A DNA stretch of 64,000 nt, taken from positions 63,320,199 to 63,384,198 of the forward strand of contig JAVIAB010000073.1 of NCBI GenBank assembly GCA_032433765.1, read 5' to 3'. Origin of the DNA: Megaustenia siamemsis. Lineage: Eukaryota > Mollusca > Gastropoda > Stylommatophora > Ariophantidae. Shown in pieces: positions 1 through 64,000 of the stretch. Positions within the stretch are counted from its first letter, which is position 1. Each line of letters starts with the position of its first letter. Both the position numbers and the translations under genes were made by a program. The notes below the pieces were generated by a model. The model saw nothing but the letters and a program-made list of their open reading frames with translations, ran no database searches and was not told the DNA's origin.

Positions 1-19
1 TGGTTTGAGTAAGGGTAAA

Positions 20-890
20 GTACGATTATTATTATAATTAATTGTGTGATTAAGCCCACAAGTTTGATATATTAAGAGTTTAGTCTTTAGTGTTAGTTTC
101 GTGTTGTTCCATGCCCTTTCTCTGAGTTTGCCGATTGTCGTAACTGCCTTACCAATTCGACTGTTTATTTCTTCATCAAGAGAGATGGTTTGCGTAATTG
201 TGGATCCAAGATATGTAAATTTCCGTACTGATTCTAGTGGACAATCTTTTAGAATAATTGATAGAGGTCTTGACTTGGTATATATCGCCTTGACTTAGTA
301 TTACTGTCTTCTGAACATTAATTGACAATGAAAAAAAAGGTCGCATGCTTTGTCCAGGTTGTTGATCATGGATTGTAGGGTGGCTTCACTATGAGCGACT
401 GGGCAGCATCGTCAGCAAATACAAATTCTTTAAGTAGTGCAACATTTGTTTTGGTTTTTGCTCTTAGTCGTGCTAAGTTGAACAGTGAGCCATCTGATCT
501 TGTGCGAATGTAAATATCTCCTGAGCTGTTTTCGAAGGCGTAATTTGGGAGGGCAGCAAAAAATATACCAAAAAGGGTGGGGACGAGGACACATCCCTGT
601 TTCACTCCTTTGTTGACGTTGAAATTCTATGATGAACTCCAATCAAAGTAGATTTTACCATTCATGTCTTCATGGAAGGACATAAATCAGCCTAAGTAAT
701 TTAGGAGGGAAGCCTATGCCTTCTAACACCCTGTAGAGCCCCTCTCTGTTTACTGTGTTAGATCCACAAAGGCAATATAGAGCGGCATATTTTGTTCTCG
801 ACATTTTACTTGCAGGTGTTTGAGTATGAAAGTCAAGTCTATGGTTGATCTCCCGTCTCTGAAGCCGCATTGAGACTCGGGAAGAACACG
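20..890 (-). pseudogene. LINE-D reverse transcriptase fragment (RTE/CR1-like)
   Basis: On the minus strand the frames read like the middle and end of a non-LTR retrotransposon RT: 'CGFRDGRSTIDLTF' near 860, 'VKQGCVLVPTLFGIFFAAL' near 600, then 'FADDAAQ' near 390. Below that are poorly preserved pieces of the region after the catalytic box. Known RTs of this type have the same order (QCGFR.GRST, then KQGC.L.PTLF, then ADD). The frame changes several times and stops interrupt it, so this is a dead copy. The fragment may continue past the left window edge. The exact clade is not certain. Confidence 0.75.
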
Positions 891-910
891 TTCTGCAAGT
901 CTATGCAGGC

Positions 911-916
911 GTATAA

Positions 917-975
<59 letters not shown>
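911..975. repeat. (TA)n(GT)n microsatellite
   Basis: About 45 bases of alternating TA run directly into a short GT run. ORFs of repeated Tyr-Ile crossing it are artefacts. Confidence 0.97.
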
Positions 976-1296
976 CTTTACCCAGTCGCACTATCCCTCT
1001 CTGGACTTCGTTTCAAGGATTTCCGAAGGAGGGACAAAGTCGATACGTTCGGAAATGAAAGAAGGTGCAGGGGATGCCAGAAAGACGGTTAACGCCGTCT
1101 ACTGTCTTAGGGTCCCTCCCATAACCTTCGATTCTAACTAGAATCTAGTCCACAAGGTAGTGGAGGGTTTTGTGGTCGAAGTTTCCCTTCTTCTCTTCTT
1201 CTAGACGGGTTGCCAGCCAAGGTTTACGAGTCCCTTCGGGAGCGATATCTAAAGATACGCCTTTGTCAGGCTCATGTGCCCGGACGTCCGTATTGC
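976..1296. other. Unassigned segment between two TA microsatellites
   Basis: About 320 bases of mixed composition, bounded on both sides by (TA)n tracts. I see no coding motif. The placement suggests a small mobile sequence inserted in a TA tract, or two tracts grown at its ends, but no terminal repeats are clear. Confidence 0.3.
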
Positions 1297-1299
1297 TAT

Positions 1300-1347
<48 letters not shown>
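1297..1347. repeat. (TA)n microsatellite
   Basis: Alternating TA for about 50 bases with one phase break near 1311. Confidence 0.95.
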
Positions 1348-1806
1348 TAAATTCTAAGAATACTTTACCCACATGTAGTTCTACATTAAAACACATGCAA
1401 ATGAATGTATGCGAGTGCAGTGTTTTTGCTGAGTTGACATCGTGTGCTTCTTCAACTAATCTTATGCAAAAATGTAAATACATGGGCATATATAATTAAA
1501 TAGTAACCAATATTATACAATTACGTGAGATAACTCATTCAATATCTCTTTCATATGAACCAGATAAGTCTCTACAACAAAGTTTACTATAGATCTTAAG
1601 CTTCCTTCGTCACCATAAAGTTCAAAACTCACAAGGCTCAAGGAAGGCGGGCCACATCCCTACACCACTCGTTAAGCAGACAGTCTAGATTGCATTGTTC
1701 TACTATTTGTGTGCTCACTCCATATGAGCTGATATGTGGTTATCCAATCTCCAATTTCTATTTTATTGTACATATATGTATTAATCTACAGTGGTCAGAT
1801 TTTTTA
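1348..1806. other. Non-coding spacer
   Basis: AT-rich sequence with no recognised gene or repeat, ending at the target duplication of the next SINE. Confidence 0.5.
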
Positions 1807-1819
1807 AATATTTCTGAAT

Positions 1820-2086
1820 TAAAAAAAAAAAAAGTAAAGTACGCCCGTCACGCCAAGTGGCGTATAGGAAAATATGGTGTTAGTGACCCTATATTTTACA
1901 GACCTTCAGCACATGATTTTTGGGGTAATGTGGTCAGTATTACGCCCGTGCTGCTTTTACTTTCCCAGAAACAAATCCGGTACCCATTTAAGGCTGGGTG
2001 AACCCGGAAGCCGTCGGTTGGGATCGAACCCTACCCCTTGTCCGTGGTAGTCCAGTTCACTAACCACTGAGCTATCGCGGCTCCAT
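1820..2086 (-). mobile_element. tRNA-derived SINE, full-length copy
   Basis: Read on the minus strand, the element starts with a tRNA-like head. It has an A-box-like TAGCTCAGTGGTTAGTG and a B-box-like GGTTCGATCCC, followed by a unique body of about 180 bases and a T/A-rich tail (the A-run at 1820-1832 on the plus strand). It is flanked by the direct repeat AATATTTCTGAAT (1807-1819 and 2087-2099), a target-site duplication. Four other copies occur in the window, at 2212, 2878, 13359 and 43948. The head is tRNA-derived but is not a tRNA gene, because no acceptor stem closes around it. Confidence 0.9.
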
Positions 2087-2211
2087 AATATTTCTGAATA
2101 TAAGAAAAAAATAAGGCATTTTCGCACTCATTATAAACAGCTTAGCGTAGTGACAATCAAATTCGGTCAGTTCGACCAGATACATCCTTTCCTATATTGC
2201 CACATAGATAA

Positions 2212-2417
2212 ATGTAAAGAGCTCCCGTCACGCCAAGTGGCGTATAGTGTTAGTGACCATACATTTTACCGACCTTCATCACATGAATTTTGGGTAATGT
2301 GGTCGGTATTACGCCCGTGCCGCTTTACTTTCCCAGAAAAATCCGGTACCCATTTAAGGCTGGATGAACCCGGAAGCCGTCGGTTGGGATCGAACCCTAC
2401 TCTTGTCCTTTGTAGTG
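2212..2417 (-). mobile_element. tRNA-derived SINE, head missing
   Basis: Same body as the copy at 1820-2086, but the homology stops near the B box and the A-box region is absent. It is a 5'-truncated copy in the same orientation as its neighbours. Confidence 0.85.
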
Positions 2418-2429
2418 AAATTACGAGGT

Positions 2430-2690
2430 TTCACCGACAGATAAGCAGCTCAATGTCTACTGGCAGGTCCTTTACAAGGTTGAGTCAGGTCAGGTGCTGG
2501 CGAAATATTTTTTCGTGTATGCTGCTGCTGGTACTGAAAAGACTCTCATCATCAGCTTGCTCCGTGCACAAGTAAGGAGTGATGGTGCCACAGCTTTGGA
2601 TGCTTCATGGGACATTTCTCTGAACACGTACTTCAAATGGGGATGGACAGTACCCCTGAAGTATTTATGCTGGCACATTAGTAATGTCTA
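2430..2690 (+). pseudogene. Helitron/PIF1-type helicase fragment
   Basis: One frame reads 'VYAAAGTEKTLIISLLRAQV' from about 2515. This matches the Walker A region of PIF1-like helicases found in Helitrons (usual form GGTGKT, then a hydrophobic helix and '..R' spacing), here with the P-loop Gly changed to Glu. Upstream residues ('QLNVYWQVL', about 2440) fit the usual '..VYD.V' lead-in. Downstream 'ALDAS' and 'GWTVPLKYL' sit where helicases have 'A.ASSGIAA' and 'GRTAHS..K'. No other helicase motif follows. Likely a degenerate Helitron remnant; the alternative is a host PIF1 pseudogene. Confidence 0.55.
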
Positions 2691-2699
2691 TAAGATCTC

Positions 2700-3260
2700 A
2701 CAGCCACAACATATTCAAAAATCAAAAGCATTTGGAAAATCAAATTAGTCCGAAAGAAAAATTATATCTGGAAGGAAAAACATTGGAAGAGGTAGATTAC
2801 ATCGTACTTCTGGGAAGTTGCATTGATCAAGGAGATATAAAGAAAGACATTAGAATCAGAATAGCAAATGCAGCTATAAAAAGTAAAGTACCCCCGTCAC
2901 GCCAAGTCGCGTATAGGGAAATATGGTGTTAGTGACCCTATATTTTACAGACCTTCAGCACATGATTTTTGGGGTAATGTGGTCAGTATTACGCCCGTGC
3001 TGCTTTACATTCCCAAAAAAAAATCCGGTACCCATTTAAGGTTGGGTGAACCCGGAAGCCGTCGGTTGGGATCGAACCCTACCCCTTGTCCGTGGTAGTC
3101 CAGTTCACTAACCACTGAGCTATCGCGGCTCCCAAATGCAGCTATGCTTTAGTAAAAAAATTAGATAACAAATGAATCTCAAACAAAGTCCTTAAATGGG
3201 AATCAGAGGGTAAAAGAGGTTAACGCAACGCTGAGGCGAGAAGCAACAAAAACAGGCATA
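2700..3260 (+). pseudogene. LINE RT C-terminal remnant split by a SINE
   Basis: 'KTLEEVDYIVLLGSCIDQ' (about 2780-2830) corresponds to the 'LE.V..F.YLGS.I' stretch downstream of the RT catalytic box in RTE/CR1-like LINEs. It continues with 'KKDIRIRIANAA', is interrupted by the SINE at 2878-3132, and resumes with the duplicated target 'ANAA' and then 'VLKWESEGKRG'. The last piece resembles the 'GKRKRGRP' tail of such elements. The order of events is therefore LINE first, SINE second. Confidence 0.6.
2878..3132 (-). mobile_element. tRNA-derived SINE, full-length copy
   Basis: Same family as 1820-2086, with intact A-box-like and B-box-like segments. It is flanked by CAAATGCAGCTAT at 2865-2877 and 3133-3145, a clean 13-bp target-site duplication inside a LINE remnant. 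Confidence 0.93.
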
Positions 3261-3385
3261 AGCTCCCTTGCTGAGAGACTCTTTGGAACATACACGCGTG
3301 ACGAGATACTCTGCGGGTCCTGTGCAAGGTTTGACACTTTATAAAGATCGTGGACCATAAAGAGTCTAAAATTTCTATCATTTAT

Positions 3386-3631
3386 GTCGTCTTCAATTCG
3401 AAAAGACGATAGATAGATTTACTTTAATTGTGTATTTGTTAATTTTTTTTTCCTTTCTTGTTTACCATTAATTCTACCTAAGGTTATTAGGTTTATATTT
3501 TTGCTTTATGCCAGTTTAATGTAAATCATTTCTCTATAAAAAATGATGTCCTTGCAATTAAGACATTATGTTATACAAAATATATCTATCTATCTCTATC
3601 TATCTATCGTCTTTTCGAGCCGAAGACGGCA
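3386..3631. repeat. Short inverted repeat (MITE-like)
   Basis: A segment at about 3386-3417 (ending AAAAGACGATAGATAG) is the imperfect reverse complement of about 3599-3631 (starting CTATCTATCGTCTTTTCG). The roughly 180 bases between them are AT-rich and non-coding. The arrangement resembles a small inverted-terminal-repeat element; no target duplication was confirmed. Confidence 0.45.
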
Positions 3632-3766
3632 CATAGGGCATAACCACAATCTCAAAAACAGAAACCTTGCGTGCCAAAATGGCACATACTGCAGAGATCA
3701 CTGCTTCCAAAACTTATGGCTCTGTTTCCATAACAATACTTTTTTACAATGACAGCTTGTCAAGCC
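3605..3766 (+). repeat. Dispersed repeat, paired with 42266-42425
   Basis: The segment from GAGCCGAAGACGGCACATAG through the 'TGGCACATACTGCAG' and 'TTTTTTACAATGACAGCTTG' stretches reappears as its reverse complement at 42266-42425, about 75-80% similar by eye. It is non-coding. Confidence 0.65.
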
Positions 3767-3769
3767 ATC

Positions 3770-4629
3770 GATCAACCTCCTTACTCGCCTCTTACGACAA
3801 GCCTGGAAGGTCACAGTGTCACTAATCTTTACTTTAATGAGAGGCCCCGGTAACACACAGGAGAAAAATGAGAGGCCCGGTAACACACAGGAGAAATATA
3901 TATATGTATATCACATTGTTATGACCAGCGACTGATATATCCTTAATGTATGCATCTAAATATGAATGATTTATTTATGCGGAACAAATTAATCTTTTAA
4001 TAACACATTCTCCTGCATAACACATTGTTTCATCTTTTGAAACATCCATAATTACATGCCAATACATGTACTTTTTTATTCTTATATTTTTATTTACAAT
4101 ATTTGCGCTTTCCAAAATTATTATCTTACAGGTTGTGTCTACATTGATTATAGCCTCAGCTGGTTACTCTTCTGTTTGTTACTCTTCGCGTGCATTCCAT
4201 TGTAATTTTTCTATATGAGGCTCACACAACTTTTTTTACGATGTTCCTATAAATCTAAGGCACTCTCTTTGTGAGTATAGATCGAACAATACTCATACAA
4301 CGCTCATTTTCTGTTTGTAACTCGTATTAAGTAACTTACATAAAGATGTTTTCGTTTAAGAAGAGCTTTACGTTTGTCTTGAAATAACTTGGGGAATTTT
4401 TTACTTCCACTTTTTTAGATGCTTCTATTACTGCCTTTTATGTTTAAGTTATCACTTTTATCATTTTAAATAAAAATTCGTTGAATCCTCTTGTTACGTA
4501 TGAATGTTGGCCAGCAAAATGTATAATTTCATATTTAGATAATTGGAAAATTTCAGCAATAAATATTGATATATGAGAATGCAGTCAACTCTCACACTAT
4601 TCAACTTATCTAAGTGCTTTAATTTATCG
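3770..4629. other. 3' flank / 3' UTR side of the nAChR gene
   Basis: AT-rich, no coding motif. On the minus strand it lies directly downstream of the nAChR stop codon. AATAAA-type signals on that strand occur near 4076 and 4090, roughly 550 bases after the stop. They are possible but unproven polyadenylation signals. Confidence 0.4.
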
Positions 4630-5094
4630 CTATTTCACATTCAAATCAATTTCTGGGTAAGTGATGATAGGTAGAATGACACACAACGAAGTTATAATGG
4701 TGATCAAATAAACTATAAAAAATATACGATCAAAAATTAGACTGACTGCTTTCCATTCTTTTGCTACTCTCTCCTTCCGATCTTTGTCAGTCGTCCGTGT
4801 ACGATAAGCTGTCATAAAGTCTACAATGTCATTAAGTTGACCGTTCATGAGCTGAAAAATGATGACCTGTTGATCATGCTCAAGCTGGTTGATGCTCAAA
4901 ATCACTGATTCTCCTGATAATCGCTTGACATTGCTCCTCACCCATTTGCCGCTCTTATCCCCAGTTAGATGTCTAGTAAGAAAAGGCACACGATCTTTGT
5001 CCAACCGAGATGTCACCTCACATATAGTTTTATCTTGAAATGGGCTGACCAAACTGTCCATATACAGAATCTTGGCAAAAAACTCAAACATCAC
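4630..5094 (-). CDS. nAChR subunit, last coding exon (cytoplasmic MA helix and M4)
   Basis: Final coding exon of a Cys-loop ligand-gated ion channel subunit. A splice acceptor (...ATATTTGTAG) precedes GTG ATG TTT at 5094 in phase 0, matching the phase-0 donor of the exon at 13210-13325. The 154 codons begin with the region just after M3 ('MFEFFAKILYM'). They continue through a short intracellular loop and the amphipathic segment before M4 ('KEWKAVSLIFDRIFFIVY'), then the M4 helix ('LITIITSLCVILPI') and a short polar tail ending at the stop. 'W..V....DR.FF..Y' before M4 is the standard nAChR signature. The loop is short for the family. No frameshift or internal stop is present. Confidence 0.92.
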   Translation of the reverse strand: MMFEFFAKILYMDSLVSPFQDKTICEVTSRLDKDRVPFLTRHLTGDKSGKWVRSNVKRLSGESVILSINQLEHDQQVIIFQLMNGQLNDIVDFMTAYRTRTTDKDRKERVAKEWKAVSLIFDRIFFIVYLITIITSLCVILPIITYPEIDLNVK

Positions 5095-5194
5095 CTACAA
5101 ATATAGAGATAACCTTAGCATTAACGAAAATTCTTTGTGTGCATTAGATTGTACATAACTTAATTATAGACATTATTTATGTAGTAGCTTACAG

Positions 5195-5640
5195 ACAAGT
5201 ACGGCGTGTGATCTAAAGGTCAATTTCCTAACAATAGGTATGAAAATGCCATCCAGATAGTCGGATATATGTTTCGTGGGACAGCTGCAGGCAGAAGCAA
5301 TGGGTCTCCCAGACGTGTCGGGTTTGTGGATCTTAGGGAGCACGTGGAAGGTCGGCTTGCGTTAAACCACTGTCTAAGATGATGAGACGGACCCACTAGG
5401 AGAAGATAGTTCCTTGATGGTTGAGCGGACCTGCTCACTGTTGTTGATAGTGGTGTCATTGGGGCGGCAAGGTTTATAGAAGGTAATGTCAGATAATTGT
5501 TTTAAGCTTTCTTGTATGTGCTCCATTCCCCAGCCCATCATAGGCTATTGCCACTCCAGCAATGCCAGTTCGTCTTTGAGAATCGCCGCATTCTGCAAGT
5601 TGGATTCGTTGTCCCAACAAGGCAAAAATATATCGTACTC
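5195..5640 (-). pseudogene. Penelope-like element RT fragment
   Basis: The minus strand encodes 'FHVLPKIHKPDTSGRPIAS' followed within a few residues by 'CPTKHISDYLD' (about 5355-5240). 'LPKIHKP..GRPI.S....PT..IS.YLD' is the hallmark of Penelope-like and related RTs. The preceding 'FYKPCRPNDTTI' (about 5460) fits the residues just upstream. Stops and frame changes separate the pieces and no GIY-YIG endonuclease is visible, so it is a dead fragment inside the last nAChR intron. Confidence 0.75.
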
Positions 5641-5667
5641 ATACACATAGGAGCAATGCACTGTCAA

Positions 5668-5670
<3 letters not shown>

Positions 5671-5740
<70 letters not shown>
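5671..5740. repeat. (AT)n microsatellite with (AC)n end
   Basis: About 62 bases of alternating AT followed by ACACACAC. Confidence 0.97.
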
Positions 5741-5741
<1 letters not shown>

Positions 5742-5765
5742 TTTGTCTATTTGGTTATTTTGGTT

Positions 5766-5962
5766 ATGGAAGGCCCCGGTATCACTGCAAACGAATTAAA
5801 ATCCATAATTGCTCAACCGCCCGTGCCAGTGGAATCATCTGAATGACTAACTCATCTCGCAAACAAAGAAAGGTAGCTGTAGTCCCCATCATAGCAGTCT
5901 CAGCACACGCCAAAAGACATAAGGCGAAACCGCACAGAAAGTGAACACGACCAACTGTTCCC
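5766..5962 (-). repeat. rep-2 dispersed repeat copy
   Basis: Reverse complement of sequence found at about 20020-20205 and 42660-42845, and parallel to 32760-32880. The shared core includes GTAGCTGTAGTC, CAGTCTCAGCACACG and CGGCGAAACCGCACAGAAAG-like strings. It is non-coding and joins directly to a LINE-B 3' fragment. Confidence 0.8.
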
Positions 5963-6330
5963 TGTCATTTGTCTATGTCTCTGGACATGCGGGAATACGG
6001 GGAAATGAAAGAGCGGACAGTTTGGCTAGCTGCGCTGTCGTTGAGGAAGGGCAACCAATGGATCGGGCGGACATCATCAATGCCCTCCGAGATGTGGAAA
6101 GAGCACATGCCTTCGACAAACACAGATCCACGTCACTTCTTCGGATGCTGGAAATGGGAGTTAAGTTGGGCACAGCCAGAAATGAGACACTTAGTGGCAG
6201 TGTAAGAAGACTTATCAACCAACATAGAACTGGAGTCGTCAATCGCTGGACACTACATGAGCTACATGTTCATCATGCTCGTGGACTTGTTCGGATTGCA
6301 ATGATGATGACCCGCAAATAACTCAATAAC
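5963..6330 (+). pseudogene. LINE-B 3' fragment: RNase H C-terminus
   Basis: One frame reads 'LSFVYVSGHAGIRGNERAD' and continues 'SLASCAVVEEGQP'. '.V.VPGH.GI.GNE.AD.LA' is the C-terminal RNase H signature of I-superfamily LINE polymerases; the His and Asp of the active site are present. The fragment runs to a tail of short CTCAATAA-type repeats at about 6318-6335, the family's 3' end (also seen at 31428). The 5' part is absent, as expected from a 5'-truncated insertion. The same family fills the tandem array from 43 kb onward. Confidence 0.8.
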
Positions 6331-6335
6331 TCAAT

Positions 6336-6830
6336 ATATATATATATACACATCAATAGGCAGACATATGCATATGTATACTACTTTTGACTCAATCCCA
6401 AAATTGAACTACTCTACGTGTTAAGTGACCTAAATGCGCGCATTTGATGTGACCATAACTCATGACCATCATACCTAGGTCATCATGGTGTTAGCAAAAT
6501 GACTGAAAAGTGGTAAGAGAATTCTAGAATTGTGTTCACATAACAATATACCAACACTTTCTTCAATGTAAAAAAAAAATCGACAAAAACGCAACATGGT
6601 ACCACCCAAGATTTGGTCAATGGCACCAGCTGGACTGTGTCCTAAATTCGTAGAAACCATTTAAATAATGTAAAAATAACCAGAACACACCATAGTGCAG
6701 ACAGTGACTCATGTTATGCAGTGGTCGTAAGTAAAGTAAAGGCAACCACTAAAAGGATACACAAATCTAGAGATCTGGATGGTTGTCCGGGCCTATGATT
6801 AATATCACTGCAGCAGAAACACCCAACAAC
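6336..6830. other. Intron sequence without recognised features
   Basis: A short TA run near 6334-6350, then ordinary AT-rich sequence. No gene or repeat match was seen. Confidence 0.4.
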
Positions 6831-6839
6831 CAAGTGCTA

Positions 6840-7620
6840 TTCTTTCAGAATATGCTTTCAGAAGCCTTTCAGAAATGCACGGAGGCAGACGAGAGGAGAC
6901 ATGTGTTGCTGCTATAGATCTGGATGATGCATAGAACAGGGTACCATTTGAATATCTCATACATATGCTCCTCTGGCGGTGCACCCCTTCCTCATTAGAT
7001 GATCGCCGCGGCCCTGTTTCAGAGAAAGGTGATACTCAGATGTGGAAGTTGGTCTTCCGAACCAACATGCATTTGTCCAGGGCTGCCACAAGGCTCTCCA
7101 GTCACCAGTGGCAAAAAACGTGTACACACAAACACGGAATAACAACTAGATGGGAGGGGAAGAACTTTGACTTTTGCTGATGATATTCTGGTACATCGAC
7201 AGGGAAGAAAGAGACAGGGAATCGCCTCCACAATGCAAGACGAAATCGATCGCATTTCTTACTGGTGTGGGGTTTCAGGTGCCTTGGTTAATCCTAATAA
7301 AAGCATCAGTTGCAAAGTTCTCCCTTAACAATCATATCGACCACACCGGTAATACGAATGGGAGCTGATCCTCAGGGACAAGTTGATGACATACCTCGGA
7401 GTTAAGTTTGATCGCAGCTGATCCCGAAAGGGACCACGCCGACCATGTGATAACAAAATCCCGCAAAGGATTAGCCGCCTTGAGTTCCATGGCAGCTGGC
7501 AACATCGAGCAGAGGCTACTTATTGTTCAAATCGCATCGTGCAAGCGAAGCTGCCTCATCATGATACACACATTGAAAGTGTTTATAGCTTGACCTTCCT
7601 TACCTTTGGGTCTCTTGACA
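6840..7620 (+). pseudogene. LINE-B RT fragment
   Basis: Nucleotides match the RT segment of the array units (compare 47030-47640). 'RKVILRCGSWSSEP' is spelled in one frame around 7030, 'GLPQGSP' near 7085, and 'LTFADDILVHRQGRKRQGI' around 7175. Box A is damaged (a stop follows the Asp-rich stretch) and indels move the frame repeatedly. This is a separate, older copy than those in the array. Confidence 0.8.
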
Positions 7621-7774
7621 GATTATTATCTTCCAACCGTCATATAAACAGTGCAGCCCAAAAAAGTCAAAACGTGATTGAAGTAAAGGTTATCTGGAGA
7701 TCTATATTGAGATCCATATCTCAATTATCGCTATTTTCTCTTAATGCAGTCGCTGGTCATTGAGTACGGGTTAG

Positions 7775-7795
7775 ATTGGGGGGGGGGGGGGTGTG
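7775..7795. repeat. Poly-G tract followed by (GT)n
   Basis: Thirteen consecutive G residues, then GTGTGTGTGA. G-runs this long are prone to length error in sequencing. Confidence 0.9.
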
Positions 7796-7854
7796 TGTGA
7801 GGCATAAACATGCGAATTTGCTATAAAACTGAAGATGAAAGTGAAAAAAAAAAA

Positions 7855-7970
7855 GGAACAAACGCCATGGCTTCACGGAAACACCAAGATATGAACCATG
7901 ACTAGCACTGAAACACATTAAGATTTTGGCCAGCACAGACAACCATCAAGATATAATAACAACTAATATA
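7855..7970 (+). repeat. Remnant of the CACCAAGATATGA minisatellite
   Basis: Carries 'GGCTTCACGGAAACACCAAG', 'ACACATTAAGATTT' and 'AACCATCAAGATAT', which match the 3' end of the minisatellite arrays at 14460-14895 and 28820-29690. A short third copy without the upstream rep-1 part. Confidence 0.65.
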
Positions 7971-8029
7971 TACACTTGGCAACGTCCACCAAAGTTTGTC
8001 TGAGGTTCTTGATGGGCGTGGCTGACGTG

Positions 8030-8345
8030 CTTGAAGATCAGTCGGATAAGACCTTCAGAGAATGTCAATTTCATGTCCCCTGAGTTTTTAGTCCGCATCA
8101 GAGTCTGGCCACTTATCTGGGTGCGTTCATGATGGTAAAGAGCATCCTAGCCACACGAACCTGGACGCTAGCTCGCACGCTCAGTGATCGTTGATCGGTT
8201 TCAGCTCGGAAACTTCCAGCATCGGCAGGCCACTGAGCTCCTTCCACCGCGACTTGTGTATGATGGACAGAACGATCGTGAAGAGCATGACAGTAATGGC
8301 AATCAGCGGTTGTAGCAACGTTACTACCGGGTCAATGTAGGTGCA
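8030..8345 (-). pseudogene. Unassigned fragment with one membrane helix
   Basis: From about 8342 downward the minus strand gives 'TYIDPVVTLLQPLIAITVML' and then 'FTIVLSIIHKSRWKEL', ending in a stop about 53 codons in, near 8185. That is one strongly hydrophobic helix followed by a basic and then acidic tail. The Tyr-Ile-Asp-Pro lead-in and the helix-then-'K.S' arrangement recall cation-diffusion-facilitator transporters, but I cannot confirm this. No splice sites are convincing. It could be a gene fragment carried by a transposon or a chance ORF. Confidence 0.25.
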
Positions 8346-8761
8346 AGTGCATCAGCCTTGACAAGCATTTCTCAAGACCTATCTCGTTTGGCGTCACCTC
8401 AGCAGCAACAGCAGCGGCCATAACGACAAGACTAGAATGTACATGAACGATACTGGCGCGTCGCCTTGTGCGCATAACCACAAAGTTTTTTGGATGACAT
8501 ATGGTGATTTAATTCTTCACTGTTGTACCATACGGACAGAAAGGTAAATACGTAGGTGGCGAAAAATTAGACTTTGACACATCCCGTTCAGTTCCTCATC
8601 AAGGCCAGCTCCTTGTCGTGGGGATGGGGCTTAACAGTCACCAGGGACTGAAAACTAAGGCTGGCCAGGCCTTCCTACAACCGAGCAAGACCACAGTCTG
8701 CACTAGCAAGTTCAAGTGCTGAAGTTGGAGGCAACCAGCCAAAAGGCGCACAACAATCAGG

Positions 8762-9595
8762 ATGCCACGCACTCAACGCAAATGGAAGTATGTCTATAAC
8801 CGCAAATCGATATGGCACTCGCACTGTGATGGACAGGCAGGTGCAGCGCCGGGCCCTCAGCCTCAAAAGCGCCCAACCTCTATTACTGAATGTCCTTCTC
8901 AACCGCTCTGTGGAGTCAGGGGGCGAGAGAATAGAGCTACTGGCCAATCCAAAATAAGACCACTAAAAATAATGCACTGGAATGCTGAAGGCATCAACAG
9001 CAAAAGAGATGGGTACAGTAAAAAGATAGAATTAGAAAATATCCTGCATGAAGAACAAGTAAGCATATGCTGTTTGCAGGAAACCCATCTAAACAACGAC
9101 ATAGCCTTGAAGATTAGGGGATACCAGTGCTACCGATCTGACAGAAAAAACAGACAAAAGGGCGGAATACTGACTCTTGTAAGGAACAACATTAATGCAT
9201 GTCAGATTGAAGTGTATATGGATGGGGCGGAATATAAAATACTGCACCTCAGGACAGGAAATACAGACTTCCATCTACTTAACTACTACTGTCCGAGTGA
9301 CCGCCCACTAGCACTAGACACAATTACATTAAAAGAAAGAATAATTGTATGTGGAGACTTTAACAGCCATTCACAGAGCTGGGGGTATGAACATATGGAC
9401 AAGAGAGGTGAAGAGCTTGAAAATTGGCAGGACAGGCAACAGATCCACCAACATTCTACTCCAGATCATGGCATACCACATCTACACCAGACCTTGCTTT
9501 CCATTCACCAGACCTGGATTGGAATATCACACGAATTGTTGGGAAACAACTTGGAGGCAGCGACCACCGACCAGTCTTTTTAGTGGTACAAAATA
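8762..9595 (+). pseudogene. LINE-A endonuclease domain
   Basis: APE-type endonuclease that would nick target DNA for target-primed reverse transcription. In order it shows 'LKIMHWNAEGINSK' (N-terminal motif, with Asn), 'CCLQETHL' (catalytic Glu), 'LLNYYCPS', 'IIVCGDFNSHSQSWG' (catalytic Asp-Phe-Asn), and, after a frameshift near 9430, 'SPDLDWNI' and 'GSDHRPVF' (catalytic Asp-His) in the next frame at 9500-9590. All the expected catalytic residues are still legible, so the inactivating indel is probably recent. The frame before the domain opens at 8762, but the true start is uncertain. Confidence 0.85.
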
Positions 9596-11200
9596 AGGCC
9601 ATCAGGGAGAGCAGCACTCTCTCCAGATGGAATTACAAAAAGGCAGACTGGAAAATGTATCAACACTACACCAGTGTACTGACTAAAGATATAAATATAG
9701 ATAGAGACATCAACAATATAGTTGATGAATTCAGTAGACTAATAATACAAGCTGCCAGTGAAACAATACCTAGAGGGGCACGGAAACATTACAAACCATA
9801 CTGGAGTAGTGAACTAGAGCAACTGCACAATGACATGGAAACATCTCGAAAGCAAGCAGAAAATAACCCTTGCCAAGAACACCACAACAACTACCAGCAT
9901 GCTAAAGCCAAATTTCAACGGGCTAAACTACAAGCAAGACGGGGAAGCTGGAAAGAGAAAACTTAGTCCTTGAATCTTGAACGAGACACAAGAAAAGTGT
10001 GGAAGCTTGTAAAGCAGCTGAATGATGAGGTTACAGAAAGGAACACCAAAATTACACTGAAGAAGGATGGAAACATTATAACAGGTAAACATGCAGCAAA
10101 TTACTTTGCAGACTCCTTTGCAAATGACAATAATATTGAAATTAGCCTAGAAAAACAACAAGAGACCCGTTTAAAACAACAAAATGCAAGACAAGAAGAG
10201 GCCACACATGAAGTCATGGAAACACCCATTACACAAAGAGAGCTGGCAATATCCAAATTAAAAATGAAAAAGTCACCAGGCAGTGATGGAGTGTCCAATT
10301 AAATGATTAAGAACTTGGGAACTGCAGCTAAAGCAAAACTACTGCAGATCTACAACATTTGCTGGATCACAGGTAGAGTGCCACAGGCATGGAGAGAAGC
10401 AATTATGATACCATTACTAAAGCCAGGAAAAGATGGTTCAATGACATCCAGCTATAGACCAATCAGCCTTACAAGCTGTTTGTGTAAAACAATGGAACGT
10501 ATAATCAATCTCAGACTGCCGTGGTACCTGGAAAGTGAAAATCTCCTTGTCCCACAACAAGCAGGCTTTAGACAGTGTTACTCTACCGAAGATCAAGCAA
10601 CCTATCTTTCCCAGGAAATTGAAGATGCGTTTCAAGAAAAGAAACTGGTACTAGCAGCATGGATAGACCTAAAGAAAGCATTTGATAAGGTATGGAAGGA
10701 AGGGCTTTTGAAGAAACTGAGAAATTATGGAGTAAATGGCAGGATGTACAAATGGGTCAAAGCATACCTGCAAAACAGGAGAGCCAGAGTGCAACTGGAT
10801 GGTCTTAAGAGTAAGAAGGTCTTATTGCGCCAGGGCGTTCCACAAGGAGGGGTACTATCTCCAACACTTTTTCTGATCTACATCAATGACCTAGTTACTG
10901 AACTACCACATGGCATCAAAGTGGCAATGTATGCAGATGACTTGGTAATGTGGTGCACAGAGGAGTATGCAACAGTGGCCTCCAAATTGCTGCAAAGAGC
11001 TATGAAAGCACTGAATTCATGAACAAATAGATGGTGTCTCAGCATCAATACAGACAAATGCAGTACTACACTTTTCACACTCTCCCCAAAACAAAAAGCA
11101 GGAGCCATCTACATAAACAATGAGCCTGTGAAAGAAGACATACAAGCTACATATCTCGGAGTTACATTTGATAGCAAACTATCTTGGTAGATAAATAAGG
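9596..11200 (+). pseudogene. LINE-A linker and reverse transcriptase
   Basis: The RT copies element RNA at the nicked target. Visible in order are 'KKSPGSDGV' (finger entry; stop at 10300), 'MIPLLKPGKD', 'SSYRPISLTSCLCKTMERI', 'QQAGFRQCYSTEDQ', 'AAWIDLKKAFDKVW' (box A, catalytic Asp), 'GVPQGGVLSPTLFLIYINDL' (box B), 'VAMYADDLVMW' (box C, catalytic Asp-Asp), then 'YLGVTFDSKLSW' followed by a stop. The catalytic triad is intact. The lesions are stops: TAG at 9964, TAA at 10300, TGA at 11020 and TAG at 11188. Several could be single transitions, consistent with decay after insertion. Confidence 0.9.
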
Positions 11201-11223
11201 CAACCCAAAAAGCAAGGAGGAAA

Positions 11224-12450
11224 TTGGCTATTCTAAGAAAGTTGTGTGGAACCACATGGGGTGCGAGTTGGAAAATAATCAGTAAAGTTTACCAACAGAG
11301 TATACGCCCACATTTAGAATATGGATCATCCGCATGGAACACCACATTGCAAGAACTGGATAAAGTACAAAACCAGGCACTTAGGGTCATCACAGGAGCA
11401 ATGAAATCAAAACCAATATTGGAGATGGAGAAATTGTGGAGGATACTAGCACTGAGAGAACGGAGGGACACAAAGGTGCTGATACAGGCTGAAAAATTTG
11501 TATGCATGCCGAGACATCCAATGAAGGACAGATTCCAAAATCTTGCATTGGGACGACTTAAGAGAAGCAGCTTTATCCACCAAGCCAAGCGTATTAGTAG
11601 ACAAACACCAGACATGCCAAGAGTTGTTAAATCCCTTCAGCCCATACCAGAACAGACTCCCTGGACAGATGAATCAGGATTATCAGTTCAAATACGGACA
11701 GAAGTGAAAGGAATAGTTGACAAAGAGGAACAAAATAGTCAACAGCGAAAAACAATAACTCTCAGTTTCCTGGATGAAGAATACCCACAAGACCTATGGA
11801 TCCGTGTGTACACAGATGGATCAGCACAGAATGCAGTAAAGAATGGGGGAGCAGGTGCATATATAGAGTACCCGAATAACACTAGGGATATGAATAAAAT
11901 AGCAACAGGAAAATATTGTCACAATTATGATGCAGAAATACAAGCAATAAAGTTGGCAATAGAAAAACTGCTGAACAGTAATCTTAGTCCACAGCCTGTA
12001 GTGTTTTTGACAGATGCAAGATCAGTACTCCAGGCACTACAATCCAGAAAATTACCACATCTGCAGACCTTATTGACTGAACTCTGCAAGCACCACAGGG
12101 TTGCCCTGCAGTGGATCCCGTCTCACTGTGGAATACCAGGAAATGAGAAAGCAGATCAGTTGGCAAAGGAAGGTTCAACAGGCACACAACTAGATACACC
12201 AGTTACATACCATCATAAGAAACAGATAATCAAATCAATCAGAGGACCACAAGCCCTAAATCAGGATGCCTTTCATAATATGAATAGATATGATAAAGTT
12301 ATCATTATACGCTTAAAAACAGGACACAATCGACTCCATAGTCACATGTATACAAAATTCAAGATCGGCACATCTTTACTTGTACATGTGGACAGGCACC
12401 CCAGACTGCTGAACACATACTTCAAGACTGCACTGAATATAGTAGACTGA
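11224..12450 (+). pseudogene. LINE-A thumb, RNase H and C-terminal Cys/His region
   Basis: A 408-codon open stretch with the RT thumb ('SIRPHLEYGSSAWNT', 'VQNQALRVITGAMKS'), then RNase H: 'VYTDGSAQNAVKNGGAG' (first Asp), 'YDAEIQAIKLAI' (Glu), 'FLTDARSVLQAL' (Asp) and 'LQWIPSHCGIPGNEKADQLA' (His/Asp). After a frame change near 12360 the sequence spells 'CTCGQAPQTAEHILQDC', the usual C-x-C...H...C tail of these polymerases, and the element fades out by about 12580. The RNase H active-site residues are all present. Confidence 0.88.
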
Positions 12451-12590
12451 GGAAAATCCATTGGCCCATAGATTAAACTACAGACAAAAATATATGGGCC
12501 ACTGCAAGAATTACAAAAGACAGTAAAATTCATACAGGAAACGACATTGCTGATATATCTCGTTCAGTTGATTTGACTTTGTAGCCAATG

Positions 12591-13209
12591 GTCTATATCC
12601 ACACAAACAGTAGGCCAACCAGAAAACCCGTGTTAGATCCTGACAGTAAATACTGGCACGCGAATTAAAATTGAAACAAGTTGAAGGAAGAAAAACCACT
12701 GTTCCTAAAATTCCTTGCATCACCTACCAATTTACAAAGATTTACCAAATTACATAGAATGTGTAAAGGACATTTAGGTAATGTAAGAGATAATATATTA
12801 CAGATAGATTGATATTATTACTCTTTCTGTATGTTTCGACGCACCGTGCGTCATGCCGATTTTGGCCATGTTTAGCAGCACAGTTCTCAATTTGATTATA
12901 GTCTAAACTGTATCACCTTGGTATTGGTGAAATCTAATTCCTTGTTTAATTATCTAAAAAAATTCATATAATAATTTGTGTTAGATAAATATAAACATAT
13001 AGATTAATATGTAAAAACATGAAACATTGTCTCTGAAATCGCTACCGCTAAATTAATTTTTTAAAAAAAACCTTCCGTATTGAAAGAGTTAACAAACCCT
13101 GTGCCATTTAAGCAAACACAAGTTCCTCGGTCAACGAACAATGTAGACACTTTTAATAGTTAACATTAATTGACATTTTTCACTTATTTTTCTATTTTAT
13201 TGTACATAC
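12591..13209. other. nAChR intron sequence
   Basis: AT-rich with no recognised element. A 15-base hairpin (GACGCAC/C/GTGCGTC) near 12839 is too short to interpret. Confidence 0.4.
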
Positions 13210-13325
13210 CATTCTCAGGTAGGTTGGCAACGGCTGTCTCGCACCGTAAAAAGAAAGATTAACAACGAAGGCATTCAGGAAGGATGACAATGTTATAAGG
13301 ATCATATTGAGACAATAATACGTTC
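13210..13325 (-). CDS. nAChR subunit exon encoding M3
   Basis: On the minus strand an acceptor (...TTTTTTCACAG) precedes GA ACG TAT at 13325 and a donor GTATGT follows ATG at 13210. The 116 bases read in phase 1 to phase 0: 'TYYCLNMILITLSSFLNAFV' then 'VNLSFYGARQPLPTYLRM'. 'YYCLNM..ITLS' followed by 'VVNL' is the M3 helix of nicotinic receptors. 'P.P.YLRM' joins exactly to 'VMFEFF' in the exon at 4630-5094. The M3 sequence is intact. In the receptor this helix packs behind the pore-lining M2. Confidence 0.9.
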
Positions 13326-13358
13326 CTGTGAAAAAAAAAGTTGTATTTATTATACCAT

Positions 13359-13608
13359 AAAAAAGTAAGTACCCCCGTCACGCCAAGTGGCGTATAGGGA
13401 ATATGGTGTTAGTGACCATAAATTTTACAGACCTTCGGCACATGATTTTTAGGGTAATGTGGTTGGTATTACGCCCGTGCCGCTTCACTTTCCCAGAAAA
13501 AAATCCGGTACCCATTAATACAGACTGGGTGAACGCGGAAGCCGTCGATTGGGATCAAATCCTACCCCCTTGTCATTTGTAGTCCATTTCACTGAACTAT
13601 CGCTATTC
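13359..13608 (-). mobile_element. tRNA-derived SINE, diverged copy
   Basis: Same family as 1820-2086, with more substitutions and a deletion across the A-box region. It is flanked by ATTATACCAT at 13349-13358 and 13609-13618, the target-site duplication. It lies 33 bases upstream of the nAChR M3 exon acceptor, inside the intron. Confidence 0.88.
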
Positions 13609-13618
13609 ATTATACCAT

Positions 13619-14130
13619 GCAACACCATAAATATGCTAAATCTACAATAAATATAAAATAGGCATTTATTACTGTAATATTTTTGGCACAAAAGTTTTCT
13701 GGTTGTAGATCAATTCTATAGAGCAAATAGTTAATCTTCAATTAATGCGTGCTCATTCATATTTTTTTTATTTTTAAAAATCGATTTAATCGCTTCTCAG
13801 CTGAAATCCACAGAGATCCAGTTCTTCCAATGTCATGATCCTAGTTGTTATAGCATGCTTCCTATAGACATTCCTGATTTGCTATCTCCCTTTGGACACC
13901 ATACTTCATTGTGAATTTCAAATTGCACAGACAACTGCATTACGTCATTGATTTCATATTCTAAAACGGACAGTATGGTGAGTTAGAAACAATCCTTTGA
14001 GCTTGCAAAATTAATGCGACAGCACCATGATCTCATTGAAATATGGAAATATCGAGAACAAAAAACATTTTCGTATGCTGCAAATAACAAGATCATCTTC
14101 TTTTCTTCCTCATCTGCCTTTCAGCGTCGA
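13619..14130. other. nAChR intron sequence
   Basis: No gene or repeat family recognised. This is part of the interval that should contain the M2 exon; none was seen. Confidence 0.35.
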
Positions 14131-14460
14131 GGGGAGATATCTCTCTCTCTCTCTGCGATCAGGACTCAGAGTACGATTCCAGACACTCACATGAAGTCAG
14201 CTGTCAGGCTAAGTGTGTTGATCGCCCCCACAGACGGAACATCACATTTAGAGTCTGCCAGATCCACTCTGATTGAACACCCGTCTGCGCCAGTGGTCCA
14301 GTGCATCCGATTTCAGCCAGCATTTTATTTCCTTAGCCTTTGATTGTCCCCAATCTTCATGCAAGGCAGCAGATTGTCTTTTCTGTAGGAGGATTCTGCC
14401 CTTAGATGGTCTGCCCTCCCAGGTTTACGAGCACCAATCTGCCCGAGTCACTAGAGGTGA
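14131..14460 (+). repeat. rep-1 dispersed repeat copy
   Basis: Starts with a (TC)n run and 'CTGCGATCAGGACTC'. It continues with 'TCAGCTGTCAGGCTAAGTG', 'TTGATCGCCCCCACAGA' and 'GATTTCAGCCAGCATTTTAT', and ends 'CCTCCCAGGTTTACGAGCAC'. Other copies are at 26190-26372, 28240-28340 and 28470-28820, and an inverted piece lies in every array unit (for example 45102-45307). Non-coding. Confidence 0.85.
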
Positions 14461-14897
14461 CTAACACATACATGCACACACAAAGATATGAATAACACAG
14501 ATATGTACACAGCGATACGAGACATAAGATATATGACACATGACTAACATAGACATGCACATAAAGATATGAGATATGACTAAAAAAAACATGCACACCA
14601 AGATATGAGATATCCCAAGCACACACGAAGATATGATACATGACTAACACAGATACATTCTTAGATATGAGATATTACTAAACTCAGACGCACACCAAGA
14701 TATGAGATATGACTAACATGACACACACCAAGATATGAATCATAGCTAGCACACGCAACACACACAAGCTAAGATTTGAGCAACGGCTAGCACAGAAACA
14801 CACCAAGATATGAGAAACACATTAAGATTTGAGCTATGGCTTCACGGAAAAACACCAAGAAATGAACCAAGTCTCGCACATAAACACATTGAGGTAT
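14460..14897 (+). repeat. Minisatellite, about 35-40 bp unit
   Basis: Degenerate tandem copies built from 'ACTAACACAGACATGCACAC', 'ACACAAAGATATGAGATATG' and 'CACCAAGATATGAG'. It directly follows rep-1, and the same order recurs at 28470-29690. Both arrays end in 'CCATATGCTTGGG.TTGTTGT' (14898-14920 and 29690-29713). Confidence 0.85.
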
Positions 14898-14949
14898 CCA
14901 TATGCTTGGGTTTGTTGTAGTCTGCGGACTTAACGTGGGAATCATCGAC

Positions 14950-15880
14950 ATACAAGACGCAGGCTTCGATCAAACAGTTGTCAGGAGATTTGAGAGTGCT
15001 ATCTGACCCGTAGTACGTTTCCTTGCACGTACAGTCTGCATTTTCCGGGTCACATATGATGGTGCCATCAGAACACGTCTATTCGCACTGTAATCCAAAG
15101 TTACCACCGGGACAAGTGACATTACAGGTATAGCCAGGATGTTTACATTGTAGGAATTTTCCGGATTTTTTCTCACATAAAGGACAGACACTGAGACAAG
15201 ACCTGTAGTAGTCATGTCCATAGATCCCATGTGAACATTTGCCGTGACACTTACCGATGATGACGTCGCAGTTTTTGCTACACACTGCACATAACGACCA
15301 AGAATACCCGTCCAGACAATAGGTGTCTGTAAATGTTTGCACCTCACACACCGTCAGTGCACTGCCGGCCTGCGAAATGGTCCGTGAGAACTCAATCTTA
15401 ATGTGTGCCATTGGTTTGTGTGGTCAGACCAGCCCCAGAGCAAAAGACATCAATCTCGTGCTGACTAACTACAAACCTTGATTCATTGTTACACGAGGCA
15501 GAACCATTTAGTTTTACCGTGAAACTGTCCGTATGGGTTATGTCATTCACATAAATCCTAAACCAGGAGAACTGCAAAGATTGATTGAGAGTTTGTGTCC
15601 GGAATACATGTGGTGAGGTTGTTTATCAAACAGGAAAGTAGGTTCAGATTTTTGGGTGTATTTGCACAAGACATCCAAGTACTGACTGGGGTTCGAAATA
15701 ATCGTACTGACAACTGCCATTGTTTGGGCATGTCCCTGTTTTGTCATAAACTGAGTCATACTAGCAGAGACATTGTAACGTACAATTTCAAACCAAGTTA
15801 GGTCATTAGCTTCCAAGGCCACAAACGAAACCAGCAGAATAAAAACTTGATCTACAGCGATGGTTGAATCTGTGTACAAA
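14950..15880 (-). pseudogene. EGF-like repeat protein fragment with a lectin/discoidin-like lead
   Basis: Minus-strand frames show Cys-rich EGF/laminin-type spacing: 'VCEVQTFTDTYC', 'CAVCSKNCD', 'CHGKCSHGIYGHDYYRSC', 'YTCNVTCPGGNFGLQCE', then in the next frame 'DCTCKETYYG'. Upstream (about 15560-15410), 'FSWFRIYVNDI' and a stretch ending 'SALTVCEVQ' resemble the end of the fucolectin/discoidin-like domain that precedes EGF repeats in many molluscan scavenger-receptor or MEGF-like genes. The frame shifts at least twice and no splice sites rescue it. Most likely a pseudogene or transposed gene fragment in the nAChR intron, on the same strand. Confidence 0.6.
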
Positions 15881-15889
15881 CATTTATTA

Positions 15890-16900
15890 TCAAACCCGTG
15901 ATTACATTTCTAAAAATCCACCAACTCTCTGTGATAACAGATAGCGTGATGTTCTCTAATGAATGAGACAAACTGTTGGAGACAAGCAAAGTCAACATTG
16001 TTTACATCCGCACTGACATTAATTAAATTTCGAATCAATAAGCGGAAGAATATGAATTACACTTGTCTTGTTTGAATAAAAAAATATCAGTGGCGTATGA
16101 TAATGATACCGCAGCTACCGCCGGTAGACCTGAACATATTAACGAAATACAAAAGAAAATGACAATTGATTATTATTTTTAAAAATAATTATTACTTAAT
16201 AATTACTTAATAATTAATTATTACTTAATATATTATAATTATTACTTAATAATTATTACTTAATAATTAATTAATTATTACACTATTTCTAATATTCTAT
16301 TACACATGCTTTGATTTGCATTTATTAGATTATTATTGTATTTATTGTTAATGTATTTATTATATATTTGATTAGCAAGGTTTTCCTCTGGCCACTATAA
16401 CGTTTGTCAATGAAGCCGAAACTACTCTACTACATTGAAACCTCTAGTTGCTAGCGGTACATTTTTTCTCTATCCCAAGCTAGTATTAACGACTTTGACA
16501 TTACAAAATGGGAGTCAAAATAATATTGAGGGTGCTACCGCTAAAAGAATGCGGTTTCATGAGTTATTTTTAGCTCTAGCCAATTAGAAGTGTTAAAAGT
16601 GAAAGTGAAACTATGTCTGGTTACCGGAATTTCATTAGTTATGCGCATGTTTCATTAACTACGTTATGCGCATCAGCATCTGTAGAAAGAACTTTTTAAC
16701 AAGACGGATACTAACCCAAGAGAGGTACTTTTGCAGCTGCTGGAGGAAGATTATTTTCCATCACCAACAACAAAAGGAAAAATGCCACAAAAATATTGAT
16801 ACCTGAAAAAAAGAGAAAGATTTTTTAATTGAATATATTTATCTGTAAATTGTATTACTTAGACTATTAAAATAAAACGTATTATGTATGTGAGAGCTGG
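15890..16900. other. Intron sequence with an AT-rich tandem patch
   Basis: Between 16165 and 16285 the words ATTACTTAATA and TAATTAATT recur in tandem. Elsewhere the strings 'GCTACCGC' and 'CTAGCGGTAC' recur near 16112, 16450 and 16545, hinting at a decayed DNA transposon. I could not confirm any coding frame. Confidence 0.35.
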
Positions 16901-18780
16901 AAAACTCTTAATATTCTTCTGAGAAAGTCTCTGTGCTTGCCTTTCCAGTCCATTCCCCATTTCAGCTCTGGGTCCAGCCACCTTTATCCACCTCTTCTTC
17001 CTCTCCTTCACAGCCATCATATCAACCCTGACCAATTTGAAAAAAAATGACAGCCGACGGGCGATAATTATTTGTCAGTAACGAGTGATCGTATTAAAGT
17101 TTTGTCTCCTTCAGTTTTGTGGTCTTCTAAGTCTCGTGTTCTAGTTTGTTCTCATCTAAGACTAAATCTTCTGTAAGTATCTGTTTCCCTGCGTATCTAA
17201 GTTTCTCTGCGTGTCTATGTATCTCTCACTCTGTCCGTCTCTGCTCTCTGCCTGTGCCTCTATGTCTGAATTCCTTGAATCTCTGAATGTCTCGCGTTTT
17301 TAGTCTCCATGCAGCCACTCCCTGGCTATAGATACGGCCTCACCTACGTGAGACAGTGAGTCCGTCGTCCTATTTCAGTAACCCCGTCTTTCTTGATCAT
17401 TACTTTAATCACTTTAGTTCAGTCGACAACTGTTAATCTTATCGAACCTTGTTCTAAAAACACCTCCATTGGTCCTTTGTTACATGCGGCCTCTCGATTG
17501 TTCGAGTCCTGTCATCTCAGGTCGTCTATCTGCTTCAAGGCGTCTGCCGATACCAGAGTTTCCCCCCCCCCATTTTCGCTGGGCTCGACTCTTCAAAGGA
17601 TGGTTTCGGTCTAGCCGATTATCGCTACCTTTGCCCCGTTGTGCCAGATAACTGTTCTGAACACCTGCGCACCTTTTACCTGTAATCTTAAAGTTTATTA
17701 CGTCACCTCGTCTGAGTCTGGGACTTAACGTATACTTGCCACTCGTCAAGACTTCCTTAATTTCTACGCCGCCTTAATTCTACCTTTTTTTTCCTGCTGA
17801 AGGCCTATTGGGCCGAAACGTCGTTTAGTCTGTGTCGTCCACTTATCACGTAAAGCTTCTAACATACCACTTTTTTGTATTTTTTAATTCTTTCTAAAAT
17901 GATTCTACCTTTCATATTCATCCTCTGAAGATCGTCGTTTCCTCCTATATTCCTCCCATTATCCTTACAAGGATGAGTTACAATTTTATCAATATTCTCA
18001 TGATGTACTAATAATGTCATTATTAGTGCCTTTTTTCCACAAATGCTACATTGTTCCTCATTTATTTTTTTGTTTTAAAGTATTCCTTACACGTCTCATA
18101 ATGATTCTTAGCAATATTTTTCATAATAAGGGTCATGAGATTATTATTGCAATGACCCTCGCAATCAGCATGTAACCTGAACTGTTTCAGTTTCCTGGGT
18201 GATTCATTATAGGCTGTCGTTGTGATATTTATCGTTGCACAGCTGGATCACCTCCACATGTTGTCCAGTGATTTGTGCAAGGTGCCAGTGTCAGATATGA
18301 TCTCGTGCGATCTGCTGTATATGATAAAGCATTATCTAACACGGTCAAAATACAAAATACAAAAAGAATTAAAAGGTATATTTCGTATTCCAAAGGATGT
18401 TGACCGATCTCTCACGATTCAAACACCCCAGTTGTGGCTCACTTCAAATTCCTGACCACGTTGGCCTCCGGGATATAGGGATCTCTAGCTTGGCCATATT
18501 CCGCAAATACCCACTGTCGGTTTCCATTGAAAACTGACTCACAACCAGCATGGGTTCTATAAACCAGAGTGGAAATGAAACTTTTTCCATTCATTTCTCT
18601 TCTGGACAAGAGAGTCCTGATTCAAACTCCTCTTCACGAGGTGGAGGTAGGAATTTTTTTCTTTTTGAATCCTCTGATTCTTCATGGCTTGGTCTTTAGG
18701 TAGTTCTCTAAGACAGCGGCGAAAAAGCAGGATTTAGCAGGTTAAAGAACCCTTGTCGTTAGAAATGGAAAAGAATAGGT
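16901..18780. other. Intron sequence, unassigned
   Basis: No gene recognised. Contains an 11-base poly-C run near 17561, a ribozyme-like motif (17797-17825) and short decayed ORFs without family resemblance. Confidence 0.35.
17797..17825 (+). other. Hammerhead-like CTGA...GAAAC hairpin motif
   Basis: CTGA AG followed by a hairpin (GGCC-TATTG-GGCC) and then GAAACGTC. Penelope-like elements carry hammerhead ribozyme cores of the form CTGANGA-stem-GAAAC near their ends. Here the core base after the G is missing or shifted, so it is at best a degenerate motif. Confidence 0.3.
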
Positions 18781-18784
18781 TGGA

Positions 18785-18875
18785 ATGACATCATGGGACG
18801 CACCAAAATGGCAGCTTATTTATATTTCGAGCTATGGACTAAGCAATGTTTACTTTGAATACCACGATAAATGTT
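18785..18875 (+). repeat. rep-2 dispersed repeat, left part
   Basis: 'GGGACGCACCAAAATGGCA' through 'GTTTACTTTGAATACCACG' matches 42562-42645. The match then breaks and resumes at about 19715-20205. rep-2 here is therefore either interrupted by, or includes, the ORF in between. Confidence 0.75.
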
Positions 18876-19107
18876 ATTGCAGCGAGATGGCAGATTTTTG
18901 AAAATGTATTCAGGGGTTTGAACATAAATGTTTGTTCACAGTTCGTTAACCTTCGCTGTAGATAAAGTCGTTCATTTGATGGCTTAGTTTGTGACATTGG
19001 TAGCTAAGGACCTAACTTGTGCAAACGGATGGCATTGGCAAGGATCATTTTGAATCTATGAAGTGGGCTCATTTTGTGTTTAACTCAAAAGCATATGTGC
19101 TTTTTAA

Positions 19108-19764
19108 CCAAAGAACTTTTTTGGGGGACTCAATGAAGATATCCCCGATGGAAGAATAAATTGTACTATTAGTCCCATAAATGATTCGCTTCCAGAGGTT
19201 TATGATGTAAACAAAGCAGTTTTGTCATTGCAAGTGAATAATGTCCACACCTATAATTGGTCAGGATTGGGTAGCAGCAGCAGTTTTATAGCGAACACAG
19301 AAAACATCACAGGATTGTGCTGTTCAGAAACAGCTATGCCATGCTACCCTAGAATTGCCTTTAATGGGATTACTGTGACCACAAACCACTCTCCATGTGT
19401 GTGCCACGTATTTACACCCCTGAAAGAAATTCTGAATATAACAACATCATGTGCCGTCTGTGATATTAATGACCACATACCAGGAGCCTCCACTATGATT
19501 GATACAACTGTTGCACCAAGCACTTCATCAGCAAAGCCATATCTATGGAATGTTCATCTGACATTGTTCTTGAATGATGTCCAAGTTAATGAGACATCAG
19601 AATCGTGTGGCGGCAGCTACAAGAAGGGAGCGGAGAACATCATCAATTGTGTTTTTACTAACTACAGGTCATGTGGCTTCTGTTGGATTGGAAATGATAA
19701 CTTACCACCACTGTGTGTCTATATGTTTGGAATTGGAGTCATCAATGATGGCCTAACATCATAA
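19108..19764 (+). CDS. Unidentified Cys-rich glycoprotein-like ORF
   Basis: An open stretch of about 218 codons with no family I recognise. It has about 15 Cys in CC, C-x-C and C-x2-C clusters ('GLCCSETAMPCYP', 'HSPCVCHVF', 'SCAVCDI', 'SCGFCW') and at least six N-glycosylation sequons (NCT, NDS, NWS, NIT twice, NET). That composition points to an extracellular or virion-type glycoprotein. There is no signal peptide at the open frame's start and no clear ATG; an AG just inside the open stretch could be a splice acceptor. The last residues ('MFGIGVINDGL') are encoded by sequence shared with the array units (43757-43790), so at least the 3' end belongs to a mobile repeat. Confidence 0.4.
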   Translation, partial: PKNFFGGLNEDIPDGRINCTISPINDSLPEVYDVNKAVLSLQVNNVHTYNWSGLGSSSSFIANTENITGLCCSETAMPCYPRIAFNGITVTTNHSPCVCHVFTPLKEILNITTSCAVCDINDHIPGASTMIDTTVAPSTSSAKPYLWNVHLTLFLNDVQVNETSESCGGSYKKGAENIINCVFTNYRSCGFCWIGNDNLPPLCVYMFGIGVINDGLTS

Positions 19765-20205
19765 CGACGATCATCATTTTCGGGAGGACGTAAACTTCCA
19801 TGGTATATGGTGGATAGGCGGCATGAATCAATGAAGGCTATGTCTGAAAAGTGTTCCTTCTTGCAGTTTCCTCATATTCCAAGTCCGGCTTGTTGCAGGA
19901 GCTACAGAGTTAAGTGCTCTGTGCACACCGTGAGCTGTGTGTCTCATCCGTTTTGATCCTGCTTCGATATCCCGCTTGTTTACGATGAATGATGATATCG
20001 TATGACGGGGAACAGTTGGCTGTGTTTACTTTCTGCGCGGTTTCGCCTTATGTCTTTTGGCGTGTGCTGAGACTGCTACGATGGGGACTAAAGTTACCTT
20101 TCTTTGTTTGGGAGATGAGTTAGTAATTCGGATGATTCCACTGGCACGGGCGGTTGAGCAATTATGGATTTTAATTCGTTTGCCGTGAGACCGAAGCCTT
20201 CCATA
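19715..20205 (+). repeat. rep-2 dispersed repeat, main part
   Basis: Matches 32760-33100 (inverted), 5766-5962 (inverted, shorter) and 42650-42850. Shared strings include 'GGAATTGGAGTCATCAA', 'TTCTGCGCGGTTTCGCCTTA' and 'GGATGATTCCACTGGCACGG'. Non-coding apart from the overlap with the ORF ending at 19764. Confidence 0.8.
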
Positions 20206-20525
20206 GCCAATAGCCAATAGGTTAAAAAAATTGCCGCTGCCTGGCAAAAATTGAAATTATAAATCTACCATGCCCAAAATGGTCAGGCCGCAAATATATC
20301 GACTTACTGTGTCGAAAAACAGCAACACAAAGCACCCAGCCTAGTATACTAAAAAGAAGAGTCATCTCTCTAAGAACCTCAGCTTTGATTTATTTGCTTG
20401 TCCATTGTCTTTTCCTAGTTTAGAACTTCTTACAATCGCTCGTTCAGGAATAACAATTATCCAAACTCAATATCAATATGTTCATTACATCTGTTTACAC
20501 ATAAAATGAAAAAAGAGAAGTTTCC
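20206..20525. other. nAChR intron sequence
   Basis: No motif recognised next to the donor of the exon at 20530-20725. Confidence 0.4.
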
Positions 20526-20529
20526 TTAC

Positions 20530-20725
20530 CTAGCATGAGCTTTGCAGGTGATTCGGGTGGTATCCAAAATAAAACCAATGTAAGAGAGGTGAGTAACACG
20601 CAGGGTAAAATGAGGATATAGTTGTAAAATGTAGCTCGTCGTTGAAATATAATGTTGAATGACAGATCAATATAAGGGACACCAGGACAGCAAGTATAAT
20701 ATTTCTCATGTCTTATGGCTGTTGT
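20530..20725 (-). CDS. nAChR subunit exon: loop C and M1
   Basis: The minus-strand acceptor (...TTGCTTCACAG) at 20726 joins ACA ACA GCC in phase 0. The donor GTAAGG follows CTA G at 20530, leaving phase 1. The translation contains 'HEKYYTCCPGVPY', the loop C tip with the vicinal Cys pair that defines alpha-type, ligand-contacting subunits, and the conserved 'Y..C' aromatic. It then reads 'IDLSFNIIFQRRATFY', the M1 helix ('NYILILPCVLLTSLTLVLFW') and 'PPESPAKLMLG', the residues directly before M2. All are intact. The exon pairs in phase with the one at 22602-22788. Confidence 0.95.
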
Positions 20726-20829
20726 CTGTGAAGCAAAATGTTTATAAGAACTGTGCAACTTCAAAGAAACATTTAGAGATAAAATATTTATTATGTACGA
20801 TAAATAAAGTAAAAATAGCAATAATATTT

Positions 20830-21280
20830 ATTCTATCGTGCATTTGCTGTATGTTGTATTTATATTTTATTGATAAGTCCGTTGACATTTGAAACAATAT
20901 GGGCAGTTGCAACCATTATTGCTCACATTTTCAAATAATGAATAATTTGAGGCTTAATATCTTTTATTATTGTTTTTAATTAATGCATTTTATTAATGTA
21001 AATGTGCATTTTAAATTTTTATTCTTCATGTGCCAGATGATGCCAGATTCTCCCAGTATTCACTGATATATTCAGGTAAAGAAGTCCTGCAAACACCCAG
21101 GATTGGTCTGACCTTCTGTCGGTGTGTGTTACAAATAAGAGACATAAGAGTCTGGACTGGATGCTCCGTTGAATGACTGGTGGTGGCACAGTGATTGGCG
21201 TTGATGACGAATTATTGTCTATAATGATAACATCTCTGACTGAAAATGGCAGACTAAGACATATAAATCATATGCTTTTG
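20830..21280. other. nAChR intron sequence
   Basis: AT-rich, no recognised repeat or gene. Confidence 0.4.
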
Positions 21281-21289
21281 TTGGAAGAG

Positions 21290-21365
21290 TAGAACAGTAG
21301 ACGGGGGACAAGACGTCGGACTCGGGAGAGGTTGTGGATTCAAATCCCGGCTCCCCCAGTTGGGA
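21290..21365 (+). mobile_element. Possible tRNA-derived SINE head
   Basis: 'GGTTGTGGATTCAAATCCCG' carries a good B-box (GATTCAAATCC) with a weaker upstream A-box-like region, different from the main SINE family here. There is no closed cloverleaf. Probably the head of a second SINE family; its 3' end is unclear. Confidence 0.4.
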
Positions 21366-21808
21366 TTTTTATCTATGGTTTCTCTCTACGGCAACCACCC
21401 CTGGTCTCAGCAGCGAGGCCCAGCTTGAAACGTCAATTATCGACGGAAAAAGTATGAGTACCTCCGAAAACGGAGTTATCTGCCAGGAAAAGACACATGG
21501 ATTAAACGCAAAATTGAGTTTCAAGGAGGTCAGAGGTATGAAGCAAGTATGAAGGAAAAAAAAAGTCATCAATGAGGTTCTATCATTAACATGACAATGA
21601 ATAATTATTATGTACACTTGTGGGAGTTTCAAACTAACTTACTATCATCTTCTGATAAAAAATGCTGCATTGATCTCTCTCCGATTCTACCTCTCGTTTT
21701 CCGTGGAGATGTTAATATACTACTTGCCTACATGCTTCAGTATAACACGAAGTTGTTAAAGAGCCACTTTCATCTCGCCGCTGACCGGAAATGTGTTCAG
21801 AAAATTCA

Positions 21809-22320
21809 TCATCATCATCATCATCATTGAGTGCCGTCTCCGCAGCGAAGGTTGGCTACCATGGAGCGTCATTCTGCTCTATCTCTTGCTTTGATGGTGC
21901 AGGTTGTCATCGGTTGATTTGTCCATCTTTTGATGTTACTCGTCCATGTTAATCTTGGTCTGCCTCTGCCTCTTTTACCTTGTATTTTCCCCTCCAGGAT
22001 CACTTTCAGTAGGCTGTTGTGTCAACATGGCCCAAGAATCGCATTTGTCTTGTTCTAATTGTGTTCAGAAGTTCTCTTTTCATTTTTAGTCGCTTTAAGA
22101 CCTCATCGTTTGTTTTCTTTTCCTTCCATCCAATTCTACCTATTCTTCTATATATCCACATTTCAAAGGCTTCAATTCTCTGTTCTGTTTGCTTGTCTAA
22201 TGTCCATGTTTCGGCACCATATAGAAATATTGAGAAGATGTAACATTTTGCTATTCTTAGTTTTAGCTCTGGTGTTATTTGTTTTGATGTTAGTATGTCC
22301 TTTCAGAAAATTAGAGTGAA
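21809..22320 (-). pseudogene. LINE-D 3' end with (ATG)n tail
   Basis: Reading the minus strand from about 22300 to 21830 gives one nearly open frame: 'CYIFSIFLYGAETWTL', 'EMWIYRRIGRIGWKEKKTN', 'MRFLGHV', 'GKIQGKRGRGRPRLTW' and a final 'MVANLRCGDGTQ' before the stop. This is the classic C-terminus of RTE/CR1-like LINE polymerases ('GKR.RGRP...W', '..VA.LR.GDGT'). The stop is followed by an ATGATG simple repeat (21809-21829), a typical 3' tail. The 5' part is truncated at about 22320. Confidence 0.85.
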
Positions 22321-22600
22321 AAAAAAAAAACATCAGCGATTACCTGTCACTGCTATCTTGACTACAGAGACCCGCCTCGCTGAAAATGAAAACTACTCGC
22401 GATTTTCTGTCCATCTGGTTCCTTGCACTCTACATTTGTGCCACTAACCCCTGGGATACCTCCTCCTACTTAATACTATTTTATATATATAAAATTGTCA
22501 CAAGTAAATGGATAGAGGTAAATTATACATTAATAACTGATAACAACCTTATGTTTATTTCCTATCTTTGTTACAAACAATAAAACATGTGTAATACATA
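22321..22600. other. nAChR intron sequence
   Basis: A run of A at 22320-22330 marks the LINE edge. Otherwise nothing recognised before the donor at 22601. Confidence 0.4.
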
Positions 22601-22601
22601 C

Positions 22602-22788
22602 TTGCAGCACTTGCCAAGAGTTGCTCTCTACGAACTCCTCCATATCTATTGAGCCGTTAGTTTGGCCTGTTTCATTAATGAGAATCATTAAATTGACCAT
22701 TTTGCCATTGTATGTCCATGAGCCAAATTTAAGTGTACAGTTTTGTATGTCGAACGGGAAAGCTGTCACATCAATTTCACAGGAGCTT
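22602..22788 (-). CDS. nAChR subunit exon: Cys-loop
   Basis: The acceptor (...TTGATTGTAG) at 22789 and donor GTATGT after CAA at 22602 bound 187 bases. One base completes the Lys codon begun in the exon at 25846-25935. The translation starts '[17 protein letters not shown]', the 13-residue disulfide-bonded Cys-loop that names the receptor family (C-x13-C with FPFD). It continues '[16 protein letters not shown]' (loop B side, with the conserved Trp) and ends '[10 protein letters not shown]', feeding straight into loop C. The reading frame is intact. The ORF upstream of the acceptor is intron read-through. Confidence 0.95.
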
Positions 22789-22930
22789 CTACAATCAAAA
22801 AAAACAATATCATTATCATTTCTGGTGTAAACCGGGAACCAGAGGTTGGTCAAAGCAGTCGCCACGTCTTACACCCGCTAAAAAAAAATCCTATCTGTCT
22901 ACCGCTGGTTTCGAACATAGTACGCCTATA

Positions 22931-23645
22931 AAACTATGTGCTAAGCAGACAAATGGGATGATCTCTGTATAAAAAAGTGTGCTCAGAAAAATCGCTAGCC
23001 ACATTCTCTGCGCCTTCATTAGAGCATGAATGGCACAACACGACACAGAGGCATACCTGACTTTCAGAGCACAGGTCGGATAATGAAACAAATCTGATGA
23101 GAAGGCCCTGCTTACCCGCTACATTGGGCAGACGGACAAAAGAAATGAAGCTGTAAAAATGAGGATACGGGGGTCGCTGTCAGAATTGTGTAAGGATGTA
23201 GTGCTGGGAGAAGATCTCACAAATCATAACCGATACCATTCGCACAACACTGGTCCAGATGGTGTTCGGTACGACGACATAGGCGATATAGCTGACGACG
23301 ACTTAAACAAAGTGGTCAAAGAGTTTGTCATCTGGTCAAATCACGATGCAGAACACTGCGGGCAAGATGCTGGAGAAAATAGTTGCCCGTGTCCTCACCT
23401 GTCACCTAATAGAAACGCGCAATACACTCGGAGGTTATAGATATAACAAAGACTATGCTGCAGTTCGCCTAATGACGTCTTCGAAGACTTCCACAGTCAG
23501 GAGACATGTGTTGCTGCATCTGGAGGATGCATGCAGCAGAATCTTATTAACATGCTTCTCAAACTGACGGTGATGACTTCCGTCTCCAAGATGGCGGATC
23601 TAGTCCACGTCCTCTCTATTGCTGCAGAAAGTCCCCCAGGGTCTG
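22931..23645 (+). pseudogene. LINE-B fragment, strongly decayed
   Basis: Nucleotide match to the array units from 'AAACTATG.GCTAAGCAG' (compare 46349) through 'AGAATGAGGATACGGGG'-like and 'CTGTCACCT' strings to 'CTCAAACTGACGGTG' (compare 47106). Many indels and deletions remove the frames; the piece ends before RT box B. An older copy than those in the array. Confidence 0.8.
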
Positions 23646-23779
23646 ATTAATTTTGGATCTCCGTTGCACTTTTCTGCAAGTCAAAATGATGATATACTTA
23701 ATACATCTAAAAGATGTAAAGGCAGAAGTGGTGCAGAACAGTTCACAGAAAAGAGAAAAGTGACGTGGAAAATATATGA

Positions 23780-24070
23780 CGTAGTCACCCTAAGGTGGCA
23801 GTTAGAACCCAAATAGGATCAGTTGGATGTCGGCACTAGTAGAGAGAGGTAGGATATGAGATCCATGGAAAGTCAAATAAGAGGCGGAATCGCCAAGAAG
23901 TAACGGAACAAGCAGACAACAATAGATAGAGTAGGGAGGGCCGTTCAATGGGAACAGTCCAAAATAAGATAGTAACGAGCGTGAATAAGGCAATTGTATA
24001 GAATAGAATAAAATAGATTAGAGTGTCAATGACAGGAGCGCGAATGGACGATTTAAATACAATTATCATG
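23780..24070 (-). repeat. Weak copy of a sequence also in the array units
   Basis: On the minus strand, 'GGACTGTTCCCATTGAACGG' and 'TTGTTCCGTTACTTCT' parallel 45607-45672 ('GGACCGTTCCCCATCGAACG', 'CTGTTCCGTTACTTCT'). About 80 bases are convincingly shared; the rest is unassigned. Confidence 0.45.
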
Positions 24071-24171
24071 ACAAGATGGATGAAATTGTAATAACAAACT
24101 AATTAAAATAAAGATGGCTGATTTGTAACAACCAATATGCAGTTATTGTTATAAAAGAAAAGAAAAGAACG

Positions 24172-24345
24172 CTCACAGGCCAACAGCAACCCGTTTTTGA
24201 CAAATTAAGTGTTGTGATTGAGACCTTCCACCGTCTAGACTTGATCTGCGCTTTACGGTGCTCTTCATGACCGTTGTTGGAATTCCTTGACGAAAGTTAT
24301 TTCTACACATTAATGTAAACTACTTCGTCAGCCAATAAAACTAAA
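24172..24345 (+). repeat. rep-3 dispersed repeat copy
   Basis: 'CTAGACTTGATCTGCGCTTT', 'TTCATGACCGTTGTTG' and 'TAAACTACTTCGTCAGCC' are shared with 43370-43545 and the equivalent place in each array unit. A fainter partial match lies at 42940-43005. Non-coding. Confidence 0.8.
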
Positions 24346-25787
24346 TTCAGGAGTGATTTTATCATCAGGACACCAGGAACCTGGAATAGTGAAGGGGCTG
24401 CTATAATGCTATCAACGAATGCACAGAAGACACTAATAGAATGGGAAGCAGTAGGATCGAGACTAATGAGAGCAACATTTAAAACAACCAAAAACAAAAT
24501 AAAATTACACATTATCCATTGTTATGCACCAACCAACGATAACGATGATTTAAAGATGATTTCTATAAACAGCTACAAGGTCAGGTGGATGCAAGACGAC
24601 ATTATAATCTTATTGGGAGACCTAAATGCTAAAGTAGGATCAGACAACAGAGGCTTCAAAGAGATTATGGGAAAATATGGACTTGGAGATATAAACGAGA
24701 ATGGAGAGATAGTTGTGAATTTCTGCACCCTTAATCAGGTGAGCCTAGGAGGAACAATATTCCAACATAAAATAATACACAAAGCTACATGGGTGTCACC
24801 AGATCATAGAACGGAAAATCAAATTGATTGATGTATTAATAATCAGTTTAAGTCATCCTTACAGGATGTAAAAGTATATAGAGGAGCTGATGTAGCTTCA
24901 GATCATCATCTTCTGATAGCCAAACTTAAACTCAAACTAAAAAGATATACTACAACATATAAGGGTAGAAAGTATTTCAATGTAGGGTTTCTTAAAGAAC
25001 AAGGAATTAAAGATAAAAAAAGCAGTCACAATATTAAACAAATACGAAGTCCTCCAACAACTAGAAAATACAATAAATATAGAAGATCATTTGAAACAGG
25101 TAAATGATATATAGAAGGAGACATGCGAAGAAACACTGGGGAAAAGAGAACGCCAGAATAAGGCATGGATGACAGCAGAGACCCTGGACAAAATTAAAGA
25201 AAGAAAGAACAAGAAAGCAGACATTAAATAAAAGCAAAATGAGAAGTAATAAAACCAAGGTGCAGGAAGCTTACACAGAGGTGAACAAAGAAGTGAGAAG
25301 ATAAAAAAGATAAAAAGAAGATAAAAGGGATAAAGGGAAATATATAGATGAACTAGCTAAAAAGGCAGAAGAAGCAGCAAATAAAGGGATTTATACACAG
25401 AATTGTACAACAGCACAAAGAAATTAAGTGGAAAATACAAACAGATCAATGCCTTTATATAAAGGAAATCTGCTTAGTAATTAATATAAGGGAACAAATT
25501 CATTGAATTTGAAGAATGCTTTGGAAGTTGCTGAGGAATCCCCATAAAGTTTATTAATCTGATAAAAACATTGTATGAAGGAACGAAATGTAGTGTGGTG
25601 CATGAAGGACAGCTTACAGAAGCATTTTAAATATGAACAGGAGTAAGGCAGGGATGCCTTCTGTCTCAATTTCTCTCTCAACTGGCCATATATTATGAAT
25701 CTCAAAACAACAACATAAATGGAATCCAGTGGTCACTGACCAAACAACTTGATGATTTAGACTTTGATGACATAGTTCTCCTTGTAT
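24345..25787 (+). pseudogene. LINE-D endonuclease and partial RT
   Basis: Plus-strand APE-type endonuclease: 'AIMLSTNAQKTLIEWEAVGS', 'LHIIHCYAPTNDND', 'IIILLGDLNAKVGSDN' (catalytic Asp), 'KATWVSPDHRTENQID' and 'VASDHHLLIAKLKLKLK' (catalytic Asp-His). After about 400 bases of decayed linker the RT resumes near 25560 ('LIKTLYEGTKC'-like, then a region matching 'GVRQGCLLSPFLF') and stops at 'LDDLDFDDIVLL' (about 25775), where box C should be; its Ala is replaced. The 3' half is missing and stops are frequent. It ends about 60 bases before the next nAChR exon, on the opposite strand. Confidence 0.8.
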
Positions 25788-25845
25788 CTTTGTGTATTTA
25801 ACTCAAACGAAAATATATTTTAAGGAAGTCACACATAATACATAC

Positions 25846-25935
25846 TTGTAGATGGCTTGTGGCATCCACAGAACTGAACCTTTGTTATCTATGACACAGA
25901 GAGCTTCTCTTCTTTCAGCCAGTCTGTCATCAGCA
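25846..25935 (-). CDS. nAChR subunit exon: loop E region
   Basis: A 90-base exon between an acceptor (...TATTAATTAG) at 25936 and donor GTATGT below 25846. The incoming two bases TT plus T make Phe, giving '(F)ADDRLAERREALCVIDNK', then 'GSVLWMPQAIYK'. 'Y.ADD.L.......V..(N)GSVLW.P.AI.KS' followed by the Cys-loop is exactly the nAChR order. The extended polar stretch is typical of invertebrate subunits. Phase and sequence link it to 41811-41920 upstream and 22602-22788 downstream. Confidence 0.93.
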
Positions 25936-26189
25936 CTAATTATTAAAAAAAAAATCAATTTACCTTTCATTTCAATCAAACCTTTACATTTACAATTTAT
26001 TCCTCAAGCTTGCTGACATAGACTGTTTACCCAAAATATTACCAACAATGAACAAGCCAGGCAGCTGTTATAGTCGAAAAAACAAACTCGTTCGTTTCTA
26101 ACGTGTGTTGGCAATTCTTTTATACAGAATGCCTGAATGTAAGCATGCAATATTATTAAAATCCTTGTTAACAAAGGATTTTGAGCATT

Positions 26190-26372
26190 TGGATCTCTCT
26201 CTCTCTCTCTCTCTGCGAGCAGGACTCCAAAGTAGGATTCCAGACTCTCACATGAAATCAGCTGTCAGGTTAAGTGTGTTGATCACCCCCACAGACAGAA
26301 CATCACAATTAGAGTTGGCCAGATGCACTCTGATTGAACACCCGTTAAAACGTTGTTCTGCGCCAGTGTCAA
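26190..26372 (+). repeat. rep-1 dispersed repeat, truncated copy
   Basis: Opens with (TC)n and 'CTGCGAGCAGGACTC', continues with 'TCAGCTGTCAGGTTAAGTG', and stops after 'GTTCTGCGCCAGTG'. The downstream half and the minisatellite are absent. Confidence 0.85.
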
Positions 26373-26850
26373 GTTTTCACTAATTCTACACGACTCTCTC
26401 ATGAAGGCTGTTCAAGTGATTCGGTTGCCCCGTATAGTTTCTTTTCCAGGGAGGTGGGTGTGGTCTTACATTTTGCATACAATTTGATGATTATAGACCG
26501 AATGGTCTCCGTGGACGGAGTTTAAAATACTGTAAACATTAAGTTTTGACTACATCAATGGGTCGTTATAAATTTATATAAATCAAATAAGCAACAATAA
26601 TAACCAAATGTTTTTTTTTAATGAAATTAATTCCCTGTTGAGTTCTAATCAGTATAACTTTACATGCAAATTTTGAATATCTTACAACAAGCGGTTAAAA
26701 AGCTATCGATTTTTAAAGTTTGGCACGAGTTATGAAACAAGCTATAGTTCGAGACGCCTGACAGCATTCCAGCATTTTGAGCATTCGTAAAACTGGATCA
26801 GTGTAAAGAACCTGGACAAACCCGTCACCAAAAGCTTCAAGCACTTTATC
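26373..26850. other. Intron sequence, unassigned
   Basis: Includes an AT-rich block at 26540-26700. No coding similarity seen. Confidence 0.35.
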
Positions 26851-26854
26851 CGGT

Positions 26855-28010
26855 GGATCAGAATGCACAACATCCCTCCAAGTATAGGGCCCACCTGGGC
26901 AAAAGTCCACTTCGCTGGCATCGAGTTTCCAGTGAGTCCAGATGCGACCAAATTTGAACGCCAAAACCCCACTCGGTCAGTCAATATCTTCAGTTTCCAT
27001 CCAGTCAACAAGCAAGGGTTCGAAATTGATCTACTCCTGACTGAGCCCAATAATACGGAGATTGAAGCACTATGTTTGCAATGACCTGGAGCGTCTTCTG
27101 CACAAAAACAGTAAACAGTCGTGTAAATCCATGTCGCAGATGTTCTCCACATATACTCATGCGAGGCTCTACTGGCAGCCCACACCCAAGACGGTAAGGG
27201 CAATAGTACTTAAGCCACAAAGAACACTGATGCCGGAAGTGGGTAATCAGGGATCTCCATTTCCGCTTACCACAAGCAGATACAGGTGCCGTACATCATC
27301 GTTCCTGATTTTGACAGCCATCTAAGGTTGTGGAAACGCAGGGGCACCAGACAAATAAAGACCCCTATATATATAGTATCCGCTGACCACGTCAAACATG
27401 GTCAACTAATACCGCAGCGAGTATGCCGTGGAAGCAAAGCCTTCCTCATTAGCCTTAATACCGAGCTGGATAATACCTTCAATAATGCCGTGGAATTTTC
27501 ACAAATGAAAAAACAAGAATTGTGACTGACAAGAGCGCTACTCCGCTCACGTGAATGAGGACGAATGGACAAGTTACGTAGCTATGCTATGTGTAACGCG
27601 GAGCCACGATCCTGCGATTTAGGGGCGTTTGAGGCCCCGCTCTTTGAAAATCATCAGCGCGCAGATGAGGCTCAGATGCAGGAACCGAATGTAGAGGCCC
27701 ATTCGGTCCGGACTGGCATAGCGACCACTGCCATATCACGGGTGAATATTGCTGGGCTGCCCACAGCAATTGCCACCGAAAGCTGCGCATCAGCCCTTTA
27801 GGACCAAAGTGCCAGTGGTATTCCACAACCTCAGAGGCTTCGACGATCATGCAGACTGGGAGATGATGATCGATCTAGGACGGTGAGAAACATGACGAAG
27901 AAAGTGGAATTGCGACAGGCTTCCACTGGAAAAATCTCCTGTATCCAATATGGAGAAATACATGCATGGCCTTGTCAGTCGGCCAGCTGCAGTTTATTGA
28001 CACAATAAAT
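26855..28010 (+). pseudogene. DNA polymerase B (protein-primed type) N-terminal/exonuclease pseudogene
   Basis: Read across shifting plus-strand frames, successive short blocks match the N-terminal half of the DNA_pol_B_2-type polymerases of Maverick/Polinton-like elements. In order: 'GIEFPVSPDATKFERQN' (about 26915), 'DLERLLHKNSK' (27084), 'YSCEALLAAHTQD' (27150), 'QVPYIIVPDFDSHL' at the Exo I position (27280), an HNH/zinc-like 'DHCHITGEYCWAAHSNC' (27722), 'VPVVFHNLRGFDDH' (27808) and 'LSVGQLQFID' (27975). Each block is in a different frame or separated by stops, so it is dead. It ends before the palm domain. It is not the same copy as the polB pieces at 33-41 kb and covers the part missing there. 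Confidence 0.7.
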
Positions 28011-28239
28011 CAAAACTGATAGAGGCAGAGATCATCTCACAAACAGAGAGGCAGAGATCATTGTTACAGACCTATACATTAACTCCGCAATTATAAGAAT
28101 ATTTAACATGTGTCCAAAATTACTGAAGCTGGAGTCAATGGAAAAAAATATCAAAGTGTCTGGTAGTAGGAAACAGCCACTCTGAAAGATGGGGAAGTCC
28201 GACGCTCGAGGTGAAGAACAATGGGAAATAGACAACAAA

Positions 28240-28345
28240 TATATATATCTCTCTCTGCGATCAAGACTCAATCAGAGTAGGACTTTCATGAAGTCTGCTG
28301 TCTGCAAGTGAATCGATTGCCCCATATAGTTTTTCTTCCAGTGAG
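28240..28345 (+). repeat. rep-1 fragment
   Basis: 'TCTCTCTGCGATCAAGACTC', then 'AATCAGAGTAGGACTTTCAT' and 'GAAGTCTGCTG'. A short, internally deleted copy 130 bases before the next full one. Confidence 0.65.
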
Positions 28346-28469
28346 GTGGGTGTGGACCACATTGTCCATCTCAGATCTGTGAGCTGGGTAACATGTTTTT
28401 TGTAGTCAGTCCAGTTTACAGGGACATGGTTGTACCTATTTTGAATTTGGTGAACATGGTGATTCCGCA

Positions 28470-28820
28470 TTCTCTCTCTCTCTCTGTCTGCGTTCAGGAC
28501 TCAATCAGAGTAAAGATTCCAGACTCTCATATGAAGTCAGCTGTCAGGCTAAGTGTGTTGATCGCCCCCACAGACAGAACATCACAATTAGAGTCTGTCA
28601 GATCTACTCTGACTGAACACCCGTTAATACGTTGCACTGTGTTCTGCGCCAGTGGCCCCTGTGCATCCGATTTCAGCCAGCATTTTATTCGGGTTTGCTT
28701 TCCCTAGCCTTTGATTGTCCCCAATCTTCCTGCAAGGCAGCAGATGATCTTTTCTGTAGGGGGATTCTGCCCTTAGATGGTAGGCCCTCCCAGGTTTACG
28801 AGCACCATCTGCCCGAGGTG
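28470..28820 (+). repeat. rep-1 dispersed repeat, full copy
   Basis: The longest copy: (TC)n, 'GCGTTCAGGACTCAATCAG', 'CAGGCTAAGTGTGTTGATCG', 'TGCATCCGATTTCAGCC' and 'CAATCTTCCTGCAAGGCAGC', ending 'CCAGGTTTACGAGCACC'. It is followed directly by the minisatellite, as at 14131-14897. Confidence 0.88.
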
Positions 28821-29690
28821 ACTAACACAGACACGGACACACAAAGATGTGAGATGTGACTAACACAGACATACACACACAAAGATGTTAGATGTGACTA
28901 ACACAGACATGCACACACAAAGATATGACATGTGACTAATACAGACATGCACACATCGATACGAGGCATGACTAACACTGACACACATCAAGATATATGA
29001 CACATGACTAACATAAACATGCACATAAAGATATGAGATATAAATGACATTGACATGCACACACAAAGATATAACACATGACTAACATAGATATGCACAC
29101 AAAGATATGAGATATCACTAACCCAGACATGCACACACAAAGATATGACATATGACTAACACTGGTACACACTAAGATATGAGATATGACTAAACACAGA
29201 CACACATAAAGATATGAGACATGATTAACACGGACACACCGAGATATGAGATATGACTAACATGACACACACCAAGATATGAGCCATAGCCAGCACACAC
29301 AAGGATATGAGATGTGACCAACACAGACATGCACACACAAAGATATGAGATATTACTAACATAAACATGCACACAAAGATATGAGATATCACTAACCCAG
29401 ACATGCACACACAAAGATATGACATATGACTAACACTGGTACACACTAAGATATGAGATATGACTAAACACAGACACACATAAAGATAAGAGACATGATT
29501 AACACGGACACACCGAGATATGAGATATGACTAACATGACACACACCAAGATATGAGCCATGGCCAGCACACACAAGCTAAGATATGAGCCATGGCTAGG
29601 ACAGAAACACAGCAAGATATGAGCCATGGTTTCACTAAAAAACACCAAGAAATGAACCATGTCTAGCACAGAAACACATTAAAGTGTCCA
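28820..29690 (+). repeat. Minisatellite, about 35-40 bp unit, about 23 copies
   Basis: Same unit as 14460-14897. A block of about 190 bases (about 29060-29250 and about 29335-29525, with 'CACTAACCCAGACATGCAC' and 'AACACTGGTACACACTAAG') is repeated once, so the array grew partly by larger duplications. Frames across it give Met-Cys-Val-rich artefact ORFs on the minus strand. Confidence 0.88.
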
Positions 29691-29719
29691 TATGCTTGGG
29701 CTTGTTGTAGTCGGCATTC

Positions 29720-30745
29720 TACTGTGGCTAATGCGTAGTCGAAGTATGATGACTTGAAATATGATAGGTGATTTTCGCCATTCTATTATACTTTGGGTAT
29801 TCTCGTTTCCATTTTTCGTGATACGGGCCTTTGAGGATGGATTTGGCTTCATCATAACTGAGCGGATGGTTCTTTTGTGGTAATCTCCCTCCCTCTTTAG
29901 CGAATTTGTCTGCGCTATCAGTTCCCGTATATATTAAAGTGTGATGGCATCCACTGAATGACTACTCTCTGTAGTTCATTGTTCTTGTGGCCAAGAGTCC
30001 CACGGACTATCGTGTATGTTTTCTGCTACGTGTGCTAACGAAAGTTCTGTGTATGATTGGGTGCCTTTTTTCATGATTCCTGTTATATTTTCCTGAAGTT
30101 CTGGTATTTTATGTTTTCCATGCCATGAGGAGACATATCAGATGGACCCAATGGTTTCGATATTGTTTGGGAAAGTACTGGGTCTCCAGTACTTTCCCAA
30201 CTTTCCAGAACTTTCCAGTAGTTCATTGGCAAATTGCAGCGAAAGTTGCTCCTCTTAGGTAGTACAATTCTGGAACCAGATATTCTGTGGTGCATGGGGT
30301 GGCTAAGGAGCCTTCTATCTGTCATCTAAGGGTTGTAAACCTGTTACTGTTTCTAGAGTCTTGATAGGTGTAGATTTCATAGCACCAGTGATGATACGGG
30401 TTGTTTGTTTTTGTGTTCTGTTAATTTTGCTAAGGTGTGATTCGGAAGCCATATGACTCCATATTCTAGGTCTGGTCTGACTCTTCCTACGTATAGTCTT
30501 TTCAAAATATTGCTGTCTGCCCCCCCTGTCCGTTCCTGCCAATTTCTTCATAATATTTGTTCGTTTTCTGGCTTTCATCATTGCCTTGTCTATCTGATTT
30601 TTCCAAGTCATTCTACGATTCATGGTGACACCAAGATATGTTGGGTTGTGGTAGGGAGTTTTTAGTCTTTTATCTTCAAGAGAGTGATTTTCTTGAAAGG
30701 CTGAAAATTGTATATGTAGTTTTTCTTTCGTTGATTGGTAAGAAC
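29720..30745 (-). pseudogene. LINE-C 3' half: RT thumb and RNase H end
   Basis: Minus strand from 30745 downward: 'YHNPTYLGVTMNRRMTWK', 'KARKRTNIMKKLAGT', 'KQTTRIITGAMKSTPIKTLE' and 'VTGLQPLDDR' (RT thumb). A decayed stretch follows, then 'TDSADKFAKEGGRLPQ' and 'LSYDEAKSILKG' from the RNase H C-terminus. This matches LINE-A in organisation but is a different family. The element continues on the far side of the LINE-B insertion at 30755-31428. Confidence 0.82.
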
Positions 30746-30754
30746 CAGGTGCGA

Positions 30755-31428
30755 TAACACCGATGACAAAGATGCAGTCATCTATACAGACGGATCTGTA
30801 AGGCGACACCAAAGAAGTGCATGGGCATTTACAGCACACTCGGCAGGCAGAATAGTCTACGAAAACAGTGGTGAATACGCCGTGACCACGAGTAGCGTGA
30901 CAATGGAGGCGAGGACAGTGACCAAGGCATTCAAATGGTTAGAGTCACAAGACTACACCCGCGCATGTATACAGAGTGATTCGATAAGCATGATAAAAAA
31001 GTGGAGGCGGGCTCTGTACGCATGCAATGGGTAGAGTCGTTGCAGAAATCCAAAATACGTAAGGTCACCTTTGTCTATGTCCCTGGACATGCGGAAGTAC
31101 GGGGAAATGAAAGGGCGGACAGGTTGGCTAGCTGCGCCGTCGTTGAGGACGGGCAACCAATGGATCGGGCGGACATCATCAATGCCCTCCGAGATGTGGG
31201 AAGAGCACAGGACTTCGACAAACACAGATCCACGTCACTTCTTCGGATGATAGAAATGGGAGTTAAGTTGGGTACAGTAAGAAATGAGACAAAAAGACTT
31301 TATCAACCAACATAGAACTGGAGTCGTCAGTACTGGACACTGAGGGAATTGCTGAGGGGATCTGAGCACATATGAACATGTTCGGAGTGCAATGATGATG
31401 TCCCGCAAAATAACTCAATAACTCAATA
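30755..31428 (+). mobile_element. LINE-B 5'-truncated insertion with target duplication
   Basis: Plus-strand RNase H: 'VIYTDGSVRRHQRSAW' (first Asp), 'TTSSVTMEARTVTKAFKWLE' (Glu), 'ACIQSDSISMIKKW' (Asp) and, after a one-base frame change near 31030, 'VTFVYVPGHAEVRGNERAD'. It ends in a tail of CTCAATAA-type repeats at 31405-31428. It is flanked by AACCAGGTG at 30746-30754 and again at 31428-31436, the target duplication inside LINE-C. This copy keeps the complete RNase H that is cut off in the array units. Confidence 0.85.
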
Positions 31429-31436
31429 ACCAGGTG

Positions 31437-32735
31437 TTCGTCCACTTTTCACATCTTGCTACCTGTCGGTAGCTTTCCTCGCAAGCCCACAACGCCATAT
31501 ATATCTGCATATATTGCTGAGTGTATCCTGGGTGGAATGTCATTTACGATGTCATTTATGAAAATCAAAAGTGGCAAGACTCCGCCTTGAGGGACTTGAC
31601 CTGCAACAAGTCTTCTGTTAATCAGCTTCCTTAGGCAGCTCAGTAGGCTAATTGGTCTATAGCTACTTGGGTCTAGTGGGTCTTCTCCACACTTGAGGAT
31701 GGGCGCCATAAGAGCTTCTTTCCTCATTGCCAGCACAATTGACCTCTCTTCTAGCTAGCATTTATTATCCTTAGAAGCTGCTCTTAGGTTTCTGCCCCAG
31801 ATTTAGGAGCATTTCGTTGGAGATTCCATCTTTACCAGGGGAACTTTTGAGCTTAATCCTTTGAGGGCAACATCTAATTCAGTTGGGGTAAAGATGGTCG
31901 TCTGATGTTCTTCTGGTGCTAAAGGCATCTTGGTTTTCCCGCCTTGCAGCTTTCTGTTTGTCTATGTTATTCTATGGAATGTTTATTTTACTAATGTTTT
32001 TGTAAGTCTCTATTTGCTGCCCTTTTGCCTGTGAGGGTCGGCAATTGTTTTCGTCGCTCAGAGCTTTCGTAAGTTTCCATAGTTTATGACAATTTTTGTC
32101 TAAATTAAGGCTCTCTTGTCTATCCAGCTCTGTCTGGCTAATGTCATGACCTCACGTATCAAATACAGATTTGGCCGAGGTTGCTTTGTAGGCAATGTTG
32201 CTCTCTGTGGTGTGTGATGCTTAGGCTAGTTCTCTGGCAGAATCCAGTTCCTCTTCAAAGTCGTATTTCCTTGCTCCAGTATGGCTTGTAGTTTCTTCTC
32301 GAGGAATGGATTCTTTAGCAGCTCTCAGGATGCCATTTGTTAACCGCTCATTAATCGAATATTATTGACCTTCTTTTTGTGGAAGTTGATAGGCGCAGTA
32401 TATGCATCAGTGAGCCTTGCAAACTTTGCCCAATCTGCTCTCTAATAGTTCCAGGATACCTATTTGCAACTCCTGTTTGTGAGCAAGAGCCACTGAAATT
32501 CTGGATTTCAGACATCAAGCTGTATGAATTGTATACTAGTTCTATAGTTATTTCCTTGATGGACAATAACTGTCCGATGATTTTGCATCTTGAGTATTTC
32601 TGCTGCTTGTGAATTGTTTCTCACTTGGCTTATTAAATATTTAAATTCTTCCATTTGTTTTAGATCATTATGTTGATGTTCTGAATCTCTTTTGCGAGTC
32701 TTGACTTCTGTTTTGGTGATATTGATTTTCATTTT
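31437..32735 (-). pseudogene. LINE-C 5' half: RT
   Basis: Minus strand: 'KINITKTEVKTRKRD' and 'EEFKYLISQVRNNSQ' near 32730-32640, which look like a separate RTE/CR1-type scrap. Then, from about 31920 down, 'TPTELDVALKG', 'EALMAPILKCGEDPLDPSSY' followed by 'RPISLLSCLRKL' (RT fingers), 'VPQGGVLPLLIFINDIVN' (box B) and 'HSAIYADIYGVVGLRG', where the Asp-Asp box C is damaged. Stops and deletions occur between the blocks (box A is missing). It joins LINE-C's 3' half across the LINE-B insertion. Confidence 0.75.
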
Positions 32736-32759
32736 GTATAATTATGCTGTCTCGAATCT

Positions 32760-33100
32760 AATCTCCCAAACAAAGAAAGGTAGCTGTAGTCATCATAGCA
32801 GTCTCAGCACACGATAAAAGACGGCGAAACCGCACAGAAAGTGAACACAGCCAACTGTTCCGTCATACAATATCATCACTCATCGTAAACAGTCGAAATA
32901 TGAACAGTCGAAACGCGATCACAATGGATGAGACACACAGCTCACGGTGTGCACAGATCACCTAATTCAGTAGGTCCTGCAGCATGCCGGACCTGGAATA
33001 TGAGGAAACTGCAACAAGGAACACCGTCATAATAGGAACGCCTTTAATGGTTCCTGCCAGAAGTTTATGACCTCCTGAAAATGATGATCGTCATTTTAAA
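32760..33100 (-). repeat. rep-2 dispersed repeat copy
   Basis: Reverse complement of about 19780-20120: 'CAAACAAAGAAAGGTAGCTG', 'GGCGAAACCGCACAGAAAG', 'GAGACACACAGCTCACGGTG' and 'GAGGAAACTGCAACAAGGAA'. It ends about 100 bases before the palindromic element. Confidence 0.8.
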
Positions 33101-33196
33101 ATGTATAGCGCTTGATGATGCTAGGACATCGTTTTTGACTCTGAATTCGAACATACAAAATACAGTCGTCAGATTATCCCCGTCGCCACTAAACAG

Positions 33197-33202
33197 ACCG
33201 TA
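33197..33202. other. Left target-site duplication ACCGTA
   Basis: ACCGTA directly abuts the first base of the inverted-repeat element and is repeated immediately after its last base (41294-41299). A 6-bp duplication is the size made by Maverick/Polinton integrases. Confidence 0.75.
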
Positions 33203-33708
33203 AGTAGTATACAAGGGTCCATTTAGCCCGCATTTAGGCGCGAATTAACAAAGCTATATAGCAGGCGCATTTTGCGAGAAATGTACACGAGAATCAAGGG
33301 GAGTTAATCGTGACACTTCGTGTCCGGATGTCGACCTCTGGTCCCTGTGACCCCGGAAGTGACCTGTTTATGTTTGGTGTATGCCGACTTTGGCGTTCTT
33401 TATGTACTTGATCGTTAGTGATAGTTTAGTAGATTATACAACATCAATGAAAAACAATAGCATTAAATATAAAACAGAAAGCAAAAGATATACTTTATTC
33501 TTTTATTGGCTCAATAGGTGTATAACATACAGTGGATATTATATAACATTACAAACATATTTAGTACACTGAGTAAATATATTGTACAAGTATAACATTT
33601 ATTTATAGCTATGTAGTTGGGTGTCTGCTTAGCGTTGTACCATAAATGATTCATAATGGGTGAAACTGTTAGAGGTTGCTGGGTAGTCTAAGCTGGTAGT
33701 GTAAAGAG

Positions 33709-34706
33709 TTAAATATCAAGTGGCGTAGTCGAGACGTTATCAGCAGCTACCTTTCTTTTTATATAGAAATAGGAAAGAGCATTTCTTGTTTGACTGTAGG
33801 AAAATATGGAATTATTTAAGACTTTGAAACCTACATTTTTCCCACCCTTAGCCTTTTGCGTAGCGAGAACCTCTAAAAACATATCTTTATCTAATTTGTT
33901 GTGTTGCTTGCTTAGCCCTTTACAACTGATTTTATCGCAATCCCCACTGCAGTGGTACGTCTTACTACATAAGCTAACAAGAGATGTCCCTTCGTACTCT
34001 AGTTTAAAAAGTCCAGGCGTTCGTTTGGTGTACGCTTTAACACCCTTACAGTTTATACAGTCTGTTTTGTTAGTATGTTCATCGCAAAACTCGACAGGAA
34101 ACTAGTCTTTATATACGCTATTAAACTCATCCCGCAGACCTGACTTAACTATGTCCTCTAACTTAGGTACACTTAAAGCCAAGTATAAACTATCAGTATC
34201 TGTTTCACATAACTGAAAGTCTGACCTATCTACAAACTTATCTAAGAACTCGAAATAAAAATCTAACATACGAAGTTTTGCATATGATAGACGAAGAAAC
34301 CGATTTGTAGGGGCAAGTCCCAAACAGTTTTCTTTTTCTCCATCTCAAAAGATCCTCCCCTATTTCACTCATCTTTTTAAACCGGGAACTATTAATCATT
34401 TTCGATATCTCATCCCCCTGAACATACGAGACAGCGCTATGATTGGCCTTATTAGTTAGAGTCTTCCCATAGGCTGAGTTTCCTAAGAGCTTCATCGTAT
34501 CGCTTACTATAGATTGATTTTCGTCTAGATCACCAGCCCTCCTAGCGTCAGAAACCATTTCGCCAAACTTTTTAAACAACTAGACGGTTGATATTCTATC
34601 ACTTGATAAATTTTTGTTACCGCCAAGCCGTGGTCTAAACACCATTTTAACAGTGGTGTTGCCAACAAAATTTTTTTCCCCGACATAACTACCGATTAGG
34701 GTGCGA
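33709..34706 (-). pseudogene. polB C-terminal fragment, left arm
   Basis: Mirror copy of 39790-40787. The minus strand shows 'PLLKWCLDHGLAV'-type and 'KLLGNSAYGKTL' sequence (polymerase motif B, with the NSxYG core) and 'CETDTDSLYLALSV' (motif C, with the DTDS metal-binding Asp pair), then a Cys-rich tail. Disruptions are a stop within 'YKD*FPVEF', also present in the other arm, a frame change near 34300, and a one-base deletion (CATATGATAG versus CATATTGATAG) unique to this arm. Protein-primed DNA polymerases of this family replicate linear element genomes; this fragment cannot be functional. Confidence 0.85.
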
Positions 34707-34734
34707 CGAGGGGTTGACAACAAGTTATGTTTGA

Positions 34735-35535
34735 GGGCGCAGAAACCAAGGAGGGAAGGTCAGAAATCAAAGAGGGGAAACCTAGGAGGCAAGGTCAGAA
34801 ACCTAGGAGGCAAGGGCAAAAACTAAAGAGGCAAGGGCAGAAACCCAAGAGGGAAGGTCAGAAACCTAGGAGGCAAGGTCAGAAACCTAGGAGGCAAGGT
34901 CAGAAACTAGGAGGCAAAGGCAGAAACCAAAGAGGCAAGGGCAGAAACCTAGGAGGCAAGGACAGAAACCAAGGAGGGAAGGTCAGAAACCAAAGAGGGG
35001 AAACCTAGGAGGCAAGGTCAGAAACCTAGGAGGCAAGAGCAGAAACCTAGGAGGCAAGGGCAGAAACCTAGGAGGCAAGGACAGAAACCTAGGAGGCGAG
35101 GTCAGAAACCTAGGAGGCAAGGTCAGAAACCAAAGAGGGAAGATCAGAAACCTAGGAGTCAAGGTCAGAAACCTAGGAGGCAAGAGCAGAAACCTAAGAG
35201 GCAAGGGCAGAAACATAAGGAGGCAAAGACAGAAACCTAGGAGGCAAGGTCAGAAACCTAGGAGGTAAGGGCAGAAACCTAGGAGGCAAGGGCAGAAACC
35301 AAGGAGGAAGGTCAGAAACCAAAGAGGGGAAACCTAGGAGGCAAGGTCAGAAACCTAGGAGGCAAGGGCAGAAACCTAGGAGGCAATGGCATAAACCTAG
35401 GAGGCAAGGGCAGAAACCTAGGAGGCAAGGGCAGAAACCAAAGCGGGAAGGTCAGAAACCTAGGAGGCAAGGTCAGAAACCTAGGAGGCAAGGGCAGAAA
35501 CCTAGGAGGCATGGGTAGAAACTTAGTAGGCACCT
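34735..35535 (-). repeat. 21-bp minisatellite, left arm (about 38 copies)
   Basis: The unit on the minus strand is CCTAGGTTTCTGCCCTTGCCT with substitutions at a few positions. Being 21 bp and stop-free, it reads as Arg-Phe-Leu-Pro-Leu-Pro-Pro heptads on one strand and Arg/Lys/Gln/Gly-rich heptads on the other. It occupies the place where the middle of the polB gene should be. Confidence 0.95.
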
Positions 35536-35617
35536 CGATGGACAGCTAGACAACCGAAGAAGCAGAGATTATCATTGTAAACTTTAGAATGGGAATCGGT
35601 TTGAAGGTTATTAATTA
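35536..35617 (-). pseudogene. polB N-terminal block, left arm
   Basis: About 80 bases on the minus strand matching 37908-37990, encoding 'VYNDNLCFFGCLAVHRGA'. Homology to the right arm ends at about 35617, where the left arm jumps to the 135-bp repeat region. Confidence 0.8.
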
Positions 35618-35639
35618 ACATTAATTTAAAATTAATTTA

Positions 35640-35890
35640 AAATTAACTTAAAAATCACTTTTGAAATTGTTACCCCTTACCATTTTTGAGGGTTACGCCC
35701 ATGGAATCGATAAAAATCGTAAATTTAGCACGTAGGCTTACTTAAAACTTTATTTTAGACATCCCCATACCAAAAATTTACTTAAAAATCACTTTTGAAA
35801 TTGTAACCCCCCTTACCATTTTTGAGGGTTACGCCCCTGAAATCGATAAAAAATTGAAATATAACCTCAAGGCATACCTCCCACATAATA
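35640..35890 (-). repeat. 135-bp tandem repeats, left arm (about 2 copies)
   Basis: Minus-strand copies of the unit with 'GGGCGTAACCCTCAAAAATG' and 'GGGATGTCTAAAATAAAG'; reverse complement of the first units at 36140-36380. Confidence 0.92.
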
Positions 35891-35953
35891 TTTGACACCC
35901 CTACATATCAAATTCCAACAAAAAAACAACAAAAAGCTAGTAGTAGTTGTGGC

Positions 35954-36076
35954 GGTGAACATACCCGATCATACTACTTCTCGTGCGGTTTTGGCACCGA
36001 TACTGTACGAAACAGTATCGGTGCCAAATCTATTGTCTTTCGGTGCATGTACATGCACTTTTAGAGTGGGCAAACA
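35954..36076. other. Palindrome centre with nested hairpins
   Basis: The long arms approach within about 123 bases here. The centre itself contains a perfect 16-bp stem (TTGGCACCGATACTGT at 35991-36006 pairing with 36012-36027) with a 5-base loop, and a perfect 16-bp palindrome GTGCATGTACATGCAC at 36043-36058. No coding sequence. Confidence 0.9.
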
Positions 36077-36109
36077 GCCACACCTACTACTAGCTTTTTG
36101 TTGTTTTTT

Positions 36110-37290
36110 TGTTGGAATTTGATATGTAGGGGTGTCAAATATTATGTGGGAGGTATGCCTTGAGGTTATATTTCAATTTTTTATCGATTTCAGGGGCGTA
36201 ACCCTCAAAAATGGTAAGGGGGGTTACAATTTTAAAAGTGATTTTTAAGTAAATTTTTGGTATTGGGATGTCTAAAATAAAGTTTTAAGTAAGCCTACGT
36301 GCTAAATTTACGATTTTTATCGATTCCATGGGCGTAACCCTCAAAAATGGTAAGGGGTAACAATTTCAAAAGTGATTTTTAAGTTAATTTTTGGTGTGGG
36401 GATGTCTAAAATAAAGTTTGGGGTATGCCTAGAGTGAAAATTTACGATTTTTTACCGATTTCATGGGCGTAACCCTCAAAAATGGTCCGGGGGTAAAATC
36501 CTAAAAGTGGTTTTTAATGTAAATCTTTGTTATGGGGATGTCTAAAATAAAGTTTGGGGTATGCATTGAGGTTAAATTTCATTTTTTTTATCGATTTCAG
36601 GGGCGTTTCCCACAAAAATTGTAAGGGGGTAACAATTTCAAAAGTGATTTTTAAGTTAATTTTTGGTGTGGGGATGTCTAAAATAAAGTTTTAGGTAAGC
36701 CTACGTGCTAAATTTACAATTTTTATCGATTTGATGGGCGTAACCCTCAAAAATGGTAAGGGGGTAACAATTTCAAAAGTGATTTTTAAGTTAATTTTTG
36801 GTGTGGGGATGTCTAAAATAAAGTTTTAGGTAAGCCTACGTGCTAAAATTACGATTTTTATCGATTCCATGGGAGTATCCCTAAAAAATGATAAGGGGTA
36901 AAATCCTAAAAGTGGTTTTTAATGTAAACTTTTGCAATGGGGATGTCTAAAATAAAGTTTGGGGTATGCCTAGAGTGTAAATTTACTATTTTTACCGATT
37001 TTATGGGCGTATCCCTAAAAAAATAGTCAGGGGGTAAAATCCTAAAAGTGATTTTTAAGTAAATTTTTGCAATGGGGATGTCTAAAATAAGGTTTGGGGT
37101 ATGCCTAGAGTGAAAATGTACGATTTTTACCGATTTTATGGGTGTATCCCTAAAAAAAATAGTAAGGGGGTAACAATTTCAAAAGTGATTTTTAAGTAAA
37201 TTTTTGGTATGGGGATGTCTAAAATAAAGTTTGGGGTATGCCTAGAGTGAAAATTTACGCTTTTCGTCGAATTCAGGGGCGTAGTCACCA
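36110..37290 (+). repeat. 135-bp tandem repeats, right arm (about 8 copies)
   Basis: The anchor GGGATGTCTAAAATAA recurs at 36265, 36398, 36535, 36671, 36806, 36940, 37075 and 37212, spacing 133-137. Each unit also holds a 'TTT.TCGATT' or 'TTTACCGATT' word and 'GGGCGTAACCCTCAAAAATG'. Non-coding. Confidence 0.95.
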
Positions 37291-37569
37291 AAAATGGTCA
37301 GGAGGTAAACTCATAAAATTGCCATCATACGTCAAAATCTTTTTAGTAACACATCCGGTATTGCCTCAGAGGTCAGTTCTATTTTTAGTAACACCTCTAG
37401 GGTTTCAAGTGTATATATCTGAGAAGCTTGTAATCAGACATACGCTTACAGTTGTTGACGATGGATGTGTCTCGTACCTTCAAACACATAAAAGTAAGTG
37501 TTATCTTAGATCTTTAATGTTATAGTATGTTACTTTAGTAACCTATTTTCGAAACGTTGGTTTTTTTAG
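37291..37569. other. Right-arm-only segment
   Basis: Unique sequence between the tandem repeats and the polB N-terminal block, with no counterpart in the left arm and no recognised motif. Confidence 0.5.
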
Positions 37570-37992
37570 TATCCACGTGTTATTTGTGTAACCAAAAATT
37601 ATAGTCATCATCTAGTTTTAAGACATAGAGAGACACAGGGGCTGCGTTACTTTCACGCAAGCTCAAATAACGCGACAGGATTAGACAAACCCTTGTTAGT
37701 TAACAACAGAAATGACTTTGAAACGTTTATCGATAGATTAAATGAAAGTGATATATTAGGTTATACAGACAAAAATATGGATACAACCAAATACACCTTG
37801 GAAGCCTTAGTCAGTACGAGTGTTTATGTTTATAAACTTCAAGATTATCCTATAGGGTGTCTGCTAGATATCCCACACTACATTGCATCAAATCAAGGTA
37901 TTAATATCCTTCAAACTGATTCCCATTCTAAAGTTTACAATGATAATCTCTGCTTCTTCGGTTGTCTAGCTGTCCATCGAGGTGCCTACTAG
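37570..37992 (+). pseudogene. polB N-terminal fragment, right arm
   Basis: One open frame of about 140 codons: 'HRETQGLRYFHASSNNA', 'DFETFIDRLNESDIL', 'YTLEALVSTSVYVYKL' and finally 'VYNDNLCFFGCLAVHRGA', the conserved start region of polB_2-type genes from these elements. It then runs straight into the minisatellite and stops at 37990. In intact relatives several hundred residues (zinc-like motif, exonuclease, start of palm) follow; here they are replaced by repeats. Confidence 0.7.
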
Positions 37993-39760
37993 GTTTCTAC
38001 CCATGCCTCCTAGGTTTCTGACCTTGCCTCCTAGGTTTCTGCCCTTGCCTCCTAGGTTTCTGCCCTTACCTCCTAGGTTTCTGCCCTTGCCTCCTAGGTT
38101 TCTGCCCTTGCCTCTTTGGTTTCTGCCCTTGCCTCTAGGTTTCTGACCTTGTCTCCTAGGTTTCTGACCTTGCCTCCTAGGTTTCTGCCCTTGCCTCCTA
38201 GGTTTCTGACCTTGCCTCCTAGGTTTCTGTCTTTGCCTCTTAGGTTTCTGCCCTTGCCTCTTTGGTTTCTGCCCTTGCCTCTTTGGTTTCTGCCCTTGCC
38301 TCCTCTGTTTCTGACCTTGCCTCCTAGGTTTCTGTCCTTGCCTCCTAGGTTTCTGTCCTTGCCTCCTAGGTTTCTGCCCTTGCCTCCTAGGTTTCTGCCC
38401 TTGCCTCCTAGGTTTCTGACCTTGCCTCTTAGGTTTCTGCCCTTGCCTCTTAGGTTTCTGCCCTTGCCTCCTAGGTTTCTGCATTTGCCTCCTAGGTTTC
38501 TGCCCTTGCCTCCTAGGTTTCTGACCTTGCCTCCTAGGTTTCTGACCTTCCCGCTTTGGTTTCTGCCCTTGCCTCCTAGGTTTCTGCCTTGCCTCCTAGG
38601 TTTATGCCATTGCCTCCTAGGTTTCTGCCCTTGCCTCCTAGGTTTCTGACCTTGCCTCCTAGGTTTCCCCTCTTTGGTTTCTGACCTTCCCTCCTTGGTT
38701 TCTGCCCTTGCCTCCTAGGTTTCTTTCCTTACCTCCTAGGTTTCTGACCTTGCCTCCTAGGTTTCTGTCTTTGCCTCTTTGGTTTCTGCCCTTGCCTCTT
38801 TGGTTTCTGCCCTTGCCTCCTCTGTTTCTGACCTTGCCTCCTAGGTTTCTGTCCTTGCCTCCTAGGTTTCTGTCCTTGCCTCCTAGGTTTCTGCCCTTGC
38901 CTCCTAGGTTTCTGCCCTTGCCTCCTAGGTTTCTGACCTTGCCTCTTAGGTTTCTGCCCTTGCCTCTTAGGTTTCTGCCCTTGCCTCCTAGGTTTCTGCC
39001 CTTGCCTCCTAGGTTTCTGCCCTTGCCTCCTAGGTTTCTGACCTTGCCTCCTAGGTTTCTGACCTTCCCGCTTTGGTTTCTGCCCTTGCCTCCTAGGTTT
39101 CTGCCCTTGCCTCCTAGGTTTATGCCATTGCCTCCTAGGTTTCTGCCCTTGCCTCCTAGGTTTCTGACCTTGCCTCCTAGGTTTCCCCTCTTTGGTTTCT
39201 GACCTTCCCTCCTTGGTTTCTGCCCTTGCCTCCTAGGTTTCTTCCCTTACCTCCTAGGTTTCTGACCTTGCCTCCTAGGTTTCTGTCTTTGCCTCTTATA
39301 TTTCTGCCCTTGCCTCTTAGGTTTCTGCTCTTGCCTCCTAGGTTTCTGACCTTGACTCCTAGGTTTCTGACCTTCCCTCTTTGGTTTCTGACCTTGCCTC
39401 CTAGGTTTCTGACCTCGCCTCCTAGGTTTCTGTCCTTGCCTCCTAGGTTTCTGCCCTTGCCTCCTAGGTTTCTGCCCTTGCCTCCTAGGTTTCTGACCTT
39501 GCCTCTTAGGTTTCCCCTCTTTGGTTTCTGACCTTCCCTCCTTGGTTTCTGTCCTTGCCTCCTAGGTTTCTGCCCCTGCCTCTTTGGTTTCTGCCTTTGC
39601 CTCCTAGGTTTCTGACCTTGCCTCCTAGGTTTCTGACCTTCCCTCTTGGGTTTCTGCACTTGCCTCTTTAGTTTTTGCCCTTGCCTCCTAGGTTTCTGAC
39701 CTTGCCTCCTAGGTTTCCCCTCTTTGATTTCTGACCTTCCCTCCTTGGTTTCTGCGCCCT
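37985..39760 (+). repeat. 21-bp minisatellite, right arm (about 84 copies)
   Basis: Unit CCTAGGTTTCTGCCCTTGCCT with AvrII-like CCTAGG in most copies. Variants (CTCTTTGG, CTTACCTCC, CTTCCCGC) recur at about 518-base intervals (for example CCGCTTTGG at 38551 and 39068), showing a higher-order repeat of about 25 units. Long Leu-Pro-Arg-Phe ORFs on this strand and Arg-Gln-Gly-Lys ORFs on the other are by-products of a stop-free 21-mer. Confidence 0.96.
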
Positions 39761-39789
39761 CAAACATAACTTGTTGTCAACCCCTCGTC

Positions 39790-40787
39790 GCACCCTAATC
39801 GGTAGTTATGTCGGGGAAAAAAATTTTGTTGGCAACACCACTGTTAAAATGGTGTTTAGACCACGGCTTGGCGGTAACAAAAATTTATCAAGTGATAGAA
39901 TATCAACCGTCTAGTTGTTTTAAAAAGTTTGGCGAAATGGTTTCTGACGCTAGGAGGGCTGGTGATCTAGACGAAAATCAATCTATAGTAAGCGATACGA
40001 TGAAGCTCTTAGGAAACTCAGCCTATGGGAAGACTCTAACTAATAAGGCCAATCATAGCGCTGTCTCGTATGTTCAGGGGGATGAGATATCGAAAATGAT
40101 TAATAGTTCCCGGTTTAAAAAGATGAGTGAAATAGGGGAGGATCTTTTGAGATGGAGAAAAAGAAAACTGTTTGGGACTTGCCCCTACAAATCGGTTTCT
40201 TCGTCTATCAATATGCAAAACTTCGTATGTTAGATTTTTATTTCGAGTTCTTAGATAAGTTTGTAGATAGGTCAGACTTTCAGTTATGTGAAACAGATAC
40301 TGATAGTTTATACTTTGCTTTAAGTGTACCTAAGTTAGAGGACATAGTTAAGTCAGGTCTGCGGGATGAGTTTAATAGCGTATATAAAGACTAGTTTCCT
40401 GTCGAGTTTTGCGATGAACATACTAACAAAACAGACTGTATAAACTGTAAGGGTGTTAAAGCGTACACCAAACGAACGCCTGGACTTTTTAAACTAGAGT
40501 ACGAAGGGACATCTCTTGTTAGCTTATGTAGTAAGACGTACCACTGCAGTGGGGATTACGATAAAATCAGTTGTAAAGGGCTAAGCAAGCAACACAACAA
40601 ATTAGATAAAGATATGTTTTTAGAGGTTCTCGCTACGCAAAAGGCTAAGGGTGGGAAAAATGTAGGTTTCAAAGTCTTAAATAATTCCATATTTTCCTAC
40701 AGTCAAACAAGAAATGCTCTTTCCTATTTCTATATAAAAAGAAAGGTAGCTGCTGATAACGTCTCGACTACGCCACTTGATATTTAA
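39790..40787 (+). pseudogene. polB C-terminal fragment, right arm
   Basis: Begins with 'ILLATPLLKWCLDHGLAV' and 'KIYQVIEYQ'. It then has 'DTMKLLGNSAYGKTL' (motif B), a frame change between about 40205 and 40230, 'AKLRMLDFYFEFLDKFV', 'CETDTDSLYFALSV' (motif C) and a stop in 'YKD*FPVEF'. The tail then has 'CDEHTNKTDCINC' and 'LYEG'-like Cys-rich sequence and ends at the TAA at 40785. Catalytic Asp residues of motif C are present, but the gene lacks its middle and is broken twice, so it is not functional. Confidence 0.87.
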
Positions 40788-41293
40788 CTCTTTACACTAC
40801 CAGCTTAGACTACCCAGCAACCTCTAACAGTTTCACCCATTATGAATCATTTATGGTACAACGCTAAGCAGACACCCAACTACATAGCTATAAATAAATG
40901 TTATACTTGTACAATATATTTACTCAGTGTACTAAATATGTTTGTAATGTTATATAATATCCACTGTATGTTATACACCTATTGAGCCAATAAAAGAATA
41001 AAGTATATCTTTTGCTTTCTGTTTTATATTTAATGCTATTGTTTTTCATTGATGTTGTATAATCTACTAAACTATCACTAACGATCAAGTACATAAAGAA
41101 CGCCAAAGTCGGCATACACCAAACATAAACAGGTCACTTCCGGGGTCACAGGGACCAGAGGTCGACATCCGGACACGAAGTGTCACGATTAACTCCCCTT
41201 GATTCTCGTGCACATTTCTCGCAAAATGCGCCTGCTATATAGCTTTGTTAATTCGCGCCTAAATGCGGGCTAAATGGACCCTTGTATACTACT

Positions 41294-41299
41294 ACCGTA
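41294..41299. other. Right target-site duplication ACCGTA
   Basis: Same 6 bases as 33197-33202, in direct orientation, immediately outside the element's last base. Confidence 0.75.
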
Positions 41300-41805
41300 A
41301 GATTAGACCGTAACTTAGATATGTAATCTATAGGTTATGTATGTAGGTAACAAACAATAGGGGAAAAAGTAAGTACCCCTGTTTTACTCCCGAACTTCGA
41401 ATTGTTGCTGTTCTGAGGCTAATTAAATTCTTTAGATGTTAGCTTACTCCTTACGTTGTTTATCCCCAATAGTTTTTTCCTATTTACTCAATCTTCTACT
41501 AGCGCCCCACTCATCTAACATATAAATCCAAACATATAACATCTATATGTTATATTTATATGTTAAACATATAAACATCTGGTAGTGATCAAACATTTGG
41601 TCCGAAAACTTGAGAATATGTCCTGCATGAGAATGTACATTGTATTTTATACAGCCTTAAGATGAAAATACCAATGACAACAGTTTTGCAAAACATTTTT
41701 GGAGAATTTGATGATTACGACGGCTTCTTGATGACGGCTTTATTAAAAAAACTTGTGCTCTCTGTTATCTGACAATGAAATTGACCCAGAAGATGAATCA
41801 CTATA
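41300..41805. other. nAChR intron sequence
   Basis: AT-rich with no recognised element, next to the donor of the exon at 41811-41920. Confidence 0.4.
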
Positions 41806-41810
41806 CTTAC

Positions 41811-41920
41811 AAATTGTACAGCTTGATGTCTGGAATCCATAATTTGCTGGAAGGAATGCGAATTTTCTGAACATTTCCATATTTTGCTGGATCCCATTTC
41901 ATGTGCATATCTGTCCATAC
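41811..41920 (-). CDS. nAChR subunit exon: loop D / loop A region
   Basis: 110 bases on the minus strand between an acceptor (...CGTTTAATCAG) and donor GTAAGT. The translation is 'VWTDMHMKWDPAKYGNVQ' then 'KIRIPSSKLWIPDIKLYN'. 'W.D..L.W.P..Y........P...LW.PDI.LYN' is the invariant extracellular core of nicotinic subunits, with the loop D Trp near the start. The two leftover bases TT continue into the exon at 25846-25935. Upstream exons (signal peptide and N-terminal helix) were not found up to the window end, so the gene is 5'-incomplete here. Confidence 0.95.
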
Positions 41921-42265
41921 CTGATTAAACGTAATAACGTGGTCTGTTTTAGGACTATTACAACAATTATGAACGAAGAAATCTGCAAATCATGTCTTAT
42001 GTGCTAGATTATCATAAAGTTAATGTTATTTTATATATTTTTAATTGTTTCAGTTGTTTTACTCAAAAGAAAACCCCACAATATTGTGGCCTATTTTTAT
42101 AACGAAAAGTTTCAATGATTCAACAGGTATATTGAACAACTTAAAACATTTTTGTATCTCTCATATGAAATATTCATTCTCCATCTCTAACATAAATTGT
42201 TCATGCCCATGTGCCAGCATAACATTTATAGGAATAGGAATAAAAAAATTCGGGCACCATGTGAC
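41921..42265. other. Upstream intron sequence
   Basis: No coding motif recognised on either strand. Confidence 0.4.
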
Positions 42266-42425
42266 AAAGCTGTCATTGTAAAAAGTATTATTATGGAAAC
42301 AGACCATAGATTTAAAAAGCAGTGATCTCAGCAACATGTGCCATTTTTGGCACGCAAGGTTTCTGTTTGAGGTTGTGGTTCTGCCCTATGTGCCGTCTTT
42401 GGCTCGAAAAGATGATAGAGATAGC
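42266..42425 (-). repeat. Dispersed repeat, inverted relative to 3605-3766
   Basis: Contains the reverse complement of the 3.6-kb copy, including TTGGCACGCAAGGTTTCTG and TATGTGCCGTCTTTGGCTCG. Moderately diverged. Confidence 0.65.
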
Positions 42426-42554
42426 ATAACATTTTTACCGAAATGCATTCCTGTTACTGTTTTCAGTACCAACTAAAAATAAAAGCACTTCGGGCCCAAA
42501 GATTGGCAGTGTGAGTACACACTGATGTTCTCTCTGAGTGTGCACACCAAACTT

Positions 42555-42850
42555 AGGTTGACGTCATGGGACGCACCAAAATGGCAACTTATTTATATTC
42601 GAGCCATGGACTAAGCGATGTTTACTTTGAACACCACGATATTGTTTACTTTGAACACCAGGATAGTGTTCACTTTCTGCGCGGTTTCGCCTTATGTCTT
42701 TGGCGTGTGCTGAGACTGTTACGATGGGGACTACAGTTACCTTTCTTTGTTTGGGATATGTGTTAGTAATTCGGATGATTCCACTGGCACGGCGGTTGAG
42801 CAATTATGGATTCGTTTGCAGTGATGCCGAGGCCTTCCATAACCAATAAC
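42555..42850 (+). repeat. rep-2 dispersed repeat copy
   Basis: 'GACGTCATGGGACGCACC', a short internal duplication of 'GTTTACTTTGAACACCA', then 'TTTCTGCGCGGTTTCGCC' and 'GATTCCACTGGCACGGCGG'. Unlike the 18.8-20.2 kb copy, the two halves are contiguous, indicating that the sequence between them at 19 kb is inserted there or deleted here. Confidence 0.82.
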
Positions 42851-43369
42851 CAATAACCTAACTTAATTGCCATTTCTACTCTCTACCCTATTTCAAAAGT
42901 CTCAAGATAAAATCCTCACTCGATCGTATCAACTTATAACATACACAGTGTTGTGAATGCGACCTTCCACCATCTAAGTTTAATGCTTTAATGTACGACC
43001 TTTTGACGTCACCTTTTGAGACCGCCTTTGCGTGTGCCTGCTGCTTACACTTGTGCGTGCATACACTCTTTATTGAAAGACTGAACTTGGAGAGAAACTG
43101 AACTGTGTGTTTGCTTTTCTGTCCCAACAGCTTGTTCCGTTCGTCCCTTACGACCAAACTTGAGAGACGTTTTTTCTGCGTGCATAATAACAATTAATAA
43201 CACATCGATAACACACTGACCATTGATCGGCTGCCTTTATTTCTTCTTTTCTCACATCTTCTGTCATGACAATTATTGTTTATCTATTCAATTTCTCTCC
43301 TTTCATTCTCTATTATATTATCATTTATTCTATTTTAATCTTCCTATTCATGTTCGACACCTCGCTCGT

Positions 43370-43545
43370 AGGCCGACAACAGTCTGTTTTTGACGAATCA
43401 CAGTGTTGTGAGTGAAACCTTCCCCCATCTAGACTTGATCTGCGCTTTACGTCACATTGGTGCTGTTCATGACCGTTGTTGAAACTCTTTGACGCAAGTT
43501 ATTTCCATGTTACACATTATGTAAACTACTTCGTCAGCCGCAGAT
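43370..43545 (+). repeat. rep-3 copy in unit 1
   Basis: Shares 'CTAGACTTGATCTGCGCTTT' and 'AAACTACTTCGTCAGCC' with 24172-24345; repeated in every later unit. Confidence 0.8.
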
Positions 43546-43947
43546 TTGTCTCTGGGGAATTTGCTTAGTGTTTTATTCGTCGTAGGCTGCTTACAATTGA
43601 GTAATCAGACATAAATCTAAAGGGATCGAGATTATTTGTTCGGCGACATTGGTGTGTGCTACGTCATCGTAATGGTTCCCTAAACCGACCGTGCGCAAAT
43701 CTTACGGTCTGCTGTTTGATGTGCGACGGGGAAAATTTGACGTCTGACTGTGTCTCTATGTTCGGAATTGGAGTCATCAACGATGGCCTAATCAAGTGCT
43801 ACGACGATCATCATTTTTAAGAGGACGTGACTTACCGGTATTTGGGGATATAGCAAGGAATGTATAGCTAGAAGTGAATGGTCGTTAGTTGTGGCAACGA
43901 CCAGCACATGTTGGGAGCGAATTGTATAGCAGTATAGTATGACCGAG

Positions 43948-44204
43948 GGAGCCGCGATAGCTCAGTGGTTAGTGAACTGGACTACTACGGACAAGGGGTA
44001 GGGTTCGATCCCAACCGACGGCTCAGGGTTCACCCAGCCTTAAATGGGTACCGGATTTTTCTGGGAAAGTAAAGCAGCACGGGCGTAATACCGACCACAT
44101 TACCCCAAAAATCATGTGCTGAAGGTCTGTAAAATATAGGGTCACTAACACCATATTTCCCTATACGCCACGTGGCGTGACAGGGGGTACTTTACTTTTA
44201 CTTT
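43948..44204 (+). mobile_element. tRNA-derived SINE inserted in unit 1 only
   Basis: Full-length, best-preserved plus-strand copy: TAGCTCAGTGGTTAGTG (A-box-like), GGTTCGATCCC (B-box-like), body, and a TACTTTACTTTTACTTT tail. It is flanked by TATAGTATGACCGAG at 43933-43947 and 44205-44219. Units 2, 3 and 4 have the empty site with one copy of that 15-mer (for example near 49233). Confidence 0.96.
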
Positions 44205-45101
44205 TATAGTATGACCGAGAATTGCACACTAAGAGATGAAGGATGGGGAAGAAAAGATTAAGCACATTAATATTATTCATATATACTGAAGAAGAAATGA
44301 CAAAATGGGAATCTGACAGAATCTGTATGACATGGAGATAGAAACGGTTGTTAGGAGATTAAGAAGAAAATTTAGTGAGAGATTGGCCACCCAAGAGAGA
44401 GGATGTACAGTCATAGCCAAGTTGAAAATTAACGGTCATGGAGTTAGATTGTCAACCCAAGAGAGAAGATGTGCGTTTGTAGAGAACAGTCGGGCAGTCG
44501 TAGATAACGGATAGGCAGTTGAGAACCCAAGAGAAGAGAACAGCCGAGATGGCTGAATAATTCAAGTTGAGGAAGAACCTGAGGACGGAATGGACCGGCA
44601 TTCGAGATAAACAGATGAATTCGGCAATTGGCATTTAGGAAATGGAGTAATAGCGACATTAGAGCCGACAATAGAATTAGTTAGAGTTGGTTAATGCTGA
44701 GTCCGAACATAAATGCTAGGATAGAAGAGAATAGATTTAGTGGAGAATGAATGCAGTGTAATTAGAGTGATGAAGTGAACTAATATGCCGACATGTATAT
44801 TTTTGCAAGTGTAAATAAAGGCTGCCAATCATTTAAAACCTGACGTTGTTTTCGTGACGTTATTAATAGCAGTCATACGTTTCACGAGTTGAATGTTTGT
44901 TCGTGAAACGGCACGAAAGTTATAGAAGACAGAGATTAACGGTCAACGGTTCACTGCATTTAGTGGTTTATTGAATCACTAAAAGAGGGTCTTTTCAGGA
45001 GAGGAATTTTCAGGAACGGGCACAAAATAGACGAAGAAGACTTATGCGAATAAGGAAGAAAAGATAAAAGATACGATACAAAGTGGATTCCTTCAGATAA
45101 A

Positions 45102-45307
45102 AGATTGGGGACAATCAAAGGCTAGGGAAAGCAAACCTGAACAAAATGTTGGCTGAAATCGGATGCCCTGGGCCGCTGGCGCAGAATACAGTGCAACGTT
45201 TTTACAGGTATTCAATCGGAGTGGATCTAACAGGCTTAGACAGCTGTCTTCGTACGAGAGTCTGGAGTCCTACTCTGATTGAGTCCTGATGATCGCAGAG
45301 AGAGGGC
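45102..45307 (-). repeat. rep-1 copy (inverted) in unit 1
   Basis: Reverse complement of the 28.5-kb copy from 'CAATCTT' back to 'CTCTCTCTGCGATCA'. Repeated in every unit. No minisatellite accompanies it. Confidence 0.8.
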
Positions 45308-45393
45308 GATGTTCGATACTAACATTTGTAGGACCGTTCGCCATCGAGCGGCCCTCCCTACTCCTGTATTATTATGTGATATATTATGTGATA

Positions 45394-45472
45394 ATTATGT
45401 GACGATGACTTCGTAAAGCGTTGTTCTTTTAACATGGCGCGTGCATTTGGGGAAGAAAAAATCTATTGCTGT
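45394..45472 (+). repeat. Direct repeat, left copy (unit 1)
   Basis: 'ATTATGTGACGATGACTTCG' followed by 'TAAAGCGTTGTTCTTTTAAC' and 'ATGGCGCGTGCATTTGGGG'; reappears at 46066-46136, 672 bases downstream, and likewise in each unit. Confidence 0.9.
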
Positions 45473-45779
45473 TGTCTGCTGCCTTGTCAGAATTCTAATT
45501 GTTGCTATTACTAACTGTTCAGCTGTTCTTTGCTTGTTCCACTTTTTATCTCAAACTATCTCGCTGGGCTTTGGACATTTCATGCTTTTGTCACTCGCTT
45601 ATGTTGGACCGTTCCCCATCGAACGGCCATACTCTATCTATCTATGGATGTTGCCTGTTCCGTTACTTCTGTTAGACCAGTTCCTTGTCTGTTGCTGCTG
45701 GCATTTGTTTTATACATCTGCTGATTGGACCTCTCTGCTTGTTCCTCCTTTTATCTCAAGCTGTCCTCTTGGGCTTGTG

Positions 45780-46018
45780 AGAAATGGGAACATGATTTTT
45801 TTATTTTTCAACAATAAGGCAAACATGTGTGTTTGCAAGTGTTGTCTGAAAATAAAGAGTATAATCTAAAACGGCATTACACACCGCAACACGCCGCTAA
45901 ATACAAGGACTACATTGGTACAATACGTTCTACACTTGTGTGTGATTTGAAGAAAAAGGTTAGTGCTCAGAAATCTGTTTTTACTACATTAACAACAAAA
46001 CAACTAAAAGTTTCTTAA
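45780..46018 (+). pseudogene. BED/C2H2 zinc-finger fragment (GTF2IRD2/hAT-like), unit 1
   Basis: Two frames combine to a recognisable finger: 'CVCKCCLKIK' in one, then 'KEYNLKRHYTPQHAAKYKDY' in the next, followed by 'LKKKVSAQKSVFTTLTTKQ'. 'C..C......KEYNL.RHY...H..KY......LR...' then a basic helix is the N-terminus of GTF2IRD2/SCAND3/ZBED-like proteins, which derive from hAT transposases. The frameshift between the Cys pair and the His pair, and the missing transposase core, make it a pseudogene fragment. Confidence 0.6.
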
Positions 46019-46065
46019 TGGTATCTTTTGTTGTAAGCGCAGAGATAGCGAAATAAAAAAAAATC

Positions 46066-46136
46066 ATTATGTGACGATGACTTCGTAAAGCGTTGTTCTT
46101 TTAACATGGCGCGTGCATTTGAGGGAGAAAAAATTG
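46066..46136 (+). repeat. Direct repeat, right copy (unit 1)
   Basis: Second copy of 45394-45472, with GAGGG for GGGG near the end. The LINE-B sequence starts directly after it. Confidence 0.9.
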
Positions 46137-46143
46137 CGTCATT

Positions 46144-48382
46144 TTGAGAGCGTTCCACTTATCAAAACAGACTCGTAGGAGGCAGGAGCGATGGACGCAG
46201 CCACCTTGGTGGAACGTAGATGTCGAGGAAGCTTGGCGGAGCAAGAGACAAACGGTCAAGACATGGCAGAAAGCTAGAAGGAATGGAAGAACACAAGCTG
46301 AGCTCTTGAAGCGTCTGAAAGTAGAGGTCGATCAAAAAATGATGCACTTTAAACTATGCGCTAAGCAGGTTAAGGATGCCAAATGGGATGACTTCTGTAA
46401 AAAAGTATGCTCAGAAAAATCGCTCATTCAGTGCATGAATGGCACATACCAGACTTTCAGAGCACAGGCACGTATATGGCACAAATCTGATGAGAGCAAA
46501 GGGATGGCCCTGCTTGCCCGCTACATTGAGCAGACGGACCAAAGAAATGAGACTGTAAGAATGAGGATACGGGGATCGCTGTAAAAATTGTGTAAGGATG
46601 TAGGGCTGGAAGAAGATCTCACAATCACAACCGATACCATTCGCACGACACTTAAAACACTGCTCCTGGGCCAGATGGTGTTCGGTACGATGACATAGGC
46701 AATTTAGATGACGACACCTTGACAAAACTGGCTAATGAGTTTAATGCCAGTATTCGGAGTGGCCAGATTAAGGAGGAGTGGCTACACAGCTACTTACAGC
46801 TACCGAAGCCAAACAAGGACCATTCTCAGATCGGTGCCTACAGAATCATCACAATGCAGAACACAGCGGGCAAGCTGCTGGAAAATAGTTGCCCGTGTCC
46901 TCACCTGTCACCTTGAACAGAAACGTTAACCTCCCACCCACACTCGGAGGTTATAGATATAACAAAGAGACATGGCTCAATGCGGCAGTATTTGCCTATG
47001 ACGTCTTCGAAGGCTTCCACAGACGAGAGGAGACATGTGATGCTGCTATAGATCTGGAGGATGCATACAACAGGGTACCATTTGAATATCTCATGCATAT
47101 GCTCCTCAAACTGACGGTGCACCCATTCCTCATTAGATGGATTGCCGCGGCACTGTTTCAGAGGAAGGTGATACTCAGATGTGGAAGTTGGTCTTCCGAG
47201 CCAACACCCATTTGCTCAGGGCTGCCACAAGGCTCACCATTGTCACCAGTTCTATTTAACGTGTACACAATACCGATCACAAACAGCTGGATGGGAGGGG
47301 AAGAACTATGACTTTTGCTGATGATATTCTGGTATATTGACAGGGAAGAGACAGACGGGGAATCGCTTCCACAATGCAAAACGAACTCCATCGCATTTCT
47401 TCCTTGTGTGGGGTATCACAGGTGCTGTGGTTAATCCTAAAAAAGCATCAGTTTCATGGTTATCCCTTAACAATCATATCGTTCATACGACCATACCGGT
47501 AGTACGAATGGGAGCTGATGAGGTGACCAGGGACAAGTTGATGACATACCTGTGTTTTCGGGACCACGTCGACCATGTGATAACAAAATTCCGCAAAGGA
47601 TTAGCCGCCTTAAAGGTCAGCGCAGCTGCCAACATCGAGCATAGGCTACTTACTCTTCTGTTCCAGGGATTAGTCCTCACACCAATCGAGTATGCCCTGG
47701 CAATTCTTACTGTCAGTACGACTCAAACTGATAACCTGGAGAAAATACAAAATGAAGCCATGCGCATTATCCTGGGATGTACGAGGGACACTCCCTGTGT
47801 AGCAATGAGGTATCTTCTTGACTTTCCAACCATGGATGACAGAATCAAGATCTGGAGAGGTAATTCAGGTAGCTGTAACGAGCATACCTGAAGATTAGTA
47901 CAGATACAGAGCATCCATTGCACCACGTGCTCAACACAGAGAAAGGTGACAGGCTAAAAAGAGACGAATCATGGGTGGGCCGAGCAGAAGATGTCATCAA
48001 ACAGGTCTGTGGGCTTACCAATATCAGCGTTGGTGAGGAGTGGATACCGGTGTCTACGTCATTCAGGGGGACTTTCTCGTGTATTGTCACACTCGACAGG
48101 AAAAGTAGGGAACAGAACCCGGTCGTGGTTAATGCTGAGGTCAACGGTCTCATCTGCGATAACACCGATGAGAAAGAAACAGACGGATCTGTAAGACGAC
48201 ACCAAAGAAGTGTATGGGTGTCAGCACGCCAGGCAGGCAGAATAGTCAAGGAAGACAGTGGTGCATACGTAATGACCACACGTAGCATGACAATGGCAGT
48301 GACCAAGGCATTCAAATGGTTAGAGTCACAAGACTACACCCACGCATGTATACTGAGTGATTCGATGAGCATGATAAAAAAA
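46144..48382 (+). pseudogene. LINE-B in unit 1: linker, RT, truncated RNase H
   Basis: The linker 'QPPWWNVDVEEAWRSKR' onward is open to a TAA at 46582. RT pieces follow in changing frames: 'LPKPNKDHSQIGAYRIITMQ', 'AIDLEDAYNRVPFEYLM' (box A), 'GLPQGSPLSPVLFNVYT' (box B; TGA at 47309), and 'MTFADDILVY' (box C) one frame over, ended by TGA. Later pieces are 'TPIEYALAILTVS' and 'KIQNEAMRIILGCTRDT' (thumb), then RNase H from 'TDGSVRRHQRSVW' to 'LSDSMSMIKK', where it is cut by the unit junction. No endonuclease precedes it. Catalytic residues remain, but at least three lesions inactivate it. Confidence 0.88.
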
Positions 48383-50802
48383 GTGTGTGTTTGCTTTTCT
48401 GTCCCAACAGCTTGTTCCGTTCGTCCCTCACGACCAAACTTGAGAGACGTTTTTCTGCGTGCATAATAACAATTAATAACACATCGATAACACACTGACC
48501 ATTGATCGGCTGCCTTTATTTCTTCTTTTCTCACATCTTCTGTCATGACAATTATTGTTTATCTATTCAATTTCTCTCCTTTCATTCTCTATTATATTAT
48601 CATTTATTCTATTTTAATCTTCCTATTCATGTTCGACACCTCGCTCGTAGGCCGACAACAGTCTGTTTTTGACGAATCACAGTGTTGTGAGTGAAACCTT
48701 CCCCCATCTAGACTTGATCTGCGCTTTACGTCACATTGGTGCTGTTCATGACCGTTGTTGAAACTCTTTGACGCAAGTTATTTCCATGTTACACATTATG
48801 TAAACTACTTCGTCAGCCGCAGATTTGTCTCTGGGGAATTTGCTTAGTGTTTTATTCGTCGTAGGCTGCTTACAATTGAGTAATCAGACATAAATCTAAA
48901 GGGATCGAGATTATTTGTTCGGCGACATTGGTGTGTGCTACGTCATCGTAATGGTTCCCTAAACCGACCGTGCGCAAATCTTACGGTCTGCTGTTTGATG
49001 TGCGACGGGGAAAATTTGACGTCTGACTGTGTCTCTATGTTCGGAATTGGAGTCATCAACGATGGCTAATCAAGTGCTACGACGATCATCATTTTTAAGA
49101 GGACGTGACTTACGGTATTTGGGGATATAGCAAGGAATGTATAAGTGAATGGTCGTTAGCAGTGTATCTAGAAGTGAATGGTCGTTAGTTGTGGCAACGA
49201 CCAGCACATGTTGGGAGCGAATTGTATAGCATTATAGTATGACCGAGAATTGCAAACTAAGAGATGAAGGATGGGGAAGAAAAGATTAAGCACATTAATA
49301 TTATTCATATATACTGAAGAAGAAATGACAAAATGGGAATCTGACAGAATCTGTATGACATGGAGATAGAAACGGTTGTTAGGAGATTAAGAAGAAAATT
49401 TAGTGAGAGATTGGCCACCCAAGAGAGAGGATGTACAGTCATAGCCAAGTTGAAAATTAGCGGTCATGGAGTTAGATTGGCAACCCAAGAGAGAAGATGT
49501 GCGTTTGTAGAGAACAGTCGGGCAGTCGTAGATAACGGATAGGCAGTTGAGAACCCAAGAGAAGAGAACAGCCGAGATGGCTGAATAATTCAAGTTGAGG
49601 AAGAACCTGAAGACGGAATGGACCGGCATTCGAGATAAACAGATGAATTCGGCAATTGGCATTTAGGAAATGGAGTAATAGCGACATTAGAGCCGACAAT
49701 AGAATTAGTTAGAGTTGGTTAATGCTGAGTCCGAACATAAATGCTAGGATAGAAGAGAATAGATTTAGTGGAGAATGAATGCAGTGTAATTAGAGTGATG
49801 AAGTGAACTAATATGCCGACATGTATATTTTTGCAAGTGTAAATAAAGGCTGCCAATCATTTAAAACCTGACGTTGTTTTCGTGACGTTATTAATAGCAG
49901 TCATACGTTTCACGAGTTGAATGTTTGTTCGTTGCACGAAAGTTATAGAAGACAGAGATTAACGGTCAACGGTTCACTGCATTTAGTGGTTTATTGAATC
50001 ACTAAAAGAGGGTCTTTTCAGGAGAGGAATTTTCAGGAACGGGCACAAAATAGACGAAGAAGACTTATGCGAATAAGGAAGAAAAGATAAAAGATACGAT
50101 ACAAAGTGGATTCCTTCAGATAAAAGATTGGGGACAATCAAAGGCTAGGGAAAGCAAACCTGAACAAAATGCTGGCTGAAATCGGATGCCCTGGGCCGCT
50201 GGCGCAGAATACAGTGCAACGTTTTTACAGGTATTCAATCGGAGTGGATCTAACAGGCTTAGACAGCTGTCTTCGTACGAGAGTCTGGAGTCCTACTCTG
50301 ATTGAGTCTTGATGATCGCAGAGAGAGGGCGATGTTCGATACTAACATTTGTAGGACCGTTCGCCATCGAGCGGCCCTCCCTACTCCTGTATTATTATGT
50401 GATATATTATGTGATAATTATGTGACGATGACTTCGTAAAGCGTTGTTCTTTTAACATGGCGCGTGCATTTGGGGAAGAAAAAATCTATTGCTGTTGTCT
50501 GCTGCCTTGTCAGAATTCTAATTGTTGCTATTACTAACTGTTCAGCTGTTCTTTGCTTGTTCCACTTTTTATCTCAAACTATCTCGCTGGGCTTTGGACA
50601 TTTCATGCTTTTGTCACTCGCTTATGTTGGACCGTTCCCCATCGAACGGCCATACTCTATCTATCTATGGATGTTGCCTGTTCCGTTACTTCTGTTAGAC
50701 CAGTTCCTTGTCTGTTGCTGCTGGCATTTGTTTTATACATCTGCTGATTGGACCTCTCTGCTTGTTCCTCCTTTTATCTCAAGCTGTCCTCTTGGGCTTG
50801 TG

Positions 50803-51041
50803 AGAAATGGGAACATGATTTTTTTATTTTTCAACAATAAGGCAAACATGTGTGTTTGCAAGTGTTGTCTGAAAATAAAGAGTATAATCTAAAACGGCAT
50901 TACACACCGCAACACGCCGCTAAATACAAGGACTACATTGGTACAATACGTTCTACACTTGTGTGTGATTTGAAGAAAAAGGTTAGTGCTCAGAAATCTG
51001 TTTTTACTACATTAACAACAAAACAACTAAAAGTTTCTTAA
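50803..51041 (+). pseudogene. BED-finger fragment, unit 2
   Basis: Same sequence and the same frameshift as 45780-46018. Confidence 0.58.
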
Positions 51042-51167
51042 TGGTATCTTTTGTTGTAAGCGCAGAGATAGCGAAATAAAAAAAAAATCATTATGTGACG
51101 ATGACTTCGTAAAGCGTTGTTCTTTTAACATGGCGCGTGCATTTGGGGGAGAAAAAATTGCGTCATT

Positions 51168-53398
51168 TTGAGAGCGTTCCACTTATCAAAACAGACTCGT
51201 AGGAGGCAGGAGCGATGGACGCAGCCACCTTGGTGGAACGTAGATGTCGAGGAAGCTTGGCGGAGCAAGAGACAAACGGTCAAGACATGGCAGAAAGCTA
51301 GAAGGAATGGAAGAACACAAGCTGAGCTCTTGAAGCGTCTGAAAGTAGAGGTCGATCAAAAAATGATGCACTTTAAACTATGCGCTAAGCAGGTTAAGGA
51401 TGCCAAATGGGATGACTTCTGTAAAAAAGTATGCTCAGAAAAATCGCTCATTCAGTGCATGAATGGCACATACCAGACTTTCAGAGCACAGGCACGTATA
51501 TGGCACAAATCTGATGAGAGCAAAGGGATGGCCCTGCTTGCCCGCTACATTGAGCAGACGGACCAAAGAAATGAGACTGTAAGAATGAGGATACGGGGAT
51601 CGCTGTAAAAATTGTGTAAGGATGTAGGGCTGGAAGAAGATCTCACAATCACAACCGATACCATTCGCACGACACTTAAAACACTGCTCCTGGGCCAGAT
51701 GGTGTTCGGTACGATGACATAGGCAATTTAGATGACGACACCTTGACAAAACTGGCTAATGAGTTTAATGCCAGTATTCGGAGTGGCCAGATTAAGGAGG
51801 AGTGGCTACACAGCTACTTACAGCTACCGAAGCCAAACAAGGACCATTCTCAGATCGGTGCCTACAGAATCATCACAATGCAGAACACAGCGGGCAAGCT
51901 GCTGGAAAATAGTTGCCCGTGTCCTCACCTGTCACCTTGAACAGAAACGTTAACCTCCCACCCACACTCGGAGGTTATAGATATAACAAAGAGACATGGC
52001 TCAATGCGGCAGTATTTGCCTATGACGTCTTCGAAGGCTTCCACAGACGAGAGGAGACATGTGATGCTGCTATAGATCTGGAGGATGCATACAACAGGGT
52101 ACCATTTGAATATCTCATGCATATGCTCCTCAAACTGACGGTGCACCCATTCCTCATTAGATGGATTGCCGCGGCACTGTTTCAGAGGAAGGTGATACTC
52201 AGATGTGGAAGTTGGTCTTCCGAGCCAACACCCATTTGCTCAGGGCTGCCACAAGGCTCACCATTGTCACCAGAACGTGTACACAATACCGATCACAAAC
52301 AGCTGGATGGGAGGGGAAGAACTATGACTTTTGCTGATGATATTCTGGTATATTGACAGGGAAGAGACAGACGGGGAATCGCTTCCACAATGCAAAACGA
52401 ACTCCATCGCATTTCTTCCTTGTGTGGGGTATCACAGGTGCTGTGGTTAATCCTAAAAAAGCATCAGTTTCATGGTTATCCCTTAACAATCATATCGTTC
52501 ATACGACCATACCGGTAGTACGAATGGGAGCTGATGAGGTGACCAGGGACAAGTTGATGACATACCTGTGTTTTCGGGACCACGTCGACCATGTGATAAC
52601 AAAATTCCGCAAAGGATTAGCCGCCTTAAAGGTCAGCGCAGCTGCCAACATCGAGCATAGGCTACTTACTCTTCTGTTCCAGGGATTAGTCCTCACACCA
52701 ATCGAGTATGCCCTGGCAATTCTTACTGTCAGTACGACTCAAACTGATAACCTGGAGAAAATACAAAATGAAGCCATGCGCATTATCCTGGGATGTACGA
52801 GGGACACTCCCTGTGTAGCAATGAGGTATCTTCTTGACTTTCCAACCATGGATGACAGAATCAAGATCTGGAGAGGTAATTCAGGTAGCTGTAACGAGCA
52901 TACCTGAAGATTAGTACAGATACAGAGCATCCATTGCACCACGTGCTCAACACAGAGAAAGGTGACAGGCTAAAAAGAGACGAATCATGGGTGGGCCGAG
53001 CAGAAGATGTCATCAAACAGGTCTGTGGGCTTACCAATATCAGCGTTGGTGAGGAGTGGATACCGGTGTCTACGTCATTCAGGGGGACTTTCTCGTGTAT
53101 TGTCACACTCGACAGGAAAAGTAGGGAACAGAACCCGGTCGTGGTTAATGCTGAGGTCAACGGTCTCATCTGCGATAACACCGATGAGAAAGAAACAGAC
53201 GGATCTGTAAGACGACACCAAAGAAGTGTATGGGTGTCAGCACGCCAGGCAGGCAGAATAGTCAAGGAAGACAGTGGTGCATACGTAATGACCACACGTA
53301 GCATGACAATGGCAGTGACCAAGGCATTCAAATGGTTAGAGTCACAAGACTACACCCACGCATGTATACTGAGTGATTCGATGAGCATGATAAAAAAA
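51168..53398 (+). pseudogene. LINE-B in unit 2
   Basis: Same lesions as unit 1. The 11-base deletion in box B removes 'VLFNV' and by chance restores one frame from box A through 'FADDILVY', which still ends at the shared TGA. The RNase H is truncated at the same base. Confidence 0.87.
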
Positions 53399-55824
53399 GT
53401 GTGTGTTTGCTTTTCTGTCCCAACAGCTTGTTCCGTTCGTCCCTCACGACCAAACTTGAGAGACGTTTTTTCTGCGTGCATAATAACAATTAATAACACA
53501 TCGATAACACACTGACCATTGATCGGCTGCCTTTATTTCTTCTTTTCTCACATCTTCTGTCATGACAATTATTGTTTATCTATTCAATTTCTCTCCTTTC
53601 ATTCTCTATTATATTATCATTTATTCTATTTTAATCTTCCTATTCATGTTCGACACCTCGCTCGTAGGCCGACAACAGTCTGTTTTTGACGAATCACAGT
53701 GTTGTGAGTGAAACCTTCCCCCATCTAGACTTGATCTGCGCTTTACGTCACATTGGTGCTGTTCATGACCGTTGTTGAAACTCTTTGACGCAAGTTATTT
53801 CCATGTTACACATTATGTAAACTACTTCGTCAGCCGCAGATTTGTCTCTGGGGAATTTGCTTAGTGTTTTATTCGTCGTAGGCTGCTTACAATTGAGTAA
53901 TCAGACATAAATCTAAAGGGATCGAGATTATTTGTTCGGCGACATTGGTGTGTGCTACGTCATCGTAATGGTTCCCTAAACCGACCGTGCGCAAATCTTA
54001 CGGTCTGCTGTTTGATGTGCGACGGGGAAAATTTGACGTCTGACTGTGTCTCTATGTTCGGAATTGGAGTCATCAACGATGGCTAATCAAGTGCTACGAC
54101 GATCATCATTTTTAAGAGGACGTGACTTACGGTATTTGGGGATATAGCAAGGAATGTATAAGTGAATGGTCGTTAGCAGTGTATCTAGAAGTGAATGGTC
54201 GTTAGTTGTGGCAACGACCAGCACATGTTGGGAGCGAATTGTATAGCATTATAGTATGACCGAGAATTGCAAACTAAGAGATGAAGGATGGGGAAGAAAA
54301 GATTAAGCACATTAATATTATTCATATATACTGAAGAAGAAATGACAAAATGGGAATCTGACAGAATCTGTATGACATGGAGATAGAAACGGTTGTTAGG
54401 AGATTAAGAAGAAAATTTAGTGAGAGATTGGCCACCCAAGAGAGAGGATGTACAGTCATAGCCAAGTTGAAAATTAACGGTCATGGAGTTAGATTGGCAA
54501 CCCAAGAGAGAAGATGTGCGTTTGTAGAGAACAGTCGGGCAGTCGTAGATAACGGATAGGCAGTTGAGAACCCAAGAGAAGAGAACAGCCGAGATGGCTG
54601 AATAATTCAAGTTGAGGAAGAACCTGAAGACGGAATGGACCGGCATTCGAGATAAACAGATGAATTCGGCAATTGGCATTTAGGAAATGGAGTAATAGCG
54701 ACATTAGAGCCGACAATAGAATTAGTTAGAGTTGGTTAATGCTGAGTCCGAACATAAATGCTAGGATAGAAGAGAATAGATTTAGTGGAGAATGAATGCA
54801 GTGTAATTAGAGTGATGAAGTGAACTAATATGCCGACATGTATATTTTTGCAAGTGTAAATAAAGGCTGCCAATCATTTAAAACCTGACGTTGTTTTCGT
54901 GACGTTATTAATAGCAGTCATACGTTTCACGAGTTGAATGTTTGTTCGTGAAACGGCACGAAAGTTATAGAAGACAGAGATTAACGGTCAACGGTTCACT
55001 GCATTTAGTGGTTTATTGAATCACTAAAAGAGGGTCTTTTCAGGAGAGGAATTTTCAGGAACGGGCACAAAATAGACGAAGAAGACTTATGCGAATAAGG
55101 AAGAAAAGATAAAAGATACGATACAAAGTGGATTCCTTCAGATAAAAGATTGGGGACAATCAAAGGCTAGGGAAAGCAAACCTGAACAAAATGTTGGCTG
55201 AAATCGGATGCCCTGGGCCGCTGGCGCAGAATACAGTGCAACGTTTTTACAGGTATTCAATCGGAGTGGATCTAACAGGCTTAGACAGCTGTCTTCGTAC
55301 GAGAGTCTGGAGTCCTACTCTGATTGAGTCCTGATGATCGCAGAGAGAGGGCGATGTTCGATACTAACATTTGTAGGACCGTTCGCCATCGAGCGGCCCT
55401 CCCTACTCCTGTATTATTATGTGATATATTATGTGATAATTATGTGACGATGACTTCGTAAAGCGTTGTTCTTTTAACATGGCGCGTGCATTTGGGGAAG
55501 AAAAAATCTATTGCTGTTGTCTGCTGCCTTGTCAGAATTCTAATTGTTGCTATTACTAACTGTTCAGCTGTTCTTTGCTTGTTCCACTTTTTATCTCAAA
55601 CTATCTCGCTGGGCTTTGGACATTTCATGCTTTTGTCACTCGCTTATGTTGGACCGTTCCCCATCGAACGGCCATACTCTATCTATCTATGGATGTTGCC
55701 TGTTCCGTTACTTCTGTTAGACCAGTTCCTTGTCTGTTGCTGCTGGCATTTGTTTTATACATCTGCTGATTGGACCTCTCTGCTTGTTCCTCCTTTTATC
55801 TCAAGCTGTCCTCTTGGGCTTGTG

Positions 55825-56063
55825 AGAAATGGGAACATGATTTTTTTATTTTTCAACAATAAGGCAAACATGTGTGTTTGCAAGTGTTGTCTGAAAATAA
55901 AGAGTATAATCTAAAACGGCATTACACACCGCATCACGCCGCTAAATACAAGGACTACATTGGTACAATACGTTCTACACTTGTGTGTGATTTGAAGAAA
56001 AAGGTTAGTGCTCAGAAATCTGTTTTTACTACATTAACAACAAAACAACTAAAAGTTTCTTAA
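55825..56063 (+). pseudogene. BED-finger fragment, unit 3
   Basis: As in unit 1, but the His pair spacer reads 'HYTPHH' owing to the A-to-T change shared with unit 4. Confidence 0.58.
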
Positions 56064-56188
56064 TGGTATCTTTTGTTGTAAGCGCAGAGATAGCGAAATA
56101 AAAAAAAATCATTATGTGACGATGACTTCGTAAAGCGTTGTTCTTTTAACATGGCGCGTGCATTTGGGGGAGAAAAAATTGCGTCATT

Positions 56189-58424
56189 TTGAGAGCGTTC
56201 CACTTATCAAAACAGACTCGTAGGAGGCAGGAGCGATGGACGCAGCCACCTTGGTGGAACGTAGATGTCGAGGAAGCTTGGCGGAGCAAGAGACAAACGG
56301 TCAAGACATGGCAGAAAGCTAGAAGGAATGGAAGAACACAAGCTGAGCTCTTGAAGCGTCTGAAAGTAGAGGTCGATCAAAAAATGATGCACTTTAAACT
56401 ATGCGCTAAGCAGGTTAAGGATGCCAAATGGGATGACTTCTGTAAAAAGTATGCTCAGAAAAATCGCTCATTCAGTGCATGAATGGCACATACCAGACTT
56501 TCAGAGCACAGGCACGTATATGGCACAAATCTGATGAGAGCAAAGGGATGGCCCTGCTTGCCCGCTACATTGAGCAGACGGACCAAAGAAATGAGACTGT
56601 AAGAATGAGGATACGGGGATCGCTGTAAAAATTGTGTAAGGATGTAGGGCTGGAAGAAGATCTCACAATCACAACCGATACCATTCGCACGACACTTAAA
56701 CACTGCTCCTGGGCCAGATGGTGTTCGGTACGATGACATAGGCAATTTAGATGACGACACCTTGACAAAACTGGCTAATGAGTTTAATGCCAGTATTCGG
56801 AGTGGCCAGATTAAGGAGGAGTGGCTACACAGCTACTTACAGCTACCGAAGCCAAACAAGGACCATTCTCAGATCGGTGCCTACAGAATCATCACAATGC
56901 AGAACACAGCGGGCAAGCTGCTGGAAAATAGTTGCCCGTGTCCTCACCTGTCACCTTGAACAGAAACGTTAACCTCCCACCCACACTCGGAGGTTATAGA
57001 TATAACAAAGAGACATGGCTCAATGCGGCAGTATTTGCCTATGACGTCTTCGAAGGCTTCCACAGACGAGAGGAGACATGTGATGCTGCTATAGATCTGG
57101 AGGATGCATACAACAGGGTACCATTTGAATATCTCATGCATATGCTCCTCAAACTGACGGTGCACCCATTCCTCATTAGATGGATTGCCGCGGCACTGTT
57201 TCAGAGGAAGGTGATACTCAGATGTGGAAGTTGGTCTTCCGAGCCAACACCCATTTGCTCAGGGCTGCCACAAGGCTCACCATTGTCACCAGTTCTATTT
57301 AACGTGTACACAATACCGATCACAAACAGCTGGATGGGAGGGGAAGAACTATGACTTTTGCTGATGATATTCTGGTATATTGACAGGGAAGAGACAGACG
57401 GGGAATCGCTTCCACAATGCAAAACGAACTCCATCGCATTTCTTCCTTGTGTGGGGTATCACAGGTGCTGTGGTTAATCCTAAAAAAGCATCAGTTTCAT
57501 GGTTATCCCTTAACAATCATATCGTTCATACGACCATACCGGTAGTACGAATGGGAGCTGATGAGGTGACCAGGGACAAGTTGATGACATACCTGTGTTT
57601 TCGGGACCACGTCGACCATGTGATAACAAAATTCCGCAAAGGATTAGCCGCCTTAAAGGTCAGCGCAGCTGCCAACATCGAGCATAGGCTACTTACTCTT
57701 CTGTTCCAGGGATTAGTCCTCACACCAATCGAGTATGCCCTGGCAATTCTTACTGTCAGTACGACTCAAACTGATAACCTGGAGAAAATACAAAATGAAG
57801 CCATGCGCATTATCCTGGGATGTACGAGGGACACTCCCTGTGTAGCAATGAGGTATCTTCTTGACTTTCCAACCATGGATGACAGAATCAAGATCTGGAG
57901 AGGTAATTCAGGTAGCTGTAACGAGCATACCTGAAGATTAGTACAGATACAGAGCATCCATTGCACCACGTGCTCAACACAGAGAAAGGTGACAGGCTAA
58001 AAAGAGACGAATCATGGGTGGGCCGAGCAGAAGATGTCATCAAACAGGTCTGTGGGCTTACCAATATCAGCGTTGGTGAGGAGTGGATACCGGTGTCTAC
58101 GTCATTCAGGGGGACTTTCTCGTGTATTGTCACACTCGACAGGAAAAGTAGGGAACAGAACCCGGTCGTGGTTAATGCTGAGGTCAACGGTCTCATCTGC
58201 GATAACACCGATGAGAAAGAAACAGACGGATCTGTAAGACGACACCAAAGAAGTGTATGGGTGTCAGCACGCCAGGCAGGCAGAATAGTCAAGGAAGACA
58301 GTGGTGCATACGTAATGACCACACGTAGCATGACAATGGCAGTGACCAAGGCATTCAAATGGTTAGAGTCACAAGACTACACCCACGCATGTATACTGAG
58401 TGATTCGATGAGCATGATAAAAAA
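56189..58424 (+). pseudogene. LINE-B in unit 3
   Basis: Same inherited lesions as unit 1. An extra one-base deletion at about 56448 shortens the linker frame to 97 codons. Confidence 0.87.
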
Positions 58425-60862
58425 GTGTGTGTTTGCTTTTCTGTCCCAACAGCTTGTTCCGTTCGTCCCTCACGACCAAACTTGAGAGACGTTTTTTCTG
58501 CGTGCATAATAACAATTAATAACACATCGATAACACACTGACCATTGATCGGCTGCCTTTATTTCTTCTTTTCTCACATCTTCTGTCATGACAATTATTG
58601 TTTATCTATTCAATTTCTCTCCTTTCATTCTCTATTATATTATCATTTATTCTATTTTAATCTTCCTATTCATGTTCGACACCTCGCTCGTAGGCCGACA
58701 ACAGTCTGTTTTTGACGAATCACAGTGTTGTGAGTGAAACCTTCCCCCATCTAGACTTGATCTGCGCTTTACGTCACATTGGTGCTGTTCATGACCGTTG
58801 TTGAAACTCTTTGACGCAAGTTATTTCCATGTTACACATTATGTAAACTACTTCGTCAGCCGCAGATTTGTCTCTGGGGAATTTGCTTAGTGTTTTATTC
58901 GTCGTAGGCTGCTTACAATTGAGTAATCAGACATAAATCTAAAGGGATCGAGATTATTTGTTCGGCGACATTGGTGTGTGCTACGTCATCGTAATGGTTC
59001 CCTAAACCGACCGTGCGCAAATCTTACGGTCTGCTGTTTGATGTGCGACGGGGAAAATTTGACGTCTGACTGTGTCTCTATGTTCGGAATTGGAGTCATC
59101 AACGATGGCTAATCAAGTGCTACGACGATCATCATTTTTAAGAGGACGTGACTTACGGTATTTGGGGATATAGCAAGGAATGTATAAGTGAATGGTCGTT
59201 AGCAGTGTATCTAGAAGTGAATGGTCGTTAGTTGTGGCAACGACCAGCACATGTTGGGAGCGAATTGTATAGCATTATAGTATGACCGAGAATTGCAAAC
59301 TAAGAGATGAAGGATGGGGAAGAAAAGATTAAGCACATTAATATTATTCATATATACTGAAGAAGAAATGACAAAATGGGAATCTGACAGAATCTGTATG
59401 ACATGGAGATAGAAACGGTTGTTAGGAGATTAAGAAGAAAATTTAGTGAGAGATTGGCCACCCAAGAGAGAGGATGTACAGTCATAGCCAAGTTGAAAAT
59501 TAACGGTCATGGAGTTAGATTGGCAACCCAAGAGAGAAGATGTGCGTTTGTAGAGAACAGTCGGGCAGTCGTAGATAACGGATAGGCAGTTGAGAACCCA
59601 AGAGAAGAGAACAGCCGAGATGGCTGAATAATTCAAGTTGAGGAAGAACCTGAAGACGGAATGGACCGGCATTCGAGATAAACAGATGAATTCGGCAATT
59701 GGCATTTAGGAAATGGAGTAATAGCGACATTAGAGCCGACAATAGAATTAGTTAGAGTTGGTTAATGCTGAGTCCGAACATAAATGCTAGGATAGAAGAG
59801 AATAGATTTAGTGGAGAATGAATGCAGTGTAATTAGAGTGATGAAGTGAACTAATATGCCGACATGTATATTTTTGCAAGTGTAAATAAAGGCTGCCAAT
59901 CATTTAAAACCTGACGTTGTTTTCGTGACGTTATTAATAGCAGTCATACGTTTCACGAGTTGAATGTTTGTTCGTGAAACGGCACGAAAGTTATAGAAGA
60001 CAGAGATTAACGGTCAACGGTTCACTGCATTTAGTGGTTTATTGAATCACTAAAAGAGGGTCTTTTCAGGAGAGGAATTTTCAGGAACGGGCACAAAATA
60101 GACGAAGAAGACTTATGCGAATAAGGAAGAAAAGATAAAAGATACGATACAAAGTGGATTCCTTCAGATAAAAGATTGGGGACAATCAAAGGCTAGGGAA
60201 AGCAAACCTGAACAAAATGTTGGCTGAAATCGGATGCCCTGGGCCGCTGGCGCAGAATACAGTGCAACGTTTTTACAGGTATTCAATCGGAGTGGATCTA
60301 ACAGGCTTAGACAGCTGTCTTCGTACGAGAGTCTGGAGTCCTACTCTGATTGAGTCCTGATGATCGCAGAGAGAGGGCGATGTTCGATACTAACATTTGT
60401 AGGACCGTTCGCCATCGAGCGGCCCTCCCTACTCCTGTATTATTATGTGATATATTATGTGATAATTATGTGACGATGACTTCGTAAAGCGTTGTTCTTT
60501 TAACATGGCGCGTGCATTTGGGGAAGAAAAAATCTATTGCTGTTGTCTGCTGCCTTGTCAGAATTCTAATTGTTGCTATTACTAACTGTTCAGCTGTTCT
60601 TTGCTTGTTCCACTTTTTATCTCAAACTATCTCGCTGGGCTTTGGACATTTCATGCTTTTGTCACTCGCTTATGTTGGACCGTTCCCCATCGAACGGCCA
60701 TACTCTATCTATCTATGGATGTTGCCTGTTCCGTTACTTCTGTTAGACCAGTTCCTTGTCTGTTGCTGCTGGCATTTGTTTTATACATCTGCTGATTGGA
60801 CCTCTCTGCTTGTTCCTCCTTTTATCTCAAGCTGTCCTCTTGGGCTTGTGAGAAATGGGAAC

Positions 60863-61087
60863 ATGATTTTTTATTTTTCAACAATAAGGCAAACATGTGT
60901 GTTTGCAAGTGTTGTCTGAAAATAAAGAGTATAATCTAAAACGGCATTACACACCGCATCACGCCGCTAAATACAAGGACTACATTGGTACAATACGTTC
61001 TACACTTGTGTGTGATTTGAAGAAAAAGGTTAGTGCTCAGAAATCTGTTTTTACTAATTAACAACAAAACAACTAAAAGTTTCTTAA
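60863..61087 (+). pseudogene. BED-finger fragment, unit 4
   Basis: As unit 3, with additional small deletions that shift the frame again near 60867 and 61054. Confidence 0.55.
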
Positions 61088-61211
61088 TGGTATCTTTTGT
61101 TGTAAGCGCAGAGATAGCGAAATAAAAAAAATCATTATGTGACGATGACTTCGTAAAGCGTTGTTCTTTTAACATGGCGCGTGCATTTGGGGGAGAAAAA
61201 ATTGCGTCATT

Positions 61212-63449
61212 TTGAGAGCGTTCCACTTATCAAAACAGACTCGTAGGAGGCAGGAGCGATGGACGCAGCCACCTTGGTGGAACGTAGATGTCGAGGAAGC
61301 TTGGCGGAGCAAGAGACAAACGGTCAAGACATGGCAGAAAGCTAGAAGGAATGGAAGAACACAAGCTGAGCTCTTGAAGCGTCTGAAAGTAGAGGTCGAT
61401 CAAAAAATGATGCACTTTAAACTATGCGCTAAGCAGGTTAAGGATGCCAAATGGGATGACTTCTGTAAAAAAGTATGCTCAGAAAAATCGCTCATTCAGT
61501 GCATGAATGGCACATACCAGACTTTCAGAGCACAGGCACGTATATGGCACAAATCTGATGAGAGCAAAGGGATGGCCCTGCTTGCCCGCTACATTGAGCA
61601 GACGGACCAAAGAAATGAGACTGTAAGAATGAGGATACGGGGATCGCTGTAAAAATTGTGTAAGGATGTAGGGCTGGAAGAAGATCTCACAATCACAACC
61701 GATACCATTCGCACGACACTTAAAACACTGCTCCTGGGCCAGATGGTGTTCGGTACGATGACATAGGCAATTTAGATGACGACACCTTGACAAAACTGGC
61801 TAATGAGTTTAATGCCAGTATTCGGAGTGGCCAGATTAAGGAGGAGTGGCTACACAGCTACTTACAGCTACCGAAGCCAAACAAGGACCATTCTCAGATC
61901 GGTGCCTACAGAATCATCACAATGCAGAACACAGCGGGCAAGCTGCTGGAAAATAGTTGCCCGTGTCCTCACCTGTCACCTTGAACAGAAACGTTAACCT
62001 CCCACCCACACTCGGAGGTTATAGATATAACAAAGAGACATGGCTCAATGCGGCAGTATTTGCCTATGACGTCTTCGAAGGCTTCCACAGACGAGAGGAG
62101 ACATGTGATGCTGCTATAGATCTGGAGGATGCATACAACAGGGTACCATTTGAATATCTCATGCATATGCTCCTCAAACTGACGGTGCACCCATTCCTCA
62201 TTAGATGGATTGCCGCGGCACTGTTTCAGAGGAAGGTGATACTCAGATGTGGAAGTTGGTCTTCCGAGCCAACACCCATTTGCTCAGGGCTGCCACAAGG
62301 CTCACCATTGTCACCAGTTCTATTTAACGTGTACACAATACCGATCACAAACAGCTGGATGGGAGGGGAAGAACTATGACTTTTGCTGATGATATTCTGG
62401 TATATTGACAGGGAAGAGACAGACGGGGAATCGCTTCCACAATGCAAAACGAACTCCATCGCATTTCTTCCTTGTGTGGGGTATCACAGGTGCTGTGGTT
62501 AATCCTAAAAAAGCATCAGTTTCATGGTTATCCCTTAACAATCATATCGTTCATACGACCATACCGGTAGTACGAATGGAGCTGATGAGGTGACCAGGGA
62601 CAAGTTGATGACATACCTGTGTTTTCGGGACCACGTCGACCATGTGATAACAAAATTCCGCAAAGGATTAGCCGCCTTAAAGGTCAGCGCAGCTGCCAAC
62701 ATCGAGCATAGGCTACTTACTCTTCTGTTCCAGGGATTAGTCCTCACACCAATCGAGTATGCCCTGGCAATTCTTACTGTCAGTACGACTCAAACTGATA
62801 ACCTGGAGAAAATACAAAATGAAGCCATGCGCATTATCCTGGGATGTACGAGGGACACTCCCTGTGTAGCAATGAGGTATCTTCTTGACTTTCCAACCAT
62901 GGATGACAGAATCAAGATCTGGAGAGGTAATTCAGGTAGCTGTAACGAGCATACCTGAAGATTAGTACAGATACAGAGCATCCATTGCACCACGTGCTCA
63001 ACACAGAGAAAGGTGACAGGCTAAAAAGAGACGAATCATGGGTGGGCCGAGCAGAAGATGTCATCAAACAGGTCTGTGGGCTTACCAATATCAGCGTTGG
63101 TGAGGAGTGGATACCGGTGTCTACGTCATTCAGGGGGACTTTCTCGTGTATTGTCACACTCGACAGGAAAAGTAGGGAACAGAACCCGGTCGTGGTTAAT
63201 GCTGAGGTCAACGGTCTCATCTGCGATAACACCGATGAGAAAGAAACAGACGGATCTGTAAGACGACACCAAAGAAGTGTATGGGTGTCAGCACGCCAGG
63301 CAGGCAGAATAGTCAAGGAAGACAGTGGTGCATACGTAATGACCACACGTAGCATGACAATGGCAGTGACCAAGGCATTCAAATGGTTAGAGTCACAAGA
63401 CTACACCCACGCATGTATACTGAGTGATTCGATGAGCATGATAAAAAAA
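61212..63449 (+). pseudogene. LINE-B in unit 4
   Basis: Same lesions as unit 1 plus a one-base deletion at about 62577 that breaks the thumb-region frame. Confidence 0.87.
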
Positions 63450-63451
63450 GT

Positions 63452-64000
63452 GTGTGTTTGCTTTTCTGTCCCAACAGCTTGTTCCGTTCGTCCCTCACGA
63501 CCAAACTTGAGAGACGTTTTTTCTGCGTGCATAATAACAATTAATAACACATCGATAACACACTGACCATTGATCGGCTGCCTTTATTTCTTCTTTTCTC
63601 ACATCTTCTGTCATGACAATTATTGTTTATCTATTCAATTTCTCTCCTTTCATTCTCTATTATATTATCATTTATTCTATTTTAATCTTCCTATTCATGT
63701 TCGACACCTCGCTCGTAGGCCGACAACAGTCTGTTTTTGACGAATCACAGTGTTGTGAGTGAAACCTTCCCCCATCTAGACTTGATCTGCGCTTTACGTC
63801 ACATTGGTGCTGTTCATGACCGTTGTTGAAACTCTTTGACGCAAGTTATTTCCATGTTACACATTATGTAAACTACTTCGTCAGCCGCAGATTTGTCTCT
63901 GGGGAATTTGCTTAGTGTTTTATTCGTCGTAGGCTGCTTACAATTGAGTAATCAGACATAAATCTAAAGGGATCGAGATTATTTGTTCGGCGACATTGGT
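63452..64000 (+). repeat. Macrosatellite unit 5, cut by window end
   Basis: The first 549 bases of a fifth unit, matching the start of units 2-4 through rep-3. The array therefore continues beyond the window. Confidence 0.93.

What the first reader, a model, noticed from the sequence alone, without database searches (positions are those of the whole stretch)
33197..41299. Snapback (inverted-dimer) Maverick/Polinton-like element with a 6-bp target duplication
An 8.09-kb inverted repeat begins AGTAGTATAC, ends GTATACTACT and is bounded on both sides by ACCGTA. Both halves carry the same end of a polB gene reading outward, so both termini are the same terminus of a parent element. Known: Maverick/Polintons encode a polB of this type and make 6-bp target duplications, and protein-primed linear genomes such as adenovirus DNA can produce snapback defective molecules with two identical ends. 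Inference: this is an integrated defective-interfering-like form of such an element, mobilised by an integrase supplied elsewhere. I know of no described family with this architecture.
Basis: partly seen in the sequence, partly recalled or inferred. Interest (0 to 1): 0.9.

Follow-up and report, generated by a model that had tools for sequence, protein, structure and literature searches.

The report
Palindromic polymerase-only Maverick transposon family
In an animal genome, a virus-like jumping element that carries only a DNA polymerase gene exists in about a thousand copies, most of those looked at being mirror-image doubles, most likely because the copying enzyme folds back on its own strand; the papers searched describe no such form.

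Summary
The inverted repeat at 33203-41293, its terminus and the flanking ACCGTA are real. It is not a lone defective molecule. The 18-bp terminus occurs 994 + 999 times in the 2.59-Gb genome; the first 100 places form 41 convergent pairs 3-15 kb apart. Of these 41 plus the window, 35 of 42 have exact 6-bp duplications, 38 with outermost termini; mispaired control 0 of 1482. Ends and duplication fit Mavericks. In 18 elements read, every sizeable ORF is polB; polB lies outward in both arms of 12, on one side of 2, in none of 4. Left and right arms are sisters in 35 of 39 and share a fast-changing 18-bp code (31 of 39). Five loci show fold-back into inverted host flank. L020 turns round inside polB, by snapback or by deletion in an older palindrome. 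No integrase is in these elements. An integrase-bearing Maverick family exists; shared ends are unproven. Best reading: protein-primed snapback dimers inserted by an integrase in trans. Main rival: an inherited palindrome kept alike by gene conversion.

The parts
33197..33202 (.). 6-bp target duplication ACCGTA, left
41294..41299 (.). 6-bp target duplication ACCGTA, right
33203..33220 (+). terminus AGTAGTATACAAGGGTCC, fits Maverick end motif (AGT)2
   Evidence: motif from PMC8097293 section 7
41276..41293 (-). same terminus, opposite end
33203..35532 (+). left outer arm, 98.4% to the right arm
38982..41293 (-). right outer arm
33712..34753 (-). polB C-terminal region, broken into pieces, reads outward (left)
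   Evidence: residues 523-867 of the L021 piece; PF03175 E 0.076 for 34238-34579
39741..40784 (+). polB C-terminal region, broken, reads outward (right)
   Evidence: PF03175 E 0.0027 for 39808-40233
37597..37983 (+). polB N-terminal piece, 91% to L024
35529..35615 (-). mirror remnant of the N-terminal piece
34777..35532 (.). 21-bp tandem repeat, left arm, about 37 copies
37983..39717 (.). 21-bp tandem repeat, right arm, about 84 copies
35639..36391 (.). inner palindrome with symmetry axis near 36015; holds an ATACTACT terminus-like 8-mer at 35971
36152..37308 (.). 135-bp satellite, 8.5 copies, also found in the central part of several family members

Best explanation
The feature is one decayed copy of a large family of palindromic, polymerase-only elements derived from Mavericks/Polintons. 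Shown: Maverick-type ends, 6-bp duplications, outward polB in both arms of most elements read, arms that are each other's closest relatives, breakpoints mirrored in both arms, and fold-back into host flank at five loci. Inferred: a linear molecule starts protein-primed replication at the (AGT)2 terminus, and the growing strand switches onto itself (snapback) and copies its own arm back to the same terminus. The resulting inverted dimer has two identical integrase-competent ends and is inserted with a 6-bp stagger by an integrase supplied in trans. Palindromes can also be passed on with their old centre and shortened inside. Fold-back at already integrated copies sometimes runs through the terminus and copies host flank in inverted order.
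For: Copy number and pairing. 6-bp duplications in 35 of 42 loci, 38 of 42 with outermost termini, control 0 of 1482; centre of the duplication pyrimidine-purine in 27 of 32. L/R sisters in 35 of 39, shuffle mean 0.85, maximum 4; mutual nearest neighbours in 32 of 39. Terminal 18-bp code equal L to R in 31 of 39, at most 2 differences in 37 of 39, against 17 and 67 of 1482 mispaired. Same breakpoints against the window arm on both sides in 16 of 18 elements. Five of 42 loci have inverted host flank beyond a terminus. L020 turns round inside polB with a 303-bp loop, about 2 bp of microhomology, 99.9% arms and duplication CTCGCC. L024/L025: zinc-finger-polB region in both arms. (AGT)2//(ACT)2 and 6-bp duplications are Maverick traits (PMC8097293).
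Against: No sizeable ORF other than polB in the 18 elements read, and 4 of 18 (L012, L018, L023, L028) show no polB match at all. Most centres that I could compare look inherited (shared 135-bp satellite). Arms could be kept alike by gene conversion. Same terminus at both ends is by selection. L022 and L023 lack long matching arms and L009 has short ones. PolB reads outward, unlike most vertebrate Mavericks. Protein priming and OTU domain rest on motifs; the fold search never ran.
Confidence: 0.58

Rival explanations
1. Inherited palindromic (foldback) transposon that arose once and is moved as a palindrome; arms stay alike through arm-to-arm gene conversion, not through snapback in each cycle; L020 and the like are internal deletions of such palindromes.
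For: Centres with the same 135-bp satellite in several elements; L020's seam with about 2 bp of microhomology fits a deletion as well; chromosome palindromes are known to convert (start of the abstract of PMC3723533 in the listing); elements with unlike arms exist (L022, L023).
Against: Exact duplications (32 of 39) suggest young copies with little time for conversion after insertion; breakpoints mirrored in both arms of 16 of 18 elements need conversion across each deletion; five loci show fold-back into host flank.
Confidence: 0.3
2. Assembly or library artefact (missed adapter or fold-back read).
For: Five loci have arms continuing into inverted host flank, the shape a fold-back read would give; in L043 the inner 700 bp of these flanks are identical.
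Against: Independent 6-bp duplications at 35-38 of 42 loci; window arms differ by substitutions and satellite copy number; inverted flanks 97.3% alike over about 1.5 kb in L045 and L065, 98.8% in L043, 99.9% in L021, 99% over only 100 bp in L059.
Confidence: 0.03
3. Two independent Maverick insertions or solo ends that happen to lie head to head.
For: 18 of the first 100 places fall outside adjacent convergent pairs.
Against: 41 convergent pairs against 1 divergent and 6 same-strand neighbours within 20 kb; one duplication bounding most pairs; L=R code.
Confidence: 0.01
4. The elements need no foreign integrase: the polB polyprotein brings its own nuclease (a Vsr-like stretch between polymerase motifs) that nicks ends and target.
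For: The profile of A1 (P0001 and 15 relatives) matches Vsr endonuclease structures at E about 0.005; PF03852 in 2 of 16 members, best E 0.0095; D370, H388 and E436 of P0001 are invariant columns.
Against: Weak scores; 6-bp duplications with (AGT)2 ends are reported for Mavericks, which encode an rve integrase; at least 132 integrase matches exist in the same genome.
Confidence: 0.08

Closest known systems
Maverick/Polinton (polintoviruses)
   Same: PolB of the DNA_pol_B_2 family, (AGT)2//(ACT)2 ends, 6-bp duplication, terminal inverted repeats (PMC8097293 section 7 and passages)
   Different: No integrase, ATPase, protease or capsid gene seen; polB faces outward and lies in both arms; arms of 4.6 kb in L016 and, inferred, about 6.5 kb in L024/L025, against 46-1,447 bp TIRs in vertebrate Mavericks
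Snapback genomes of adeno-associated virus
   Same: Self-complementary molecules with one moiety twice and symmetric or asymmetric loops; template switch was proposed for nonunit-length genomes (passages of PMC8235507)
   Different: Parvovirus particles, rather than about 1,000 germline insertions with target duplications
Adenovirus and phi29-type protein-primed replicons (recalled)
   Same: Repeated terminal triplet suits sliding-back initiation; snapback defective molecules described for adenovirus (recalled, no call)
   Different: Not integrated transposons
Foldback elements (FB, Galileo; recalled)
   Same: Very long inverted repeats full of tandem repeats
   Different: Other duplication lengths and unrelated transposases; no polB (recalled)
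Integrase-bearing Maverick family in the same genome
   Same: Same genome, abundant, mostly open frames; on C73 integrase and ATPase genes stand mirrored head to head (71301441-71305973)
   Different: Another polymerase (my reading) with fused helicase, DUF5679 and PLA2 genes; no AGTAGTATAC in the stretches read

Membership tests
Maverick/Polinton | protein-primed family B polymerase | tested here: met
   PF03175 in 10 of the 16 members of A1, P0001 itself not among them; window piece E 0.0027; Exo and Pol motifs (names recalled) incl. KLLGNSAYGKT and DTDS in L020/L021 pieces; protein priming itself not shown
Maverick/Polinton | conserved end motif (AGT)2//(ACT)2 | tested here: met
Maverick/Polinton | 6-bp target duplication | tested here: met
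   35 of 42 loci adjacent, 38 of 42 with outermost termini; control 0 of 1482
Maverick/Polinton | terminal inverted repeats | tested here: met
   17 elements measured; L022 has only 45 bp
Maverick/Polinton | rve integrase encoded by the element | tested here: not met
   18 elements read; ORFs of at least 150 aa and normal complexity all overlap polB matches; decayed or short genes could be missed; 23 of the 42 loci were seen only at their ends
Maverick/Polinton | packaging ATPase, protease, capsid genes | tested here: not met
   same reading as above
Maverick/Polinton | terminal protein and OTU domains ahead of the polymerase | tested here: inconclusive
   Cys359 invariant and His447 nearly invariant among 20 rows, Asn in this copy; model pLDDT 72, fold search never ran
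AAV-type snapback genome | one moiety present twice in inverted order round a loop | tested here: met
   L020; the same shape could come from a deletion in an older palindrome
AAV-type snapback genome | free self-complementary molecule | not testable with these tools
   no reads or free DNA available
Foldback element (FB/Galileo) | its own transposase family and duplication length | not tested
   recalled only

The most novel reading that the evidence does not exclude
Snapback is a normal step of the life cycle: the inheritance unit is a half-element with a single Maverick terminus, copied into both arms at each transposition (as an RNA copy makes both LTRs alike), giving a polymerase-only parasite of integrase-bearing Mavericks that spread to about 1,000 palindromes and seeds inverted duplications of host DNA. 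(Odds lowered from 0.38 because the L020 junction turned out ambiguous.)
Probability: 0.33. Interest if true: 0.88.

Novelty: new variant of a known kind. Interest (0 to 1): 0.75.

Why it matters
Mavericks are thought to replicate by protein priming, but as far as I recall no replication intermediate has been seen in animals. A family in which one end is recorded in both arms of most insertions would be a fossil record of that replication, testable with long reads and polymorphic insertions. It also shows a route from a virus-like element to a single-gene parasite, and a source of large palindromes and inverted host duplications in an animal genome. The relatives of this polB in snails and amphioxus may belong to similar elements; their DNA context was not seen.

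Tried and rejected
Assembly artefact for the main structure: rejected by independent duplications. A separate non-palindromic parent: four of the 18 unpaired places were read. L030 has a second terminus with one mismatch and the same 6 bp 2.0 kb away; for L029, L031 and L032 no second terminus was found within 8 kb (L031 shows inverted arms that run to the end of the fetched stretch), so a parent with another end is not excluded. L022 as a monomer parent: possible, but its right end differs from its left in the code, so it may be a recombinant. L021 as a single-polB parent: set aside because its inverted repeat runs at least 2.1 kb into host flank. L020 as proof of snapback before integration: withdrawn on checking, since an internal deletion in a palindrome would leave the same seam. 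Free relatives in viral contigs: 9 pattern matches, 0 confirmed (two peptide patterns only). Ends of the integrase family: a GC-rich minisatellite and then LINE-like sequence (by eye) lie beyond its polymerase gene, the exact end was not fixed. The number of polB copies of this family in the genome, the structure of the polymerase half and the fold search could not be obtained. Rows dropped: ORFs of low complexity or under 150 aa; the overlapping pieces L024+L025 and L026+L027 were counted as one element each. Literature: none of the titles and abstract starts listed by the nine searches (open-licence PMC text only) describes palindromic or snapback Maverick insertions. Read further: passages of PMC6431247, PMC11071308, PMC8235507, PMC8097293 and its section 7.
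Full report
WHAT IS THERE. The window holds an inverted-repeat element at 33203-41293, bounded by ACCGTA. Its outer arms are 98.4% alike over 2,333 columns, with one difference in the outermost 500 bp. The inner part holds a 21-bp repeat and a 135-bp satellite in unequal copy number on the two sides, and the innermost symmetry axis lies near 36015. Broken pieces of the same polB region read outward in both arms.

A FAMILY, NOT A SINGLE ACCIDENT. The 18-bp terminus has 994 forward and 999 reverse exact copies in the 2.59-Gb genome; the reversed pattern has none. Only the first 100 places are listed, all on contig C1. They give 41 adjacent convergent pairs within 20 kb (3.2-14.8 kb, median 9.5), 1 divergent and 6 same-strand neighbours, and 18 places outside pairs. 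I examined the ends of all 41 pairs plus the window: 38 pairs and the window, the last 3. These pairs were found by the terminus, so that both ends bear it is by selection; what follows rests on sequence beyond it.

TARGET DUPLICATION. 35 of 42 have the same 6 bp directly beside both termini (32 of 39; 3 of 3). Pairing the left flank of one element with the right flank of another gave 0 of 1482. In three of the seven exceptions (L012, L045, L065) a further terminus lies outside, and the outermost pair has the duplication, so 38 of 42. L037 matches at 4 of 6 bases. L021, L043 and L059 have inverted host flank instead. Of the 32 exact duplications, the central two bases are pyrimidine-purine in 27 (CG 13, TG 10, CA 3, TA 1).

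WHAT KIND OF ENDS. Vertebrate Mavericks most often end in 5'-(AGT)2//(ACT)2-3', and intact ones have 6-bp duplications (PMC8097293, passages and section 7). AGTAGTATAC...GTATACTACT fits both.

WHAT THEY ENCODE. Eighteen elements besides the window were read (16 whole, 2 as two overlapping stretches kept apart). ORFs of at least 150 aa and normal complexity all overlap polB matches. PolB matches lie in both arms, facing outward, in 12 of 18; on one side in 2 (L009, L022); and nowhere in 4 (L012, L018, L023, L028). L024/L025 (13.3 kb) carries the zinc-finger start and the polymerase end, with frame breaks, in both arms. Where the C-terminal end is kept, it stands about 500 bp from the terminus. 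L020 and L021 hold long open pieces with the exonuclease and polymerase motifs (motif names recalled). A protein search gave 1,983 relatives at E <= 0.001 among 7,997 candidates scored; of the 120 listed, nine carry an organism name, five from snails (Pomacea, Littorina, Nucella) and four from amphioxus. PF03175 rings in 10 of the 16 members of A1, not in P0001 itself. Passages of PMC11071308 describe an OTU-like protease in such polymerases with catalytic Cys and His. Here Cys359 is invariant and His447 nearly so among 20 rows, though this copy has Asn. The model of the N-terminal piece has mean pLDDT 72, and the fold search never ran, so OTU and terminal-protein domains remain unproven.

THE TWO ARMS ARE COPIES OF ONE. 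The median left-right distance in the outer 500 bp is 0.2%, the median between elements 16%; left and right are mutual nearest neighbours in 32 of 39. In a tree of 78 arms they are sisters in 35 of 39 elements; shuffled labels give 0.85 on average, at most 4. Bases 19-36 vary fast (32 distinct left versions in 39), yet left equals right in 31 of 39 and differs by at most 2 in 37; mispaired controls give 17 and 67 of 1482. Compared with the window arm, the similarity stops at the same places in both arms in 16 of 18 elements (for example at 503, 884 or 1536). So deletions are mirrored, and half an element behaves as the unit that is copied. The exceptions are L022, with 45 bp of matching ends, and L023.

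A TURN-ROUND, AND ITS LIMIT. L020 (5,137 bp, duplication CTCGCC) follows the longer arms of L024 and L021 at 93-94% to about base 2720. It then departs from them and runs back as a copy of its own base 2417 outward, to an identical terminus (arms 99.9%), leaving a 303-bp loop and about 2 bp of microhomology. A snapback on one arm would give this, and because the return stops at the terminus and the duplication is intact, it would have happened before integration. Several other elements share a central region made of the 135-bp satellite, so their palindrome may be inherited. L024 has a 205-bp loop bounded by AGTAGTAT and ATACTACT across its centre, with inverted flanks; L011 (182 bp) and L014 (175 bp) have such a loop inside their unpaired central stretch. 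The window centre holds one ATACTACT.

FOLD-BACK INTO HOST DNA. In five of 42 loci a terminus is followed by an inverted copy of the opposite host flank: L021 (at least 2.1 kb, 99.9%), L043 (769 bp, 98.8%, the inner 700 bp identical), L045 (1.5 kb, 97.3%), L059 (100 bp, 99%, then a 598-bp direct repeat) and L065 (about 1.46 kb, 97.3%). In L045 and L065 the outermost termini still carry the duplication, so this probably came after insertion. The differences speak against read artefacts, least so in L043 and L021; only raw reads can settle it.

WHO INSERTS THEM. The genome holds another, apparently young Maverick family: at least 127 matches to PF04665 and at least 132 to its rve integrase, mostly open frames. 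Beside them lie a DUF5679/PLA2 gene and a polymerase-helicase gene (the polymerase part is my reading of the sequence, Pfam shows the helicase). On C73 integrase and ATPase genes stand mirrored head to head, hinting that inverted dimers also arise there. Its ends were not fixed: no AGTAGTATAC in the stretches read, and the one integrase copy inside the mapped part of C1 lies 147 kb from the nearest terminus. Trans mobilisation is therefore an inference.

MECHANISM. Shown: ends, duplication, L=R arms, mirrored breakpoints, fold-back into flank. Inferred: protein-primed start at the repeated triplet (sliding-back start, recalled), strand switch onto itself, copying back to the same terminus, insertion by an integrase in trans. 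Snapback genomes with symmetric and asymmetric loops are known from adeno-associated virus (passages of PMC8235507). Main rival: an inherited palindrome kept alike by gene conversion and trimmed by deletions. The exact duplications suggest young copies, which leaves conversion little time after insertion, but it could act over many generations of copies.

VERDICT. I place it as a new variant of a known kind.

Noticed in passing
window 43101-64000: Tandem array of about 5.02-kb units, about 4 copies and 99.6-99.8% alike, holding broken frames that look like reverse transcriptase by eye; no Rfam match.
   Followed up: partly
G000 C73:71301441-71305973: Integrase and ATPase genes of the other Maverick family mirrored head to head, looking like an inverted dimer of that family; sequence not read.
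   Followed up: no
L091:619-3000 (-): 794-aa open frame: end of a polymerase (my reading), helicase (PF13604, PF13245), and a C-terminal HNH-like stretch (my reading) in the integrase-bearing family.
   Followed up: partly
P0001 residues about 370-440: Vsr-endonuclease-like stretch between polymerase motifs, weak but conserved.
   Followed up: partly
L024:6627-6831; L011 and L014 central stretches: 175-205-bp mini-elements bounded by AGTAGTAT/ATACTACT at or near the centre of palindromes.
   Followed up: partly
window 8762-12450: Pieces of a non-LTR retrotransposon (endonuclease, reverse transcriptase, RNase H by eye).
   Followed up: no
L012 = C1:10169474-10186789: Composite with three right-hand termini; the two inner ones have the same flank ACTGAC.
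   Followed up: partly
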